This document shows positions 1-64,000 of a stretch of DNA of 64,000 bases, one piece after another. The DNA lies in the NCBI GenBank assembly GCA_026710825.1, contig JAPOQH010000089.1, forward strand, positions 62,001 through 126,000, in the 5' to 3' direction. Each line of letters opens with the position of its first letter. The stretch's first letter is position 1. Position numbers and translations under genes: made by a program. The notes below the pieces were generated by a model. The model was given only the letters and a program-made list of their open reading frames with translations. It was not told the DNA's origin and did no database searches. Source of the DNA: Chloroflexota bacterium. Its GTDB lineage: Bacteria > Chloroflexota > Dehalococcoidia > Lucifugimonadales > UBA3495.

Positions 1-126
1 GTCATCACGAGTTCGTGGTGGATTTTCCTGTTCCCGTGCCTGGCGATCGTATTGACCGTGCTATCCATGAACCTGCTGGGCGACTGGCTCAGGGACCGCC
101 TGGATCCCAAGCTGCGAAACGTCTAG
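1..126 (+). CDS. Oligopeptide ABC transporter permease (DppC/OppC type), C-terminal end only
   Basis: Frame 1 is open from the left edge to a TAG at 124-126. It encodes the last 41 residues of a DppC/OppC-type inner-membrane permease: a final hydrophobic segment, then the family ending [18 protein letters not shown]. The tail is almost the same protein sequence as the end of the permease at 3297-4382, but many codons differ, so this is an older paralogue and not a recent duplication. The rest of the gene lies outside the window. It probably ends a separate importer operon just upstream of the binding protein at 226. Confidence 0.85.
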
Positions 127-225
127 ATCCACTGGCACAACAGAACAACTAGCAGCAAACTCCGGAGGACAACAAAGCCGAATCAAGGAAAACTAACGCA
201 GCGCAACTCTTTCAGGAGGGGTGTA

Positions 226-2202
226 ATGAGAAGGAAACGCATTTTTCGATGGCCGATCATCTTTACCGCGATGACATTGCTGACAGCGCTGTTTATCGTG
301 GGTTGCGGCGGCGCGGCTGAAGAAGCGGCTCCTAGCCAACCGGCCAGCGCGCCGGCGGCAGCCCAGCAAGAAGCGCCGACAGAAGCCCCGGCTCCCCAAC
401 AGCAAGAACAGCCGGCTGCTGCTGCCACGGCGGCTCCTCCACCAGCCACCTCGGCGCCCACGCGACCATCATTCGTCGGCACCACACCGGTGGCCCAACC
501 CGAACCAACCGCGGAAACGACTGCCAGCGCCGGCGAGTTGAAGACCAAAGACCTGGTTTTCCTGTTCTCGCAGCAGACCCGCCAGGGCGTCATGGACTGC
601 GACGTGACCGGAAGCGCCACGAGCCAACACCGGCCGTCCCATGAGTTCCTGATCGACGCCAACCGCTACAACGGCTCCCTGGAGCCTCAACTGGCTACCG
701 ACTGGAGCGTGAGCGAGGATGGCAGGACGTGGAATTTCAAACTCCGTGAGGGGGTTAATTTCCACTTTGGTTACGGCGAATTCACTGCCCACGACGTCGT
801 AAACTCGCTCAACTATTACACCAACCCGGTTTGCGGAGCCTCCTACTCGGACTACTTCCGCACCAACCCACAGGCTCTTCCGGAAGTGATCAGCGACCAT
901 GAGATCAATATCGTCATGGGCGCTCGGCCGGAGTTGATCTTCGACTACTGGATTTCCGGGTACCGCGGTTTGCCTATGACCAGCAAAGCCCAGTGGGACA
1001 CCGGCTGCCCCAACGGCTCAGCCGAGTATGAGTCCTTCGCGGAGGTGCCTCACCTGGAAGGGTATTGCTCGGCCGGAGAACCAACGCTGCTGGAAGAAGG
1101 TCCGGCGCGCCTGGGACCCTACCAGTTCGCCGAATTTGAGAAAGGCATCGGTTGGGTCTGGGAGCGCGCTCCCGGCGAGCACTACCGAGTTGACCCCGAT
1201 TGGGACACCATCGAAATCAAGATCATTGAAGAGGCTTCGACACGACTGGCCGCCATGCTGGCGCGTGAAGCACACGTGGCCACCATCGACCGGGCGTTGG
1301 TCGGAGAGGCGTTGGACGCCGGACTGGACCTTGCGCCCAGCCAGGTGGTTGCCGTCAACAGCATGATGGTGTTCGGTGGCATGTATTACGCTACCAAGGA
1401 AGGGCCGGAGTTCGCTCCTTACTCGGCAGCGTCCTATGACCCTACCGTGCCGTGGGCAGCACCGGGCGACACGGGGAAGATGGTCCGGATGGCGATGAAC
1501 AAGGCCATTGACCGCGACTCCATCCGCGAGAACATCTTCGACGGACAGGGAGCCGAAGGCCGCGTGGCCGGACTGATCCCCAGCGCCGAGGCATTCGGCG
1601 GTGAATACGCCGGGTACAACCCCGAGTGGGAAGAGTCGTGGGAGGAACTGTACGGCTTTGATCCCGAAAGGGCCAAGGAACTCCTCACGGAAGCCGGCTA
1701 TCCCAACGGGTTCAACGTCCCCATTATCAGCTACACGATGAGCGGACTGCCAGAGATGAAGGACTATGTGGTGGCTATCGCGGCCATGTGGGAAAACATC
1801 GGCCTGACCACGGAAATCCGCGAGATGGAATTCTCGCAATGGCGGCAGGAATATCGCGGCGCGACCACCACCTGCTGCATCTACCCCTTCCGGGGATACG
1901 CCGAACCGCCACACCCGACGATTCACTTCGCTTACAGTCCCGAACGCTTCATGCGGTTCTACGTCAGCGACACCGTGTGGCAAAACACCTACAACGCCCT
2001 GAACTCGCTGAACTTCGAAGAGCAGTTGGGGCATTGGCACGCAGCGACGGACGAATTGTTCTACGAGGTGGCGTCCATTCCATTGCACACGCTTTCGGTT
2101 CAGGTGGTAATCGACCCCGAAGTGGTTGAGGAGTACATCTACCTCGGCCCCTACGGCGGACAGTTCACCGACCTGGAGCACATCAAGGGCGTCCGCTACT
2201 GA
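226..2202 (+). CDS. Peptide/nickel-type ABC transporter substrate-binding lipoprotein (SBP family 5)
   Basis: The protein (658 aa) has a basic N-terminus, a hydrophobic stretch and a lipobox ending VGC at Cys27, so it should be a lipid-anchored extracytoplasmic binding protein. A long Pro/Ala/Gln/Thr linker (about residues 30-105) follows, then a family-5 solute-binding fold with typical phrases such as LATDWSVSEDGRTWNFKLREG and late AKELLTEAGYPNG. An AGGAGG ribosome site lies just before the ATG. It is followed by two permeases and two ATPases, which makes this a complete Dpp/Opp-like importer. The natural ligand cannot be told from sequence; peptides are the default guess. A strong hairpin separates it from the first permease. 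Confidence 0.93.
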   Translation: MRRKRIFRWPIIFTAMTLLTALFIVGCGGAAEEAAPSQPASAPAAAQQEAPTEAPAPQQQEQPAAAATAAPPPATSAPTRPSFVGTTPVAQPEPTAETTASAGELKTKDLVFLFSQQTRQGVMDCDVTGSATSQHRPSHEFLIDANRYNGSLEPQLATDWSVSEDGRTWNFKLREGVNFHFGYGEFTAHDVVNSLNYYTNPVCGASYSDYFRTNPQALPEVISDHEINIVMGARPELIFDYWISGYRGLPMTSKAQWDTGCPNGSAEYESFAEVPHLEGYCSAGEPTLLEEGPARLGPYQFAEFEKGIGWVWERAPGEHYRVDPDWDTIEIKIIEEASTRLAAMLAREAHVATIDRALVGEALDAGLDLAPSQVVAVNSMMVFGGMYYATKEGPEFAPYSAASYDPTVPWAAPGDTGKMVRMAMNKAIDRDSIRENIFDGQGAEGRVAGLIPSAEAFGGEYAGYNPEWEESWEELYGFDPERAKELLTEAGYPNGFNVPIISYTMSGLPEMKDYVVAIAAMWENIGLTTEIREMEFSQWRQEYRGATTTCCIYPFRGYAEPPHPTIHFAYSPERFMRFYVSDTVWQNTYNALNSLNFEEQLGHWHAATDELFYEVASIPLHTLSVQVVIDPEVVEEYIYLGPYGGQFTDLEHIKGVRY

Positions 2203-2245
2203 TGTGATCGGTTAATCCCAGGAACGTCAATCTGGACAGTCTCAA

Positions 2246-2282
2246 CCTCCGGCGTCGGCTCACTCCGAGCTGACGCCGGAGG
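2246..2282 (+). promoter_or_regulatory. Intercistronic stem-loop between binding protein and permease
   Basis: A 15-bp inverted repeat (2246-2260 with 2268-2282, one G-U pair) encloses a 7-nt loop. No T-run follows, so it is not a standard terminator. In importer operons such hairpins often protect the upstream binding-protein message from 3' exonucleases and so raise its level relative to the membrane parts; that role is inferred here. Confidence 0.65.
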
Positions 2283-2318
2283 AACCGACCTTCACAGGGA
2301 CAAAGGAACGGACCGGAC

Positions 2319-3239
2319 ATGCAGGCATATATATTGAGACGAGTCGCTCAAGGGATCTTGGCGATCTTCGTGATCTGCACGGTAACCTTCGCGTTGGCCC
2401 GCGTTTCCGGCGACCCGCTCAACGTTCTTTTGCCGGAAGAGGCCTCGGAAGAGCAGATAGCATTGATCAAGGCGGAATGGGGTCTGGATAAACCCATCCA
2501 CATGCAATATCTCCAGTACCTTGGCAAATTGTTCCGGGGAGATCTGGGCGAGGCCATTGCGTGGCCAAATTCCACGGCGACTGAATTGATAGTCCAGCGG
2601 CTGCCCAACACGGTGAAGTTATCCGCCCTTGCGCTCATCGTCAGCGGCGTGATCGCATTTCCGGTGGGCGTTCTGGTCGCCATCAAGAAAGACACACCGT
2701 TTGATTACGTTGGCAAATTGTTCGCCATCCTGGGACAGTCAGCCCCCACCTTCGCGGTCGGGCTGATACTGATGTGGATTTTTGCCGTCCAGTTGAATTT
2801 CTTCCCAACTTCGGGAAGCGGAGGGGTTGAATACATTATCCTTCCGGCCCTGGCGTTGGGATATTACAACGTGGCGGCTTTGATGCGCCTGACCCGTTCG
2901 TCAATGTTGGAAGTGCTCGACACCGAGTACGTAAAGCTGGCTCGAATCAAGGGGGTACCCGAGTGGAAAGTCGTCTGGAAACACTGTTTCCGCAACGCGT
3001 TGATCGTCCCTCTCACCTACTTCGGGCTCATTGGCGCGGTACTAATCACCGGGTCGGTGGTTATCGAGACGGTGTTTGCATGGCCGGGACTGGGCCATCT
3101 GGTGATCAAGGCCATCCTGTTCCGAGACTACGTGGTGGTGCAGGCGGTGGTCCTGTTGTTTGCTACCGCGTTCGTCATCATCAACATCATGGTGGACGTG
3201 TTGTACGCGTACATAGACCCACGGATACGGTACACATAG
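2319..3239 (+). CDS. Peptide ABC transporter permease, DppB/OppB type
   Basis: A 306-aa inner-membrane permease of the binding-protein-dependent family. It begins MQAYILRRVAQGILAIFVI, the usual first membrane helix of DppB, and has several more hydrophobic helices. The cytoplasmic ATPase-coupling loop (EYVKLARIKGVPEWKVVWKH, about residues 206-225) is intact. The end DVLYAYIDPRIRYT matches the family. It forms the pore with the DppC-type protein encoded 57 bp downstream. The length is normal for the family, and the ATG follows a weak purine-rich site. Confidence 0.93.
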   Translation: MQAYILRRVAQGILAIFVICTVTFALARVSGDPLNVLLPEEASEEQIALIKAEWGLDKPIHMQYLQYLGKLFRGDLGEAIAWPNSTATELIVQRLPNTVKLSALALIVSGVIAFPVGVLVAIKKDTPFDYVGKLFAILGQSAPTFAVGLILMWIFAVQLNFFPTSGSGGVEYIILPALALGYYNVAALMRLTRSSMLEVLDTEYVKLARIKGVPEWKVVWKHCFRNALIVPLTYFGLIGAVLITGSVVIETVFAWPGLGHLVIKAILFRDYVVVQAVVLLFATAFVIINIMVDVLYAYIDPRIRYT

Positions 3240-3296
3240 ATTGGACCGGACACGTTGCGGGCAGCGCGAGTCGTGCGGCAATGAACGAGGTGTGAA

Positions 3297-4382
3297 ATGG
3301 CAGCGGTGACTACTAGCCCAGAGGTAACCGGGGTTGAAACGCAACAGCGCGCAGGTCGGATCGCGAAAGGATACCGGGCGGTGCGCGAACTGCCGCTCAT
3401 ACCCCTCATCATACTGATATTCCTGCTGGTTATTCCTGCAATGTTCGCGAACCAACTGGCGCCTCACAACCAGCGCATCGGAGTGCTGGACGACGCGAAG
3501 CTGCCGCCTTTCTGGGTATCCGAAAGCTTCGAGTCGCGGACCGTGGTGCAGCGCGCGGACAAGGACAAGCTGGACGTGGAGATTGGCCTGACGAACGCGC
3601 GGCGCAAAGTGGACCGCGGGGAGGCCACGATCCTGAGCGGCGGCGAAGACGGCACCGTCGACCCCGGCGATACTCTGAGGTTCCAGGCCAACAAAGGCGG
3701 CTCAATGGAGTATCCGTTGGGTACCGATAAACAGGGCCGCGACATACTGAGCCGGATCATGCACGGCGCGCGCATTTCCCTCATGGTTTCCTCTCTTGCC
3801 ATCCTCCTGGGAGGTGGATTGGGTACCATTCTGGGAATGCTTGCGGCGTACCGGGGCGGCAAAACCGACTCGATAATCATGCGCATCGTCGACATCAAGC
3901 TGGCGTTCCCGTCGATCCTGCTGGCTCTCGTGTTGGTGGCAGCTATCGGAGCGGGTTTCACTACGGTGATTGTGGTAATCGCTGTTCTGCTCTGGGCTCG
4001 ATACGCTCGCGTTGTGCGCGGCGAAGCGCTGTCGATCAAACAGCAGGACTTCATCGACCGGGCCCGCGTTTCCGGAGCATCCAATGTGCGCATAATGATG
4101 CGCCACATTTTCCCCAATCTGGTCAATACGGTGGTAGTATTGGCAACCCTGGAGGTAGGCCACGTAATAATCCTGGAATCCACCCTCAGCTTCCTTGGGG
4201 CCGGAATACCGGCGCCGACGCCGGCATGGGGAGTCATGGTCGCGGACGGCAGGGATCTGATCACCACAGCCTGGTGGATCTTCCTTTTCCCTTGCCTAGC
4301 CATCGTGCTTACGGTACTCTCTATGAACCTGCTGGGCGACTGGCTGAGGGACAAATTGGACCCCAAATTGAGGAATGTTTAA
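3297..4382 (+). CDS. Peptide ABC transporter permease, DppC/OppC type, with enlarged first outside loop
   Basis: A 361-aa partner permease. After the first membrane helix (about residues 32-50) there is an unusually long hydrophilic stretch (about 51-140) before the family motif YPLGTDKQGRDILSRIMHGAR. DppC proteins are usually about 290-310 aa, and the extra length lies in this presumed extracytoplasmic loop. The coupling loop (SIKQQDFIDRARVSGASN) and C-terminal end are normal. The downstream ATPase starts 3 bp after the stop, so the two are tightly coupled. Its last 36 residues nearly match the truncated gene at the left edge. Confidence 0.92.
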   Translation: MAAVTTSPEVTGVETQQRAGRIAKGYRAVRELPLIPLIILIFLLVIPAMFANQLAPHNQRIGVLDDAKLPPFWVSESFESRTVVQRADKDKLDVEIGLTNARRKVDRGEATILSGGEDGTVDPGDTLRFQANKGGSMEYPLGTDKQGRDILSRIMHGARISLMVSSLAILLGGGLGTILGMLAAYRGGKTDSIIMRIVDIKLAFPSILLALVLVAAIGAGFTTVIVVIAVLLWARYARVVRGEALSIKQQDFIDRARVSGASNVRIMMRHIFPNLVNTVVVLATLEVGHVIILESTLSFLGAGIPAPTPAWGVMVADGRDLITTAWWIFLFPCLAIVLTVLSMNLLGDWLRDKLDPKLRNV

Positions 4383-4385
4383 GCC

Positions 4386-5429
4386 ATGACAGCTGTACAG
4401 ACCGCCACTGATACCATCCTCGAGGTCAGCAACCTCAAAACCTACATCTTCACGCGTGCCGCCACCGTAAAAGCGGTGGACGGGATCTCCTTCAACTTGA
4501 AGAAAGGCGAGACCCTGGGCATAGTTGGAGAGTCCGGTTGCGGAAAGACCATGACCGCCCTTTCGCTGTTGAGGCTGGTACCCCGGCCCGCCGGGCGAAT
4601 CGTGGAAGGCGAGATCGTCCTGAACGGCGAGGATATCCTGCAAAAGAGCGAAGACGAAATGCGGGACGTTCGGGGCCGCCAGATCTCGATGATCCTGCAG
4701 GACCCGCAGACCTCGCTGAATCCGGTGTTCACCATCGGCAACCAACTGCGGGAAGCCCTGGGCATAGCTCACAAGGAAAACAAGAGCTCAATGTTGTCCC
4801 GGGCGGTCGACGCCCTTCGCAAGGTGAACGTAGCGGCGCCGGAACGGCGGTTGGACGACTATCCGCATCAGATGTCCGGCGGCATGAAACAGCGCGTGGT
4901 CGGAGCCATCGCCATGTCCTGTGAGCCGGGCGTCATCATAGCGGACGAGCCTACCACCGCACTGGACGTCACAATCCAGTTGCAGTACCTGCGCCTGTTG
5001 AAGGAAATCCAGGCCGAAACCGGCCTGGCCATCATCTTCATCACCCACGACTTCGGCGTGGTGGCGCGGATGTGTGACCGCGTGGCGGTGATGTACGCCG
5101 GACGGATCATTGAGCAGGGCGAAGTGCGCGACATCTTCAGCCGTCCTGCCCATCCCTACACCCAGGCCCTGATCAATTCGGTTCCGAAACTTGAACAGAG
5201 CGTGGACCGGCTCTACTCAATCGACGGTCAACCGCCCCTGCTTTCCAACCTGCCCGAGGGTTGCCGGTTCGCGCCGCGATGCCCTTACGCCAGCGATCAG
5301 TGCTACGAGGAATACCCGTCCTCCTACCAGCTGGCAGATGGCCACCACGCTGACTGCTGGGCATTGGACGCAGATTGGCAGGGTACGCCGATCGAAGAAT
5401 TCGTCCCGCCGACCGGGACAGCCGGCTGA
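4386..5429 (+). CDS. Peptide ABC transporter ATP-binding protein, DppD/OppD type
   Basis: A 347-aa cytoplasmic ATPase. Walker A is GESGCGKT (about 48-55), the signature is MSGGMKQR, and Walker B is VIIADEPTTALD followed by ITHDFGVVARM with the switch His. The C-terminus carries the oligopeptide-type extension with conserved cysteines (CRFAPRCPYASDQC). It forms a heterodimer with the DppF-type protein encoded next and powers the permeases just upstream. All catalytic motifs are intact. Confidence 0.94.
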   Translation: MTAVQTATDTILEVSNLKTYIFTRAATVKAVDGISFNLKKGETLGIVGESGCGKTMTALSLLRLVPRPAGRIVEGEIVLNGEDILQKSEDEMRDVRGRQISMILQDPQTSLNPVFTIGNQLREALGIAHKENKSSMLSRAVDALRKVNVAAPERRLDDYPHQMSGGMKQRVVGAIAMSCEPGVIIADEPTTALDVTIQLQYLRLLKEIQAETGLAIIFITHDFGVVARMCDRVAVMYAGRIIEQGEVRDIFSRPAHPYTQALINSVPKLEQSVDRLYSIDGQPPLLSNLPEGCRFAPRCPYASDQCYEEYPSSYQLADGHHADCWALDADWQGTPIEEFVPPTGTAG

Positions 5430-5478
5430 TCCGGTAACTCCGCTATAATCTGACCAATACTTAGGAGGACCGCTCCCC

Positions 5479-6459
5479 ATGGCAGTGGCTACAACCGACG
5501 CTCTTCTGGAAGTCCGCAACCTGAAAAAATACTTCCCCGTTACCAAAGGCCTGATCCTGATGAAAACCATTGGGTACGTACAGGCCGTAGACGGCATCTC
5601 GTTCTCCATCAAGCAGGGCGAGACCGTGGGATTGGTGGGCGAATCTGGCTGCGGGAAAACCACTACCAGCAAGCTCCTGTTGCGTTTGGAGAATCCTACT
5701 GAGGGCGACATCCTGTTGGAAGGGCGGGATATCAATACCTTCAGTGGAGCCGAGCTACAGGACTACCGCACTACCGTACAGGCAGTTTTCCAGGACCCAT
5801 GGTCATCGTTGAGCCCTCGTATGCGGGTTCGGGATATCGTCTCAGAGCCGTTGGTCGTGAACCGGAACGTTACCACCCAGGAAAAGAACGAGCGGGTGGC
5901 TGAGGTCCTCCAACAGGTGGGACTTCACTCCCAACAAGCCACCAACTACCCCCACGAATTCAGCGGCGGACAACGGCAGCGCATCGCGGTTGCTTCAGCC
6001 CTCGTGTCGTATCCCAAGCTGATCGTGCTCGATGAGCCAGTGTCCGCGCTGGACGTTTCGATCCGCGCGCAGGTTATGAACCTGTTGAAGGATCTGCAGG
6101 AGCAGTACAACGTCAGTTACCTGCTGATCGCCCACAACCTCGCCACCGTGCGGTACATGGCCCACGAGACCGCGGTCATGTATCTGGGCCAGATCGTGGA
6201 GTATGCGGAGACCGAGGAGTTGTACAACAACGCTCTCCACCCGTACACGCGGGCGTTGTTCTCAGCAGCGTTGCCATCCCATCCCGACCTGATCCGCGAA
6301 GACATCGTTCTCCAGGGTGAGGTGCCCTCGCCCATCAACCCGCCGACCGGTTGCCGGTTCCATCCGCGCTGCCCCTTCGCCATGCCACAATGCTCCGAAG
6401 AGGTGCCCGTGGAGAAAGAGGTATCGCCGGGGCACCGGGTTTCGTGCCATCTGTACTGA
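5479..6459 (+). CDS. Peptide ABC transporter ATP-binding protein, DppF/OppF type
   Basis: A 326-aa second ATPase of the importer. It has Walker A GESGCGKTT, signature FSGGQRQR, Walker B LIVLDEPVSALDV, and the C-terminal oligopeptide extension (CRFHPRCPFAMPQC). A good ribosome site (AGGAGG) lies before the ATG. This is the last gene of the operon, and a strong terminator follows within 25 bp. The set SBP-B-C-D-F is therefore complete and self-contained. Confidence 0.94.
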   Translation: MAVATTDALLEVRNLKKYFPVTKGLILMKTIGYVQAVDGISFSIKQGETVGLVGESGCGKTTTSKLLLRLENPTEGDILLEGRDINTFSGAELQDYRTTVQAVFQDPWSSLSPRMRVRDIVSEPLVVNRNVTTQEKNERVAEVLQQVGLHSQQATNYPHEFSGGQRQRIAVASALVSYPKLIVLDEPVSALDVSIRAQVMNLLKDLQEQYNVSYLLIAHNLATVRYMAHETAVMYLGQIVEYAETEELYNNALHPYTRALFSAALPSHPDLIREDIVLQGEVPSPINPPTGCRFHPRCPFAMPQCSEEVPVEKEVSPGHRVSCHLY

Positions 6460-6480
6460 CGAACCATAACGAGCCCACGA

Positions 6481-6520
6481 AAAACGCTCCTGGGGTATCC
6501 CAGGAGCGTTTTCTTTTATT
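6481..6520 (+). terminator. Rho-independent terminator ending the importer operon
   Basis: A perfect 14-bp stem (6481-6494 with 6499-6512) with loop GTAT is followed by CTTTTATT. The left arm starts with AAAA, so the reverse strand also has a U-run and the hairpin may serve the convergent gene ending at 6556. Confidence 0.93.
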
Positions 6521-6555
6521 GACGGGCCAGTCGCTGGTTTCAGCGCCGCTGGATT

Positions 6556-8394
6556 TTACTTTACACCGTAGATGGTCCCATCCTCAGTGCGCACTATCAA
6601 AAATTCGTTGCTCTGCACGGGTGGGATTTTGATGGCCGAACTGACCGTGATCTTCCAGTCCAATGACCCGTCATGCCGGTTCAAAGAGTAAAGGTTCCCG
6701 GACCCATCGCCAAATATCAACTTGTCTTTGACAACGATCGGTGAGGCGAAAATCGCGTTATCCGCATCGAACGTCCAACGCCGTGTGCCATCCAAAGCAT
6801 TCAGCGCGTACATGGTGTTGTCGTAGGCGCCCGCGTACAGCGTGCTGCCGTCTTCGTCCTCCACCAGGGCCGGTGAACTGTAGATTCCCTGGAGCGGGTT
6901 TTCGGGTGAAAAGCGCCACAGCCCTCCCTGTTGGCCGGGCGGACGCGGCACTCCCGGCACCTGCCACAGCCACATTTGGGCCCAGATCTTTTTGAATTGA
7001 TAGAGGCCCGGGACTTCGCGTTCCTCTCCGCTCACCGCATACAGTTGTCCGCTGGACGGGAAGTAGGCCCGTGTTCCGTCTGACGATATGACCGGTGGTC
7101 CAGCGATTGTTTTCAGAGTGCGGTAACGGAACCACTCCTGGCCAGTCCTTGCCGAAAGAATATAGAAGACACCCTTATCGTCGCCAACAAAGAGCTTTCC
7201 ATCATGTATGGCCACCTCCGCGCTGGCGTCGCTGTCCAGACGGGTCTGCCAGATCAAAGAGCCGTTGTATGCGTCCAACCCGTACAACCAGCCTTTTCCG
7301 GAACTGATATAAAGCAGGCCGTCGGAGATGACAGGAGACGCCTCTATCGTGTCTTCCGCAGGGAAACTCCACCACGCATCCCCAGTCAACGCGTCCCAGG
7401 CATTGACCGTATGATCGGTGCTCCCGAAGAACAGGTACGAATCGACCACTGCGGCTGCGCCGGTGACCCTGCCTGGGGTATTTCCATCCCATCCCTTCCG
7501 CTGCTGTCCGTCGTGCTGGGAGAGCGAGAATATTCCTTCGGCAGATCCCACGTAGATGTTTGAGTGTTGAGCCACCGGTTCGGAATTCAATGGTTGTGGT
7601 ACGAAACTGGTCCAGATCACCTCTCCGCTGGGAGGCGGAAAACCGATCTGCACATTTCGGCTGTTGCGTAAATCGCGCCCGCTGACGGTCCAAACCCCTG
7701 GGCTCGCATCCGCGGTCATCTGGGATTGGATATTCTTGAATATGATGAGAGGATTTGGCGCAAACGGGTAATTCACCCAGATGACGAAGATGACCAACAG
7801 CGCCGCGATGGATGCAATGATGATTCGTTTCCAGGACAAACGGTTGATGAACCAGTTCCGTCGTCGGTGCTGCGCCCAGGCCGGCAGGCGCACCACCACC
7901 AGGGAACAACGTTCGCAACGCGTTCCGATGCGTTGGTTGCGCGCGCCGCAATAGGGGCAATTCGACCCGAGTGGGTCCTCGATCAAGGCATCGTCGTCTG
8001 ACAAGCCGGTTTGGCCGACATCGATCGACGCCGCGCCAACGGGATCAGCAACCATGGTGCTTTGGGGATCAGCCATTGGGTTCGCGGGCGGTTCTGCGGT
8101 GAACGCCATTGGCGATGTTTCGGCCGTTCGCGTCAACGGCACCGTCGGGTCAGCATAGGCCTGCGACCCCTCGGCGGAATATCCGACGGCAGGTTCCGCG
8201 GTCGCCGGGGGATGATCGAAGACCGATCCTGCAGGCGGGCTTGCCTCTACGGAGGCAAGATCAACCGGTCCGTCCCGGGGGTCGTACGTGATCGGCCCAA
8301 GTTCCGCCTCAAGCCCCCGCTGACCGGGAGCCTCGGTTTCTTGTTCCCTCAATCGGCCAACAAGACGCCTGAGGATGTTGCCAAAGCCTGCCAT
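6556..8394 (-). CDS. Zinc-ribbon, single-membrane-span, PQQ-type beta-propeller protein
   Basis: A 612-aa protein with an unusual order of parts. A low-complexity acidic/Pro/Ala region (about 15-140) is followed by a CPYCG...CERCS zinc ribbon (Cys146/149/160/163). Then comes a basic stretch, one membrane helix (about 190-208), and a long region of PQQ-like propeller repeats (VVDSYLFFGSTDHTVNAWDA, LLYISSGKGWLYGLDAYNG and others). The topology implies a cytoplasmic zinc ribbon and an extracytoplasmic propeller. The repeats resemble BamB/PQQ-dehydrogenase blades, but no dehydrogenase active site is visible. A scaffold or surface-sensing role is possible; the function is unknown. It ends against the terminator shared with the importer operon. 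Confidence 0.85.
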   Translation of the reverse strand: MAGFGNILRRLVGRLREQETEAPGQRGLEAELGPITYDPRDGPVDLASVEASPPAGSVFDHPPATAEPAVGYSAEGSQAYADPTVPLTRTAETSPMAFTAEPPANPMADPQSTMVADPVGAASIDVGQTGLSDDDALIEDPLGSNCPYCGARNQRIGTRCERCSLVVVRLPAWAQHRRRNWFINRLSWKRIIIASIAALLVIFVIWVNYPFAPNPLIIFKNIQSQMTADASPGVWTVSGRDLRNSRNVQIGFPPPSGEVIWTSFVPQPLNSEPVAQHSNIYVGSAEGIFSLSQHDGQQRKGWDGNTPGRVTGAAAVVDSYLFFGSTDHTVNAWDALTGDAWWSFPAEDTIEASPVISDGLLYISSGKGWLYGLDAYNGSLIWQTRLDSDASAEVAIHDGKLFVGDDKGVFYILSARTGQEWFRYRTLKTIAGPPVISSDGTRAYFPSSGQLYAVSGEEREVPGLYQFKKIWAQMWLWQVPGVPRPPGQQGGLWRFSPENPLQGIYSSPALVEDEDGSTLYAGAYDNTMYALNALDGTRRWTFDADNAIFASPIVVKDKLIFGDGSGNLYSLNRHDGSLDWKITVSSAIKIPPVQSNEFLIVRTEDGTIYGVK

Positions 8395-8421
8395 TTGGCC
8401 AGAGTCCGAACCGAGATTCAG

Positions 8422-8985
8422 TTAGTTGTTCGTCAACGTGCCGTTGATGAGCAAATTCCGCACCCCGGGCGTCAGCGAATGCGCGCGCTCCAGGAGGTCA
8501 TCGCCCTTCACATTCGTGATCGGATGAGGACACATCAGGTACGGGAAATTCGGCACACCCATCAACCGAGTGTAGGCCCGGGCCGTGTTGGCGAACACCG
8601 TCGTAATGATCGTCGCCGCGGGGATGCCCTGCCGCTCCAGGGTGATTCCGTCGTGCAAACTGCCCGACGAGCAGCCCCCTCAATCACCCACACCTGCGAT
8701 CACGAAGTCGGAGTTGCGGTGCAGGTCCGCCAGCACCTCGGGGAAAGGAGGCAGAGAGGCGCTATGCTTTTTGGCGTAAAAGATGTTGGCGAACTCAAAC
8801 TCCGCGTCCAACTCGCGGGCGATGGCCCACAGGATGGCATCGGAGTTCGCCTTGGAGTTGTCCAGCAAGCCCAGGCGCTTACCGCGCAGGTCAACAGGAC
8901 GTGCCGCCATCACCAGCGGAGTTTCCCCCGGGTCGAACCCGGTGGGATCAATCAATTGCACGGTTGGTCGGTTGGCGGTGGTCAT
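8422..8985 (-). CDS. UGSC-family selenoprotein, UGA (Sec) at residue 102
   Basis: Two open stretches are in the same frame, separated only by a TGA at 8682-8680. Read as selenocysteine, it gives one 187-aa protein whose centre reads VIAGVGD-U-G-G-C-SSGSLHDG (U102, C105). This matches the UGSC-containing (seleno)protein family, where position U may be Cys and the motif is normally U/C-G-S-C; here the third residue is Gly. Sequence on both sides of the UGA fits the family (LLDNSKANSD before, ITLERQGIPAATIITTVF after), so a degenerate pseudogene is unlikely. A SECIS-like hairpin follows the UGA. AAGGAG lies 6 nt before the chosen ATG; a GTG one codon earlier is also possible. The family's function is unknown; a redox role is likely from the U-x-x-C pair. 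It is 32 bp from the gene at 9018-10055, probably in the same transcript. Confidence 0.85.
8648..8670 (-). promoter_or_regulatory. Bacterial SECIS-like hairpin
   Basis: On the mRNA strand, 10 nt after the UGA, a 6-bp stem (UCGUCG with CGACGG), a G-A mismatch and a GC/GC pair close an AGUUU loop. The loop G lies 20 nt after the UGA, within the range expected for bacterial SECIS elements. The apex GC-AGUUU-GC resembles the GC-AGGUCU-GC apex of the E. coli fdhF element. Folding was done by eye. Confidence 0.65.
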
Positions 8986-9017
8986 CACTGTCTCCTTCGA
9001 CTGGTAAGCCAGTCGTG

Positions 9018-10055
9018 CTAAATCACCTCGGTAACGGCCGGCACTCCAAAATAGTTCATGATCAGCTCGCTGTAGATGCCGCTTTCGCCGCCGGCCTTCA
9101 CGATCAAAATATCGTCTGGACTATCTACAGTCAAAAGTCGTTCCGCGTCATCGCCGGGTCCCACCTCACCGTTCATCATCCCCAGCCGTTTCAACTCACC
9201 CACGGAACGCCACGATTTTTCGTAAAGGTATTCCTGCATGTCCCGGCGGGTCCAGCCCTGTCTCCCCAAAAGCTCCGAATGCCAGTGTCCGACGACCCAC
9301 ACCCACTTGATTCCACGCCCGAAGTATATGCCCAAACCGTGGGATGCCATACCGTCGGCTATGGAATCCAGAAGGCTCTCGCCGGTGGTTCCGTAGCGGT
9401 TGCCGTGCATCGACGGGTCCTGGATGGTCGCCACCGTGACGGTGGACTGGTCGGGTTCGAAACCCAGGCTCGTGTGGAACGGTTCCCAGGGACTGTTCTC
9501 CTCGTCTTCGCCGAACACCACTCCGTACTTGGTCAGGCTGCCCATGCACCCACGATCAAGAACCCCGGGCCGTTGCTCGAATACATTGATGAGAATCAAA
9601 CGCAGCGCCCGGCCTATGGTTACATTGGGGCGGTAGCCCGGGCTGAACAGGTTGTCGGTGCAGTTCAACTCGATCTCGCGCCGTATGGGTCCGTTGACGA
9701 TGGTCAACACTCCGGTGGAGTTCGTGACGGCGGATACCTCGTGGATGCAGTTGGGATCGAACTCGAAAAGGGCTTTCATCGTCGCCAGTACGACCGGGAA
9801 ATAACTGGGCAGGCATCCGGCCATAACCGCATTGGCCGCCGCCTGTTCCGCGGTGAGCGTCCTGCGGCGGACCTCAACCTCGCCCAGCACGGTTTCCGGA
9901 GCCAGTCCCACTGCGTCCAACATGGCCTGAACGCGTTCCGCAGTTGGTGGCACGACGGGCAAGCCGTCGGTCCAGCCGCGCCGGTAGCACTCCTCGATCG
10001 CGTCCAAGCTATCGGGGTACTCTACCACCGAGGCCCGTTGTACTTGTTCAACCAT
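9018..10055 (-). CDS. Conserved protein of unknown function, probable partner of the UGSC selenoprotein
   Basis: A 345-aa soluble protein with no signal or membrane segment that I can see. The ATG has a clear GGAG site 7 nt upstream. Conserved-looking blocks include RRGWTDGLPVVPPT near the N-terminus, NAVMAGCLPSYFPVV (Cys81), ELNCTDN and DRGCMGS, so several cysteines sit in well-ordered motifs. It is transcribed just ahead of the selenoprotein gene with a 32-bp gap. I do not recognise a named family with certainty. Linkage to a U-x-x-C protein suggests a shared redox or thiol-dependent step, but that is inference from position and cysteine content only. Confidence 0.75.
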   Translation of the reverse strand: MVEQVQRASVVEYPDSLDAIEECYRRGWTDGLPVVPPTAERVQAMLDAVGLAPETVLGEVEVRRRTLTAEQAAANAVMAGCLPSYFPVVLATMKALFEFDPNCIHEVSAVTNSTGVLTIVNGPIRREIELNCTDNLFSPGYRPNVTIGRALRLILINVFEQRPGVLDRGCMGSLTKYGVVFGEDEENSPWEPFHTSLGFEPDQSTVTVATIQDPSMHGNRYGTTGESLLDSIADGMASHGLGIYFGRGIKWVWVVGHWHSELLGRQGWTRRDMQEYLYEKSWRSVGELKRLGMMNGEVGPGDDAERLLTVDSPDDILIVKAGGESGIYSELIMNYFGVPAVTEVI

Positions 10056-10145
10056 TCAACGGCTCCTTCAATATTCTGAACCGACGCTATTCTACCAATC
10101 GCCGGGACACAATCACAACTAATACTCCGCTATGGGCGGTGCGGG

Positions 10146-10904
10146 TCAAGTTCCCAGCGCGGTTGGGAATGCGATCGACGCTCGAGACCCGGTTGCCAAG
10201 ATCACCGACGCCGGTTGATCGCGCATCGCGGCAGCGAAAGGATCGCTATAAATCTCGCCGACATCGGAATCGATTTCCCACCGGGAGATTTCGCGGAATG
10301 CCCATGCAGGTCTGTCCAATTGGTACGTTTTGGTGCGGGTTCCCGGTTTCCCGTTGTAACCCCAATACCTGCTGGTCAAAAAATCCTCCAACGTGGCAGG
10401 CGCTGCCGGAGTTGTGTCTGAGCGTGCAATCTCGGCCCAAAATTGTCGGGCACGCCCGCCGTGCCTCCATTGATAGGCAACCCGTCGCAGGAGTTTCCCA
10501 AAATCAGTATCGGACTCGCAGAACCGATGGCTCACGGGCGCAGCTACAAATGGCTCGCCAAACACGAACCGCGCCATGAACGACACGAACCCATGCGGCA
10601 CAGTTTGGCGCACAAAGACTACCCCGGGTCGGGGGTCGCGTTCATCCGACCGCCTGCGCACGTAAAACCGCAGGTTGACCTCATCGTAGCTGGAGATTGG
10701 CGTCGGGATGCCCAACACCCTGATCGAATCCAGCCGCAGGCCGACCAGGCTGATGTAAGCGTTGCCGCCCCAGCAATCTACCTTGAGGCCGTCGGGCACC
10801 CAAGGTTCCAACGCTTCCCGGGCAATTGGCCAGGAGAACAACAGCGGGTTCTGCCAGTCAGCCCGGAAAGCGGGGGGCAACAGGCGTGAAACTCCCGCGA
10901 GCAA
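10146..10904 (-). CDS. DUF2071 (YqjF-like) protein
   Basis: A 252-aa protein matching the DUF2071 pattern: an opening like WQNPLLFSWPI, then VPDGLKVDCWGGNAYISLVG, FYVRR, and a later YWGYNGKPGTRTKTYQLDRP. The function of the family is not established. The likely start is TTG, a few bases after the stop of the translin-like gene at 10912; no in-frame ATG lies near the conserved N-terminus, so translation is probably coupled to that gene. It closes the minus-strand gene run that starts at 13191. Confidence 0.75.
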   Translation of the reverse strand: MLAGVSRLLPPAFRADWQNPLLFSWPIAREALEPWVPDGLKVDCWGGNAYISLVGLRLDSIRVLGIPTPISSYDEVNLRFYVRRRSDERDPRPGVVFVRQTVPHGFVSFMARFVFGEPFVAAPVSHRFCESDTDFGKLLRRVAYQWRHGGRARQFWAEIARSDTTPAAPATLEDFLTSRYWGYNGKPGTRTKTYQLDRPAWAFREISRWEIDSDVGEIYSDPFAAAMRDQPASVILATGSRASIAFPTALGT

Positions 10905-10911
10905 CTGGCGG

Positions 10912-11547
10912 TCAGCCTTCCAGGTCGGCCAGTCTTTGCTCCAGGCGGCGCTGCTGCAACGAAATCGTCAGATCCCCTCGGGTGCGCTCCAGGACTCCAC
11001 GCATGGCGTCGGTGCTGTGGCGCAGGCCTCCGGTGACGGCTTCAGGGAAATCCACGGTCACCAGGATGCCGTAGATCTCGTCCATCAATTCCATCAACTC
11101 TTCGCAGCGTCCGGTGTCGTCGCGGCGCAGCGCATCCAGGATGTAGCGGCGCAATTCTCCGATGACTTCCGCCATCCCGTTGAGGTACGCCGGCGGATCG
11201 ATTCCCAGTGTCTCCGCATCGGGAATCTCGCCGCCAGAAATGACGGCCAACGTTATGTTCGCCTCGGTGAACTCCTTGCGGGCATCCGACAGGAACCCCG
11301 CATAGTAGATCTCCGGGTTGTCGACGCGGATACCGGCGGTCTCATCCAGCCGCTCGGATGCTTCGGCGATGAGGCGCTCGGCTTCGTTGAAATCGTTCCG
11401 GTGAACCGCGCGAATCGCGTTTGCCGAATTGCGGATGACCTGGCGGGAAACCGTGAGGGCGCGTTCCCTGGCCTGGTGCCGGGCGGACAACTCCGACACC
11501 GCGTGTGCTGACAGCGCGGCCAACTGCGGCCCGAAGCGAGTGGGCAT
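10912..11547 (-). CDS. Translin-like (TRAX/translin superfamily) protein
   Basis: A 211-aa mostly alpha-helical protein. Phrases such as ARERALTVSRQVIRNSANAIRAVH, EASERLDETAGI, YYAGFLSDARKEFTEANI and YLNGMAEVIGELRRYILDALR fit the prokaryotic translin family, whose eukaryotic relatives bind and cut single-stranded nucleic acid. The acidic motif FTEANI/GIGELRR resembles the TRAX-type acidic helices, but I cannot confirm catalytic residues. Start chosen at ATG 11547, 11 bp after the ThiE stop; an upstream frame extension overlaps ThiE and looks like a shadow. The role in bacteria is unknown. Confidence 0.7.
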   Translation of the reverse strand: MPTRFGPQLAALSAHAVSELSARHQARERALTVSRQVIRNSANAIRAVHRNDFNEAERLIAEASERLDETAGIRVDNPEIYYAGFLSDARKEFTEANITLAVISGGEIPDAETLGIDPPAYLNGMAEVIGELRRYILDALRRDDTGRCEELMELMDEIYGILVTVDFPEAVTGGLRHSTDAMRGVLERTRGDLTISLQQRRLEQRLADLEG

Positions 11548-11558
11548 CAGACCTGACC

Positions 11559-12536
11559 CTAGACCCGCCCGCCGGCGGCGCGGATGGCCTCGGTGAGCTT
11601 GGCGGCGGCGGCTTCCGGGTCCGGGGCGCTGCCCACAGCAGCGGTTACGCAAATCGCGTCCGCCCCGGCCTCAACCACTGGGGCCACGTTGTCGGCAGTG
11701 ATGCCACCGATCGCCACCAGAGGCACCTGGGCAGCGGCGCGTGCCTGCCTCAAACGTTCCGGGCCCTGCGGCGCCCGAGTCACCTGCTTGGTTGTGGTCG
11801 TGTACATCGCGCCAAACGCCACGTGATCGGCGCCCATCTGCTGCGACTCGACGATCAGGTCGATCTCGCGATTCGAACGTCCCAATACCTGTCCCGGCGC
11901 CAGGATCTTCCGCGCTTCTGCCACCGGTAAATCAGTCTGCCCAACGTGCAGGCCCACGTGGTCCGGCCCCAACGCCGCGGCCAGGTCGGCATGGTCGTTG
12001 ATGATCAACAGCGCCCCATTGGACGCGCACAGATCGCGCAGCGCCATCGCCAACGGCAGCTGCTCTCCCTTGTCGCGCAACTTGTCCCGGAGTTGCAGCA
12101 TGCGGGCGCCTCCGTTGATGGCGGCGCGGGCGATTTCCAGAGGATCGCGCCCTCCTGTAACCTCAGGATCGATGATCACGTAGAGGCCGTGGATCCGGTC
12201 CGCCTGCGCCTGTCGCATGGCCGCGCCGATGCGCGACGTGGCGTCATCCAACGCCCGTGCCAACTGCAACGCGGAGTCTGATGGAACTTCCCCGGAATTC
12301 TCGAGGGCGGACAGCAGGCCCCGGGCCGTGCTCGCCAAGTCCAGCGCCTCGTTTCGGTCCTGTGCCCGTCGGGCCATGGCGGACTCGCGCTGCGGATCAC
12401 TGAGGCCGTCACCCAACCAGCCGATCTCGCCTCGCATGAGCCCTTCGGGCATGGCGTCCGACGCCAGGATACCGTCGAGACACGCGATCAGGGCGGGAAG
12501 CAGGTTGGATCCAGAGGTGTAATGTGTGGCGGTCAC
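11559..12536 (-). CDS. thiE: Thiamine-phosphate synthase with N-terminal helical extension
   Basis: Residues about 115-325 form a ThiE TIM barrel that joins the pyrimidine and thiazole phosphates into thiamine phosphate: GLYVIIDP, GGARMLQLRDK, LLIINDHADLAAALGPDHVGLHVGQTD, GRSNR, DHVAFGAMYTTTTK, PLVAIGGIT. About 110 extra N-terminal residues, rich in Ala and helix-forming, precede it. In other bacteria a ThiD2 kinase domain can be fused here, but its usual RVLED-ARF signature is not apparent, so the identity of the extension is open. The ATG overlaps the upstream zinc-ribbon gene's stop by 4 bp. No TPP riboswitch is visible upstream. Confidence 0.9.
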   Translation of the reverse strand: MTATHYTSGSNLLPALIACLDGILASDAMPEGLMRGEIGWLGDGLSDPQRESAMARRAQDRNEALDLASTARGLLSALENSGEVPSDSALQLARALDDATSRIGAAMRQAQADRIHGLYVIIDPEVTGGRDPLEIARAAINGGARMLQLRDKLRDKGEQLPLAMALRDLCASNGALLIINDHADLAAALGPDHVGLHVGQTDLPVAEARKILAPGQVLGRSNREIDLIVESQQMGADHVAFGAMYTTTTKQVTRAPQGPERLRQARAAAQVPLVAIGGITADNVAPVVEAGADAICVTAAVGSAPDPEAAAAKLTEAIRAAGGRV

Positions 12537-12868
12537 AGGTCCAGTCCCTTGGGTGTTTCACCGCTGCGCGCGGCATCGATTGACTGTCGAACCGAGTCCG
12601 GCATGTCCACCCCGTGGCGCGCGAAAGAATCTTCCACATTGCGTCCGATGTTCCGCGGATCGCTGTAGTAATCACGGCTGCTGCCGCCTGCCGGGTTGGC
12701 TTCATGGACGCCGGCGACCGTCTTGCCCATGGCGAATGTGGACATCCGCCGTTCCATCGTGTTGTTGCCGCACGTCGAGCAACCCGGAGGAACATGGCTG
12801 CTGATGGAACGCACGAAGACCGACTCCACGGCCCGGCACTCCTGGCATCGGTATTCGTAAATCGGCAT
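12533..12868 (-). CDS. FmdB-family zinc-ribbon protein
   Basis: A 111-aa protein opening MPIYEYRCQECRA with a second knuckle CSTCG, the four-cysteine zinc ribbon of the FmdB regulatory-protein family. The rest is polar and probably unstructured, and ends SGETPKGLDL. The stop overlaps the thiE start (ATGA), so the two are translationally coupled. The precise role of small FmdB proteins is not known. A close paralogue lies 5 bp upstream. Confidence 0.88.
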   Translation of the reverse strand: MPIYEYRCQECRAVESVFVRSISSHVPPGCSTCGNNTMERRMSTFAMGKTVAGVHEANPAGGSSRDYYSDPRNIGRNVEDSFARHGVDMPDSVRQSIDAARSGETPKGLDL

Positions 12869-12873
12869 GGTGA

Positions 12874-13191
12874 TCAGGGGTCCGGGTGGTTGATCTCGTG
12901 GCGGTGTTCGTGGAAATCCGGGGTCACCACGCCGCCCATGGCGTCGTTCATCCGCCCCATGTGGGAATCGATGCTGCCGACGTGGCTGTCGTCCAGATCG
13001 CCGGCGGCATTGTCGGGCATCCAGTTCAGGCTGTCACCCCAAGAGCGGTGAAACGAGAAGCCGGACATCAGCCGGGAGAGGTCCCCGCTGGCGCAGTGGT
13101 TGCAATTCAAACCGTCGGCCGGAGTCCAACTGTAGACCAATCGGGACTGTCGTTGGCCGCACCCGTTGCATAGGTACTCGTACATCGGCAT
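12874..13191 (-). CDS. FmdB-family zinc-ribbon protein, second copy
   Basis: A 105-aa protein opening MPMYEYLCNGCG with a second knuckle CNHC, and a His/Asp-rich tail (DSHVGSIDSHMGRMND, HEHRHEINHPDP). The start is set at the ATG giving MPMYEY; an ATG four codons earlier is possible. Neither has a clear ribosome site, and an AT-rich TAAAAT lies just upstream, so a leaderless or short-leader transcript is possible. It is the first gene of the minus-strand run and diverges from polA. Confidence 0.85.
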   Translation of the reverse strand: MPMYEYLCNGCGQRQSRLVYSWTPADGLNCNHCASGDLSRLMSGFSFHRSWGDSLNWMPDNAAGDLDDSHVGSIDSHMGRMNDAMGGVVTPDFHEHRHEINHPDP

Positions 13192-13305
13192 GGCAAGCAG
13201 CATTTTAGCACAGCGCAGAGTCGCATCAGGTAGATCGGTTTCCGAATCGCAGAATCCGGTGACGCTCCCGACGCGCCCGCCAGGGTTGGGTTGATAGGCC
13301 TTGTG

Positions 13306-13311
13306 TATAAT
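13306..13311 (+). promoter_or_regulatory. Candidate -10 element for polA
   Basis: A perfect TATAAT lies about 60 bp before the polA start, in a gap between divergent genes. No convincing -35 sits 16-18 bp upstream (GGGTTG only), so the call rests on the -10 alone. Confidence 0.4.
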
Positions 13312-13369
13312 GCCGTGTCAGTACAGTGCGCGACTCAGTGAGTCCAGGCTGCCCGATGGAGGTGCCCCA

Positions 13370-16162
13370 ATGGTGAACAGCGGCCAGATGTCCATGCCGA
13401 TGTCGTTCGGTGGCGCGGTCCGGCAGAATCCACTGTTGCTCCTGATCGATGGACATGCCATGGTCCACCGCTCGTTCCGCGCCATCAGCGTCAGCCGGAA
13501 TCTCACGGTCTCCAGCACCGGCGAGGACGTCACCGGCGTTTACGGCTTCGCCAGCGTCTTTCTGCGCGCGCTGAACGAGTGGCAACCCACCCACGTCGCC
13601 GTCGCGTTTGACAATCCCGCACCAACGTTCCGACACGAACGGTTCCCTGAATACAAGGCACAGCGCCCTCCAACTCCGCCGGAACTCAGAGGCCAGTTCG
13701 ACCGCGTCAAGGAACTGATGACGACCTTTGCGGTGCCCGTGTACGAACTCCCGGGATACGAGGCCGACGACATCATCGGGACGCTGTCCAAGCAGGCCGA
13801 AGCCGCCAATCTCGAAACGGTGATCCTCACCGGAGACCGCGACACGTTCCAATTGATCACGCCCCATGTGCGAGTCGACCTGGCGAGCAGTGAGCGCGAC
13901 CGCCGGATCGTGGGCGAGGAAGAGTTGGCGGAACGCTACGGCGGCCTCACCGCGGCGCAGCAACCGGACTACAAAGCCCTGGTCGGCGACAAATCCGACA
14001 ACATACCGGGAATCCCGGGGGTGGGCGACAAGACCGCAACCACCTTGCTCACCGCTTACGAAACGCTCGAGGGCATCTACGAACACCTCGACGAGATAAC
14101 CCAGAAGCGCGTGCACAACAGCCTGTCCAACAACCGGGACGAGGCTTTCGAGTACCGTGTGCTAACCACCATTGATTGCGAAGCGCCGACCGCACTGGAC
14201 CTCGATGCCTCCTTATTCGGGAACTACCAGCGAGGCGATGTCGTCGCATTGATGACCACCCTGGAGTTTCACAGCATCGTTGGGCGCGTACCTTCGCCAG
14301 ATGCGCCGTGGGCATCCGCTCCGCTCAATTCGGATAGTCAGACACCGGTGGTCGCTGATGACGCCCCGACGGTGGAGAGCGACTATCGCATCGTCTCATC
14401 CGTCGACGAACTGCGCGCTATGATCGATCAGATCGTGGCGGCCGGTTCGTTCGCGTTTGACACCGAGTCCAGCAGCACCGACCCCATGGCCGCCGAATTG
14501 GCAGGCCTGAGCTTCGCCGTCCCGGACGGTCCGGCCTGGTACGTGCCAGTGGGACACCGAGAGGGTCAGCAACTCGCGTTGGAGGAAGTGCTGTCGGCCG
14601 TGCGCCCTTTGTTCACGGCCAACGGGATCAGTCGCGTGGCCCACAATGCCAACTACGACCTGACCCTGCTCAGCAACTACGGTATCGATCCCAACGGTGT
14701 CATCGACCACGACACCATGATCGCTGCGCACCTGTTGGGCAACAATCGCCTCGGCCTCAAGCCTCTGGCTCTTTCCATACTGGGCCGCGAGATGACGGAG
14801 ATCACCGAACTGATCGGCCGTGGCGCGAAACAGAAAACGTTCAACGAAGTTGCCATCGAGGACGGCGCCCCGTATGCCGCCGCCGACGCGGATTTCACGT
14901 TGCGCCTGCGTCAGCATTTTGAACCGTTGCTGGGACACCAGGGGTTCGTCGATCTGATGGACGATGTCGAGCTCCCGTTGGTTCCGGTGCTGGTGGAAAT
15001 GCAGCGTGCCGGCGTTCGCCTCGATTCCGGCATCCTGCACGAAATGTCGCGCGATCTCAAGGAACAACTGGATCAGGTAGAAACCGATCTCTATGCGGAC
15101 ATCGGCCACAGCGTCAACATCAACTCTCCAAAGCAACTGAGCGACCTGCTGTTCGGAGAACTGGGGCTACCCAAAACGCGCCGCACCAAGTCCGGCTACT
15201 CGACAGACGCCAACGCGCTGGAATCGCTGAAAGGGATGCACCCGGTGGTGGACCGTATCCTGGACTACCGCCAGGTTTCCAAGCTCAAGTCGACATACGT
15301 CGACGCGCTGCCGGAGATGGTCAACTCCCATACCGGGCGCATCCATACGTCGTATCACCAGACCGGCTCGGCCACGGGACGCATCAGCAGCAGCGACCCC
15401 AACCTGCAGAACATTCCCGTCCGCACCGAGTTGGGACGCCAGGTGCGCCGCGCTTTCGTCGCCGACGCTGGCTGCCTGCTGCTTTCCGCCGACTACTCCC
15501 AGATCGAACTCCGCGTCCTGGCTCACTTGTCGCAGGATCCATCTTTGCTGGAGGCATTCCGCCGCGGGGAGGACATTCACGCCGCCACCGCCAGCCAGAT
15601 GTTCAACGTGCCGATCAACGAGGTCGACGGCGAACAGCGTCGCATCGCCAAGGTGCTGAATTTCGGCGTCATCTACGGCCTGGGACCATATGGGATATCC
15701 CAACAGACCGGCTTCAGCAGGGAAGAAGGCCGCCATTTCATCGACACCTACCTGTCCCGCTACCCGGGAATCAACCAATACCTGGAGTCGGTGAAGGACC
15801 AGACTCGCTCGACCATGTTTGCCGAAACGCTGCTGGGCCGCCGGCGCTATTTCCCCGACATCCAGTCCACGAACCACAACACTCGCGCCGCCGCCGAGCG
15901 CATGGCCATCAATATGCCCATCCAGGGCACCGCCGCCGACATCATGAAGAAGGCGATGATCAACGTCCAGGCGCGCATGCAAAGGGAACAGATGCGGTCG
16001 AAGATGATCCTACAGGTGCACGACGAGTTGGTGTTCGAAGTGCCGGACGACGAGATGGGCCACATGACCGAGTTGGCCATGGATGAAATGCCAGCGGCCC
16101 TGGACCTCGATGTCACCCTGAAGGTGGACGTGAAATCGGGCCACTCGTGGGGCGACTTCTGA
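13370..16162 (+). CDS. polA: DNA polymerase I
   Basis: A 930-aa family-A polymerase with all three parts. The 5' nuclease domain (about 20-300) has LLLIDGHAMVHRSF, GYEADDIIGT, LTGDRD and DKSDNIPGIPGVGDKTA. The 3'-5' exonuclease is intact, with FDTESSS, HNANYDL and YAAADADF. The polymerase has TGRISSSDPNLQNIPVRTE, LLSADYSQIELRVLAHLSQD (metal Asp), the O-helix RRIAKVLNFGVIYGLG and LQVHDELVFE. The ATG at 13370 has GGAGGT 6 nt upstream; an open extension before it lacks family similarity. Proofreading should be active, unlike in many other bacteria whose PolI has lost these residues. Confidence 0.96.
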   Translation: MVNSGQMSMPMSFGGAVRQNPLLLLIDGHAMVHRSFRAISVSRNLTVSSTGEDVTGVYGFASVFLRALNEWQPTHVAVAFDNPAPTFRHERFPEYKAQRPPTPPELRGQFDRVKELMTTFAVPVYELPGYEADDIIGTLSKQAEAANLETVILTGDRDTFQLITPHVRVDLASSERDRRIVGEEELAERYGGLTAAQQPDYKALVGDKSDNIPGIPGVGDKTATTLLTAYETLEGIYEHLDEITQKRVHNSLSNNRDEAFEYRVLTTIDCEAPTALDLDASLFGNYQRGDVVALMTTLEFHSIVGRVPSPDAPWASAPLNSDSQTPVVADDAPTVESDYRIVSSVDELRAMIDQIVAAGSFAFDTESSSTDPMAAELAGLSFAVPDGPAWYVPVGHREGQQLALEEVLSAVRPLFTANGISRVAHNANYDLTLLSNYGIDPNGVIDHDTMIAAHLLGNNRLGLKPLALSILGREMTEITELIGRGAKQKTFNEVAIEDGAPYAAADADFTLRLRQHFEPLLGHQGFVDLMDDVELPLVPVLVEMQRAGVRLDSGILHEMSRDLKEQLDQVETDLYADIGHSVNINSPKQLSDLLFGELGLPKTRRTKSGYSTDANALESLKGMHPVVDRILDYRQVSKLKSTYVDALPEMVNSHTGRIHTSYHQTGSATGRISSSDPNLQNIPVRTELGRQVRRAFVADAGCLLLSADYSQIELRVLAHLSQDPSLLEAFRRGEDIHAATASQMFNVPINEVDGEQRRIAKVLNFGVIYGLGPYGISQQTGFSREEGRHFIDTYLSRYPGINQYLESVKDQTRSTMFAETLLGRRRYFPDIQSTNHNTRAAAERMAINMPIQGTAADIMKKAMINVQARMQREQMRSKMILQVHDELVFEVPDDEMGHMTELAMDEMPAALDLDVTLKVDVKSGHSWGDF

Positions 16163-16226
16163 TCTCCTTCAATGCTGCCGGAGCCGCCCGGCAACCAAAT
16201 CCAATCGATTGTGAGGTAAAGCGTCT

Positions 16227-17111
16227 GTGGACCTGATGCGCAGCTTGGTGTTCGTTCCCGGCAACCGGGCCAACATGCTGGAACGAGCCCTGGAATTCAA
16301 CGCCGATATAGTCATGGTTGACCTCGAGGACTCGGTCCCTCCCGGTGAAAAAGGAACTGCCTGCGAGATGGCCGTGGAGTGGGTGCCCAGGCTGCGCGCG
16401 GCCGGCCGCAAGGTCATGGTGCGCGTCAACTCGCTGGACACCGGCCTCACCGCCGGCGAACTCTCGGCAGTGGTATCGCCCGACCTCGCCGGAATCAGCA
16501 TCGGCAAAGGCGACACCCGGTGGGACCTGCAACAGGTCGACCGCCTGCTGGCTCCGCTGGAAAACAGCGCCGGCATTCCCCGGGGAAGCATCCGAGTAAT
16601 CCCGTGGATCGAGACCGCGATGGCAATCGTCCATGTTTACGAAATGGCCCGGGCGTCGCAACGCATCGCCGGCATCGCGTTCGGCGGCGAGGACTACACC
16701 AATGACATGGGAATCATACGCAACGACTTTGGCGAGGAGAGCTATTTCGCTCGCTCCTCCGTGGCGATAGCCGCCAAAGCCGCCGGCGTGGGGGCTCTCG
16801 ATGGTCCGTTCGTCGGTTTCCGCGACCCGGACGGCCTCAGGAGAGACGCCGGCGCGGCCCGCCAGATGGGCTATACCGGCAAATTCGCCATCCACCCGGC
16901 GCAGATCGACATCATCAATGAAACATTCTCGCCCAACGCGGAGGACGTCGCCTACGCCCGCCGCGTGATGGAAGCCTGGGACGAGGCCGAAGCCGCCGGC
17001 CGCGGCTCCCTGTCCATTGACGGGCGCATGGTGGATGTCCCAGTGGTGAAACGGGCCCAGAATCTGCTGGCGTTGGTGGCCGAAATCGAACGGCAGACGG
17101 CGGGCAACTAG
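16227..17111 (+). CDS. CitE-like CoA ester lyase (HpcH/HpaI aldolase family)
   Basis: A 294-aa TIM-barrel lyase. Family features are RSLVFVPGNRANMLERAL, MVDLEDSVPPGEK with the substrate-binding acidic residues, VMVRVNSLDT, a catalytic-site IPWIETAMAI and AFGGEDYTNDMG with metal-binding Glu/Asp, then GKFAIHPAQIDIIN. CitE-like proteins outside citrate lyase operons cleave or hydrolyse malyl-, citramalyl- or methylmalyl-CoA; which applies here is unknown, and no citrate lyase alpha subunit is nearby. A GTG start is preferred because GAGGT lies 9 nt upstream. FolB follows after 9 bp. Confidence 0.88.
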   Translation: MDLMRSLVFVPGNRANMLERALEFNADIVMVDLEDSVPPGEKGTACEMAVEWVPRLRAAGRKVMVRVNSLDTGLTAGELSAVVSPDLAGISIGKGDTRWDLQQVDRLLAPLENSAGIPRGSIRVIPWIETAMAIVHVYEMARASQRIAGIAFGGEDYTNDMGIIRNDFGEESYFARSSVAIAAKAAGVGALDGPFVGFRDPDGLRRDAGAARQMGYTGKFAIHPAQIDIINETFSPNAEDVAYARRVMEAWDEAEAAGRGSLSIDGRMVDVPVVKRAQNLLALVAEIERQTAGN

Positions 17112-17120
17112 AGATCGACG

Positions 17121-17489
17121 ATGTCCGCCGACCGGATCATCCTCAGCGGGATGCAGTTCTACGGATTTCACGGGGTGAACGCCGAGGAACGCGCGTTGGG
17201 ACAACCCTTCGTCGTAGACCTGGAAGCGGAAATGGATCTGAGGGCCGCTTGCGATTCCGACCGCCTGACCGATACCGTGAGCTACACGCATCTGTACCGC
17301 GCGGTCAAAACCGTTATGGAAGGCGAACCTCTCAATCTCCTCGAAGCGGCGGCGGGTACGATTGCAACCCAAGTCTTGCATCAACATCCGTTGATCAACG
17401 CCATTCGGGTCAGGGTGCAAAAAACGCGCCCGCCCATCAGAGGCTCGGTGATCGACTCCGCCGGCGTCGAGATCTATAGGCAGCGATAA
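17121..17489 (+). CDS. folB: Dihydroneopterin aldolase
   Basis: A 122-aa FolB, which makes 6-hydroxymethyl-dihydropterin for folate synthesis. Signatures are the opening DRIILSGMQFYGFHGVNAEER (catalytic Tyr and Glu), DTVSYTHLYRAVKTVMEG, and NLLEAAAGTIA with VRVQKTRPPI. Full length for the family. No other folate gene is in the window. The ribosome site is weak, so translation may depend on the lyase gene 9 bp upstream. Confidence 0.93.
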   Translation: MSADRIILSGMQFYGFHGVNAEERALGQPFVVDLEAEMDLRAACDSDRLTDTVSYTHLYRAVKTVMEGEPLNLLEAAAGTIATQVLHQHPLINAIRVRVQKTRPPIRGSVIDSAGVEIYRQR

Positions 17490-17534
17490 TCCGGCTATCA
17501 GACGGAATCATCAATCAGGACCAGGGAGATTACG

Positions 17535-19169
17535 ATGGCGACGACAGGCAACGGAGCACACGGCGGGATCGCCCTGCGGTTCAACGAGGCCACGAAACTC
17601 CAGTACATCAACCTGGACAACAAACCGCCGCTGTACAAGGTGTACCCCGGGCTCCGCGCGATCAGCCTGCCCGACGTCGCCGAGTTGCAGGGTCCCCAGA
17701 TGCCAACCCTTGCCGCCATCAAAGGCGACGATGCCGCGGGCTCATCGGCGCCCCTGACGCTGGAAAAACTGACCACCCTGCTGTATCACTCCGCCGCCGT
17801 GATCCGTCGCCGCCAACTGAGTGACGGTGAGGTCCACTACCGCGCGGCCGCATCCGCCGGCGCGCTGTACCCGACGGAAATCTACGTCGTGTGCGGCGAT
17901 CTGGAGGGTCTGAGGGCCGGCGTATATCATTTCAACCCCCGCGATTGCACCCTGGCTCGTCTGCGGAATGGAGACCTCCGCCGTTGGGTCGCCAGCGCGG
18001 TCGGCGATCATGCGGCGTATCCTGCGAGTTTGGTGTTCACCACCGTCTTCTGGCGCTCGGCGTGGAAATACCGCGAACGCGGTTACCGATACTGCTATTG
18101 GGATCTGGGAACCATCGCCTCCAACATGCTGGCCACCGGAAACGCGGAAAACCTATCAGTACGGCTCAATTTCGGTTTCGTTGACCGGATGCTCACCGGA
18201 TACATGGGAATCGACGGGCAGACGGAAGCGCCCTCGTTGGTGGCGTCGCTGGGAACTCCGGATGGAATGCTCCCCGACGGCCCGGGGGACGTACCGGGCG
18301 CGCTGCCGCAGGAAAGCAACGACCTCGCCGCCGGCGCAATCGAGTATCCCATGAGCGCCGCACTCCACGCTGCCTCACCGCTGCAAACCCATGAAGACCT
18401 GTCGAACTGGAACGCCGCCGTCGCCAATGCGGCGCAATCGGAAAAGGACGAACTGGACGGCACCGGAGACCGATTCCGTCCGTTGCGCTCGGGATCAGAC
18501 GGAGCGTTTGACGCCGGGGTCGACATCGGCGCGATCGAGTCCGCGGGCCTGGGCGATTGCATCAGGTCGCGTGGTTCAACCCGCCGTTTTTCGAGGGATC
18601 CGATCCCCTGGGAAGCATTCCGAAGCGTGGTCGACGCCGCAGGCAGCGGGATGAACGCGCCGGGTGTTGAAGGCGGCTATGGCTCTACCTTGAGTCTGTA
18701 TTTCATCGTGAACGCCGTCGAAGGATTGGAGCCCGGCGCTTATTACTACAACCCCTTTTACAACGGCCTTCGACTGCTGAAATCCGGTGATTTTCGTGAG
18801 ATGGCCGGCCACCTGGGGTTCGAGCAGGCGTTACCCGCCGACGCGGCCGCAGTCGCTTTCATCACTGCCGACCTGCAGCAAATTGAACGGGATCTGGGTC
18901 CTCGGGGTTACAGGATGGCTCAAACCCTCGCCGGTATCATTGGCGGTCGGCTGTATCTGGGAATGCACGCGCTGGGGCTGGGAGCGACGGGGTTGACCTT
19001 TTTCGATGACAGTGTCGTGGAGTTCTTCTCGCCCCACGCCGCCGGCCAATCGGCGGTGTTCGTCGTGCCCATGGGCGCTCAGGGCGTCCCCAATCGTGTG
19101 CGCCCGTTCCGGTCCCAGGTCGCGGTCAGCCTTGACTCCCGCGCTCGCGGCGCCGGCCAGGAGGCGTAA
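17535..19169 (+). CDS. SagB/ThcOx-type FMN dehydrogenase with two nitroreductase domains
   Basis: A 544-aa protein made of two related nitroreductase-fold halves. The first (about 65-245) shows LTTLLYHSAAVIRRRQ, RAAASAGALYPTEIYVV and VYHFNPRDCTLARLR. The second (about 340-530) shows SRGSTRRFSRDPIPWEAF, LEPGAYYYNPFYNGLRLL and ARGYRMAQTLAG-like segments. Such enzymes oxidise azolines in RiPP biosynthesis when beside a cyclodehydratase, but no precursor peptide or YcaO gene is near, so another FMN-dependent oxidation is likely. GGGAG lies 6 nt before the ATG. Possibly in one transcript with folB. Confidence 0.85.
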   Translation: MATTGNGAHGGIALRFNEATKLQYINLDNKPPLYKVYPGLRAISLPDVAELQGPQMPTLAAIKGDDAAGSSAPLTLEKLTTLLYHSAAVIRRRQLSDGEVHYRAAASAGALYPTEIYVVCGDLEGLRAGVYHFNPRDCTLARLRNGDLRRWVASAVGDHAAYPASLVFTTVFWRSAWKYRERGYRYCYWDLGTIASNMLATGNAENLSVRLNFGFVDRMLTGYMGIDGQTEAPSLVASLGTPDGMLPDGPGDVPGALPQESNDLAAGAIEYPMSAALHAASPLQTHEDLSNWNAAVANAAQSEKDELDGTGDRFRPLRSGSDGAFDAGVDIGAIESAGLGDCIRSRGSTRRFSRDPIPWEAFRSVVDAAGSGMNAPGVEGGYGSTLSLYFIVNAVEGLEPGAYYYNPFYNGLRLLKSGDFREMAGHLGFEQALPADAAAVAFITADLQQIERDLGPRGYRMAQTLAGIIGGRLYLGMHALGLGATGLTFFDDSVVEFFSPHAAGQSAVFVVPMGAQGVPNRVRPFRSQVAVSLDSRARGAGQEA

Positions 19170-19177
19170 CCCGCCGG

Positions 19178-20089
19178 TTATTCCCAGTCGTCCTCCGGTT
19201 GAGGAGGTACGATCGCCAATATCGGATCGTTGTCCACATCGTCGGTGTCCAACACCGGCACCCCGACGCTTGATTCGTCCGCGTCGTCATCGTCGTCGAT
19301 TTCATCGGTTGCCAGGCCAGGCAGAGCGTCCTCCGACTCCTGCTCCGCTTCCGTGCCGGCGTCAACGTTGGGTATAGAGGTTTCGGCTCCTTCCGACCCG
19401 TCGTCTCCGGGAGGGTCTGAATCCTGCATGCGCCCCTCGTCATCTTCACGGCGCGACGGTGGGAAAGACACCACGTTCCGCAGCGATGGATGCTGTTGGG
19501 TCTCACGTATGACGACGGACACGGCGCTCTCATGGATGCTCACCACGGCAGCGCTGTATTGGTTGCCCCCGGCAATAAGCTTACGCAGCCGACGAGCCAA
19601 TCGGGGTTCTACCGTCCCCAACTGAAGTCCATCTCCCGAATGGACGGCAACCGTATCATCCGAAATGGAAAGGTTGACGGTGTCTCCCGCTGCAACATCC
19701 GCCAGGGCAGATGTGCCGCCGGTCCGCCGCAAAGTTGTGGTGCAGGACTTGCCGCCCTCCTCAATGAACAGCGGCGAGGATACCGGGGCGTGCGCTGGCG
19801 CATGCGGGCGGGATGCCCCGGCCGACTCCAGCGTTTCCAGGCGGACCAGATTTTTTCGAGCGATGTTGTTGCTGGGATGCCTGGTACGCAAGTCATCCAG
19901 CACCAGTCGGGCTGCTGGGTAATCAGCCAGCTCCATCAGGGCTTTTGCCAGGCGGTTGGAGGCCTCGCAGTCGTCCGGGTAAAGCTCGAGGATGGCACGG
20001 TTGATTTCAGCCGCCCTCGACCACTCACCGTCAAGCGCGAGTTTCACCGCATCCTTGCCCAGATTGATTCGGAATCGATTTGCCGTCAT
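19178..20089 (-). CDS. TPR-containing protein with acidic C-terminal tail
   Basis: A protein of about 303 aa. The N-terminal part (residues 10-80) has two to three TPR-like helix pairs (AVKLALDGEWSRAAEINRAIL, AKALMELADYPAARLVLDDL). The middle (about 125-215) is compact and may be a small nucleic-acid- or ligand-binding fold. The last 90 residues are strongly acidic (DEIDDDDDADESS) and probably disordered. A start at 20140, with GAGG 7 nt upstream, would add 17 residues; I chose 20089 because the conserved-looking part begins there. It converges on the SagB-like gene with a 8-bp gap. Function unknown. Confidence 0.75.
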   Translation of the reverse strand: MTANRFRINLGKDAVKLALDGEWSRAAEINRAILELYPDDCEASNRLAKALMELADYPAARLVLDDLRTRHPSNNIARKNLVRLETLESAGASRPHAPAHAPVSSPLFIEEGGKSCTTTLRRTGGTSALADVAAGDTVNLSISDDTVAVHSGDGLQLGTVEPRLARRLRKLIAGGNQYSAAVVSIHESAVSVVIRETQQHPSLRNVVSFPPSRREDDEGRMQDSDPPGDDGSEGAETSIPNVDAGTEAEQESEDALPGLATDEIDDDDDADESSVGVPVLDTDDVDNDPILAIVPPQPEDDWE

Positions 20090-20311
20090 CGTTCCTCTGC
20101 CCGCTTGCGGCCCAGAACCCATCGTTTCGCGCATTATCATGGCAAGTCCTCTCAATTCAATCCGTTATCGCGTTTATCAATTATCATTCCAATCCTGGAG
20201 CGCTAGATTTACACACGCACGGCCTCAAAGACCAACTAAACGATGGGCAAGTTTTTGGAATTTCCTGAAAATTGGCCGATAGCGGAGCGGGAGCATGAGG
20301 CTCGACTTGGT

Positions 20312-21034
20312 TCAGCCGTATTTGCCGGAGATCCACCGCCACCTGATCAGCACCAAATCCCGGAAAGTACGCCAGCCATCTCGAATTGGCCTGACTTTGC
20401 TCTCCGAGCGGTAATGCCAATCGATTCCTACTTCGGCAACTTTGAGCCCGCGTTTTCGAGCGAGGAAGAGAACCTCAGCATCGAAGGCGAAACCATCCAG
20501 TGTTTGCAGGGGAAATAGCGTGTTCGCGGCCTGGGCAGTGAACACCTTGAACCCACACTGGGTGTCCGCGATTCCGGGCGTGGCCATCAGGCGCGTAAAG
20601 ACGTTGAACACCCGGCCCATGAACCGGCGCCCCAGCGGTTCGCCTATCCGGCGCGCTCCGGTCGCTTCCCTCGAACCGATCACTACATCGGCAACCGGGG
20701 CGTCGGATGGCAGCAACCGGTCAAGCAATTCGATGGGCATCGATAAATCGGCGTCGCAAAGGAACCGGTAGTCGCCGGACGCTGCCAGCATGCCCTGCTT
20801 GACCGCTGCGCCCTTGCCGAGATGCAGGAAGGTGTGCACGTGGAACCCGCCGTGCACACTCCCGAACTCCTTGACTACCGCCTCGGTGCCGTCCTCGCTG
20901 CCATCGTTGGCTACGATTACCTCCCAGGTATAAGGACGGCCGGTAAGGTAGTCATTCAGGGTCGCAAGGCTCTCCGGTAACCGCCTCGCTTCGTTATAGG
21001 CCGGGATTACCACCGACAGGTAACATGACGACAT
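20312..21034 (-). CDS. Family 2 glycosyltransferase (dolichyl/polyprenyl-phosphate sugar transferase-like)
   Basis: A 240-aa GT-A fold enzyme. It has the nucleotide-binding start LSVVIPAYNEARRLPESL, VANDGSEDGTEAVV, the metal-binding DADLSMP (DxD), and GSREATGARR, ADTQCGFKVFTAQAAN, FDAEVLFLA. This pattern is typical of soluble transferases that load sugar onto polyprenyl phosphate for glycolipid or protein glycosylation. No C-terminal membrane helices are seen. The ATG at 21034 is 20 bp after the aspartokinase stop; a longer open frame overlaps that gene and is not favoured. Confidence 0.88.
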   Translation of the reverse strand: MSSCYLSVVIPAYNEARRLPESLATLNDYLTGRPYTWEVIVANDGSEDGTEAVVKEFGSVHGGFHVHTFLHLGKGAAVKQGMLAASGDYRFLCDADLSMPIELLDRLLPSDAPVADVVIGSREATGARRIGEPLGRRFMGRVFNVFTRLMATPGIADTQCGFKVFTAQAANTLFPLQTLDGFAFDAEVLFLARKRGLKVAEVGIDWHYRSESKVRPIRDGWRTFRDLVLIRWRWISGKYG

Positions 21035-21054
21035 CGTCGGAGGCCACGGTCCGG

Positions 21055-22281
21055 CTAGCCCTCGTCCAGTTCGAATCCCCGGTGCAGCAGGCGTACCGCC
21101 TCGTGGGCCTGTTCCCGGTCGATGATGCACGAAATCCGGATCTCCGACGTGGTGATCATGTCTATGTTGATCCCACCATCAGCGAGGATTCGGAACATCC
21201 TGGAGGCGTATCCCGGTGTGTTCTGCATCCCTGAACCGACCACGCTCACCGACGCCAAAGAACTGTCGCTGATCACCTGGGCGGAGCCTAAAGCTGCTTT
21301 CATCGCGGACATCTGGCGAATCGCCTGCGGCAGATCGTCGGTCGTGACCGTGAAGCTGATATCGGTGGTCGTCCGGTCCGCGCTGGTATTCTGAACGATG
21401 GTGTCCACGTTGATGCCCGAGGCTGCCAGCGGCTCGAAAAGCGCGGCCGCTACACCCGGCTTGTCCTCTACCCCACAAACGGTCACTTTCGCCACATTGG
21501 TCTGATACGCGATTCCGGTTACTTTGATGCGGTCTTCCATGGGTGCGTCATCCGAAGGTTGATGGATCAGGGTACCCGGGGCATCGGTGAAACTGGATGC
21601 CACGTAAATGGGCACCTGGTACACCGCTCCCAACTCTATGGACCGGGGATGCATTTTCGCCCCTGCGGAGGCGAGTTCCAACATTTCGTCGTAGCCGACC
21701 GCGGTGAGCTTGCCTGCTTTGCTCACCACTCTCGGGTCGGCGGTGTAGATCCCCTCCACGTCCGTATAAATGTCGCAACGGTCGGCGTTGAGCGCAGCAG
21801 CCAGGGCCACCGCGGTGGTGTCGGATCCGCCGCGACCCAGGGTGGTGATATCCTCGTCCGGTGTCAAACCCTGGAATCCGGCAACGATCACCAGTCGACC
21901 CTTGGCCAGTTCATGCTGCAGGCGCGCGGGGTCAACTTCACTGATCCGGGCGCGTCCGTATGCGTTGTCAGTGCGGATCCCCGCCTGCGGCCCGCTCAGG
22001 CTGATCGCGTCGTAGCCGAGATTCCGTAGCGCCATCGACAGGAGGGTGATCGAGACCAGTTCCCCGGTGGACAACAACAGGTCCAGTTCTCGCGCATCCG
22101 GTTCGTCGGCAACCGTTCCCGCCAGGTCGATCAACTCGTCGGTGGTATCGCCCATCGCCGATACTACGGTAACCACCTGGTGTCCGGAATCGTGGACGCC
22201 GGCGATGCGTTTGGCAACGTTGACTATCTTGCCGGCGTCGGCCACGGAACTCCCGCCGTATTTGTGCACGAAAAGCGCCAT
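21055..22281 (-). CDS. lysC: Aspartate kinase
   Basis: A 408-aa monofunctional aspartokinase, the first step to lysine, threonine and methionine. It has the opening FVHKYGGSSVAD, GFQGLTPDEDITTLGRGGSDTTAVALA, and YTADPRVV. Two C-terminal ACT domains (about 265-405) imply feedback control by amino acids. It lies downstream of homoserine kinase with a 6-bp gap, so the two threonine-pathway genes share a transcript. No lysine riboswitch is visible. Length and motifs are standard. Confidence 0.96.
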   Translation of the reverse strand: MALFVHKYGGSSVADAGKIVNVAKRIAGVHDSGHQVVTVVSAMGDTTDELIDLAGTVADEPDARELDLLLSTGELVSITLLSMALRNLGYDAISLSGPQAGIRTDNAYGRARISEVDPARLQHELAKGRLVIVAGFQGLTPDEDITTLGRGGSDTTAVALAAALNADRCDIYTDVEGIYTADPRVVSKAGKLTAVGYDEMLELASAGAKMHPRSIELGAVYQVPIYVASSFTDAPGTLIHQPSDDAPMEDRIKVTGIAYQTNVAKVTVCGVEDKPGVAAALFEPLAASGINVDTIVQNTSADRTTTDISFTVTTDDLPQAIRQMSAMKAALGSAQVISDSSLASVSVVGSGMQNTPGYASRMFRILADGGINIDMITTSEIRISCIIDREQAHEAVRLLHRGFELDEG

Positions 22282-22287
22282 ATATGC

Positions 22288-23208
22288 CTACGAACCACCC
22301 ACGGATTGAACGTGAGCGCCCCGGTCGGTCGGGCGTGTGATTTCTACGCGGCCGTCCACTCCGGCCAGCCTGGCGGCGTCGAACATTTCGTACGCGACGG
22401 TCATGGAACGGTCCTTGGTCAACGACAAAATGGTGCTGCCGCTGCCAGAAAGGAACACCCCCAACGCTCCAGCGTTGCGGGCCGCTTCGAAAATTACTTT
22501 CATGGGAGGGAAAATGGACTGTCGATAGGGTTGGTGCAGACGGTCCTGCGTAGCAATGCTCAGGTATTCCGGATGGTTGGATTGCATCCCGGCGACCAGC
22601 AGAGCCGCCCTGCTCATATTGTACACCGCGTCTGCCACGGACACTTCGGCGGGTAGAACACGACGGGCGTCCACTGTGGCGATGCGCCGGTCAGGAATGA
22701 ACAACACGGCCTGCAAGTCTTCCGGAACATCAATCGCCGCTGTGTACAGTTGTTGATCGTCCAAAACCACCAACTGGAGCCCGCCATGAACCGCAGCGGC
22801 CACGTTGTCCGGATGCCCTTCTATCGTCGCAGCCATCTCCAGCAGGTCGTTGGGACTGAACGGATCCCCCAGGAGGCTGTTGGCCGCCACCAACCCGCCG
22901 GAAATCGCCGCCGCACTGCTTCCCAGCCCTCTGCTCAGTGGGACGGTGTTCTCGCACCGCATCCGCAGGGGAGGCAACTCCTCGTCCGCCTCACCGTAGA
23001 GAAATGCCATCGCGCGGTAGGTCAGGTTTTCGGCGTCGGCAGCCAGTTCGCCGGCGCCTTCGCCGACCACCTCGACCGATGGCTCACCGCCGCCGCTTTG
23101 CGTCTCAACTGTGATGCGGTTCCACAGGTCAAGCGCCATACCCAGGCAATCGTAGCCGGGGCCCAGGTTGGCAGTGGTGGCGGGCGCCCGTACTTCAACG
23201 GTTGGCAC
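22288..23208 (-). CDS. thrB: Homoserine kinase
   Basis: A 306-aa GHMP kinase that phosphorylates homoserine for threonine synthesis. It opens VEVRAPATTANLGPGYDCLG, has the ATP loop VPLSRGLGSSAAAISGGL, and later EGHPDNVAAAVHGGL and GVFLSGSGSTIL. GTG start with GGAG 6 nt upstream. It sits directly ahead of lysC, and the gene for the phosphonoacetate-hydrolase-like enzyme lies 26 bp upstream in the same direction. No homoserine dehydrogenase or threonine synthase is in the window. Confidence 0.95.
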   Translation of the reverse strand: MPTVEVRAPATTANLGPGYDCLGMALDLWNRITVETQSGGGEPSVEVVGEGAGELAADAENLTYRAMAFLYGEADEELPPLRMRCENTVPLSRGLGSSAAAISGGLVAANSLLGDPFSPNDLLEMAATIEGHPDNVAAAVHGGLQLVVLDDQQLYTAAIDVPEDLQAVLFIPDRRIATVDARRVLPAEVSVADAVYNMSRAALLVAGMQSNHPEYLSIATQDRLHQPYRQSIFPPMKVIFEAARNAGALGVFLSGSGSTILSLTKDRSMTVAYEMFDAARLAGVDGRVEITRPTDRGAHVQSVGGS

Positions 23209-23234
23209 AGGGTTCTCCGTTCTGTCGTCGGGTC

Positions 23235-24338
23235 TCAGGCCAACACGCGTTGGCTGACGTAACGGCCCAGGTCGCGATTTTCGCGGAACTCGAACCCGCC
23301 GAAATCGCCGCCGTATCCAATTATCGGCACACTGGTTTCGTGAGCGGAGCCGTGAGACCGGAGACCGGGCGGCAGGGAAACCTCAGCTGGGTCCCCAAAC
23401 ACCACGTCCTCCTCGGCCGTGACCAATATGTCGCCGAGCCGTTCGGGCATCAACGAGAAACGTTGGGCCGCCTCCTCACGCGCAAATACCCCCTCGACAC
23501 CGTTCGTTTCTTCGAGCACGCCGATCGCATCCTGTAGCGAGGCTGGGTCGGCCAGGTGGATGTAGATACACCCTCCCAGGTTGGAGTGATGCACCACGTA
23601 CAGGTCCTTGATGACCGGCACGGCCTGGGCCGCGATGTTATGTCGCGCCAATATCGCGGGAAGGTGGAGCATCCTGCGCTTGTCCGACATCCCGTGGTCT
23701 GCGGTGATCAGCAACTGAACGTCCGGCACGTCGTTGTACAGCCGACCCAGGGCGTCGTCCAGGATTTGGAGATGACGCGCCGATTCGGGATGCTGCGGCC
23801 CGTGCATGTGCATCGCGTAATCGGTGGTGGCGATGAACGCCAGGTCGTAGTGCTCCTCCAGCAGGGCGGACCGGGCGGCCTCGATCGTCCATCCGTTTAC
23901 ATCCGCCGAGTAGATGTGCGGTGGATCCCCCGCCGCCGCTACGGCTTTTTCCGTGGGTTGCTCGGACGAGAACGCCAGGTTCGTGCTCGTTCCCAACAGC
24001 CGGCGCAGTTTGTCCTTGGATGCAGCCAGCAGGGACTTCCCCGCATTACGCCGGCAGAGGTCGAAGATCGTATCGGACGTAATGAACTCGCCGGACTCCA
24101 CGTATTGCTCAATGCCGGCCCGCCGGTCGAGCCAGTAGTTGGACACGATACCGTGCTGCGCCGGATAGTGGCCCGTAACCATCGACGTGTTGTTGACGTT
24201 GGTTACGCTGGGCATCATTCCCCCGCCGGTCACGTGGAAGCCGTCGGTGGCAAACTTGCGCAGATTGGGCGTCGGGCATTGTTCCAGGTATTGCGGGTCG
24301 AGTCCGTCGACCATCACCAGTATCGTCGTCGTCGCCAT
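23235..24338 (-). CDS. Phosphonoacetate-hydrolase-like alkaline phosphatase superfamily enzyme
   Basis: A 367-aa metal-dependent hydrolase. The order of motifs follows phosphonoacetate hydrolase (PhnA): VDGLDPQYLE, FHVTGGGMMPSVTNVNNTSMVTG with the nucleophile Thr, GIVSNYW, AASKDKLRRLLG, FSSEQPT, YSADVNGW, a TTDYAMHMHGP metal site, ITADHGMSDK, and PLRSHGSAHE-type histidines near the end. PhnA cleaves the C-P bond of phosphonoacetate to acetate and phosphate; related enzymes cleave phosphodiesters or nucleotides, so the substrate is not proven. It starts 4 bp after the stop of the TreT-like gene, so the two are coupled. No other phosphonate gene is nearby. Confidence 0.72.
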   Translation of the reverse strand: MATTTILVMVDGLDPQYLEQCPTPNLRKFATDGFHVTGGGMMPSVTNVNNTSMVTGHYPAQHGIVSNYWLDRRAGIEQYVESGEFITSDTIFDLCRRNAGKSLLAASKDKLRRLLGTSTNLAFSSEQPTEKAVAAAGDPPHIYSADVNGWTIEAARSALLEEHYDLAFIATTDYAMHMHGPQHPESARHLQILDDALGRLYNDVPDVQLLITADHGMSDKRRMLHLPAILARHNIAAQAVPVIKDLYVVHHSNLGGCIYIHLADPASLQDAIGVLEETNGVEGVFAREEAAQRFSLMPERLGDILVTAEEDVVFGDPAEVSLPPGLRSHGSAHETSVPIIGYGGDFGGFEFRENRDLGRYVSQRVLA

Positions 24339-24342
24339 TACG

Positions 24343-25629
24343 TCACGAAACTCCTTGCCCGGCGACTGCACACGCTCGCTCCGCCGCCTGCAGGTAGTCG
24401 TTGAGCAACCTGGGGATCAGGAACCGCTGTCTCACCCGGTCCCTGGCATTGCGACCGATTGTAGCGCACAACTCCTGGTCAGCGAGCAGTTCCGCAATTC
24501 GTTCCCCTGCCTGCCGAGCGTTATCGACCAAATATCCCGACTCGCCGTCAACGATTTGCAGCCGGATGCCTCCGACGTTCCCCCCTATCATTGGCTTACC
24601 CTTCCACATGCCCTCGGAAACCGTCAACCCGAATCCCTCGCGCGTCGATTTCTGCACCAAAACTTGCGAGTGAGTCTGTAGCGCATTGACGATTTCATCG
24701 TTGGTGGCGGGCAGATTTTCGGGCGAAAAGAACAGGTGAATATCGGGGTCGCTATTGGCGTGCTCGGTCACCGACCGCAGCACCTGCTCACCTTCAGGGT
24801 CATCGTTCGCCTGGCTCAGTCCCAGTAACGCCAGTTGCAGATCGGGGTGCGCCTGCTTGGCCAGTCGGTAAGCGTCTATCACGCCCCAGGGGTCTTTCCA
24901 GACGTCAAACCGGGACACCTGGGTTACCAGCGGGCGCGATGAGTCGATCCCCAGCGCTTTGGCTATGTCGGCCGCTTTGTGCCTGGGCATCGCGCTGTTC
25001 TTGGGTGCGAGCGGGTCTATCGCCGGCGGCGCAACGAAAATCCCGACGTCGCCTGGCACCTTCCTCGGCGCGTAGGCATCCAGGGAGCAGACGAGCAGAT
25101 CGTAGGCATCGGTTAGCGGCATCAGCCGGTCCATCAACCAGGGGTTCGGGGCCGTCAGGTCGATGTGCACCACCCAGAGCCGAGTACCGGCGGTTTTCCG
25201 GTCCAACAATCGGGCCAGCGGTAGCAGTTGGGGATCGTGAAAGAACCACACGTCCGCCGACAATCCGGATTCATCTATCTCACCGGCAATGTCGTCCAGG
25301 CACCCGTAGTAAATGGCGAGTTCGTCGTCTGTCAGTTCCCCCTCAGCGCCTTGCAGCATGTTGTGGATGCGCTTGGTTACGTCGAAAAACCGGACGTCCC
25401 TGGGGCTGATCACAGCCCGCTGGGTATCGATGCCCATCGCGTTGCTGAGCGGAACCAGCGAGTGGAGTATCTCAGCAACCCCACCGCCGTAAGCCGTGCT
25501 GTTGATGTGCATCACGCTGCCGTTGCGAAACTGTTCAGCGGCTCCGGTGAGTTGTTCGGTCGTCTCCGGCGGAAGCAATTCGAGGTATAGGTCGGCGTCC
25601 GCAGTGGGGTATTCAATGATGTCGATCAA
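24343..25629 (-). CDS. Trehalose synthase-like GT4 glycosyltransferase (TreT type)
   Basis: A 428-aa retaining glycosyltransferase of the GT-B fold. It has MHINSTAYGGGVAEILHSLVPL, WFFHDPQLLPLA, HIDLTAPNPWLMDRL, VTQVSRFDVWKDPWGVIDAYR, VQKSTREGFGLTVSEGMWKGKPMIGGNVGG. This matches trehalose glycosyltransferring synthase (TreT), which makes trehalose from NDP-glucose and glucose, a compatible solute. TTG start, with GGGAGG 10 nt upstream. A likely promoter with a palindrome lies in the 194-bp gap to glmS. The gene for a phosphonoacetate-hydrolase-like enzyme follows. Confidence 0.85.
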   Translation of the reverse strand: MIDIIEYPTADADLYLELLPPETTEQLTGAAEQFRNGSVMHINSTAYGGGVAEILHSLVPLSNAMGIDTQRAVISPRDVRFFDVTKRIHNMLQGAEGELTDDELAIYYGCLDDIAGEIDESGLSADVWFFHDPQLLPLARLLDRKTAGTRLWVVHIDLTAPNPWLMDRLMPLTDAYDLLVCSLDAYAPRKVPGDVGIFVAPPAIDPLAPKNSAMPRHKAADIAKALGIDSSRPLVTQVSRFDVWKDPWGVIDAYRLAKQAHPDLQLALLGLSQANDDPEGEQVLRSVTEHANSDPDIHLFFSPENLPATNDEIVNALQTHSQVLVQKSTREGFGLTVSEGMWKGKPMIGGNVGGIRLQIVDGESGYLVDNARQAGERIAELLADQELCATIGRNARDRVRQRFLIPRLLNDYLQAAERACAVAGQGVS

Positions 25630-25663
25630 CCTCGGTTTGCCTCCCTAACTGATAGCACGGCAA

Positions 25664-25699
25664 AATATACTAAAGGCATTGATGCTCGGTGTACACCGA
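25664..25699 (-). promoter_or_regulatory. Candidate promoter and palindromic operator upstream of the treT-like gene
   Basis: On the minus strand a TATATT -10 (25664-25669) lies about 35 bp before the TTG start. A perfect 14-bp palindrome, TCGGTGTACACCGA (25686-25699), sits where the -35 would be, so a bound repressor would block polymerase. The promoter hexamers are not both strong. Confidence 0.4.
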
Positions 25700-25823
25700 C
25701 ATCGCAAACCGGTTTCGGGAGATCCAGGCCCACTCAACGTGTGTTAGCCGGCTTAGCACAGGAGCGGATCGACGACGCATCGCCTCGTTGGGACAATCGA
25801 CCAGGCGACCATCTGTAGCGATC

Positions 25824-27683
25824 TCATTCAACGGTGACTGACTTCGCCAGGTTCCTCGGTTGATCAACGTCGCAACCTCGCCGCACCGCGATGTAGTACG
25901 CAAACAACTGCAGCGGAATCGTGGCCACGATAGGAGTCAAGTGATCCGGGGCCTCGGGAATGAACATGGCCCCGTCCACCAGGCTCGCCAACCGGTTATC
26001 TCCCTCGGTCAACACCCCCAGGACTGCGCCCCCTCGCGCTTTCACTTCCTGCACGTTGTTGACCATCTTGTCGTACAGCGCATCGTCCGGGGCGATGGCC
26101 ATGGTGGGCATCCGGTGGTCGATCAGGGCGATTGGACCGTGCTTCATCTCTCCCGCAGGGTAGGCTTCGGCGTGAATATAGCTGATCTCTTTGAGCTTCA
26201 GCGCGCCTTCCGCCGCAATCGGGGAGTTTATTCCCCGACCCAAGTAGATGAAATTCCGCCGGTTGTAATAGGAGCCGGCCAGTTCGTCCAGGTCCGTCGG
26301 TTTGCTCACCAGACTGGCAATGTGTCCCGGCACACGTGCGAGTTGGTCGACCCATTCCCGAGCCATGGACTGCCCTGCCTCGTCGCGCGCCGCGGCGAGG
26401 CGCATCGCCAATAGGTTCAGTATGGTCAAAGAGGCGATGAAGGTTTTGCTGCTGGCAACGCCAACCTCTATACCGGAACGCATCAGCAGTGTCGCGTCGG
26501 CCAGCCGAGTTGCCTGGCTGTTAGGGGAATTGCAAATGGTAATCAACCGGGCCCGGCTGCTCCGCACCTGCTCCATCGCCGCCACGGTGTCCGCGGTCTC
26601 GCCGGACTGCCCGATGGCGACGACCAGGGTGCGTTCGTCCAGCATCGGTTCCCGATACCTGAATTCCGAGGCTGATTCAGCTTCGGCGGGCACTCCCGCC
26701 AGGCGCTCCACCAGATGGCGTCCCACCTGCGCCGCATTGAGACTGGTGCCGCACCCGATCAACACCACACGACGGATACGCGCCAATTCAGCGTCTGACA
26801 TGCTCAGTTCCGGCAGCGTCACTTGCCCTTCAGTGAAGTTGACCCGGTCGCGCATGGCGGCAATCACGGCCTGCGGCTGCTCCATGATCTCTTTCAGCAT
26901 GTAATGCCGGTATCCGGCCCGGTCCACCAAAACATCGTTGAGTGATATGGGCCTCATCTGCTTGGCGACCTGCTGGCCATGGCGGTCCAGGAATGTGATG
27001 CCGGACCGTGCTACCACAGCGGCCTCGCCGTCCTCCAGAAAACCAACGGGGAGGAGACCGTTTTCACCGATAATTGGCAGCAGAGCCGGCAGGTCGCTCG
27101 ACACTATGCCCTGTCCCGCGTGATGGGCCACCGCGACCCCGCCGGCGTGTCCCAGGCGCATCGCGCAGATCGTGTCGTCGTCTCCTTCCCGCACCGCCAC
27201 TATCGCCTGCGGGCCCTGTACCAACGACCCCATGCGCAGCACGGCATTGGGCAAGCTCAGGCCATCGTTCATCCCCTCTTCGATGAGATGTGGGATGACC
27301 TCGGTGTCCGTTTCCGATGTGAACTTATGGCCCCGCTTCCGCAGTTCGGTCTTGAGCGCGAGGTAATTTTCGACGATACCGTTATGAGCGACGGCGATCC
27401 GTCCGGAGCAATCGGTATGCGGGTGTGAGTTGGCTTCGGTAGGGCGCCCATGCGTGGCCCACCGCGTATGCCCCAGGGCGGCAGAACCTTCCGGTTCCGG
27501 GCAGGTCGAGTCGTGCAGCAATCCAACGACCCTGCCGACCGTCTTGCGTAGATGCAGACCGCCTTCCGGTTCGATAACCGCTACTCCCGCGCTATCGTAT
27601 CCGCGGTACTCCAGCCGCCGCAGCCCTTCGACCACTATGGGCCAGGCTTGCCGGTCCCCCACGTAGCCGACTATCCCGCACAT
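25824..27683 (-). CDS. glmS: Glutamine-fructose-6-phosphate aminotransferase (isomerizing)
   Basis: A 619-aa enzyme making glucosamine-6-phosphate, the entry to amino-sugar and cell-envelope synthesis. The N-terminal glutaminase starts MCGIVGYVG (nucleophile Cys2) with ALGHTRWATHGRPTEANSHPH. Two SIS sugar-isomerase domains follow, with CGTSLNAAQVG, IGQSGETADTVAAMEQ, SSKTFIASL, and YLGRGINSPIAAEGALKLKEI. The end ...QPRNLAKSVTVE is the standard C-terminus. It begins 6 bp after the stop of the GlmR/YvcK gene. No glmS ribozyme is seen upstream, as expected outside Firmicutes. Confidence 0.97.
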   Translation of the reverse strand: MCGIVGYVGDRQAWPIVVEGLRRLEYRGYDSAGVAVIEPEGGLHLRKTVGRVVGLLHDSTCPEPEGSAALGHTRWATHGRPTEANSHPHTDCSGRIAVAHNGIVENYLALKTELRKRGHKFTSETDTEVIPHLIEEGMNDGLSLPNAVLRMGSLVQGPQAIVAVREGDDDTICAMRLGHAGGVAVAHHAGQGIVSSDLPALLPIIGENGLLPVGFLEDGEAAVVARSGITFLDRHGQQVAKQMRPISLNDVLVDRAGYRHYMLKEIMEQPQAVIAAMRDRVNFTEGQVTLPELSMSDAELARIRRVVLIGCGTSLNAAQVGRHLVERLAGVPAEAESASEFRYREPMLDERTLVVAIGQSGETADTVAAMEQVRSSRARLITICNSPNSQATRLADATLLMRSGIEVGVASSKTFIASLTILNLLAMRLAAARDEAGQSMAREWVDQLARVPGHIASLVSKPTDLDELAGSYYNRRNFIYLGRGINSPIAAEGALKLKEISYIHAEAYPAGEMKHGPIALIDHRMPTMAIAPDDALYDKMVNNVQEVKARGGAVLGVLTEGDNRLASLVDGAMFIPEAPDHLTPIVATIPLQLFAYYIAVRRGCDVDQPRNLAKSVTVE

Positions 27684-27689
27684 GCGATG

Positions 27690-28832
27690 CTAACCGCCGT
27701 CGGGATCGTCGCTGCGCACGGTGAGCGTGGCATCAACATGCTGCCGGTCGTCAGTAGGTCGGACCGGCTGGACTCGATACGGAACGGCCGGTATCAGGCG
27801 CGGGCTGAAATCGTCGCAGTCCAAAACCAACGGAGCCGCCGGCACGTCATGGGTGGCAATGGGCGTTTCGGCCGCGATCTCCATGATCGCAGCAGCCAAC
27901 GCCGCTGGATCGTGCCTCACGAACACCCCGGGCGCCAGCAGCGGGCGCTGCACTATGCGCCCGACCATGGTGAGCGATTCCGCTTCGTCCAACCGCACTG
28001 GATGCTGGCCCTCGCCGGCGTATCGCGCGAGAAGCCGTGACGGTATGGGGGTGTTGTTGAACAGCAGGAAATCCAGGGGTTGGCGGGTTCCCAGGTATTC
28101 GGTCAGCAGTCCAAGGAAATTGGAGGTCCGGAATCCGGCGCTCTCATTCGGCTTCGTCATCAAGTTGCAGACGTGGATCTTTACCGCAGCGGAATCCCTG
28201 ATCGCCTCGGCAACATCTTCAACCAGGAGATTGGGCAGAACACTGGTATAGATGTCTCCGGGCCCGAGGACTATCACGTCCGCTCGAGAGATCGCATCCA
28301 GTACTGGCGGATACGCGTACGCCTTGGGGTCCAGGTAGATGTAGTCGATAGCGACGTCAAGGCCGTCACGGCGGGAGTCGATGGTCGATTCCCCCAACAG
28401 CTCGGAGCCATCTTCGAGGCGTGCGCACAATGTGGCTTTGGTCAGGGTCACCGGCAGCACGCTCCCGCTGATCCCCAGGATCCGGCCAGCCTGTTCGATG
28501 GCGGTGACCGTATCGCCCGTGACTTCCGTGAGGGCGGCCAACAACAGGTTGCCGAAGTTGTGACCGCTGAGCCCTGCCCCCGCCGAAAACCGGTAATCGA
28601 AAAGCCGTCGCATCAGGCCGGCGGATTCTTCATCGCCCGACAGAGCCATCAGGCATCGCCGCAGATCACCCGGCGGCAGATGGCCCAATTCATCCCGGAG
28701 GCGCCCGCTGCTGCCGCCGCTGTCGGTCATTGCGACAACGGCCGTCAGGTTGCAATCCAGCGCCCGCAGGCCGCTTAAAGTGGTGTGGTTTCCTGTGCCG
28801 CCACCGACAACAACAATATTCTTTCTGGGCAT
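27690..28832 (-). CDS. GlmR/YvcK-family protein (CofD-like fold)
   Basis: A 380-aa protein with the family start IVVVGGGTGNHTTLSGLRAL, AVVAMTDSGGSSGRLRDELG-type loop, LPPGDLRRCLMALSG, FDYRF...LSGHNFGNLLLAAL, and a VLGPGDIYTSVLPNLLV segment. In Bacillus and Listeria, YvcK (GlmR) binds UDP-GlcNAc and stimulates GlmS; here it is directly ahead of glmS with a 6-bp gap, which supports the same pairing. It is first in the minus-strand run. The ribosome site is weak. The 558 bp upstream contain no gene I can support. Confidence 0.9.
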   Translation of the reverse strand: MPRKNIVVVGGGTGNHTTLSGLRALDCNLTAVVAMTDSGGSSGRLRDELGHLPPGDLRRCLMALSGDEESAGLMRRLFDYRFSAGAGLSGHNFGNLLLAALTEVTGDTVTAIEQAGRILGISGSVLPVTLTKATLCARLEDGSELLGESTIDSRRDGLDVAIDYIYLDPKAYAYPPVLDAISRADVIVLGPGDIYTSVLPNLLVEDVAEAIRDSAAVKIHVCNLMTKPNESAGFRTSNFLGLLTEYLGTRQPLDFLLFNNTPIPSRLLARYAGEGQHPVRLDEAESLTMVGRIVQRPLLAPGVFVRHDPAALAAAIMEIAAETPIATHDVPAAPLVLDCDDFSPRLIPAVPYRVQPVRPTDDRQHVDATLTVRSDDPDGG

Positions 28833-29390
28833 TGGTGAAGGGCGGAGTCCTGATCGGATCGGCTCGAATCTGTCTTTCTGCTGCCTTGCGATCGAGCCCG
28901 CAGAACCCTCAGGCAGTATATGGACAACGGGCGAATGGTGTCAAATGATATGGGCGATCATGCATGCGTTCGATTGTTGTTAACCGACCATCGGTTCAAC
29001 GATGATCGCATGATGCCGAAAGCGCCCAAATCGGCGAGGGCCCCACTCAGAACGACACCAGGGAAAACACAAAACTCGCCAACAGCCAGGATTGGCCTGC
29101 TTTCCGGGCAGGATTAGATCATCGCTTTGCCGATGTAGTACAGCGTAAGGCGTCCTGACCGCCGACACCCTTCCGCTCACGCAGCGTTGTCAGGCGAATC
29201 TTGCCGGACCGACAGCGGATTGACACTGCGAACGGCAACGGCTGTCTAGGCGCCTGGAGGAGCAAACTTGTCCTACTTGCTCCTGCCCCTATCGACCGGG
29301 CTTACGTGGGCACCCCATAGAATCGGCTGGGCTGCCGCACACCGACGCAGATACGCTGGTACAGCCTAGCGCCCAACGCCCCTGAAGTCG
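28833..29390 (+). other. Gene-free interval with one hairpin
   Basis: I see no convincing coding frame, tRNA or common structured RNA (tmRNA, RNase P, SRP) here on either strand. An 8-bp stem (29258-29265 with 29277-29284, AGGAGCAA/TTGCTCCT) has an 11-nt loop and no T-run. Promoters for the GlmR-GlmS pair should lie at the left end of it. Confidence 0.5.
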
Positions 29391-30416
29391 CTAGTTCTCG
29401 TCTCCATACCGGCTTTCGAAGTACGGGATCACGCTGTCTCCCATCTGCTCCACCACTCGCATGGCCATCCGGACATCCATTCCCGGGTACCAGATGCGGA
29501 ACATGAAATGGTTCGCTCCCACCCGGTGGTGGTGATCTTCGATCTGCTGGATCACTTCTTCGCTGCTGCCCAGGATGAATCTGTCGCGCGCCAACTCCTC
29601 GAAAGGAATGCGGAAATCCTCCTCGCCGGGAAGCGCTTTGTCCTGCCCCCAGTCGGCGTAGGCCTGGTACTTGGCCTCCATATACGGCTGCGCGTTCCGT
29701 ACCGCCTCTTCGTGGGTTGGCGCGATGTGCATTTCCTTGATGATCGGCATGTCTGCCGGCATCTCCTTCCCGCCGGCCTCCAGGCCGTCCTTGTAGAGGG
29801 CTGTCTGACGTTCGAGAGTCTCCAGCGTGGCGTGCGGGTTCACGAACCACGGCAACCCAAGTTCGCCAGCCCGACGCACAACAGTGTCAAAGTTGGCGGC
29901 CACCCAGATCGGCGGGTGCGGCTGTTGGACAGGGCGTATGGCGCAAGTCGCGTTGTCCAGGTTGAAATGCCGGCCGTGGAAGGTGACCTCGTCCTCCGTC
30001 CACAGACGCTGCACCAACTCCAGCGACTCGAGGAATCGCCCAACCCGGTGCCGTCGCTCCACATTGAACGCCTGGTATTCGATGTTCCGGTAACCCAGCC
30101 CGACGCCCAGCACGATGCGTCCGTCGCTGATGACGTCCAGCGTCGCGATGGTTTCCGCTACGTCCGCCGGCGAGTACAGCGGCAGCAGCAGGATGGACAG
30201 CACGAGTTGCATGTCTCCGGAATCGGCGGCCAGCCGCGCCAGCAACGGGATGCTCTGCAGGTTCTGGTAGGGCGGCGAAAGGAAATGTTGCCCGCAGGAT
30301 ATCGAACCGAACCCGGCGTCACGAGCCAGGCGGGTCAATTCCACAGTTTCGTGAAACCGTTGGGTCGCGGAATCGGTGGCGGGATGCTGCGGCATTGCCA
30401 TGATGCCAAATTTCAT
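29391..30416 (-). CDS. LLM-class flavin-dependent oxidoreductase
   Basis: A 341-aa bacterial-luciferase-like enzyme that uses reduced flavin (FMNH2 or F420) and often oxygen. It has an MKFGIMAMPQHP start, SISCGQHFLSPPYQNLQSIPLLA, SDGRIVLGVGLGYRNIEYQAF, and RPVQQPHPPIWVAAN. The ATG has GGAG 8 nt upstream. No partner flavin reductase is next to it. The substrate is unknown; neighbours suggest breakdown of small organic molecules. Such genes are abundant in SAR202-like Chloroflexota, which fits but does not prove the lineage. Confidence 0.9.
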   Translation of the reverse strand: MKFGIMAMPQHPATDSATQRFHETVELTRLARDAGFGSISCGQHFLSPPYQNLQSIPLLARLAADSGDMQLVLSILLLPLYSPADVAETIATLDVISDGRIVLGVGLGYRNIEYQAFNVERRHRVGRFLESLELVQRLWTEDEVTFHGRHFNLDNATCAIRPVQQPHPPIWVAANFDTVVRRAGELGLPWFVNPHATLETLERQTALYKDGLEAGGKEMPADMPIIKEMHIAPTHEEAVRNAQPYMEAKYQAYADWGQDKALPGEEDFRIPFEELARDRFILGSSEEVIQQIEDHHHRVGANHFMFRIWYPGMDVRMAMRVVEQMGDSVIPYFESRYGDEN

Positions 30417-30787
30417 CGTTTAAGCTCCAAATCAAATCAGGGGAATTGGATCGCAGCGTCTATTGTGTCATGCACGCGATCTTGCGTGGGACATCTCAAG
30501 AGACGAAGCCGTCGCATCGAACAGCATTGGATCTCAAGCCGGGAGTTCCGGCGACGCAGCGGGATCGCACGGGATTATATCCGCCGGTATGGGCTACGGC
30601 AAACCGCACGTCCCCGATTGGAATGAATGAGGGAGGCCGTGGCAAACCAACCATGCTCATTGTATGGTTGGTGGCGAAAGGTTCGGTTCGAGAAATCGGA
30701 GGATGAATGCTGTGTGCGCCTGTACCGCAGGCCCCCACGCTGTGCCTCCGAATCCGCAGGATCGTAACCCGCATGAGAGGAAACGCG
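30417..30787 (+). other. Divergent intergenic region
   Basis: This separates the minus-strand LLM oxidoreductase from the plus-strand amidohydrolase and should hold both promoters. No strong -35/-10 pair stands out. It contains the inverted repeat at 30646-30672 and a Shine-Dalgarno/ATG at 30707 that could give an extended amidohydrolase or a short leader peptide, though the family's start is at 30788. Confidence 0.5.
30646..30672 (+). promoter_or_regulatory. Inverted repeat, possible operator or leader hairpin
   Basis: A perfect 9-bp inverted repeat ACCAACCAT / ATGGTTGGT with a 9-nt spacer lies about 120 bp before the amidohydrolase start. It could be a repressor site or an mRNA hairpin; nothing else supports either. 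Confidence 0.4.
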
Positions 30788-32020
30788 ATGGACACCATTC
30801 TCCGAAACGTCAGGATCGCCGATGGCCCTGACGCGCAGTCGGTAGACATCGGCATCGAAAACGGACGTATCACCGCGATCGAAAGCCGCCTGAACGCTGA
30901 CGCGCGAATATACGATATCGGCGGCAGGTTGGTGACGCCGGGTTTCGTCGAGACACACATCCACCTAGACAAGTCCTGCATATTGGACCGGCTGTCGTCA
31001 GGCCAGGGAGGCCTCGATGCGGCCATCGGCGAGGTCGCCCGGCTCAAGCGGGAGTTCACGCCGGAGAACGTCTATCACCGCGCCCGGCGGACCCTAGAAA
31101 AGTGCGTCCTCAACGGCACCACCCACATCCGCACCCATCTTGAAGTGGACCCGGTCATCGGCCTGCGCAGCCTGGAGGGTATCTTGCCGCTGGTGCAGGA
31201 ATTCAGGTGGGCGATGGATATCGAGATCTGCATATTCCCCCAGGAGGGGCTGCTCAATAATCCCGGGACCGACGAGTTGATAGTCGAGGGGCTGCGCCGG
31301 GGCGGATCGGTGGTGGGCGCCGCACCCTATACCGACAGCGATCCTCATGGTCAGATTGACCGAGTGTTTGAAATAGCCCGCCAGTTCGATATCGACATCG
31401 ACATGCACCTGGACTTCGGACCCGATGCTGACAGCATGGACATGGACTTGGTGTGCGACTTGACCGAGCGCTTCGGGTATGGGGGCCGTGTCGCAGTCGG
31501 CCACGTTACCAAGCTCTCTGCGTTGTCGCCGGAACGCCTCACCGCACAGGCGCGCCGGCTCGCATCAGCCGGGGTGGCCGTGACGGTCCTGCCGGCCACG
31601 GACCTGTACCTGATGGGACGACACCAGGATCATTCCGTCATGCGCGGCGTGGCTCCGGCTCATCGCCTGCTGGGTGAAGGAGTGAACTGCTCCCTTTCCA
31701 CCAACAACGTGCTCAACCCTTTCACTCCCTTTGGCGACTGCTCGCTGGTCCGCATGGCGAACCTCTATGCCAACATCTGCCAGGTGGGCGACCCACGCGA
31801 AACTGCAGAATGTTACGAGATGGTGACCAACCGGGCCGCACGCCTGCTGCGCCTGCCTGACTACGGTCTGGCCGTGGGGCAGTCTGCCGATCTCGCGGTG
31901 TTGGACTGCGAAAGTCGTTCTGCCGCGGTGTCCGAGGTCATCTCACCCATGATGGCTTTCAAATCGGGCAAGCGCACCTTCTACCGCGCTCCCGCTGTGA
32001 TGGAGAGCCCGCGTCCCTGA
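30788..32020 (+). CDS. CodA-like amidohydrolase with altered catalytic Asp
   Basis: A 410-aa amidohydrolase of the cytosine deaminase/N-isopropylammelide hydrolase group. It has the metal motif VETHIHLDKS (His57, His59), THIRTHLEVDP, a later DMHLDFG and GHVTKLSAL, and the terminal beta-sandwich GQSADLAVLDCE. In CodA relatives the late metal/catalytic Asp lies in a GSDN-I or GHDDV motif; here the segment reads SLSTNNVLNPFTPFGD, with Asn at that place by my alignment. The start has AGAGGA 6 nt upstream. Substrate unknown; an N-C bond in a ring or amide is likely. Confidence 0.82.
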   Translation: MDTILRNVRIADGPDAQSVDIGIENGRITAIESRLNADARIYDIGGRLVTPGFVETHIHLDKSCILDRLSSGQGGLDAAIGEVARLKREFTPENVYHRARRTLEKCVLNGTTHIRTHLEVDPVIGLRSLEGILPLVQEFRWAMDIEICIFPQEGLLNNPGTDELIVEGLRRGGSVVGAAPYTDSDPHGQIDRVFEIARQFDIDIDMHLDFGPDADSMDMDLVCDLTERFGYGGRVAVGHVTKLSALSPERLTAQARRLASAGVAVTVLPATDLYLMGRHQDHSVMRGVAPAHRLLGEGVNCSLSTNNVLNPFTPFGDCSLVRMANLYANICQVGDPRETAECYEMVTNRAARLLRLPDYGLAVGQSADLAVLDCESRSAAVSEVISPMMAFKSGKRTFYRAPAVMESPRP

Positions 32021-32071
32021 CCGTCACCTCCCCTGTCCTTGCGCCAACGGTGGCGCGCCCCAGAGCAGCAA

Positions 32072-33106
32072 TCACAAGCCGACCACGCGCACGCGGTGAT
32101 TATGCGTGTCCGCGATGAAGAGGTCGCCTTCCGCGTTGATGCCGCAGCCGTGGGGATGAATCAGACCGGCCTCGGTGGCCGGACCGCCATCACCGCCGCT
32201 GCCCTCGCGCCCGCCGGCTATGGTGGTGACGATGCCCGTGGTCGCGTCAATTCGCCTGACTGCGCAGTTATCCGAGTCCAACACGATGATGTTGTCATTG
32301 AGGTCGCAGCGCATCGCTTTCGGCGCTCCCCAGGTTGCTGCCAGCGCCGGCCCACCATCGCCCGAGTAGCCGTACACCGAATCAGCGCCGGCGATGGTGG
32401 TCAACAATCCGTCCGGGGAAATTTTCCGCACTCCGTTTCCTTCCCGTTCGCATACGAATACATTGCCGAGGCTGTCCATGCAGACCGCCCGAGGGCCCAT
32501 CAGGCTTGCGGCGGCGGGCGGTTTGCCGTCCCCTTCGCGAGATATCTCCCCGGTTCCGGCGAACGTGGTTATGATCCCGGTTTTCAGGTCCACCCTGCGT
32601 ATGCGCTGGTCCTGTATGTCGGCGATCAGCAGACCGCCCCGCCCGTCCAGGAACAGATCATTGGGCTCCCGGAGCATGGCCTCGTTGCCGGGCCCGCCAT
32701 CGCCGCCGTAGCCGAATTCGCCCGTGCCAGCCACGGTGGATATGATACCCGTGCGACCGTCTATCTTTCTGACCGAAGGGTCGAAACGCTGCGCAAAGTA
32801 CATGTCACCGTTGGTGTCGATGGCCAGTCCGTACGGCTGGTTGATGAGCGCATCGACGGCGGGACCACCATCCCCGGCGTACCCCGGGTCTCCCGTGCCG
32901 GCGATCAGCGTGATTATGCCGGTCTTCCCGTCCACGCGGCGTATCCGGTGATGGCGGCCCATGCACACCACCATGTTCCCCCGGGGATCAAATTCGCAGG
33001 CGTACGGAGTCTGGCACGAGGCGTGTAACGCAGGGCCGCCGTCGCCTTCCCAACCTTCCGACCCGTTTCCCAATACAGTTTGGATGATGCCTTTCTCGGC
33101 CGGCAT
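32072..33106 (-). CDS. NHL-repeat beta-propeller protein
   Basis: A 344-aa protein built from about six NHL repeats. Each has a core like IITLIAGTGDPGYAGDGGPA followed by ...LxxPxGLAxDxxGxxYxAD and an IRRVD-type end, giving a six-bladed propeller. There is no signal peptide at the chosen start (MPAEKGIIQ, GGAGG 5 nt upstream); an open extension upstream lacks repeats. Such proteins mediate binding or act as lactonase-like enzymes; no catalytic site is evident. It converges with the amidohydrolase gene. Confidence 0.85.
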   Translation of the reverse strand: MPAEKGIIQTVLGNGSEGWEGDGGPALHASCQTPYACEFDPRGNMVVCMGRHHRIRRVDGKTGIITLIAGTGDPGYAGDGGPAVDALINQPYGLAIDTNGDMYFAQRFDPSVRKIDGRTGIISTVAGTGEFGYGGDGGPGNEAMLREPNDLFLDGRGGLLIADIQDQRIRRVDLKTGIITTFAGTGEISREGDGKPPAAASLMGPRAVCMDSLGNVFVCEREGNGVRKISPDGLLTTIAGADSVYGYSGDGGPALAATWGAPKAMRCDLNDNIIVLDSDNCAVRRIDATTGIVTTIAGGREGSGGDGGPATEAGLIHPHGCGINAEGDLFIADTHNHRVRVVGL

Positions 33107-33418
33107 GTACACCTCCCAGTTTGTCACTTGTCCCACGGCGTATCGATGGTTGCGGTCCATTCGATAGGCCCGGTCCATGTCGCATATGGGGCCATTGTAT
33201 ATCGGGCGGGGCGGAAAACCGCTGGCGGGCCAGATTCTTAACTTGGCCGGCCCGAGCACCGCCAGCCATATGCACGTGTTCGTCAAGAAAGCGGCATTGC
33301 GAGCATCGGATTATTCCGCCCCAATGCAGGACACGCGACGATTCCGACACCCGACATTTCCATCACGACTTGGCGCATGGTAGCATCACCACTGCCCCCA
33401 ACCGTCAGGAGGTTCACC
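33107..33418 (+). other. Divergent intergenic region
   Basis: This lies between the NHL gene (minus) and the MmgE/PrpD gene (plus). It should hold promoters for both, but I found no pair of hexamers strong enough to report. Confidence 0.4.
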
Positions 33419-34786
33419 ATGAACATCACGCAACACATCGCCGATTACATTACCGGCGCCGACATCGAGGACTTCCCGCCCGATGCCATCGACGCCGCCA
33501 AGGGCGCCATCACGGATTGCCTCGCGTGCATGTTGGCCGGTTCCCGGGAATCCCTGTCGGACATCCTTTGCCGATATATCGATGGCGAGGGCGCAAATCC
33601 TGCCGCCAGCGTCGTAGGGAGAGGATTCAGGACATCGGCTGCCAACGCTGCCCTGGTGAACGGGGCCATGGCCCACGCCCTGGACTACGACGACATCACC
33701 CAGATCACCAAGACTCACCCCACCGCGGTGTTGCTGCCGGCCGCTTTAGCCGTTGCCGAGGAGTACGGCGCATCGGGCAAGGACATGCTGCTGGGCTATA
33801 TGTCCGGGTTCGAGGTCTCCTGCGCCGTGGGCGAGGCGTTGAGCGAGGCCTATTACGATGACCTCGGCTGGCATCCCACCGGCCCGCTGGGAACGGTGGG
33901 GGCCGCGGCCGCCGCCAGCAAGATCATGTCCCTGGACCCGGAACAAACCGCCATGGCTGTCTCGCTGGCAGCCTCCCAAGCATCGGGACTGCGCCAGAAC
34001 TTCGGCACCATGACCAAGCCCTTCCACGCCGGAGACTCCGCCCGGGCCGGCGTGGTCGCGGCCAAGTTGGTGCGGGATGGTTTCACCGCCAGCCAGGACG
34101 CCCTGGAAGGGCGATTCGGGTTCATTCGCGCCTTTTCGGGCGGACAGGATTTCGACAGCGAGCAGGTAGCGGCGAACCTGGGGAACAAACTCTACCTTGT
34201 GGAATCCGGGATCGAGGTCAAGAAATACCCGTGTTGCGGCAGCGCTCATCTGGCCCTTGATGCCACTTTCGACCTGTTGACCCAGGGAGCCATAGACCCC
34301 GACGCTGTGGACCGGATCGACGTGATGGTGGACTTCGACCCGCCCAGGTCTTTGATCCATTCGCGCCCGCTGTCGTCGCTGGAAGGCAAGTTCAGCATGC
34401 AGTACTGCCTCGCCGCCGCCCTGCTGGATCGCCGGGTAGGATTGCAGTCCTTCACCGACGACCAGGTGATGCGTCCCGAAGCGCAGGCGTTGATTCCCCG
34501 CATCGACATGCGTCGCATCCCGGGCAACGAGGGTAAACCAAGCTGGGATGAGGGATACCACCAGGTCGAGGTACAGCTGAAGGATGGCAGCATCCTGCGT
34601 CAACAGGCGCACCGAGCCAATAGCGGAGCCCTGCGTGGCGTCACGATGGAGGACATCAGGGAGAAGTTCCGGGACTGCGCGTCCCAGGCGTTGCCCGAGG
34701 CAACCGCCACGGAACTCCTGTCGCGGGTTGACCGGTTGGAGGAGGGAGACCCGGTGAGCGGATTGGCCGACCTGCTTCGCGGCTGA
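33419..34786 (+). CDS. MmgE/PrpD-family protein
   Basis: A 455-aa protein of the 2-methylcitrate dehydratase-like family. It shows the helical core AIDAAKGAITDCLACMLAG, NGAMAHALDYDDITQITKTHPTA (family active-site region), GWHPTGPLGTVGAAAAASKI, KPFHAGDSARAG, and KKYPCCGSAHLALDA. Members include PrpD (methylcitrate cycle), cis-aconitate decarboxylase and many uncharacterised isomerases or hydratases. No prpB/prpC is nearby, so a methylcitrate role is not supported. AGGAGG lies 6 nt before the ATG. A lactonase-like gene follows in the same direction. Confidence 0.88.
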   Translation: MNITQHIADYITGADIEDFPPDAIDAAKGAITDCLACMLAGSRESLSDILCRYIDGEGANPAASVVGRGFRTSAANAALVNGAMAHALDYDDITQITKTHPTAVLLPAALAVAEEYGASGKDMLLGYMSGFEVSCAVGEALSEAYYDDLGWHPTGPLGTVGAAAAASKIMSLDPEQTAMAVSLAASQASGLRQNFGTMTKPFHAGDSARAGVVAAKLVRDGFTASQDALEGRFGFIRAFSGGQDFDSEQVAANLGNKLYLVESGIEVKKYPCCGSAHLALDATFDLLTQGAIDPDAVDRIDVMVDFDPPRSLIHSRPLSSLEGKFSMQYCLAAALLDRRVGLQSFTDDQVMRPEAQALIPRIDMRRIPGNEGKPSWDEGYHQVEVQLKDGSILRQQAHRANSGALRGVTMEDIREKFRDCASQALPEATATELLSRVDRLEEGDPVSGLADLLRG

Positions 34787-34857
34787 GGCTCCCAAAATCA
34801 TCACGCAGTCGCAACCCCCACAGCGCATTTCGCAACTCATTTGGAGGTGTGATCACC

Positions 34858-35751
34858 ATGGCTGAGGACCTTTCCACAATCATTGAGTCAGGCGATCCTG
34901 TCCTGATTGCAGCCGGCGGACCTACCGAGGGCCCCCTATGGCATCCCGGCAACTATCTGACGTACGTGCGACACCGCGAAAGCATGCTGATGCGCTGGGA
35001 TGGCAGCGGCGAACCCGTGGCGATCCGCACCGGCACCGGAGAAGGCAACGGCTGTACTCTTGACCGCCAGGGCAGACTCCTCATGTGCGAGGGAGCCAAC
35101 CGGCAGATCACGCGGATGGACTCCGACGGATCGGTAACGACGGTAGCCGACCGGTGGCAGGGCAAACGCCTCAACCGTCCCAATGACATAGTCTGCCGCA
35201 CCGACGGCAACGTCTATTTCACCGATCCCGAACGAGGCATCCCCGAGGAACAGCGAGAGTTGGGATTCGCCGCAGTGTTCCGCATCGCACCCGATGGCGC
35301 CCTGCACGTGGGCACCGACGAGTGCGAATATCCCAACGGCCTTGCGCTATCGCCGGACGAATCGGTGCTCTACGTCGCGATCAGCCGGCTCGATGATCGC
35401 TGCGTCGAGGAGGGCGAGCGGGGTGCGGTTTGTGCGCATCGTTTCGTGAGGGCCTTCGATGTGGCCGCCGACGGTACGCTGAGCAACAACCGGATCTTCT
35501 GTGATATGTCGTCGGCTGAGCCCGGCGTGCCTGACGGCATGAAGGTGGACACCGAGGGCAGGGTGTATTGCACCGGCTCCGGCGGGATCTGGGTGATCGA
35601 TGCTGATGGCAACCGCCTGGGAGTTATCCGTGTTCCCGAGGTACCACGTAACCTCGTCTTTGGCGGCGAAAATCTGGACACCCTGTTCATCACCGCCGGC
35701 GATTCGGTTTACAGCCTTCAGACCGGTGTACGAGGCATAGCAGCGCTATAA
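34858..35751 (+). CDS. SMP-30/gluconolactonase (LRE) family protein
   Basis: A 297-aa six-bladed propeller enzyme of the SMP-30 family, which hydrolyses sugar lactones with a divalent metal. Typical segments are GGPTEGPLWHPGNYLTYV (first metal Glu), GRLLMCEGANRQITRM, NRPNDIVCRTDGNVYFTDPE, YPNGLALSPDESVLYVA, and VPDGMKVDTEGRVYCTGSGG. The ATG at 34858 has GGAGGT 9 nt upstream; a GTG three codons earlier sits too close to that site. Likely co-transcribed with the MmgE/PrpD gene 71 bp upstream. Confidence 0.9.
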   Translation: MAEDLSTIIESGDPVLIAAGGPTEGPLWHPGNYLTYVRHRESMLMRWDGSGEPVAIRTGTGEGNGCTLDRQGRLLMCEGANRQITRMDSDGSVTTVADRWQGKRLNRPNDIVCRTDGNVYFTDPERGIPEEQRELGFAAVFRIAPDGALHVGTDECEYPNGLALSPDESVLYVAISRLDDRCVEEGERGAVCAHRFVRAFDVAADGTLSNNRIFCDMSSAEPGVPDGMKVDTEGRVYCTGSGGIWVIDADGNRLGVIRVPEVPRNLVFGGENLDTLFITAGDSVYSLQTGVRGIAAL

Positions 35752-35831
35752 CGACACACCAATCGGCGTCCCGCGTGGCGTGCGCGGACGCTGGTTGCAG
35801 GCTCCGTGAGCCAAACACTCCGGCTCGGAGT

Positions 35832-37232
35832 TCAGACCCGCAGCCGGATGTTCTGGTTGTGGCTGAACAGGTTGGTCGGGTCGTACTTTTGCTTCAGGGC
35901 CGCCAGCCTCTGGAAATTGTCGCCGAAGGCGGCCTGTATCGCCTCGACCCCTTCCTCCTCCTCGGTGCCCACCTGGTTGAGGTACGGGCCTGACGAGAAC
36001 GGCAGCAACTCTGCGGCAAAATCCCGCACCCAACGTATGTGGACCTCAGACTCCCCTGGATCCATGAAAACCCCGTTGGCGGCCCATTCGCACAGGGCGC
36101 CCCGGTGTCCGAACGCGGTCTCATCGGGGGACACGCGCCGAGCAGCATTGCCCAGGTACTGGAACAACACGCTGGAGAGCGGCGAGGTCGCCCGGTCAAA
36201 ATAGTCGAGAGTGATCTCCAGCGCGTCAACGCTGATTTCCCTCATGAAATGCGATTTCAGGTAGTTCCGACGCCCGGATGGAGCCAACGCCAGCGACTGC
36301 GCGTCGGTGTATGTCATGGGCCGGACACTGTCCGACAACGGTGGCCCGAACTCTCGGAGCGGCTGGATGACGCGCTCTCCCTCGTCGATGGGGCCCTGAT
36401 AGCAGAGCAGAATGCTGCAGGCCTTCCCGCGTCCGTCGGGCAGGGTTGTCAGGAAGGTTACCAGGTTCACCTCGTCCGGCATGTTGGCGGTGAATTCATT
36501 GACCAGCGCGAAGAATTCCCTTGCCCTGGAATACGGATAGAACAACCAACCCGCCAACACCTGGGGACCGACCGGATACAACTGGTACTCGAACGAGGTG
36601 ACGACGCCAAAGTTGCCGCCGCCGCCCTTGATGGCCCACAACAGGTCGGCATTCTCATCGGCGCTGGCGGTGAGCGCTTGGCCGTCCGCCGTCACAACGT
36701 CCGCGGATATCACGTTGTCGCAACTGAGGCCGTAACTGCCGGACAGCCAGCCAATGCCCCCGCCCAGCGTCAGTCCGCCGATGCCGGTGTCAGGATCGGT
36801 CCCGCCTGGGGCGGCCAACCCGAAGGCCTGGGTCTCGTGGTCAAACGCACCCCACTTGGCGCCCCCCTGTGCGCGGACCGTTTGCGCCGCCGCATCCACG
36901 CGGACGCCGGTCATCATCGAAAGGTCGATCATCAATCCGTCGTTGCACACGCTGTTCCCCGGGAAATTGTGCCCGCCACCCCGAACCGAAATGAGCAGGT
37001 CATTCTCCCTGGCGAAGTTGACTGAGTTGATCACATCGGCCGTTCCGCTGCACCGGGCAATCAGGGCCGGCCGTTTGTCTACCATGGCGTTCCAGATCCG
37101 CCGGACACCGTCGTATCCGTCGTCGCCTGGACTCAGCGACTCGCCGTACAAGCTACTTCTGAAGTCCTCAACCGCCGAATTACTGACGACGGCATAACCC
37201 TCCGAAAGGGTCGCAAATCTCAGGTCCGCCAT
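35832..37232 (-). CDS. FAD-linked oxidase (BBE/6-hydroxynicotine oxidase type)
   Basis: A 466-aa flavoprotein of the PCMH family. The FAD domain has LLISVRGGGHNFPGNSVCNDG, whose His is the usual covalent FAD anchor, then GGAKWGAFDHETQAFGL and DTGIGGLTLGGGIGWLSGSYGLSCDNVI. The berberine-bridge-type Cys that gives a second covalent bond is Asp here (TDPDTGIGG), so single His attachment is expected. The end carries the BBE segment (FGDNFQRLAALKQKYDPTNLFSHNQNI). The ATG at 37232 has GGAGG 8 nt upstream. Oxidises an alcohol, amine or sugar, identity unknown. Confidence 0.88.
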   Translation of the reverse strand: MADLRFATLSEGYAVVSNSAVEDFRSSLYGESLSPGDDGYDGVRRIWNAMVDKRPALIARCSGTADVINSVNFARENDLLISVRGGGHNFPGNSVCNDGLMIDLSMMTGVRVDAAAQTVRAQGGAKWGAFDHETQAFGLAAPGGTDPDTGIGGLTLGGGIGWLSGSYGLSCDNVISADVVTADGQALTASADENADLLWAIKGGGGNFGVVTSFEYQLYPVGPQVLAGWLFYPYSRAREFFALVNEFTANMPDEVNLVTFLTTLPDGRGKACSILLCYQGPIDEGERVIQPLREFGPPLSDSVRPMTYTDAQSLALAPSGRRNYLKSHFMREISVDALEITLDYFDRATSPLSSVLFQYLGNAARRVSPDETAFGHRGALCEWAANGVFMDPGESEVHIRWVRDFAAELLPFSSGPYLNQVGTEEEEGVEAIQAAFGDNFQRLAALKQKYDPTNLFSHNQNIRLRV

Positions 37233-37589
37233 GCGTCTGTCCTCCTGCATACCTGTCGCCGCCGTAGAGCGCGATCGCGCCCCCGATAGGCTCGCGCTCC
37301 ATCCTCAATGCCTGGCCGGCCTTGTTCTACTTTCTGTGGCGATTATATGGAGGCTGCGAAGCCGTCGCCACTCCAGCATCGGGCGGGCACCAGTCAACCG
37401 TTGCCGGCCGGTGGGCGCGAGGATCTGCGCGATTGGGAAATGCTCCTCGCCTTCAACAGCAACCGCGCACTTAACCCGACGGGATTGACAAAAAAGCTTG
37501 CCAATCTGGCCCATTTAAATCATCGGGAAACAAAAGCGTCGGTGACCGCCGCAATCGTCCGGCGGTTTACACTCAAAATGGCAACAAAA
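37233..37589 (+). other. Intergenic region upstream of the FAD-linked oxidase
   Basis: No gene is supported here. The oxidase promoter (minus strand) should lie at the left end. A single 12-bp palindrome GCGCGATCGCGC occurs at 37269-37280. Confidence 0.4.
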
Positions 37590-37665
37590 TGGCGTCCCAG
37601 GCAGGATTCGAACCCGCGGCCAGCTGCTTAGAAGGCAGCCGCTCTGTCCACTGAGCTACTGGGAC
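37590..37665 (-). tRNA. tRNA-Arg (anticodon TCT)
   Basis: A 76-nt cloverleaf read on the minus strand. The acceptor GTCCCAG pairs fully with CTGGGAC, then come TA, a D-arm GCTC...GAGC, anticodon stem GCTGC/GCAGC with loop CTTCTAA (anticodon TCT, reading AGA), a T-arm GCGGG/CCTGC with TTCGAAT, discriminator G and encoded CCA. Confidence 0.96.
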
Positions 37666-37948
37666 GCGCCTCATTTAGAATAGGTAATACCCTCCAACGG
37701 TGTCAACGGTTTGTGCCAGCCGGGCGCCGGAAGATAAGCGGGCGAGAGGGACCCGGCAAAACGCTAAATGTACGGCCGCGCCGCCGCCACTGTTCCGGGA
37801 ACGCTGACCTGGCGACCACTCTCTAAAACGCGCCTCGGATGACCGGCACGCACAGTCCCGCTATTGCGTCAACGTTTGCCATCTGCGAAAATTGTCCGAC
37901 GCAACATCGGCGATAGCATCATCGAGTTACAAAGCAGGCCGCAGACAT

Positions 37949-38359
37949 ATGGTCACAGGAATAGACAATCCCGTTCGCGTCCTGGTTGCCAAACCAGGAT
38001 TGGACGGCCATGACCGCGGAGCAAAGGTCATCGCCCGTGCGCTTCGCGACGCGGGGATGGAGGTCATCTACACCGGCATCCGACAGACACCGCAGATGGT
38101 GGTTCAAGCCGCCGCGCAGGAAGACGTCTCGGTGCTGGGGCTGAGTATCCTCTCCGGCGCACACATGGAATTGTTGCCCGAAATCATGCGGTTGTTGCGG
38201 GAACAGGGAATGGACGATGTTCTGGTGGTTCTGGGCGGAATCGTGCCCGAATCGGATCGGGAACCTTTGGCGCAAATCGGCGTGTCAGCAGTGTTCGGCC
38301 CCGGCACGTCGACCAACGATATAATCGAATACATCAGATCCAATGCAACAACAGACTGA
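37949..38359 (+). CDS. Methylmalonyl-CoA mutase, B12-binding small subunit
   Basis: A 136-aa stand-alone cobalamin-binding domain. The B12 signature DGHDRGAKV (lower-ligand His of DxHxxG) follows [11 protein letters not shown], then come [10 protein letters not shown] (S-x-L) and [11 protein letters not shown] (GG), the full motif set. It should pair with the catalytic large subunit at 51110-52765 to interconvert methylmalonyl-CoA and succinyl-CoA. The start is uncertain: the ATG at 37949 has only a weak purine site. The two subunits are 13 kb apart and on opposite strands. Confidence 0.9.
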
Positions 38360-38391
38360 ACCGGAAAAACCTCTCATTTTTTTCTAAAAAT

Positions 38392-38435
38392 TGGCAAAAG
38401 CATCGCTTGCCATAAAATTACCGTCAACCTATAAT
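38392..38435 (+). promoter_or_regulatory. Strong promoter with overlapping inverted repeat, upstream of YceD-rpmF-fabD
   Basis: A -35 TTGCCA (38407-38412), 17-bp spacer and perfect -10 TATAAT (38430-38435) lie 44 bp before the YceD start. The -35 is also the right arm of an inverted repeat TGGCAA-N9-TTGCCA (38392-38412), so a regulator bound there would block polymerase. The repeat does not match the FapR consensus. Confidence 0.8.
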
Positions 38436-38478
38436 CTCCGAAAGTCGATTCGGTGCGCTCGCCATCGGCGGTGCCATA

Positions 38479-39003
38479 ATGAATTACAACGTTTCGCAAC
38501 TGTTGAAAGAACCGATCGGTTCAGAACGGGATTTCACTATAACTAAAGGAGAGACCGCTGATCATTCTTTTCCCATCGATTACGCCGCCGGCTACGCCAA
38601 GCTGATCCGCACCCACCAAGGGATCTGGGTGCAAGCCTCCGTGACCGCGCAGGTGTCCCAGGATTGCAGCCGCTGCCTGGCGGAAGCCAGCCACGCGCTG
38701 GATCTGGAGATCGACGAAGAATATTTTCCTGAAATCGACGTCAGGACTGGCCACCAGATTTCCCCACCCACGGATTGGGAAGGACTGTATATAGGAGCGG
38801 ATAACTTGCTGGACCTTGCTGAGGCTATTCGACAATCCGCCTTGGCGATCTTGCCCCTTAAACCGCTCTGCACACCGGACTGCCCTGGCATTTGCGACAT
38901 TTGCGGCGTAAATCGCAACCACCATCAATGCGGATGCTACTCGGAACAAATCGATCCCAGGTGGGAAGCCTTGCGCTCACTGATGGCCGACACAAAAATC
39001 TGA
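38479..39003 (+). CDS. YceD/DUF177-family protein
   Basis: A 174-aa protein of the DUF177 group, commonly encoded just before rpmF. It has the conserved CSRCLAEASHALDLEIDEEY and a C-terminal cysteine cluster (CTPDCPGICDICGVNRNHHQCGC) likely to bind zinc. Its homologues are linked to rRNA or ribosome maturation. First gene of the L32-FabD operon, close to the promoter at 38407-38435. Full length for the family. Confidence 0.9.
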   Translation: MNYNVSQLLKEPIGSERDFTITKGETADHSFPIDYAAGYAKLIRTHQGIWVQASVTAQVSQDCSRCLAEASHALDLEIDEEYFPEIDVRTGHQISPPTDWEGLYIGADNLLDLAEAIRQSALAILPLKPLCTPDCPGICDICGVNRNHHQCGCYSEQIDPRWEALRSLMADTKI

Positions 39004-39060
39004 ACACGCTCGCGACGCTCTCACCCTTATGAGACCGCGTCGCGTCAACTTGGAACCGAA

Positions 39061-39240
39061 ATGGGTGCACTACCAAACAAAAAACTGACTCGAGCCCGAA
39101 AAGGTCGGCGGCTATCCTCGCCGGCTTACCGTCTGCGCGCTATGAGCCCTGCCCGTTGTACCAGATGCGGTCAGGCAAAACGGCCTCACGCCGCTTGCCC
39201 CGGCTGCGGTTACTACCGCGGGCGCTTGGTCGCAGCGTGA
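39061..39240 (+). CDS. rpmF: 50S ribosomal protein L32
   Basis: A 59-aa basic protein starting MGALPNKKLTRARKGRR, with the L32 zinc ribbon CTRCGQAKRPHAACPGCGYY (all four Cys kept, so the zinc-binding form). It lies 57 bp after YceD and 20 bp before fabD, the common yceD-rpmF-fatty-acid order. The ribosome site (TTGGA) is modest. Clear family match. Confidence 0.95.
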   Translation: MGALPNKKLTRARKGRRLSSPAYRLRAMSPARCTRCGQAKRPHAACPGCGYYRGRLVAA

Positions 39241-39260
39241 AGTGATTGGAGGGCGGACGT

Positions 39261-40205
39261 ATGACCAGTATTGAACGAGCTCCCATGTATTCGTTCATCT
39301 TCCCTGGGCAGGGCGCCCAGAAAGTTGGCATGGGACAAGCTCTCTATGAAACATCTCCCGCAGCCCGCTCCGTATTCGAGGAAGCCGATGACAGCCTGGG
39401 CGTAAACCTCTCCCAGGTGATGTTCGAAGGCCCCACAGAAACTCTCCAGGATACCGCCTACACCCAACCGGCGATCATGACCGTCAGCATCGCCATTTGG
39501 CGAGCCTGGCAGGAGTTCCTGGGCGCATCTGCGCCTCAACCGATGGCAGTGGCCGGCCACAGCCTCGGCGAATACACATCCATGGTAGTGGGTGGCGTTA
39601 TGGACTTCAGCGATGGAGTTCGGCTCGTCAGGGAACGCGGGCGCCTGATGCACGAAGCGTCAGAGGCCCGGCCCGGGTCCATGGCTGCCATCATTGGCCT
39701 GGATGAGATCGTGGTCGCGCAGGTCGCTCAGGACGCTGGAGTTGAATTGGCCAATATCAACTCCGACGATCAGATCGTGATCAGCGGCGACAAAATGGCT
39801 TTGGCCAGGGCAATGGATCTCGCCTCCGCCCGCGGCGCCAAGAAAGTGGTTCCCCTGGCGGTGAGCGGAGCATTCCATTCTCGACTCATGGAACTGGCGC
39901 AGGAGGGTCTCACCGATGCCATCGACGGCATCACCTTGCGCGACCCCCGGTTCCCGGTCGTCGCCAACTCCACCGGCGCTCCCATAACCAACGCGGAGCA
40001 GGCCAGGCAAGAGTTGCTTACCGGACTGTGCAACTGCGTGCTATGGAAACACTCGGTTCAGCTGATGATCAATTCGGGTGCGAATCGCTTCGTGGAATTC
40101 GGTCCGGCTCGAGTGCTGTCCAGCTTGGTTCGGCGGATCGACCCGGGCGTCGAAGCTCTCACGCTTTCGGATCCCGATTCTATTCGCAAGGTAACTACTG
40201 AGTAG
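39261..40205 (+). CDS. fabD: Malonyl-CoA:ACP transacylase
   Basis: A 314-aa FabD, which loads malonyl onto acyl carrier protein. It has the FIFPGQGAQKVGMGQAL start, QPAIMTVSIA, the nucleophile elbow GHSLGEY (Ser101), and the catalytic His in SGAFHSRLM. GGAGG lies 8 nt before the chosen ATG. The carrier protein gene is two genes downstream, with nusB between. No plsX, fabH or fabG is present in this operon, unlike many bacteria. Confidence 0.95.
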   Translation: MTSIERAPMYSFIFPGQGAQKVGMGQALYETSPAARSVFEEADDSLGVNLSQVMFEGPTETLQDTAYTQPAIMTVSIAIWRAWQEFLGASAPQPMAVAGHSLGEYTSMVVGGVMDFSDGVRLVRERGRLMHEASEARPGSMAAIIGLDEIVVAQVAQDAGVELANINSDDQIVISGDKMALARAMDLASARGAKKVVPLAVSGAFHSRLMELAQEGLTDAIDGITLRDPRFPVVANSTGAPITNAEQARQELLTGLCNCVLWKHSVQLMINSGANRFVEFGPARVLSSLVRRIDPGVEALTLSDPDSIRKVTTE

Positions 40206-40257
40206 CAGTTGAACCGCGCCCAGCCACTGTCTTCTCCAGCGGCGGTTGTCTGTCTCT

Positions 40258-40728
40258 ATGGTCATCCACCGCAGTTCGCAAGACAGGCGCAATCGCCCGG
40301 TGGGGCGTCAGGCTCGCGTCCTGACTCTCCAGTGCCTCTATATGCATGATCTGCGCGGCCATATCGAACCCGACACCGTCGAATGGCTGTGCTCGGAGGC
40401 GCCGGTGTCCGGTGCCGTGCGCCGAAACGCGGAAAGCATGATCGCCGGCATTCTGGATGATGTTGGGCAGTTGGATTCCACGATTCAGGAATATGCTCCC
40501 GCTTTGCCGGTTGAGTTGCTCGCCATCGTTGACCGCAGCATATTGCGTGTGGCAATCTATGAAATGATCAACCGGGCCCAGGTCCCCAGTAGAGTGATCA
40601 TCAACGAAGCCACCGAATTAGCATCTGAGTATGGCAGCGAAAGCAGCGCGCGCTTTGTGAACGGTGTGCTCGGTACCGTGCTGACCAACTCGGCTCAAAT
40701 CCGCCCGCAAAACCCCTGCGGTGGATAA
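40258..40728 (+). CDS. nusB: Transcription antitermination factor NusB
   Basis: A 156-aa all-helical protein with the NusB layout: RQARVLTLQCLYMHDLRG, a helical middle, and the conserved end VELLAIVDRSILRVAIYEM...PSRVIINEATELASEYGSESSARFVNGVLGTVL. NusB binds boxA RNA with NusE/S10 to keep polymerase on rRNA operons. A TTG four codons before the ATG is an alternative start. The ribosome site is weak. Confidence 0.93.
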   Translation: MVIHRSSQDRRNRPVGRQARVLTLQCLYMHDLRGHIEPDTVEWLCSEAPVSGAVRRNAESMIAGILDDVGQLDSTIQEYAPALPVELLAIVDRSILRVAIYEMINRAQVPSRVIINEATELASEYGSESSARFVNGVLGTVLTNSAQIRPQNPCGG

Positions 40729-40791
40729 CCCAACAATTGTCAACGAAATTTCTGCGGCGTCTGCACGCCGCTCTCCCATGGAGATGAACCT

Positions 40792-41052
40792 TTGAGTACC
40801 GTGCTTGAGCGCATCACCGACATCGTCGTCGATAAACTTGGCGTCGATGCGGGCGATGTGACCGAAGAATCATCCTTCCAGGACGACCTGGGAGCGGATT
40901 CCCTGGACCTCGTCGAATTGATTATGGCGTTCGAAGAGGAATTTAGCTCCGACGGAAACACCATCGAGATCCCAGACGAGGACGCCGGAGAAATTCACAC
41001 GGTCGCTGACGCTGTCGAGTACCTCAAAGACAAGGGCGTGCAGGACACATAG
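40792..41052 (+). CDS. acpP: Acyl carrier protein
   Basis: An 86-aa acidic protein. The phosphopantetheine attachment site is [18 protein letters not shown] (Ser37). A TTG start is chosen because GGAG lies 8 nt upstream and the protein then begins at the family position; a nearby ATG runs into an early stop. It carries growing fatty acyl chains and takes malonate from FabD two genes upstream. Confidence 0.94.
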
Positions 41053-41117
41053 CCGTCATCCGCGGCTTGTCCTGTCGCGTCGGAGCTCTGCAGCGCCGGT
41101 CGAAAACAGGATTAGCC

Positions 41118-41870
41118 ATGGATACGCTGGAAAACCTGGTCCAACTCGTCAAGAATTGTACGGATTGTCCTCTGCACTCTTCGCGTACCAACGCGGTGCC
41201 CGGAGAAGGGCCCGCCGATGCCGAGATACTTTTCATCGGGGAAGGACCCGGTTTCCATGAGGACCGCCAGGGTCGCCCTTTCGTGGGCCCCGCCGGCAAC
41301 TTCCTGGAAGAATTGCTCCAATCCATCGGCATGACCCGCGATCAGGTATACATTGCCAACATGGTCAAATGCCGTCCCCCAAACAATCGCGATCCCGCGC
41401 CAAATGAAATTTCCGCCTGCAGCAAATTCCTCGACCGACAGATTGAACTCATCGACCCATTGTTGATCATCACTTTGGGTCGCTTTTCAATGTTGCGATT
41501 CCTGCCTGGGCAAAGCATCAGTCGTGCCCGTGGTCGGCTGAGGTCTGTCAACGGGCGGCAGATTTTCCCGATCATGCACCCCGCCGCAGGACTCCGGCGC
41601 CAGGAAATGCGCAGCGCCATCGAAGAAGATTTCGCCAAGATTCCCGGTCTCCTGGACGTGTTGCGCATGCAGGCTGAACCGGCATCGACCGACAGCATCA
41701 ACGAACAACCTGCGGACTACGCGGTCGACCCGGCGCCGTCGTCTCTGTGGGACACGCTGCCAGCCGCTCCGGACAGCGCGTCTGTCGAGCCTCAATCAAC
41801 CGAAAGTCGGGAAGAACCTGCGGAAACGCACACCGATGAACCGCCCCCCGGCCAACAGCGGCTTTTCTGA
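41118..41870 (+). CDS. Family 4 uracil-DNA glycosylase
   Basis: A 250-aa enzyme that removes uracil from DNA. The family-4 iron-sulfur cysteines are at 14, 17, 85 and 101 in the expected spacing (CTDC, KCRPPNNRDP, SAC). The catalytic motif GEGPGFHEDRQGRPFVGPAG and the late MHPAA motif are intact. A 60-aa Pro/Ser/Glu tail after about residue 190 is extra and probably disordered. It lies between acpP and rnj in the plus-strand run; the link to fatty-acid genes is positional only. Confidence 0.93.
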   Translation: MDTLENLVQLVKNCTDCPLHSSRTNAVPGEGPADAEILFIGEGPGFHEDRQGRPFVGPAGNFLEELLQSIGMTRDQVYIANMVKCRPPNNRDPAPNEISACSKFLDRQIELIDPLLIITLGRFSMLRFLPGQSISRARGRLRSVNGRQIFPIMHPAAGLRRQEMRSAIEEDFAKIPGLLDVLRMQAEPASTDSINEQPADYAVDPAPSSLWDTLPAAPDSASVEPQSTESREEPAETHTDEPPPGQQRLF

Positions 41871-41881
41871 AGGACTCTGAC

Positions 41882-43564
41882 GTGGTAACCCATCTCTCGA
41901 CAAACCCACCCCCCGGCACGTCTTTGCGCGTGGTTCCATTGGGAGGTCTGGGTGAGATCGGCAAGAACATGATGGCCGTGGAATGCGGCGAGGATATTGT
42001 TGTCATCGATTGCGGCATCCAGTTTCCCTCGGAGGACATGCCCGGCGTTGACCTCATCATCCCCGACGTGTCTTACCTTACGGCGCGGGCTGACCGGGTA
42101 CGAGGCATCCTGATCACCCACGGCCACGAGGATCATATCGGCGCGCTCCCCTACGTATTGCCCGACCTGGAAGTCCCCGTATACGCCCCCCGCCTGGCGC
42201 ACGGGTTAATCCAGGTCAAACTGCACGAGCGCCGCCGCACCCGCGATATGGTCGTCCACGCCATCGAACCCGAGCAACCCGTAACGTTCGGCGACAACTT
42301 CATGGCCACCTGGTTCCGGGTATGCCACAGCATCCCGGACGCCATGGGCATCTGCCTGGATACACCGCTGGGGCCCATCATCCACACCGGCGATTTCAAG
42401 ATCGACCACACTCCCGTAGATGGTCACACCATCGATCTCACCGCCCTGGCCGCGCGCGGCTCAGATGGCGTGCTGCTCCTTTGCTCCGACTCCACCTATG
42501 CCGAACTGCCGGGATACACCCCGTCCGAGCAGGTGATGGCTTCTGCGCTGGATCGGGCCATGGCGGACGCCTCCGGCCGCGTCATCATCGCTACGTTCGC
42601 CTCCCTCATCAGCCGGATCCAGCAGGTGATCACCGCAGCCGAAAAGCACGGACGCAAGGTCGCGTTTGTGGGCCGGAGCATGGTAGCCAACGTCCAGATG
42701 GCAACCGAAATGGGTTATCTGGATGCTCGACCCGGAACCATCATACCGGTGCGCGAGGCGGACAATTGGTCCCCGAATCGCGTGGTTTTGATGACCACCG
42801 GCAGTCAGGGTGAGCCCACATCTGCCTTGGTGCGCATCGCCAACGGCGAGAATCGCGACGTTGATTTGATGGAAGGCGACACCGTGATCATCTCGGCGAC
42901 CCCCATCCCGGGCAATGAGCGCGCCGTTAGCCAGACCATCGACAACCTGCTGAGGCAGGGCGCCAACGTGCTCTACGACCGCATCGCGCCTGTCCACGTG
43001 CACGGCCACGCCAGCCAGGAAGAGCTCAAACTCATGCTCAACCTCACCCGCCCCAGGTATTTCGTTCCGGTGCACGGAGAGTTCCGCCATCTGCGCGCGC
43101 ACGCCCAACTGGCCTGGGAACTGAACGTCGCGCCCGAAGGCATTTTCGTTCTGGAAGACGGTGACATTCTCGAAATCGACGAATATGGCGCCGCAGTCGT
43201 TGACTCGATTCCTGCCGGCCCCATATACCTTGATGGCCTAACGGTTATGGAAACCGACTCCGACGTCCTGCGGGAGCGCAGATCCTTGGCTCGCGACGGC
43301 GTCGTGGTGGTATGCGCAGGGTTGAATCAACAGGGCGAAATCGTAGGGCCCGTGCAGGTTGCCGCCAGCGGTTTCATCGAGCAGCACGACCTGCCCGACG
43401 CCTTCCGCGGGTTGGCCGAAATCATCGAAATGGAGATGTCAGGCATCCCATTCGTGAACAACCAGGAGTCCGCCCAGGCAAAAATCCGGAAAGTTGCTCG
43501 CCAGTTCCTCCGCAGCAACCTCAACAAACGCCCTATGATAATCCCGGTAATTCTGGATACCTGA
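41882..43564 (+). CDS. rnj: Ribonuclease J
   Basis: A 560-aa metallo-beta-lactamase/beta-CASP nuclease for 5' RNA maturation and decay. It has LRVVPLGGLGEIGKNMMAVE, the metal motif ITHGHEDHIGALPY, HTGDFKIDHTPVDG, CSDSTYAELPGYTPSE, GRSMVANVQMA, GSQGEPTSALVRIANG, and HVHGHASQEELKLMLNL. A GTG start has AAGGA 7 nt upstream and begins 11 bp after the glycosylase gene. Full length with the C-terminal dimer domain. Confidence 0.95.
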   Translation: MVTHLSTNPPPGTSLRVVPLGGLGEIGKNMMAVECGEDIVVIDCGIQFPSEDMPGVDLIIPDVSYLTARADRVRGILITHGHEDHIGALPYVLPDLEVPVYAPRLAHGLIQVKLHERRRTRDMVVHAIEPEQPVTFGDNFMATWFRVCHSIPDAMGICLDTPLGPIIHTGDFKIDHTPVDGHTIDLTALAARGSDGVLLLCSDSTYAELPGYTPSEQVMASALDRAMADASGRVIIATFASLISRIQQVITAAEKHGRKVAFVGRSMVANVQMATEMGYLDARPGTIIPVREADNWSPNRVVLMTTGSQGEPTSALVRIANGENRDVDLMEGDTVIISATPIPGNERAVSQTIDNLLRQGANVLYDRIAPVHVHGHASQEELKLMLNLTRPRYFVPVHGEFRHLRAHAQLAWELNVAPEGIFVLEDGDILEIDEYGAAVVDSIPAGPIYLDGLTVMETDSDVLRERRSLARDGVVVVCAGLNQQGEIVGPVQVAASGFIEQHDLPDAFRGLAEIIEMEMSGIPFVNNQESAQAKIRKVARQFLRSNLNKRPMIIPVILDT

Positions 43565-43604
43565 CGGCAGCCCAACTAACGCGCCAACGCAACCCTCGCT
43601 CCAA

Positions 43605-43632
43605 CGCCGCTGCCCGACAGCGGCGCGTTTGC
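43605..43632 (+). terminator. Possible terminator after rnj
   Basis: An 8-bp GC-rich stem (CGCCGCTG at 43605-43612 with CAGCGGCG at 43618-43625, loop CCCGA) is followed by CGTTTGCTT. The T-run is short and broken, so read-through into ftsK is likely. Confidence 0.45.
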
Positions 43633-43672
43633 TTAAAGGCCCGTCACCAGACCACCCGGCAGGAGGAACGCT

Positions 43673-45799
43673 ATGTCCGCATTCGCGGCGACCGGCGACC
43701 ATGGGCCCAACTTAGTCCGGTTGGCTATTGAGTTCGTAATTCTATCGGTGGCCGCCTTGGTTGCCGCCGCGCTTGCCTGGTTTGTTCCCTTCATCAGGGA
43801 ATGGTTGACCGTGACTCTGGCCTTCGGCTGGGCCCCCGCAGGTCTGTACGGCATGATCGTACTGTTGGTCCTGGTGCACAGACCCCTGGCGCTTTTTGTC
43901 GCCTGGCGATGGTGGTTGGCCGGCGCATTGCTCGTAGCCATTTTGATCGGCGCGGCCGGGTTCGTGCGCGGCGACACCGGCGCGCTGTACTCCTACGGTA
44001 TGTCAGGCGCGTGGGGATACGCCTTGACGGGCGGAAACCTCGGCATCGCAATCCTGGAGTTCGCGGTGGCGATCGCCGTCATCGGCCTCCTGGTAATACC
44101 CGGCTCCGTTCGCTGGTACTGGGCGGCAGTTCGATATGCCGCAATTGGCGTGTGGACAGCATTGCTGGCCGTGGCAGCCGGTCTCGCACTCGTGGGCCGG
44201 TGGTCGGCCATCGCCATGGTCGCCACTGCCCGAGGCACCGCCGCTTTGATCAACTCTCGCAGTAAAAACGACTCGACCCCCAAGCAAAAGTCAGCCAGGA
44301 AATCCAAACAACCCAAACCGGAAGCATCAGGACCGGAGCCAACCGCACCGACGTTGCCCACTCCCACATCCGGTAGTGGTTGGCAATTGCCTCCCCTGGA
44401 CTTGCTCGCTCCTCCCGAGGCGCACGAGATGGACCAGTCCGCCATCGCCGGAATGTCAACGGAGATCAGGGATGCTTTGTCCGAGCACGGCGTCTACGTC
44501 GACATCGAGGATGTGAAAGCCGGCCCCAGGGTAATCCGTTTCGGCCTCGTACCGGGATACGTGCCCCAGAGGCCCGGCCGCGACGGCGCCCCGGCCAAGC
44601 AGCGCCCCAGCCGCGTCCGCGTCAGCGACATCAGCAAGCAGCAGAAGGACCTCGCGATAGCCCTCAAGAGTCCGTACATCAGGATCATCGAAACGCCGGA
44701 ACCCGGCGAAGGAATGGTCGGCCTGGAAGTTCCCAACCCGACACCCGGCAAGGTGTTGATGCGGTCAATCGTAGGGGGACAGGATTTCGGCAAAATCGTG
44801 CAGAAGGGCGGGTTGGCATTCGCTCTGGGCGAAGACGCAGGGGGCGAGTCTCTGGTCCTCGACCTGGCTGCCATGCCGCACCTGCTCATCGCCGGCGCGA
44901 CTGGGTCCGGCAAAAGCGTATGCATCAACTCGTTGGTGGCGTCGCTGTTGATGACCAGGCCTCCGGACGAATTGCGGATGATCATGGTTGACCCCAAACG
45001 CGTCGAACTCACGCCGTTCAACGGCATTCCGCACCTGGTCATGCCTGTCATCGTAGAACCGGACGAGGTGCAGCCGGCGCTCCGGGGACTGATCAACGAA
45101 ATGACCCGCCGCTACAAGATGATGGAGGACCTTGGCGTCCGCAACATCGCCGGCTACAACGCAAAAGCACCGGAGCCAATGTCTTTCCTCGTCCTGATCG
45201 TGGACGAACTGGCCGATCTGATGATGACTGGCGGCCTGGAAGTTGAACAGCAGTTGGTTCGCCTGGCGCAGTTGGGCCGCGCCGCCGGCATCCACATGGT
45301 GCTGGCGACCCAACGCCCGTCCGTAAAAGTGGTCACCGGCCTCCTCAAGGCCAACGTTCCGGCCCGGGTGGCGTTCGCCGTCGCGTCCCAGGTGGACTCA
45401 CGCGTCATCCTGGACTCGGGTGGCGCCGAAGCGCTCATGGGCAAGGGCGACCTGCTGTTGTTGAACAACGATTTCCCCAAGGCCCGCCGGGGCCAGGGGA
45501 CCCTGGTTTACGATGACGAGATGGACCGTCTGATCGAATTCTGGCGGGACCAGAAGGGCCCGCCGCTGCCGCCAATAGACCTGTCCGACGAAATGGACCT
45601 CGACGGCGGCGACCCCGACGCGGCGGGCTCAGGGAGCGAAAACGCTTTCGACGGCAACTATCTCGACCAGGCGCGTGACATTGCCCTGCGCAATCCCCGC
45701 GTCACTTCAGCCATGCTGGAGCGGCGTTTCAAGATCCGCAAGTCGGTTGCCGACGAAATCATGGACGACCTGCGGGCTGAGGGTTTGGTGATCGGCTAG
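43673..45799 (+). CDS. ftsK: DNA translocase FtsK/SpoIIIE
   Basis: A 708-aa septal DNA pump. The N-terminal 180 residues hold four to five membrane helices, followed by a charged linker. The motor has VPNPTPGKVLMRS, Walker A AGATGSGKSVCINSLVASLL, MVDPKRVEL, LIVDELADLMM (Walker B), HMVLATQRPSVKVVTGL and SRVILDSGGAEALMGKGD. The last 60 residues form the DNA-directing winged helix (TSAMLERRFKIRKSVADEIMDDL). AGGAGG lies 6 nt before the ATG. It moves chromosome ends through the closing septum during division. Confidence 0.96.
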   Translation: MSAFAATGDHGPNLVRLAIEFVILSVAALVAAALAWFVPFIREWLTVTLAFGWAPAGLYGMIVLLVLVHRPLALFVAWRWWLAGALLVAILIGAAGFVRGDTGALYSYGMSGAWGYALTGGNLGIAILEFAVAIAVIGLLVIPGSVRWYWAAVRYAAIGVWTALLAVAAGLALVGRWSAIAMVATARGTAALINSRSKNDSTPKQKSARKSKQPKPEASGPEPTAPTLPTPTSGSGWQLPPLDLLAPPEAHEMDQSAIAGMSTEIRDALSEHGVYVDIEDVKAGPRVIRFGLVPGYVPQRPGRDGAPAKQRPSRVRVSDISKQQKDLAIALKSPYIRIIETPEPGEGMVGLEVPNPTPGKVLMRSIVGGQDFGKIVQKGGLAFALGEDAGGESLVLDLAAMPHLLIAGATGSGKSVCINSLVASLLMTRPPDELRMIMVDPKRVELTPFNGIPHLVMPVIVEPDEVQPALRGLINEMTRRYKMMEDLGVRNIAGYNAKAPEPMSFLVLIVDELADLMMTGGLEVEQQLVRLAQLGRAAGIHMVLATQRPSVKVVTGLLKANVPARVAFAVASQVDSRVILDSGGAEALMGKGDLLLLNNDFPKARRGQGTLVYDDEMDRLIEFWRDQKGPPLPPIDLSDEMDLDGGDPDAAGSGSENAFDGNYLDQARDIALRNPRVTSAMLERRFKIRKSVADEIMDDLRAEGLVIG

Positions 45800-45862
45800 C
45801 AGTCCACGGCGCGGCTCCGACGGTGGTATGATGCTAAGGCGTCTTGCGCCGTTGGAGCCGCA

Positions 45863-46531
45863 GTGCTGATCGACCTGCACAACCACACCTACCCGAAATC
45901 TGACGACAGTTTCATGTCCCCCGACGAATTGGTCGATGCGGCTCGACTCGCGGGATTGGACGGGGTGTGCATCACAGAGCATGACGATTTTTGGTCGCTT
46001 GACCAGGCCGCCGAACTCACCAAACGCCACGGTATCCTCGTGTTGCCCGGTTCGGAGATCAACACCGACGCTGGCCACGTCTTGGTGTTCGGTCTGCAAC
46101 GCTATCGCTTCGGGATGCACAAGCCGAGTTTCCTCCGGGCGGAAGCCGACAGCCTCGGCGCGGTGCTGATAGCCGCCCACCCGTACCGTCGCAGGTACCT
46201 GGAAGATCCGGCCAGCGATCCGGCAGTCCGTTCGGAGATGCTGGACCGAGCTATCGCGGACCCAGATTTCAGGATGTTCGACGCGGTCGAATCCTTCAAT
46301 GGCCGTGGATCATCCAACGAGAACCTGTTCGCTCGTGATTTGAACCAAATCCTTGGCCTGCCGGGCGTTGGCGGCAGCGACGCGCACCGGGTACACCAGG
46401 TCGGCACCGCAGCCACTCGATTCCAACGACGCATCAACTCGCTTGATGACTTGATCGAGGAGGTCCGTTACGGCCGGACCGAGCCCGTTAAGTTGTCCGC
46501 CGCCGCGGGGATGCCCACAACTACTGCATGA
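45863..46531 (+). CDS. PHP-domain metal-dependent phosphoesterase
   Basis: A 222-aa PHP enzyme. Metal ligands are visible in DLHNHTYPKSDD, ITEHDDF, PGSEINTDAGHVLVFG, AAHPYRR and GGSDAHRVHQVG. PHP proteins of this size often hydrolyse phosphoesters such as RNA 5' ends or histidinol phosphate; the target here is unknown. GTG start with GGAG 5 nt upstream. The stop is 1 bp before the ABC ATPase start, so the pair is coupled. Confidence 0.9.
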   Translation: MLIDLHNHTYPKSDDSFMSPDELVDAARLAGLDGVCITEHDDFWSLDQAAELTKRHGILVLPGSEINTDAGHVLVFGLQRYRFGMHKPSFLRAEADSLGAVLIAAHPYRRRYLEDPASDPAVRSEMLDRAIADPDFRMFDAVESFNGRGSSNENLFARDLNQILGLPGVGGSDAHRVHQVGTAATRFQRRINSLDDLIEEVRYGRTEPVKLSAAAGMPTTTA

Positions 46532-46532
46532 C

Positions 46533-47522
46533 ATGGCTCCCCTGCTCGAAGTCCAGGACCTTCACGTCGAGTTTCGGGTCCCCAATGGCGCGGTACACGC
46601 GGTCAACGGTGTCTCCTTTTCCCAGGATGAGGAGGAAATCCTGTGCATTGTGGGAGAGAGCGGCGCAGGCAAGAGTGCCCTCGCCCTAACCCTCATGGGC
46701 CTCCTGCCCGACAACGGCGCCATCAAGAGTGGGAAAATCCTGTTTGATGGCGTGGATTTGGTCTCATCCCCTGAGGAACGCTTGCGGGATTTGCGCGGCA
46801 AGGCCATGTCCATGGTGTTCCAGGACGCCCAGTCCGCGTTGAACCCGGTTCAAACCATCGGCAACCAGCTAACCGAGGTGATCATCACCCATTCGCAGCT
46901 CAATCGTCGCGCCGCCGGACGCGTGTGCCAGGAAATGCTGCGCGAGCTGGGAGTTCCCGACCCCCGCCGCATCATGGGCGAGTATCCGTTCACCCTCAGC
47001 GGCGGCCAATGCCAGCGCGTGATGCTAGCCATGGCGATGGTCATGCGGCCCCGCCTGCTGATCGCGGACGAAGTCACCTCCAGCGTGGACGTCACCCTGC
47101 AGGCGGAGATACTGGAACGCCTCAAGGAGTTGAGCCGCGACTCCAAATCGGCAATATTGCTCATCACCCACGACATGGGCGTAGTGGCTAACATGGCCCG
47201 CCGGGTCGGCGTCATGTACGCCGGCCACCTCGTGGAATACGCTGACCTCCTGCCCATATTCCAGCAGCCGCGCCACCCGTATACCTGGTCACTGCTCCAG
47301 ACCCTCCCTCGTCTGGACGCCGCCGGCCGCCGTTTGCAGGCCCTTCGCGGCACACCCCCGGACCTCATCGACATGTCTGAGGAGTGTCCCTTCCTGCCCC
47401 GCTGTCCCAAGGCATTGGCACAGTGCCGGCTCGAACCGACGCCCTCGCTGCGCGAACAATCAGCCGGCCACTACGCTGCGTGCTACAACCCGGTAACTTA
47501 CCCCGACGTCGACCTCGACTGA
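46533..47522 (+). CDS. Orphan peptide-type ABC ATPase (OppD-like)
   Basis: A 329-aa ATPase with Walker A GESGAGKS, signature LSGGQCQRV, Walker B LLIADEVTSSVDV, and the oligopeptide-type C-terminus with CPFLPRCPKALAQC. It is like DppD, but no permease or partner ATPase lies beside it. Note Val in place of the usual Pro after the Walker B Glu (DEV instead of DEP). It may power the ATPase-less importer at 55.6-59.6 kb, in the same direction 8 kb away; that is inference. Confidence 0.88.
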   Translation: MAPLLEVQDLHVEFRVPNGAVHAVNGVSFSQDEEEILCIVGESGAGKSALALTLMGLLPDNGAIKSGKILFDGVDLVSSPEERLRDLRGKAMSMVFQDAQSALNPVQTIGNQLTEVIITHSQLNRRAAGRVCQEMLRELGVPDPRRIMGEYPFTLSGGQCQRVMLAMAMVMRPRLLIADEVTSSVDVTLQAEILERLKELSRDSKSAILLITHDMGVVANMARRVGVMYAGHLVEYADLLPIFQQPRHPYTWSLLQTLPRLDAAGRRLQALRGTPPDLIDMSEECPFLPRCPKALAQCRLEPTPSLREQSAGHYAACYNPVTYPDVDLD

Positions 47523-47548
47523 CTTCCGGCCATCCGCCGTCACGCTGG

Positions 47549-48550
47549 TCAAGCCCCCGCGAGGTCAGCAACCAGCAATTCCAGTGAGACCTCGGGATCC
47601 AACCGCCCTTGTTTGATCGCCAGGTCGCTCTCCAGCACGAGCTGGTACTTGTGCGAGATCTCCGGCAGAGTCATCCGGCGCGCCTGACCCAAGGTCTTTC
47701 GCACCACGAAATCGGAATTCGCTCCCATCCGGCGGCCCAGGTCCGGCTGCACCACTCCTCGCTCCGTCAAATCCCGCGCCAGCGCTATTAGCCGCAACTG
47801 CCTCTCGATCATCGCGATGATGTAGAGCGGTTCGCGTCCCTCATCCATCAGTTGCGCCAGCATCCGCAGCGCGTCGCCCGGGCGGCCGTCCATGATCGCA
47901 TCCACCGCCGCGAAGATGTTGGCCTCCTGGGCATACGGGACCAACGTTCGCACATCCGGCTCCGTGATCTCCCGGCCCGTAGCATATAGAGACAGCTTTT
48001 CCAGTTCCCGGTCCAGGGTCCACAGGTCGTTGCCGATCATCTCCGTGATGGCCTGAATCGCCGGCGGTGTAATCGACCCGCCTCGACCCTCGACCGCCCG
48101 TTTGACCCATTGATTCAACCCTTGTCCGGTCGGCGCCGCCTGCTTGTGCACCTGGCAATGCTCGGCCAACGCCGTCAACAGCGGATTGCGGTCGGACGCG
48201 TCGCCGTCCACCAGCACTAGCAGAGTCGTGTCCGGCATCAGTGGCACCGCGTCGGCCAGTTGCATCCAGCCGGTGCGAGCGGCAGCCTGCCGCCGTCCTG
48301 ACCGGCCCCTGCCTCGCTGACCGCCCCCGGTTTCCTCGGTGGCCAGCACGCCCTCGACCTCAACCAGCCGCGCGGCGTCCAGGAAAGGGAGGGAGTTGCA
48401 GGCGGCCACCACCTCCGCCGGTTGCGTCTGCCCAACCGTGAACCGGTGGTGGTTGGAGTCCATCACATCCGAGGCGCCGCCGTCCTGAATAACGCGGCGC
48501 ACCACCCCGGCCACGAGGAAACTGTCCCCATAGACTACGTGGGCGGGCAT
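47549..48550 (-). CDS. holA: DNA polymerase III delta subunit
   Basis: A 333-aa clamp-loader subunit. The HolA pattern is seen in VVYGDSFLVAGVVRRVI, SLPFLDAARLVEVEGVLA, TTLLVLVDGDASDRNPLL, ITEMIGNDLWTLDRELEKLSLYA, NIFAAVDAIMDGRPGDALRMLAQLMDEGREPLYIIAMIERQLRLIAL. A Gly/Arg-rich insertion (about 70-90) is unusual. It opens the sliding clamp with gamma/tau and delta prime. It is the last gene of the minus-strand run that begins at mcmA. Confidence 0.9.
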   Translation of the reverse strand: MPAHVVYGDSFLVAGVVRRVIQDGGASDVMDSNHHRFTVGQTQPAEVVAACNSLPFLDAARLVEVEGVLATEETGGGQRGRGRSGRRQAAARTGWMQLADAVPLMPDTTLLVLVDGDASDRNPLLTALAEHCQVHKQAAPTGQGLNQWVKRAVEGRGGSITPPAIQAITEMIGNDLWTLDRELEKLSLYATGREITEPDVRTLVPYAQEANIFAAVDAIMDGRPGDALRMLAQLMDEGREPLYIIAMIERQLRLIALARDLTERGVVQPDLGRRMGANSDFVVRKTLGQARRMTLPEISHKYQLVLESDLAIKQGRLDPEVSLELLVADLAGA

Positions 48551-48594
48551 AGTGTCTGCTTGAGGGGAATGCCTGGGCTTGAAGCGCTGGACCG

Positions 48595-49005
48595 CTAGTT
48601 TTCCACCAACTCCGTCAGCACGCCGAACACCGAGCGCGGGTGAACAAACCCGATGGTTCCCGACAAACCGTGCCGCGGCTCGTTATCAATCAAGGAAAGG
48701 CCATTGGCGGACAGGATTTTCAGCTTGCCAGCGATGTCGTCGACGTTCAGCGCCAAGTGGTGCAGGCCTTCTCCCCGACGCTCAATGAACCGGCCCACGG
48801 CGGTCTCCGGTGTCAGGGGTTGCAGCAGTTCCAGCCGCGTTTCACCAACCTCGATCAGGCACGCCCGCACTCCCTGGTCGTCCATTTCGACCACCTCGGC
48901 GTCGGGCGTCCCAAAGTTCGCCGAAAAGAATTCCAGGGCGGCGTGAATGTCATTGACCGCAATCCCAACATGGTCAACGTAATTGACGGCGCAGACTTCG
49001 GACAT
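48595..49005 (-). CDS. mce: Methylmalonyl-CoA epimerase
   Basis: A 136-aa vicinal-oxygen-chelate protein. It has the metal-binding opening VNYVDHVGIAVNDIHAALEFF, a central LELLQPL (Glu), GEGLHHLALNVDDI (His) and IGFVHPRSVFGVLTELVE. It interconverts R- and S-methylmalonyl-CoA for the mutase encoded in the same run. The ATG has GGGAGGGG upstream. Two genes downstream of the acyl-CoA dehydrogenase supply, with holA after it. Confidence 0.92.
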   Translation of the reverse strand: MSEVCAVNYVDHVGIAVNDIHAALEFFSANFGTPDAEVVEMDDQGVRACLIEVGETRLELLQPLTPETAVGRFIERRGEGLHHLALNVDDIAGKLKILSANGLSLIDNEPRHGLSGTIGFVHPRSVFGVLTELVEN

Positions 49006-49037
49006 CTGTCAAACCCCTCCCGTCGCGGTTATGCCAG

Positions 49038-50192
49038 CTAAACCGGGTACTGTCCCAACACCTGCCGGGCGATGATCATCCGCTGCACTTCCGACGTCCC
49101 TTCGTAGATGGTGGTCACTCTGGCGTCGCGGAAGATGCGCTCGATACGCGATTCTTTGAAAATGCCGATCCCGCCGTGTATCTGCATCGCTTCGTACGCG
49201 GCCTTGTTGCAGTTCTCCGACGCGATCAACTTGGCCATGGACGCCTCGTTGATGAACGGCAGGCCCTGGTCTCGCAGGCTCGCGGCGTGCATAGTTGCGA
49301 TCCGCGCCGAATGTACGCCCGTCGCGATGTCCGCCAGCTTGAACTGGATGGCCTGGTGCTGAGCCAGCTTGCGCCCGAAGGTCTCCCGTAGTTGGGCGTA
49401 CCTGACCGCCTCTTCCAGCGCTGCCTGCCCGATGCCCACGCACTGCGCCGCGATGGATATGCGGCTGGAGTCCAGGATGTCCATCGCGTACCGGAATCCC
49501 ATCCCCTCCTCGCCGATAATGTTCTCCGCCGGTATTTCGGCATCATCGAACACGATTTCGCATGTGCTGGATGCGCGAATGCCCATCTTGTTGTGCTGCG
49601 AGTTGATCTGCATCCCGGCTGTGCCGGCCGGCACGATGAACGCACACACCCCGCGGTAGCCGATGGATCGATCCTGGTTGGCAAAAACCACCAGCGTCTC
49701 GGCCACCTCGGCGTTGGTGATGAACTGCTTGGATCCGTTCAACACCCAGCTTCCGTTGCGCCGCGTCGCGGTCGTCTGCATCGCCGCCGCGTCCGAACCG
49801 CTTCCGGGCTCGGTGAGCGCCCACGCGGCGATTCCCTTGCCGGAGGCCAGCGATGGAACGTACTGCTGCTTCTGTTCCTCGTTGCCGAACCTCGCTATGG
49901 TCTCCAGGCCCAGGCCCAGGTGCGCCGCGAGGGTTACGCTGGCCGCCACGTCCGCGCGCGCCATCTCCTCGATGACGATCGACGACTGCCGGAATCCTCC
50001 TCCGCTGCCTCCGTAGGCCGGGTCGACGCCGATCCCGGTCAGGCCCAGTTGCGCCATGCCGCGCCAGTTTTCGTGCGAAAATTCGGCCTTTTCATCCAGT
50101 TCAGCGGCGCGCGGCATGACCTCTCGTTCCGCAAAATCCCGGACGAGGTTCTGCAGCATCTTTTCTTCTTCGGTCAAAGTCAGGTCGGGCAC
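49038..50192 (-). CDS. Acyl-CoA dehydrogenase
   Basis: A 384-aa FAD enzyme that makes the 2,3-double bond in acyl-CoA thioesters. It has GGSGGGFRQSSIVIEEMARADVA, AWALTEPGSGSDAAAMQTTA, NGSKQFITNAEVA, and the C-terminal catalytic-base region MQIHGGIGIFKESRIERIFRDARVTTIYEGTSEVQRMII. The EGTSE Glu lies at the usual place for short/branched or butyryl-type enzymes. GTG start with GGAGG 7 nt upstream. It is in a run with epimerase and mutase, which suggests branched or odd-chain acyl-CoA breakdown. Confidence 0.93.
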   Translation of the reverse strand: MPDLTLTEEEKMLQNLVRDFAEREVMPRAAELDEKAEFSHENWRGMAQLGLTGIGVDPAYGGSGGGFRQSSIVIEEMARADVAASVTLAAHLGLGLETIARFGNEEQKQQYVPSLASGKGIAAWALTEPGSGSDAAAMQTTATRRNGSWVLNGSKQFITNAEVAETLVVFANQDRSIGYRGVCAFIVPAGTAGMQINSQHNKMGIRASSTCEIVFDDAEIPAENIIGEEGMGFRYAMDILDSSRISIAAQCVGIGQAALEEAVRYAQLRETFGRKLAQHQAIQFKLADIATGVHSARIATMHAASLRDQGLPFINEASMAKLIASENCNKAAYEAMQIHGGIGIFKESRIERIFRDARVTTIYEGTSEVQRMIIARQVLGQYPV

Positions 50193-50275
50193 GGGAATTC
50201 CTCCGGATAGTTGCTCAATCTTTATGAGATCGCGGAAAGTGTATCACAGGCCGTATTCGGGCCAACCGACGGGAA

Positions 50276-51094
50276 TCAGAACGTGTCCGCGTCCTCGCCG
50301 AACCACTTCCTGATCAGGTTGTTCAGGGTACCGTCGTCTTTCATGGCCCCGATGGCCGCATTCAGTCTGCTCCTCAACTGGCTGTCGTTCTCACGCACGC
50401 CGATGCTGGCATATTGGAAGTCGAAAGTAACCTCCGGGCCCACAAACACCAGGTCTCCGCCACTGTCCTCCACGAAACTCTGCAAGAAGGCTTTGTCCGC
50501 AAACGCCGCGTCCGCGTCCCCGTTCCTGACCGCGTGCACCGGATCTTCGCCCGGGAGGAAAATCACCCTCGTGATGCCGGCCTCCGTGAGATAGTCTTGT
50601 TGGATGGTGTTGACCTGCACCGCCACTTTCCCGTTGATCACCTCATCATCGGACCCGGCCAACGCGACATACGCCGACGGGCTGCTGGGCAGGTAAGCCT
50701 GGGTGAAGTCGATCTCCTCGTCCCGCTCTTTCGTGGCCGCCATCCCGGACAGGATGACGTCGTAATTCCCGGCCAGCAGGCTGGGGATGATGCTTACCCA
50801 GTCGTTCTGTACCCAGGAACACTCCACCCCCATGCGACGGCAGAGTTCATCACCCAGTTCACGCTCGAACCCATCTATTTCACCCCGTTCGTTGATGAAA
50901 TTGGACGGCGGAAAGTCTGCAGAGGTCCCTATCCGGAGCGCCTCCGACTCATTCCACGCCGCAGCGACCGTCGGTACGGGGACAACAGTGCTCGACGATC
51001 CCGACCGGTCAACGTCGGCTGAGCCCCCGCATGCCGCCATCACGGCGGCCATCAGGCAGCACAGAAATATCGCAGAGCAGAGCCGTACCATCAT
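50276..51094 (-). CDS. Amino-acid-type ABC transporter binding lipoprotein (SBP family 3)
   Basis: A 272-aa lipoprotein with a signal and lipobox VMAAC (Cys22), a Ser-rich spacer, then a family-3 fold: LRIGTSADFPPSNFINERGEIDGFERELGDELCRRMG, YDVILSGMAATKERDEEIDFT, VAVQVNTIQQDYL. No permease or ATPase is beside it. It sits between the acyl-CoA dehydrogenase and the mutase, a curious place for a transporter part; it may serve an importer elsewhere or act as a sensor. GGAG lies 7 nt upstream. Confidence 0.9.
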   Translation of the reverse strand: MMVRLCSAIFLCCLMAAVMAACGGSADVDRSGSSSTVVPVPTVAAAWNESEALRIGTSADFPPSNFINERGEIDGFERELGDELCRRMGVECSWVQNDWVSIIPSLLAGNYDVILSGMAATKERDEEIDFTQAYLPSSPSAYVALAGSDDEVINGKVAVQVNTIQQDYLTEAGITRVIFLPGEDPVHAVRNGDADAAFADKAFLQSFVEDSGGDLVFVGPEVTFDFQYASIGVRENDSQLRSRLNAAIGAMKDDGTLNNLIRKWFGEDADTF

Positions 51095-51109
51095 CGATCG
51101 ACTCCAGGA

Positions 51110-52765
51110 TCACAAGCCGGCCGAAGGCTCGTACTCGCCGAACACCTGCCGCAGCACCTCACATATCTCGCCCAGGGTCGCGTATTTTTCCACGCATTCC
51201 ATCATCGGCGGGATCGTATTGGCGTCTTCAGACCGCGCCGCATCCGCCAACCGCGCCAGGCTGATCTGCACCGCCATGTTGTCCCGCTCTCGCCGCAGTT
51301 GTTTCAGCCTTTCCACCTGTTCCGAAGCTGCCGCCGCATTAACCCTCAACAGGTCGGATATGGGCGGCGTGTCCGTGACATACTGGTTGACGCCGACCAC
51401 GACCCTCTCTCCATCATCCACGGAGCGCTGGTGGGCAAACGCGGCCTCGCCTATCTCCCTCACCTGGAATCCATCCTCGATGGCCGCAACGGCGCCGCCC
51501 ATGCGGTCAATCTGCTCCAGGTATTCCACCACCCCTGCCTCCAGGCGATCGGTGAGATTCTCCACGTACCAGGAGCCACCCAACGGGTCCACCACGTCGG
51601 CCGCGCCGCTCTCGTGCGCCAGAATCTGCTGCGTACGCAGCGATAATTGCGCTGATTCCTCGGTGGGCAGGCTCAGAGCCTCGTCCCGCGAGTTCACATG
51701 GAGAGATTGCGTGCCCCCCAGCACCGCAGCCAGCGCCTGCACGGCGCTCCGAATCACGTTGTTATCGGGTTGCTGGGCGGTCAGAGTCACGCCGGCGGTC
51801 TGCGTGTGGAACCGCAGCATCATCGAACGGGGGTCCCGTGCGCCCAAACGGTCGCGCATGATCCTGGCCCACAGGCGACGGGCGGCGCGGAACTTGGCGA
51901 CCTCTTCGAACAGATTGTTCTGCGCCACGAAGAAGAAAGACAGGCGAGGCGCGAAATCATCCACCGGCAACCCCGCCGCCACGGCAGCCTCCACGTACGC
52001 AATCGCGTTGGCAAACGTGAAAGCCAACTCCTGCGTTGCCGTGGCCCCCGCTTCCCGCATGTGATAGCCGCTGATGCTGATGGTATTCCAGCGCGGCACG
52101 TTCTCGGCGCAATACTTGAACACGTCCACCACCAGCCGCATCGACGGCCGGGGCGGATACGCGTACGTTCCACGGGCGATATATTCCTTGAGAATGTCAT
52201 TCTGCAGGGTACCGCTCAGTTGCTCCGGTTCGACTCCCTGTTTCTTGCCCGCCGCGATGTACAGGCACAGCAGCACCGCCGCCGTCGCATTGATCGTCAT
52301 CGACGTGCTGACTCGATCCAGGGGAATCCCCTCAAACAAAGTCTCCATGTCCGCCAGGGAGCAGATCGGCACCCCAACTTTGCCCACTTCTCCCTCGGCC
52401 AAGGGATGGTCGCTGTCGTACCCGATCTGGGTGGGCAGATCGAACGCTACCGAAAGGCCGGTCTGACCGTTTTCCAGCAGGTAGCGATACCTTTCATTGG
52501 TGGCCGCTGCGGTCGCGTAGCCCGCGTACTGGCGCATCGTCCACACGCGTCCCCGGTACATATTGGGCTGGACCCCGCGCGTGTACGGAAACTCACCCGG
52601 GTAGCCTATCGTGTCTTGATAGTTCCCGGCGCCATCATCCTCAGGGGTGTACACGGTGTCCAGGCTCAACCCGGAATCGGTTTGAAATGCCTCCCGCCGC
52701 TCACCAAATCGCTGGGTTACCCGGGAAAGCGTCGCATCGTGCCACTCTTGCTTGTTCGTCGACAT
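51110..52765 (-). CDS. mcmA: Methylmalonyl-CoA mutase, large (catalytic) subunit
   Basis: A 551-aa TIM-barrel subunit with no B12 domain at its end, so it needs the small subunit at 37949-38359. It has the [20 protein letters not shown] start with Tyr80 (the MCM substrate Tyr) and [19 protein letters not shown] with Arg198, consistent with methylmalonyl rather than isobutyryl specificity. Further motifs are [54 protein letters not shown] lies 9 nt upstream. It starts the minus-strand run with epimerase and acyl-CoA dehydrogenase. Confidence 0.95.
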
Positions 52766-52845
52766 ACTGCCCAGCCCTCCAAACGGTCAAAGCGCCTCGT
52801 GTTCGCGGGGGCATTTTACCATCGCAATGCGCCGCCCAAACGCAA

Positions 52846-52872
52846 ACGGGGCGAGTTGGTGGCTCGCCCCGT
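52846..52872 (-). terminator. Terminator after the NIPSNAP gene
   Basis: A perfect 10-bp stem (ACGGGGCGAG with CTCGCCCCGT, 7-nt loop) lies about 28 bp after the NIPSNAP stop. On the minus strand it is followed by TTGCGTTTG, a short broken T-run, so termination may be partial. Confidence 0.6.
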
Positions 52873-52900
52873 CCAGGTGTTATTGCCCTGGTTATTCGCC

Positions 52901-53560
52901 CTAATCGCTGGTAAACGCGTAGTCCGTCGGCCGCATGATGCTGTGGCGCGACACTCGCACGATGGGCCCGTCAACCTCGCTCGCCGCCCTGGCCTTGTTC
53001 CACTCGGGATCAGCCTGGAACGAACGCCAGCTCTTCTCCCGGTCGCCCAGGCTGGGATACCCGAGCATGTAGACCAGCACGTTGTTCACGCCCACGTCCT
53101 CGGACCAGTAGCCGATGTTCTCGATCCCGTGCTTTTCGAACAGGCCGATGGTGTGGTTGGCAAAGCGGTTGTGCACGTCCGGCAGCCTGCCTGGCATCGC
53201 TTCGTAGATGCGAAGCTCCTGGACCGCCGTGGTGATCTTGGGCTCCGGCGAATACGGCGTCGTCCGGAGAAAACGGTTGGTCACGGCATCGACCAGCGGC
53301 CCGTTGGCCTCGGTCTGCTTGCGGACTTCCAGCCAGTCCGGGTCCGTCCCGAACTTCGCCCACCGGCTTTCCCGGTCGGCCATGCTGTCGAAAACGTTGA
53401 TGTAGGTCAACCGGTTGCTGCGGCCGATCTCGTCGGTCCAAAAGCCCAGGTATTTCACGCCGTGCTTCCGGAATAGGGAACAGGTGTGATTTGCAAAACG
53501 GCCGCTGATGTCAGGTAGGCGACCGGCGACTGCGTCGTAGATACGGAGCTCGTAAAGCAT
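52901..53560 (-). CDS. NIPSNAP protein with two repeats
   Basis: A 219-aa soluble protein made of two similar halves. Each starts with YELRIYDAVAGRLPDISGRF or LRIYEAMPGRLPDVHNRF, followed by NHT..LFxKHG and a YxGFWTDEIG/NIGYWSEDVG segment. This is a duplicated NIPSNAP (ferredoxin-like, dimer-forming) fold. The function of bacterial members is not known. AAGGAG lies 7 nt before the ATG. Monocistronic, between a terminator and the htrA promoter region. Confidence 0.9.
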   Translation of the reverse strand: MLYELRIYDAVAGRLPDISGRFANHTCSLFRKHGVKYLGFWTDEIGRSNRLTYINVFDSMADRESRWAKFGTDPDWLEVRKQTEANGPLVDAVTNRFLRTTPYSPEPKITTAVQELRIYEAMPGRLPDVHNRFANHTIGLFEKHGIENIGYWSEDVGVNNVLVYMLGYPSLGDREKSWRSFQADPEWNKARAASEVDGPIVRVSRHSIMRPTDYAFTSD

Positions 53561-53621
53561 CGCTTCTCTCCTTACCGAGTGAAGGTCTGGGTGTCGCTCG
53601 GCGGAACATTGTGCTCACCAA

Positions 53622-53651
53622 TTGGCACTGTGTACCCGCCGGCGGTAGTAT
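53622..53651 (+). promoter_or_regulatory. Weak candidate promoter for the HtrA-type protease
   Basis: A TTGGCA at 53622-53627 and TAGTAT at 53646-53651 are separated by 18 bp. Both are imperfect, and the leader to the chosen start would be about 150 nt. Confidence 0.3.
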
Positions 53652-53808
53652 AGCATCGGCCACGTCGTCGCGTACGGTACGTGTTTGGCCCGCGGCGGCC
53701 ATATCCTCCGATACCTCGCCCTTTACACAATCTGAATATCGCCGCGGTACGTATACCATGTACCCGGACCACCTATTTCCGAACTTTACGGAGCATATTC
53801 AATTGAAC

Positions 53809-55146
53809 ATGACGCACAATCGCGACCACCTGCCACGTGTACTCCGCACGCCCGCGAGCATCGTCATCGCCCTTGCGATAATCGCTCTGGCTCTCGGGCT
53901 GGCGTGCGGACAGCCGGCCGAGTCTCCAGCATCGCCGTCGGTGGTGGAACTGACTCCTCCGCCATCCATCAACACCGTCGCGCCCGCTGAGCCGGTCTCC
54001 ACTCAGGCTCAACCGCAGGAATCGACGGAGGGTTCAGTCCCGGATCCAACCGAAACTTCCGATCCCAACGCTGACGCGGCGCCGGCTCAGGGAATTGCAA
54101 CCCAGTTGACCGTAGACCAGATCGCCGCCGCTCACGACGAAATTATGAGCGCCCTCTATGAGCAAACGGTGCCCTCAGTGGTCGGTTTGCGCGTCATCCA
54201 GCCCTTGTCCGTCGGCGGAAACGTCCCCCAGGGAATGCCCAACGACTTCTTCTCCCGGGCCAGCGGCTCCGGATTCGTCTGGGATGACCAGGGGCATGTG
54301 GTCACCAATCGGCACGTCGTCGAGTCCGCCGAGCGCATCGTCGTCGTGTTCAGCGACGGCACGCAAACGGAAGCCGAAATAATCGGCCAGGATCCCGATT
54401 CCGACCTCGCCGTCATCAAGATCGACGACGTGTCCGTGCGCCCCCCGCCCATCAAGTTGGGAGACAGCGACACCATCAAACCCGGTCAACTGGCCGTCGC
54501 CATCGGCGACCCATTCTCCCGTGGTTTCTCCATGACCTCCGGCGTCATCAGCGCCCTGGGCCGCACCATCAGCCCATCGGAAAGTAACTTTGCCATCCCC
54601 CGCGTCATCCAACACGACGCCGCCACCAATCCCGGCAACTCTGGTGGTCCCTTGCTCAATCGCCACGGCGAACTGGTGGGCATCAACGCCCAGATCATCA
54701 GCCAAACCGGCGCCTTTTCCGGAGTCGGCCTGGCAATTCCGGTCAACCTGGCCAAGCTCGTGATTCCCGCGCTCATCTCCGAGGGTCGATACGAATACCC
54801 CTACATCGGCATCCGCGGCACCTCGGTCAGACCCGACATTGCCGCCGCCATGAACCTTCCGGCCGAAACCCGGGGTGCCCTTGTCCTTGCCGTCGGCGCC
54901 GACAGCGCTGCCAGTCGCGGAGGGTTGCGAGCATCAGACAGCCTGACGGTCATCGACGGGACTGAATTCCCGATCGGCGGTGATGTCATCATCGACATCG
55001 ACGGCACCACCATTCGAAGCATGGATGACCTCCTTGCTTACGTGGTGGAGCACACTCGGCCGGGTGACACGGCGGTTTTCACCCTGTTGCGGGACGGCTC
55101 CGAAACCACTGTAGACATCACCATGGACGCCAGGCCCAGGCAGTAG
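53809..55146 (+). CDS. HtrA/DegP-type serine protease, lipoprotein, one PDZ domain
   Basis: A 445-aa extracytoplasmic protease. The start at 53809 gives a signal ending LGLAC (Cys33), so it should be lipid anchored. A Pro/Glu-rich spacer leads to the trypsin-like domain with the full triad: His169 (VVTNRHVVES), Asp199 (DSDLAVIKID) and Ser278 (NPGNSGGPLL). One PDZ domain follows (about 350-430: GALVLAVGADSAASRGGLR, DVIIDIDGTTIRSMDDLL). It clears or repairs misfolded envelope proteins. An upstream ATG at 53758 is possible but adds no signal. A strong terminator follows. Confidence 0.9.
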   Translation: MTHNRDHLPRVLRTPASIVIALAIIALALGLACGQPAESPASPSVVELTPPPSINTVAPAEPVSTQAQPQESTEGSVPDPTETSDPNADAAPAQGIATQLTVDQIAAAHDEIMSALYEQTVPSVVGLRVIQPLSVGGNVPQGMPNDFFSRASGSGFVWDDQGHVVTNRHVVESAERIVVVFSDGTQTEAEIIGQDPDSDLAVIKIDDVSVRPPPIKLGDSDTIKPGQLAVAIGDPFSRGFSMTSGVISALGRTISPSESNFAIPRVIQHDAATNPGNSGGPLLNRHGELVGINAQIISQTGAFSGVGLAIPVNLAKLVIPALISEGRYEYPYIGIRGTSVRPDIAAAMNLPAETRGALVLAVGADSAASRGGLRASDSLTVIDGTEFPIGGDVIIDIDGTTIRSMDDLLAYVVEHTRPGDTAVFTLLRDGSETTVDITMDARPRQ

Positions 55147-55169
55147 TCTGCCGATAGGTCACAAAAAAT

Positions 55170-55204
55170 GCCGACGGCGCACTGTCTCCGTCGGCTTTGT
55201 TTTT
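55170..55204 (+). terminator. Rho-independent terminator after the HtrA-type gene
   Basis: A perfect 8-bp stem (GCCGACGG at 55170-55177 with CCGTCGGC at 55188-55195, 10-nt loop) is followed by TTTGTTTTT. It ends just before the minus-strand tRNA-Arg. Confidence 0.9.
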
Positions 55205-55207
55205 GCG

Positions 55208-55283
55208 TGGCGCGCCTGGCAGGACTCGAACCCGCAACCCCTGGGTCCGAAGCCCAGTGCTCTATCCATTGAGCTACAGGCGC
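55208..55283 (-). tRNA. tRNA-Arg (anticodon TCG)
   Basis: A 76-nt cloverleaf on the minus strand. The acceptor GCGCCTG pairs with CAGGCGC, anticodon stem CTGGG/CCCAG with loop CTTCGGA (anticodon TCG, reading CGA), T-arm GCGGG/CCTGC with TTCGAGT, discriminator G and encoded CCA. Confidence 0.96.
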
Positions 55284-55313
55284 ACGGTCTGGCGCGTCGG
55301 TCGTTCCGAATGG

Positions 55314-55391
55314 TGGGGCGAGCAACGGGATTCGAACCCGTGATCTCCTGTGCCACAGACAGGCGCCTTCGACCACTTGGCTATGCTCGCC
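55314..55391 (-). tRNA. tRNA-His (anticodon GTG)
   Basis: A cloverleaf on the minus strand with the extra G(-1) paired to C73 that marks tRNA-His. Acceptor GCGAGCA pairs with TGCTCGC, anticodon stem CCTGT/ACAGG with loop CTGTGGC (anticodon GTG), T-arm ACGGG/CCCGT with TTCGAAT, and encoded CCA. It is 30 bp upstream of tRNA-Arg in the same direction, so the two are probably one transcript. Confidence 0.96.
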
Positions 55392-55534
55392 TCGTCAAAC
55401 GAACCAGCGGCCATTCGCCGCCAATTAGTATTCAAGGTTAGCACACCCACCCCATGCGCACAATATCCGCTTTCGAGGATTCGAGACCGGGGCGTCGAGT
55501 ATCCAGGCTTCGCCCATACTCGCACGCGCTGACG

Positions 55535-55563
55535 TTGAAACAATGTTCCCCGCTGTATAAAAT
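55535..55563 (+). promoter_or_regulatory. Promoter for the second importer operon
   Basis: A -35 TTGAAA (55535-55540), 17-bp spacer and -10 TAAAAT (55558-55563) each match the consensus in 5 of 6 positions, about 65 bp before the binding-protein start. Confidence 0.75.
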
Positions 55564-55627
55564 CAATCCGATTCCGGGCTGTCTTCCGTATCGTCGCATA
55601 ACATTCCTTATTGCCCGGGAGGAGATC

Positions 55628-57487
55628 ATGATACTCAGCCATTTTCGTTTTTTGATTCTGCCAGCAATGCTCGCCATCCTGGTTTTCGCCATCGCCTGCG
55701 GCGGCGGAGACGCTCCCGAGACTGCCGCGGCCCCGTCCGCGACCGAGCCTACGCCAACCCTGCCGTCTCGCTCAGTCGAACCCACCGCCATGCCGGAATC
55801 TGCGGCGGCTCCGGTGGCCACCGCCGCTCCCGCGGGTGCCGCTCAGGCTCCTACACCGGCAACCGTGCCGGGGCAGGCGTCGGATTCCGGCGCCGTCCCC
55901 ACCGTGGCGCCTCTTGCGGTACCAGTTGCCGGCGCGAACTGCGCTCCTAGCGCTGATCTGACCTTCGACGACCGACCGCCCCAGGGTGGAACCCTCGTCA
56001 GGCTCTATACCGACCCGCCGACGATCGACCCACATTTGGTCAGTGATGCCACATCTAGCGTCATTACCAACGAGGTTTTCGGTGGACTCGTCACGCTGAA
56101 TCTGCAATATCAGCCGGTCCTCGATCTTGCCGAAAGCTGTGCCGTCAGCGATGACGGCCTCATCTACACCTTCGTGTTGCGTGAAAACGCCAAGTTCCAG
56201 GACGGGAGCCCGGTGACCGCCCACGACGTCAAGTGGTCCATCGAGCGCGCCGCCAATCCCGATACCATCTCCACTACGGCCGAGACCTACCTTGGCGACA
56301 TCGTCGGAGTGGCAGAGCGTCTGGCCGGCGAAGCCGGTGAGGTGCGGGGCGCGCGCGTCGTTGACGAACGCACCATTGAGTTCACCCTCGACGCTCCCAA
56401 GGCCTATTTCCTCGCCAAGCTGTCCTACCCCACCGCCTATGTCCTGGATCAGGATCAGGTCACCGAAGACGGGTCCTGGCTCGAGCAGCCCAACGGAACG
56501 GGCCCCTTCCGGTTGGGCCGATATGACATCGGCGAACTGCTCATCCTCGAACGCAACGAACACTACCATCTGGGACCTCCACACATCGACAGCGTCCACA
56601 TGATCCTCAGCGGCGGCTCCGCCATGATCATGTACGAGAACGACGAGATCCACCTCACCGGCGTGGGCACCGACGATCTGCCCCGTCTGCTGGACCCCAA
56701 CGACCCCTTGAACCCTCAACTCCACCGGTCCGCTCAGGACTTCTCGGTTTTCTACATCGGGCTTAACGTCGATCACCCACCCTTTGACGATCCCAAGGTC
56801 CGTCAGGCGATGAACTATGCCATCGACCTTCAGTCAATCGCCGAGAACGTGCTGGATAACCGGGTCACGCCGGCCACCGGAGTTATCCCTCCGGGCTTCC
56901 CGTCGTACAACGAAAACCTCCGCAGCTACTCTTACAACCCCGACCTCGCCATGGAACTGTTGCAGAGTTCCACCTATGCGGACGCTCTCGCCAGTGGCGA
57001 CTTCCCACGGATTACACTGACCATTTCGGGCAGCTTCGGCGCCACCATACCCACTTACCTCGAGGTTATGCTCGAGCAGTGGCGCGGCCTCGGCATCGAG
57101 ATCGACATCCAGCAGACCGAATGGGCCACCTTCCTACAGGACGTGAACGAACGCAAATACCAGATGTTCTCCCTCGGCTGGATCGCCGACTACCCCGATC
57201 CCGAAAACTTCCTCGACCTGCTGTTCCACAGCGAAAACCAGAACAACCACACGGCCTACAGCAACCCGGAGGTCGACCGCCTCCTCGAGGAAGCGCGTGT
57301 CGAACGCGACCCTGACCGCCGCCACGAACTCTACAACCAGGTCGAGCAAATGGTCGTGGACGACGCCGCCTGGGTGTGGACCTGGTACCGTGGCGAGGGT
57401 TACGCGCTCATCAAGCCCGAAGTTTCCGACTATTTCCTCCTCCAGATGAGCATTCCCAAGTATCGCTACATTTACTTCAACCAGTAG
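55628..57487 (+). CDS. Peptide/nickel-type ABC transporter substrate-binding lipoprotein, second importer
   Basis: A 619-aa family-5 binding protein. The start at 55628 (GGAGG 5 nt upstream) gives a signal with lipobox AIAC (Cys24). A Pro/Thr/Ala-rich linker (about 25-105) is followed by the folded part: GGTLVRLYTDPPTIDPHL, VYTFVLRENAKFQDGSPVTAHDVKWSIERA-like, AMNYAIDLQSIAENVL, and FSLGWIADYPDPENFLDLLFHSENQNNHTAY near the end. Its permeases follow after a hairpin. The ligand is probably a peptide. It lacks ATPases in the operon. Confidence 0.92.
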   Translation: MILSHFRFLILPAMLAILVFAIACGGGDAPETAAAPSATEPTPTLPSRSVEPTAMPESAAAPVATAAPAGAAQAPTPATVPGQASDSGAVPTVAPLAVPVAGANCAPSADLTFDDRPPQGGTLVRLYTDPPTIDPHLVSDATSSVITNEVFGGLVTLNLQYQPVLDLAESCAVSDDGLIYTFVLRENAKFQDGSPVTAHDVKWSIERAANPDTISTTAETYLGDIVGVAERLAGEAGEVRGARVVDERTIEFTLDAPKAYFLAKLSYPTAYVLDQDQVTEDGSWLEQPNGTGPFRLGRYDIGELLILERNEHYHLGPPHIDSVHMILSGGSAMIMYENDEIHLTGVGTDDLPRLLDPNDPLNPQLHRSAQDFSVFYIGLNVDHPPFDDPKVRQAMNYAIDLQSIAENVLDNRVTPATGVIPPGFPSYNENLRSYSYNPDLAMELLQSSTYADALASGDFPRITLTISGSFGATIPTYLEVMLEQWRGLGIEIDIQQTEWATFLQDVNERKYQMFSLGWIADYPDPENFLDLLFHSENQNNHTAYSNPEVDRLLEEARVERDPDRRHELYNQVEQMVVDDAAWVWTWYRGEGYALIKPEVSDYFLLQMSIPKYRYIYFNQ

Positions 57488-57497
57488 GAAGCTTCAT

Positions 57498-57527
57498 CGC
57501 AGGGACGGCTGAACGGTCGTCCCTGCG
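57498..57527 (+). promoter_or_regulatory. Intercistronic stem-loop, second importer
   Basis: A perfect 10-bp inverted repeat (CGCAGGGACG with CGTCCCTGCG) and 10-nt loop lies 11 bp after the binding-protein stop. No T-run follows. It is in the same place as the hairpin in the first importer operon but has a different sequence, which points to a shared purpose of protecting the binding-protein message. Confidence 0.65.
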
Positions 57528-57560
57528 GAACTTCAAACCTGCATACCAGAACCGGGTCCC

Positions 57561-58508
57561 ATGGGCGTTTACGTAGTAAAAAGGCTACTCTGGCTGCCGT
57601 TCCTGCTGATCATAGTCAGCTTGGTGACGTTCGCCTTGCTTCGCTTCGGACCGGGAGACCCGGTGCAAATCTGGCTGGGGCAACACCAGAACGACCAGGT
57701 GCGCGAACGCATCCGCGCCAAATTGGGCTTGGACGACCCCTTCGTGGTGCAGTACGTGCGTTACATGGAGGGTGTGATAACCCGATTGGACTTCGGCGAG
57801 AGCTTCCAATTTCGCGGGAAGTCGGTCCGCGAGGTCATCGGGACACGCATCCTGGTTTCCATGCAACTCAACCTGGCCGCCGTCATCATCACCCTCGGAA
57901 TCGGCATTCCCGTGGGGCTGTTGGCTGCCCTGCGCCAGGGTACCGGCTGGGATAATCTGATCGTAGCCATCGCGTTGGCTTTTCAGTCTCTGCCGGTTTT
58001 CATCACCGCGCCGGTACTGCTGCTGGTGTTCGCCCTGCATCTCGACGTGCTTCCCACCAGCGGATGGGGTGGATTTTTCTCGCCCAAGATCATCATGCCC
58101 GCGGTCGTGATGGGCGTCCCTGGAATCGCCATAGTGGTGAGACTGGTGCGGGCCAGTGTCCTCGACGTGGTAGGTCAGGATTATGTCCGCACTGCTCGGG
58201 CCAAGGGATTGCCCGAAACCACCGTGCGATACCGCCATATCCTGCGCAACGCATTGATCCCCGTAACGACCAGCTTCGGGTTCATTTTGGCCGGCTTGGC
58301 CGGCGGCACCTTCATCGTGGAAATCTACTTTGGGATCCCGGGCGTGGGAAGACTGTCCCTCGAAGCGCTGAACGCCAGGGATTACCCCGTGCTGATGGCC
58401 TTCGCCATCATCTCAACCACGCTGTTCGTTATAGCGAACCTGATCGTCGACCTGATGTACCCCTATTTGGATCCACGCATCAGGCTGGGAGCCGGTCATG
58501 TTGCCTAA
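57561..58508 (+). CDS. Peptide ABC transporter permease, DppB type, second importer
   Basis: A 315-aa inner-membrane permease. It opens VYVVKRLLWLPFLLIIVSL, has LTTTxx-free outer loops, the coupling loop QDYVRTARAKGLPETTVRYRHILRNALIP, and the family end NLIVDLMYPYLDPRIRLG. Five or six hydrophobic helices are visible. The DppC-type gene overlaps its end by 11 bp, a sign of strict coupling. Length and motifs are normal. Confidence 0.92.
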   Translation: MGVYVVKRLLWLPFLLIIVSLVTFALLRFGPGDPVQIWLGQHQNDQVRERIRAKLGLDDPFVVQYVRYMEGVITRLDFGESFQFRGKSVREVIGTRILVSMQLNLAAVIITLGIGIPVGLLAALRQGTGWDNLIVAIALAFQSLPVFITAPVLLLVFALHLDVLPTSGWGGFFSPKIIMPAVVMGVPGIAIVVRLVRASVLDVVGQDYVRTARAKGLPETTVRYRHILRNALIPVTTSFGFILAGLAGGTFIVEIYFGIPGVGRLSLEALNARDYPVLMAFAIISTTLFVIANLIVDLMYPYLDPRIRLGAGHVA

Positions 58509-59559
58509 CCGTTCCGGCCTGCCCTCCCACGAGCACGGCCACGCCCACGCTCCTGACGGGGACCCTCAGCAGCCTGATTGGTCCGAAAACGAACTGGCGG
58601 CCGGTCAAGTCCTCGAGTTGGACGACCGTCCCATCCGCGGACACAGCTATTGGAGCCTGGCAATCCGCCGGCTCTTCCGCAAGAAACTCGCGGTGATCTG
58701 TCTGTCCCTGATCTTGTTCATGTACGTTGGCGCCCTCTTGTCGCCCCTGATAACCCCGTACGACTTCCGCGCTATCGACCTTCAGAACACCAGGCAGGGC
58801 CCGACCTGGGCCCATCCGTTCGGTACCGACCGCCAGGGACGCGATATGCTCACCCGCGTCATCTTCGGTCTTCGCACCACCGTGATCATCACCATCACGT
58901 CGCTGCTCGGCGGCACGCTGGTCCTCGGAGTCGTTCTGGGGCTGATGAGCGGCTACATGGGGCGATGGGTGGATTCCGTGATCATGCGCACCGGCGAGGT
59001 CACGTCTTCTTTTCCTGAGATCCTTCTCCTCCTGATTTTCGTCGCAGCATTCAGACCCCGCCTCCTTGTCGTGGTCCAGCAGTTCGAAGATGCAACTGGC
59101 ATAGATTGGCTCATTCGCCTCGGAGTGCTGGATTTCACTCTCATATCCGTGGGATTGGCCATCTTCGGCTGGTTCGGCATGGCCCGGTTGGTACGCGGCC
59201 AGGTTTTGCAGGCCCGGGAAAGCCAATACACCGAAGCCGCGCTGGTCATGGGCGCATCAACCGCCCACATCCTGCGGGTTCACATGCTGCGTAATATCCT
59301 CAGCCCTCTGATCGTTTCCATCTCCGCCGGTTTGGCCGGAGTTGCCGGGGCTGAGTTGGTGCTGAGCTGGATCGGCGTCGGAGTTTTCCCGCCGGTGCCG
59401 AGCCTGGGCCGCATGCTCTTTGAAAACGGAAGCCCCCAGGTGTTGATGAACCATCCGCACCTGATACTGTTCCCCATAGGCACGGTTACCCTGCTGTTCT
59501 TCTGCTTCAACATCCTGGGTGACGCAGTCAACGACGCCTTCAACCCACGCACCCGTTGA
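58498..59559 (+). CDS. Peptide ABC transporter permease, DppC type, second importer
   Basis: A 353-aa permease. A hydrophilic, His-rich N-terminal 55 residues come before the first membrane helix (KKLAVICLSLILFMYVGALL). Then come HPFGTDRQGRDMLTRVIFGLRTT, three to five helices, the coupling loop QVLQARESQYTEAALVMGASTAHILRVH, and the end FNILGDAVNDAFNPRTR. The ATG lies inside the last codons of the upstream permease gene. No ATPase gene follows; the next gene is unrelated. Confidence 0.92.
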   Translation: MLPNRSGLPSHEHGHAHAPDGDPQQPDWSENELAAGQVLELDDRPIRGHSYWSLAIRRLFRKKLAVICLSLILFMYVGALLSPLITPYDFRAIDLQNTRQGPTWAHPFGTDRQGRDMLTRVIFGLRTTVIITITSLLGGTLVLGVVLGLMSGYMGRWVDSVIMRTGEVTSSFPEILLLLIFVAAFRPRLLVVVQQFEDATGIDWLIRLGVLDFTLISVGLAIFGWFGMARLVRGQVLQARESQYTEAALVMGASTAHILRVHMLRNILSPLIVSISAGLAGVAGAELVLSWIGVGVFPPVPSLGRMLFENGSPQVLMNHPHLILFPIGTVTLLFFCFNILGDAVNDAFNPRTR

Positions 59560-59690
59560 CCACCCCGGCGCGACCAAAATTGATAATGCGTTGCGCCTGT
59601 GCTAACGTTGATATTCGTTGATCCTTGGGCCACTGACGACGCGGTTTTTTCTCCAGCCTCTCTTTCCGGCCCCTCTTCAAGGTACAGTCT

Positions 59691-61487
59691 GTGAGCACGA
59701 TTTCCGGTAACCCCTCGGCCACCGAATTTTCGCCCGCCGTGGCGTGGCAGGACTGGGGATCGCAAGCGTTCGCCACTGCCCAGCAACTGGATCGGCCCAT
59801 CCTGTTATCCATCAACGCTGTGTGGTGCTATTGGTGCCACCAGATGGACGATGGAGCCTACTCGGATCCCGACGTCGCCCGTTTTCTCAACGAGCACTTC
59901 ATTCCCGTCCGCGTCGACACCGACCATCGCCCCGACATCAACGCCCGCTACAACGTGGGCGGCTGGCCCACCACCTCGTTCCTTACCCCCCACCGCGGCT
60001 TCATCGCCGGCGCCACCTACCTGCCGCCCGACCAGTTCCTGGCCATGCTCGACGAGGTTCGGCGAGCCTATTCCGAACGCAAGCCCGAACTCTACGAACA
60101 GGGCAATGACATCCAACGCCAGCGTCGGGAGCATGCCGCCCGCGTCTCCGCAGGGAACGAACCTGATGCCGCCCTGGTGGACGGTATCACCCGTCGCGTC
60201 GCCGGCACCTACGACCCCATCAACGGCGGATTCGGCGTCGAACCCAAATTCCCGTCGGCCCCCATGCTCCGACTCCTGCTCCACCGCTACCGCACCACGC
60301 GCGAGCCGTTCTTTAGCGTGATGCTGGAAAAATCCCTGGACGCATTGGTCGGCGGCTCTTTGCGCGACTCGGTCGAAGGCGGCTTTTTTCGGTTCGTGAT
60401 GTCAGCGGACTGGACACAGCCCCAACACGAAAAAATGGCCGAGGACAACATCGCCCTCTCCAACCTGTTGATGGACGCCGGCATCACTCTCCAACGAACA
60501 GATTACCTGCGCTATGCCGGGGAGGCCGTCGATTACATCATCGATACTCTGTGCGATGCCGACGTCCTGGCGATCCGTGGCAGTCAGGGTGCCCACTCCG
60601 ATTACTTCGCCCAGCCCGCGGTTGTGCGCGCCGCCATTCCCAAGCCGCCGGTGGATCCCTGCTCGTACGCTCATCTGACCGGCCAGGCAATCTCCATGCT
60701 GTTCGGCGCCGCCTGGAAGCTGGGCCGGCCCGACCTCACCGACCTTGCCGCCAACATGCTTGACAAGTTGGTGGACTCTGCTGCGTCCGGACACCTGCGC
60801 CACGTCTACCCCAACGCAACCGACCCGGCCCAGGACGGCGGCGACCTCCTGGTGGATTGGTGCGCGCTGCTTATCGCGTCCCTCGACGGCCACGACGCGG
60901 TTCCCGGCCCCAGTGAGCGTTACCGCCAGGCGGCCGAACACGCCGCCGACGTACTTTCAGAACGATTCCTGGATGCTCAGCGCGGCGGCTTCTTTGATAT
61001 CGAGGACACCCCCGACCGTCCCGGTTACCTCAGGGTGCGCGAGAAACCTCTGGCCGAAAACGTTACCGCCGCGCTCGGTATGATGCGTCTCAGCCACATC
61101 ACGTTCGAGGACCGTTACCTCCACACCGCCCACCACATCCTGAGCGCCTACGTTGAAGCCAACCGTGATTACGGCGAACTGGCCGCCGACTACGCGATGG
61201 CGGTGGACCGCTATCTCAATCCCGTGGTCGAGGTGACCGTCGAAGGCAGGCCCGGCGGCGACGGTGCCGACGCCATGCTCGCCGCTGCCATGTCCCTGGA
61301 TTCTCCCAACCTCCTGATCAAGCTGGCAACCGCCGCCAACGACGGCGCACCGGCTCAGGCCCATGTGTGCCTCGATACGGTATGCTATCCGCCGGTTTCC
61401 GACCCCTCTGCGCTGGCCGACGCTGTGGCCGGCGGCGGTGTGGTAACGGAAAGCCCGTTCCAGAACGTGCTCGACCTTTTGGGCTGA
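59691..61487 (+). CDS. DUF255/YyaL-type thioredoxin-fold protein
   Basis: A 598-aa protein of the spermatogenesis-associated-protein-20/YyaL family. The N-terminal part (about 15-165) is a thioredoxin fold with INAVWCYWCHQMDD (CxxC), VRVDTDHRPDINARYN and GWPTTSFLTP. The rest is an alpha/alpha-barrel like N-acyl-glucosamine epimerases (FEPKFPSAPMLRLLL-type, EGGFFRFVMSADWTQPQHEKMAEDN). It is a little shorter than many family members. GTG start with AAGG 8 nt upstream. Its role is not established. Confidence 0.9.
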   Translation: MSTISGNPSATEFSPAVAWQDWGSQAFATAQQLDRPILLSINAVWCYWCHQMDDGAYSDPDVARFLNEHFIPVRVDTDHRPDINARYNVGGWPTTSFLTPHRGFIAGATYLPPDQFLAMLDEVRRAYSERKPELYEQGNDIQRQRREHAARVSAGNEPDAALVDGITRRVAGTYDPINGGFGVEPKFPSAPMLRLLLHRYRTTREPFFSVMLEKSLDALVGGSLRDSVEGGFFRFVMSADWTQPQHEKMAEDNIALSNLLMDAGITLQRTDYLRYAGEAVDYIIDTLCDADVLAIRGSQGAHSDYFAQPAVVRAAIPKPPVDPCSYAHLTGQAISMLFGAAWKLGRPDLTDLAANMLDKLVDSAASGHLRHVYPNATDPAQDGGDLLVDWCALLIASLDGHDAVPGPSERYRQAAEHAADVLSERFLDAQRGGFFDIEDTPDRPGYLRVREKPLAENVTAALGMMRLSHITFEDRYLHTAHHILSAYVEANRDYGELAADYAMAVDRYLNPVVEVTVEGRPGGDGADAMLAAAMSLDSPNLLIKLATAANDGAPAQAHVCLDTVCYPPVSDPSALADAVAGGGVVTESPFQNVLDLLG

Positions 61488-61531
61488 CCGGCATCCACCC
61501 GGTGCCCGCCCTGAATATAGGAGTTGATCCC

Positions 61532-63322
61532 CTGAAGACCCACGACTGCGGTGAACTGCGCGCCGCCCACGACGGTTCCGTTACGACCCTTGCCGGCTGG
61601 GTTAGCCGCCGCCGGGACCATGGCGGAATCATTTTTATCGACCTCCGCGATCGTTCCGGTTTTGTGCAGGTGGTTCTCAATCCTGAAAACCTGTCGCCCG
61701 ACGATTACGAGACCGCCGAGCGCCTCCGGTCCGAATGGTGCGTGCAGATCACCGGAACCGTCCAACTCCGGCCCGAAGGATCCGAGAACCCCACGCTCCC
61801 AACGGGCGAGATCGAGGTGATGACCAACGCCATCACCGTGCTCAACCAGTCACAGACCCCCCCGTTCTACATCACCGACGACGTGGACGCCGACGAAAGC
61901 CTCCGCCTGCGCTACCGTTACCTCGACTTGCGCCGCCCGGTCATGCAGGAAAACCTGCGGCTGCGCCACCGCGTGGTGAAGTACATCCGTGACTATCTGG
62001 ACGGACACAACTTTCTCGAGATCGAAACTCCCATCCTCATCAAGAGCACGCCCGAAGGCGCGCGCGATTACCTCGTCCCCAGCCGCATGCAGCCGGGCAA
62101 TTTCTACGCGCTCCCCCAGTCGCCGCAGCAACTCAAGCAACTGCTCATGGTCAGCGGCGTCGAGCGTTACTTCCAGATCGCCCGTTGCTTCCGCGACGAA
62201 GACCTGCGCGCCGACCGCCAACCCGAATTCACCCAGCTCGACCTCGAAATGAGCTTCGTCAGCGAACCCGACGTGCTCAACCTCATCGAAGGCCTCTACG
62301 CGGGCCTCGTCCGCGAGTTGACACCCCAGTTCAAGATCAAGACGCCTTTCCCCTACCTCTCGTACGATGACGCCATGGCTCGTTACGGAAGCGACAAACC
62401 CGACCTCCGCTACGACTTGGAAATGGCCGACGTCAGCGACCTCGCCGCCGAAACCGAATTCCGCGTCTTCCACGGCATCCTTGACCGTGGCGGCATCATC
62501 AAGGCCATGGCGGTGCCGGGCCAGGGCGGGCTCTCCGGATCCGACATGCGCCGCATGGAGGAGACCGCCAAGGAGTTCGGCGCCGCCGGTATGAGCCACG
62601 TTCGCATCACTGGGGAGGGCCCGTTGGACTCCCTCGGAGAGGGCGATGCCCTTCTGTCTCCCGGCTTGCGCATGCCGCCCGAATGGGTGATCCGGCTTGC
62701 CCAGCGCGCCGGCGCCAACCGGGGCGACCTTATCCTCCTCATGGCCGGCCCCGCGAAGCTGGCCAACCAGTGGCTCGCGTCAATGCGCTCCCACTTGGCT
62801 GAACAGCTTGAGTTGGCCGACCCCAATACCCTGGCCTTCGCCTTCATCACCGATTTCCCGATGTTCGATTGGGACGACGACGCCCAGCGTTGGGACTCAA
62901 CGCACCACCCCTTTACCGCGCCGGCTCCCGGATGCGAATCGATGCTCGATGGCGACGACCTGTCGGCCATCCCGTCCCGCGCCTACGACCTCGTGTGCAA
63001 CGGCTCCGAGCTAGCCAGCGGCAGTATCCGCATCCACCAGCGCGAGATGCAGGAGAGGGTCTTCGCGATTCTCGGCTATACCCCCGACCAGGTTCAGGAT
63101 CGTTTCGGGCACATACTCGAAGCCTTTGACTACGGCGCGCCTCCCCACGGAGGCATCGCACCCGGCATAGACCGGCTCGTGGCAATCCTTGCCGGCGCCG
63201 ATTCCCTGCGCGAGGTCATCGCCTTCCCCAAGACTCAGAGCGGCTCCGACCTGCTGTTCGGCGCACCCTCGCCCGTCGACCATGCCCAGCTGCGCGACCT
63301 GTCTATCCGTGTTACGGAATAG
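61532..63322 (+). CDS. aspS: Aspartyl-tRNA synthetase
   Basis: A 596-aa class II synthetase. It has the N-terminal anticodon-binding OB fold (AGWVSRRRDHGGIIFIDLRDRSG), motif 1 region FLEIETPIL, motif 2 RYFQIARCFRDEDLRADRQPEFTQLDLE, the GAD insert (AMAVPGQGGLSGSDMRRM), and motif 3 GGIAPGIDRLVAILAG. The start is a CTG: GGAG lies 8 nt upstream and the protein (LKTHDCGELRAAHDG) then begins exactly where other AspRS do. An in-frame GTG at 61502 would add 10 residues and lacks a ribosome site. Confidence 0.94.
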   Translation: MKTHDCGELRAAHDGSVTTLAGWVSRRRDHGGIIFIDLRDRSGFVQVVLNPENLSPDDYETAERLRSEWCVQITGTVQLRPEGSENPTLPTGEIEVMTNAITVLNQSQTPPFYITDDVDADESLRLRYRYLDLRRPVMQENLRLRHRVVKYIRDYLDGHNFLEIETPILIKSTPEGARDYLVPSRMQPGNFYALPQSPQQLKQLLMVSGVERYFQIARCFRDEDLRADRQPEFTQLDLEMSFVSEPDVLNLIEGLYAGLVRELTPQFKIKTPFPYLSYDDAMARYGSDKPDLRYDLEMADVSDLAAETEFRVFHGILDRGGIIKAMAVPGQGGLSGSDMRRMEETAKEFGAAGMSHVRITGEGPLDSLGEGDALLSPGLRMPPEWVIRLAQRAGANRGDLILLMAGPAKLANQWLASMRSHLAEQLELADPNTLAFAFITDFPMFDWDDDAQRWDSTHHPFTAPAPGCESMLDGDDLSAIPSRAYDLVCNGSELASGSIRIHQREMQERVFAILGYTPDQVQDRFGHILEAFDYGAPPHGGIAPGIDRLVAILAGADSLREVIAFPKTQSGSDLLFGAPSPVDHAQLRDLSIRVTE

Positions 63323-63334
63323 AGGAGACATACC

Positions 63335-64000
63335 ATGACCCAGTTCAACTACGACGACCTGTTCGCGGCCCACGCGCCCATCACCACTCGGGGCGTCAAC
63401 CGCAATGCCAAGTACGACTTCGCCGTCGCCTACCCCGACCCCGACACGCTGCCCCTCGATGGCCTCGTGGATGCCTTGCGTGTCGCCCTGGAGCGCGAGG
63501 GCCGCGACCTGGCCTATTACCCGGTGGCCTCCGGCTACCCGCCTCTCCGTGAATTCGTCGCCGACAAGCTCCGCCGCGACCGCCAGATGGACGTGTCCGC
63601 CGAGGACATCATCCTCACCTCCGGTTCCGGTGAGGCCATCAACATGCTGATCCAGGCCCTAACCGACCCGGGGGACGTGCTCCTCACGGAAGAGTACGTC
63701 TACCTCGGCACCATGCGCCAGATGCGTCTCTGGAGCGCGCAGGTCGTCGGCGTCAAATGCGACGATCAGGGCCTGATCCCCGAGTCCTTGGACGAGACCA
63801 TTCGAGCCCAGCACGCGGCCGGCAAAAAGGTCAAGTTCCTGTACTCCATCCCCACCTTCCAGAACCCGTTGGGGTGGACCATGACCCTGGAACGCCGACA
63901 GCGCACCCTGGAAATCTGCCAGAGCCACGGCGTCCCTGTCCTCGAGGATGACTGCTACGTCGACCTCCGCTTCGAGGGACAGGACGTTACTTCGATGAGC
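63335..64000 (+). CDS. PLP-dependent aminotransferase, class I/II (N-terminal part)
   Basis: The first 222 residues of an aminotransferase cut by the right edge. GAGGAG lies 7 nt before the ATG, 12 bp after aspS. It shows AYYPVASGYPPLREFVADKL, ILTSGSGEAINMLIQALTDPGDVLLTEEYVYLG, FLYSIPTFQNPLGWTMTLERRQ and PVLEDDCYVDLRF. The Asn/Pro loop (TFQNPLG) and Asp-Tyr pair fit the 2-aminoadipate/MocR-like subgroup. The PLP lysine lies beyond the window. Confidence 0.9.
   Translation, partial: MTQFNYDDLFAAHAPITTRGVNRNAKYDFAVAYPDPDTLPLDGLVDALRVALEREGRDLAYYPVASGYPPLREFVADKLRRDRQMDVSAEDIILTSGSGEAINMLIQALTDPGDVLLTEEYVYLGTMRQMRLWSAQVVGVKCDDQGLIPESLDETIRAQHAAGKKVKFLYSIPTFQNPLGWTMTLERRQRTLEICQSHGVPVLEDDCYVDLRFEGQDVTSMS

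Follow-up and report, generated by a model that had tools for sequence, protein, structure and literature searches.

A UGSC-family selenoprotein gene of a Chloroflexota bacterium, its constant partner gene and a likely distant relation to GrdB and PrdB

Introduction

Is a gene that carries a single in-frame TGA a broken gene or the gene of a selenoprotein, and if it is the latter, what might its product do? This question is raised by a locus in a 64,000-nucleotide stretch of a Chloroflexota genome (the window, whose numbering is used throughout). An earlier note on this DNA had proposed a probable selenoprotein of the UGSC family with a variant U-G-G-C centre; the constant partner gene, the nine copies in the genome and the resemblance to GrdB/PrdB described below are absent from it. 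UGSC ranks among the commonest selenoprotein families of a marine metagenome survey, according to the available part of that report (PMC2398784), and the literature that we found gives no function for it.

Results

One reading frame with a TGA read as selenocysteine

The features of the locus are compiled in Table 1. A single minus-strand frame (8985..8422) is open save for the TGA at 8682..8680, and the plus strand of the same interval is an unrelated frame. The earlier note had described two open stretches of one frame with only a TGA between them, and its coordinates and residue numbers (U102 and C105) proved correct, with the strand left unmentioned. It had also expected automatic annotation to report two halves; indeed, an ordinary ORF list splits the gene into fragments of 102 and 78 residues. 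Both fragments match the same family model, PF24696, the half before the TGA with 72.1 bits (model positions 2-92 of 172) and the half after it with 79.6 bits (94-170 of 172), which goes beyond chance. Joined, the protein reaches 172.9 bits against PF24696 (cut-off 25) and 129.7 bits against NF041046 (cut-off 125), exceeding the curated cut-offs of both UGSC-family models. The family motif requires Sec or Cys in first place, which is the TGA at residue 102, and Cys in fourth, which is Cys105; the third residue is Gly in the window copy, and the Ser of the family name is absent.

Table 1. Features of the UGSC locus in the window
Feature	Position	Strand	Details
UGSC-family selenoprotein gene	8422..8985	minus	187 residues; ATG 8985, TAA 8424..8422
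TGA read as Sec102	8680..8682	minus	same TGA in orthologues L051-L056, L234, L236
Cys105 codon	8671..8673	minus	U102-G-G-C105 motif
SECIS-type hairpin	8649..8669	minus	loop GUU 8658..8660; stem of 3 pairs, G.A mismatch, 5 pairs
AAGGAG, likely ribosome binding site	8992..8997	minus	6 nt upstream of ATG 8985 (sequence)
Partner protein gene	9018..10055	minus	345 residues; 32 nt upstream of UGSC ATG

The TGA stands at the same position in six orthologues of the window gene (identity of 93, 84, 66, 72, 73, and 59% for L051 to L056, respectively), and also in copies from two genomes of the same genus, each a single contig (L234 and L236; U-G-G-C in both). A local sequencing error is very unlikely to lie behind a TGA that recurs at one position in all these sequences, those from single-contig genomes included.

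The source assembly (3.86 Mb in 137 contigs, 91.7% complete and 4.8% contaminated) contains all four parts of the selenocysteine machinery: SelA (451 bits), SelB (366 bits; cut-off 242), SelD (377 bits), which has an in-frame TGA of its own, and tRNA-Sec (66 bits; cut-off 47), with the anticodon TCA according to ARAGORN. The earlier note had suggested looking for selA, selB, selC, and selD, and its assignment to a probable UGSC selenoprotein is borne out by this complete apparatus together with both family models. On the same strand as the tRNA-Sec gene (L021:6980-7089, contig C39), and ending 12 nt before it, is a gene for thioredoxin.

A conserved hairpin downstream of the TGA

The loop of the predicted hairpin lies 19 nt from the TGA and is mostly GUN in relatives. 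The bSECIS model, as given in the available text of PMC13188914, has a loop of 3-9 nt with a G within the first two positions, an upper stem of 4-16 bp, a loop 16-37 nt after the UGA and a low free energy; the GUU loop and the spacing of the window hairpin conform to it, and its uninterrupted stem is short. Taken alone, the window hairpin folds unexceptionally in comparison with shuffles (z of -0.95 and -0.88), and support for the predicted element comes from the relatives, not from this copy.

We aligned the TGA and the next 33 nt of 80 relatives, the window and the eight other copies in the genome; one relative without the TGA was excluded, giving 88 sequences, of which 75 are distinct. Six stem pairs were formed in 435 of the 450 cells of the distinct sequences, and the five core pairs were all formed, uninterrupted, in 68 of 75. 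When synonymous codons were resampled (1000 runs), the mean paired fraction was 0.650 and the maximum 0.711; since resampled codons reach at most this value, protein coding does not explain the stem pairing. Sliding one side of the stem by 1-3 columns gave fractions of 0.11-0.66. Compensatory changes occur at pairs 18-28 and 20-26, the former being TA in 49 sequences, GT in 9, CG in 6, AT in 3, GC in 2, TG in 1, and a GA mismatch in 5, among them the window copy, and the outer pairs (15-31 and beyond) are not conserved. Besides, the residues at +6 and +9 after Sec covary (C/H 36, W/H 11, G/L 9, and R/R 6; more rarely G/H 5, S/L 3, A/A 2, and three others), G/H being the mismatched type, as in the window copy. 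This covariation apparently keeps the stem.

That the UGSC gene encodes a selenoprotein whose UGA is recoded under the direction of the hairpin just downstream is well supported by these data, and sequence alone could hardly make this reading firmer. It is highly improbable that the gene is broken, by a TGA that is either a genuine stop or an error. Such a reading has the stop codon itself to point to, as well as a window hairpin that folds little better than shuffles and contains one G.A mismatch, but it has to account for PF24696 matches on either side of the TGA that add up to the joined score, for stem pairing in relatives beyond the synonymous-codon expectation, for the complete Sec apparatus, and for the retention of the TGA in relatives, including those of the genus and phylum surveys described next.

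Copies, motif variants and spread of the family

Nine UGSC copies are present in the source genome, each with one in-frame TGA, seven having U-G-S-C and two U-G-G-C. All 14 genomes of the genus survey (source included; three single-contig) have 6-10 copies, and 111 of the 113 matches contain one TGA. Both exceptions come from one genome: the first is part of a split gene, and the second (L231; G308 contig C45) has lost about seven residues in frame, Sec among them, either naturally or through an assembly error. Across the phylum, 32 of 301 genomes (source included) encode UGSC, with one TGA in 74 of 77 matches; the other three are one piece of a split gene and two matches with T or M. We searched viral contigs as well, and none of the 6 pattern matches was a genuine relative.

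The earlier note had asked whether Cys or Sec aligns at residue 102 in relatives: Sec is found in 82 of the 83 UGSC matches near a partner gene (see below). In the four Sec-less exceptions that we inspected, the position is occupied by Q, M or T or is deleted (M, T and the deletion were placed by eye), and none has Cys. Cys forms exist elsewhere, because the marine GOS survey lists 21 Cys homologues beside 255 Sec forms in its available text (PMC2398784). The paralogues with Q, T or M in place of Sec (L104:3105-3635, L232, and L233) are UGSC-like and lie near a partner or are fused with one; they are perhaps noncatalytic.

The emphasis that had been placed on U-G-G-C holds in that the variant is real, but it is a minor one, found in 8 of the 75 distinct sequences; the third residue is Ser in 61 and Ala in 6. 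By this comparison, a third-residue Ser does not define the UGSC family, and the Gly and Ala forms are otherwise ordinary relatives.

A constant partner gene

The gene upstream of UGSC encodes a protein without any Pfam or NCBIfam match up to an E value of 10, for which AlphaFold2 gave a model with a mean pLDDT of 91.7. Its conserved residues include W28-x-D-G-L-P33, A79-G80-C81, G148-R149, E183, and W190, with Cys at position 81 in 81 of 84 sequences. The genome has nine homologues of this partner: one is fused to its UGSC copy, and the other eight are at most 1 kb away from theirs; in the pair on C87, a gene of endonuclease/phosphatase type lies between the two.

When the nine-member partner alignment was used to search bacterial and archaeal genomes, at least 582 relatives were obtained among at least 587 pattern matches, and the best 80 of these relatives were analyzed as loci. 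Their records are titled Chloroflexi, Burkholderiales, Rokubacteria, Binatia, Gammaproteobacteria, Acidimicrobiia, among other names. Of the 80 loci, 75 contain a UGSC gene, at a distance of up to 150 nt in 49, up to 1 kb in 23, up to 2.5 kb in 2, and 5.3 kb in 1; the partner comes first in 61, UGSC comes first in 13, and the genes are on opposite strands in 1. The partner lies near a contig edge in three of the five loci without UGSC, and the fetched stretches of L098 and L116 contain no UGSC even at a lax threshold. Because the partner had served to select the 80 loci, we also started from UGSC, with 29 loci of the phylum survey: 27 of them have the partner, in 8 cases fused with UGSC first. 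The fused proteins have the motif U-S-T-C in 7 of 8 cases.

The distances among the UGSC copies within the genome correlate weakly with those among their partners (r of 0.48, reached in 452 of 20000 permutations), and less so without the fusion (r of 0.26; 2818 of 20000 permutations); the r of 0.88 obtained for 67 single-pair loci is confounded by species relatedness. Taken together, the pairing of UGSC with the partner is well supported by gene neighborhood, and the sequence evidence supports a two-subunit unit that is present in nine divergent copies in this genome. The available text of PMC2398784 describes a fusion, UGSC/Unknown_1, of UGSC with a second domain of unknown function, and the window locus differs from it in having two separate adjacent genes. 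Unknown_1 is probably the partner described here.

Two other identities of the partner were considered and rejected. It is not a GrdE relative, since the profile comparison with 16 GrdE sequences (PF09338) gave a probability of 0.1%; PF09338 has no match in the source genome at E values up to 1e-5. Because the partner has no similarity to GrdE/PF09338, pyruvoyl-type activation is unsupported. Of two sequence searches of solved structures with the partner, one returned none; in the other, designed TIM barrels appeared from an E value of 0.003, and as no stretch passed alone, a TIM barrel was not accepted.

A likely distant relation to GrdB and PrdB

When the UGSC profile was compared with the C-terminal parts of seven GrdB read-through frames, hhalign gave a probability of 95.2% (E value of 2.5e-8) over 91 columns, with Sec aligned on Sec; a second setting gave 94.9% and a score of 56.5, whereas column shuffles (n = 100) scored at most 27 and reversed targets had a probability of 0.5% or less. 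Against 19 PrdB-like sequences, the unmasked probability was 64-84%, depending on the setting. Masking motif columns 100-108 lowered the probability to 59% with GrdB and to 44% with the PrdB-like set; the two sets combined gave 83%. The homology spans about 90 residues only (81-178).

The ranking was also reciprocal among 9564 read-through frames, which were labeled by locus and not individually, the 146 with an E value of <1e-6 being counted as UGSC. After these, the UGSC profile next finds 16 frames (E values of 1e-4 to 0.33), every one from a locus retrieved for GrdB/PrdB or for the adjacent GrdE; a frame of other origin first appears at an E value of 0.44. Conversely, UGSC frames rank right after its own in the combined GrdB/PrdB profile, from 1.5e-7 (first frame of neither kind, 0.62), and appear from 2.3e-5 with the GrdB profile alone (first frame of neither kind, 0.71). 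From the profile scores, the shuffles and the reciprocal ranking, it is likely that the C-terminal half of UGSC and the Sec-carrying end of GrdB/PrdB are distant homologues.

As in UGSC, a G comes after Sec in each of the seven GrdB frames, three of which read U-G-x-C and four U-G-x-G. The alignable region begins with the strand preceding Sec and includes the E..GIP stretch, and a second subunit gene adjoins GrdB in several genomes. The two differ in size, UGSC having 187 residues and five of the seven GrdB frames 442-486, and in the companion subunit, as GrdE is unrelated to the UGSC partner. UGSC is not listed against PF07355 at E values up to 10. In the GrdB frames (L160, L161, L163, and L166), matches to PF07355 stop about one residue before Sec, and the read-through region with the Sec motif falls outside the model, which may explain why the link to UGSC is not obvious. 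It was not found in the available portions of PMC2398784, PMC13188914, PMC9312934, PMC7539508, PMC5029168, and PMC7435645. Furthermore, we found no literature statement of the pairing, the copy number or the relation to GrdB/PrdB, of which an earlier description is possible, and no paper that combines SAR202 with selenoproteins.

The genome also has a PF07355 relative that carries an in-frame TGA with U-P-L-C (L180; G000:C9:13198-13611 and the following TGA), and with it probably a second family of selenoproteins, this one belonging to the GrdB/PrdB group.

Predicted fold

The AlphaFold2 model of UGSC, with Cys written for Sec, has a mean pLDDT of 89.0 and a pTM of 0.83. Strand and helix alternate five times, and Sec102 comes after the third strand, just before the next helix. 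A search of solved structures by sequence gave nothing convincing for UGSC.

UGSC has been called probably thioredoxin-like, as the available parts of two papers have it (PMC2398784 and PMC13188914), and this placement, together with the U-x-x-C motif, would suit a thioredoxin-like thiol-disulfide or peroxide oxidoreductase that acts on proteins or peroxides with U-x-x-C serving solely as a redox pair. We consider such an enzyme unlikely. The profile comparison of UGSC with 18 thioredoxins detected no relation (1.0%), the predicted order of strands and helices with Sec after the third strand speaks against it, and it would, we infer, be unusual for a general thiol reductant to occur as nine copies and to have a large dedicated partner for each.

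Discussion

Our main reading is that UGSC is the Sec subunit of a two-subunit enzyme that works with the partner in the manner of GrdB/PrdB, to which we assign a probability of roughly 0.55. Unlike Sec insertion and the pairing, the reaction and the substrate are inferred by analogy. In glycine and D-proline reductases, the selenolate is thought to attack the substrate, after which the Se-C bond is broken and a Se-S bond is formed, as described in the accessible text of PMC10298544. By the same scheme, the partner, perhaps together with the N-terminal half of UGSC, would bind a small organic substrate, and Sec102, placed where a helix begins after a strand, would attack a polarized carbon or heteroatom as the selenolate. 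Cys105 would then resolve the selenium adduct as a Se-S bond, and thioredoxin (of which a gene lies beside that of tRNA-Sec) or a similar dithiol would reset the enzyme. The bond cleaved could be C-N, C-S, C-O, C-halogen or another, and the nine copies might serve different substrates. Because the partner is unrelated to GrdE, substrate activation would have to differ from that in GrdB systems.

A comparable arrangement is farB/farE in monofluoroacetate reduction, in which a GrdB-like Sec protein and a second subunit are proposed to cleave a carbon-heteroatom bond, here C-F; the available text of PMC10838667 also mentions eight hypothetical grdB genes in one genome. The farB/farE products are GrdB/GrdE homologues of a rumen Synergistota, and that text draws no link to UGSC.

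It is also conceivable, if somewhat less probable than a thioredoxin-like oxidoreductase, that the role of Sec and Cys is to bind a metal or to carry sulfur or selenium, as in organometallic chemistry, and that Sec cleaves no bond of an organic substrate. The U-x-x-C geometry would permit this, and a Sec-assisted organometallic operon has been proposed elsewhere (PMC13188914, in the part available), whereas no metal transporter or sulfurtransferase occurs among the 25 commonest Pfam families of 116 neighboring ORFs, which is weak evidence against it.

Extending the main reading, we tentatively suggest that UGSC and the partner form a third branch of the GrdB/PrdB group, in which a small Sec subunit is combined with an unrelated substrate subunit, with 6-10 copies per genome in an apparently uncultured genus of Dehalococcoidia, each cutting a different carbon-heteroatom bond; this wider proposal is more doubtful than the reading on which it builds. 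An active-site half that resembles glycine and proline reductases suggests a type of chemistry for an uncharacterized family, and the link to the GrdB/PrdB Sec domain together with the constant partner turns UGSC into an enzyme pair that can be tested. That one genome encodes nine selenoproteins of a single family suggests a large unrecognized use of selenium in uncultured Chloroflexota. It is the pairing, the copy number and the relation to GrdB/PrdB that make the locus worthwhile, the U-G-G-C detail being minor.

The gene neighborhood was scanned in 116 of the 446 listed neighboring ORFs, which matched 164 Pfam families, the 25 commonest being viewed. Short-chain dehydrogenases (9) and amidohydrolases (6) were the most frequent; the neighbors are mixed and catabolic in flavor, and within this set they indicate no single pathway and no substrate. 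Several individual neighbors were recorded. NuoE- and NuoF-like genes lie up to 0.45 kb downstream of UGSC in three relatives from Dehalococcoidia/Chloroflexi (L057, L058, and L059) and are a possible electron supply. Downstream of UGSC in the window (6556-8394) is a gene for a PQQ-type beta-propeller protein with an N-terminal zinc-ribbon-like stretch, and a gene of this type likewise follows UGSC in L051 and L052. A gene of the FlK (fluoroacetyl-CoA thioesterase) family lies 20 nt after one UGSC copy (L022:5758-6156), and CoA transferase and enolase-superfamily genes are found within 4 kb of other UGSC copies in the genome.
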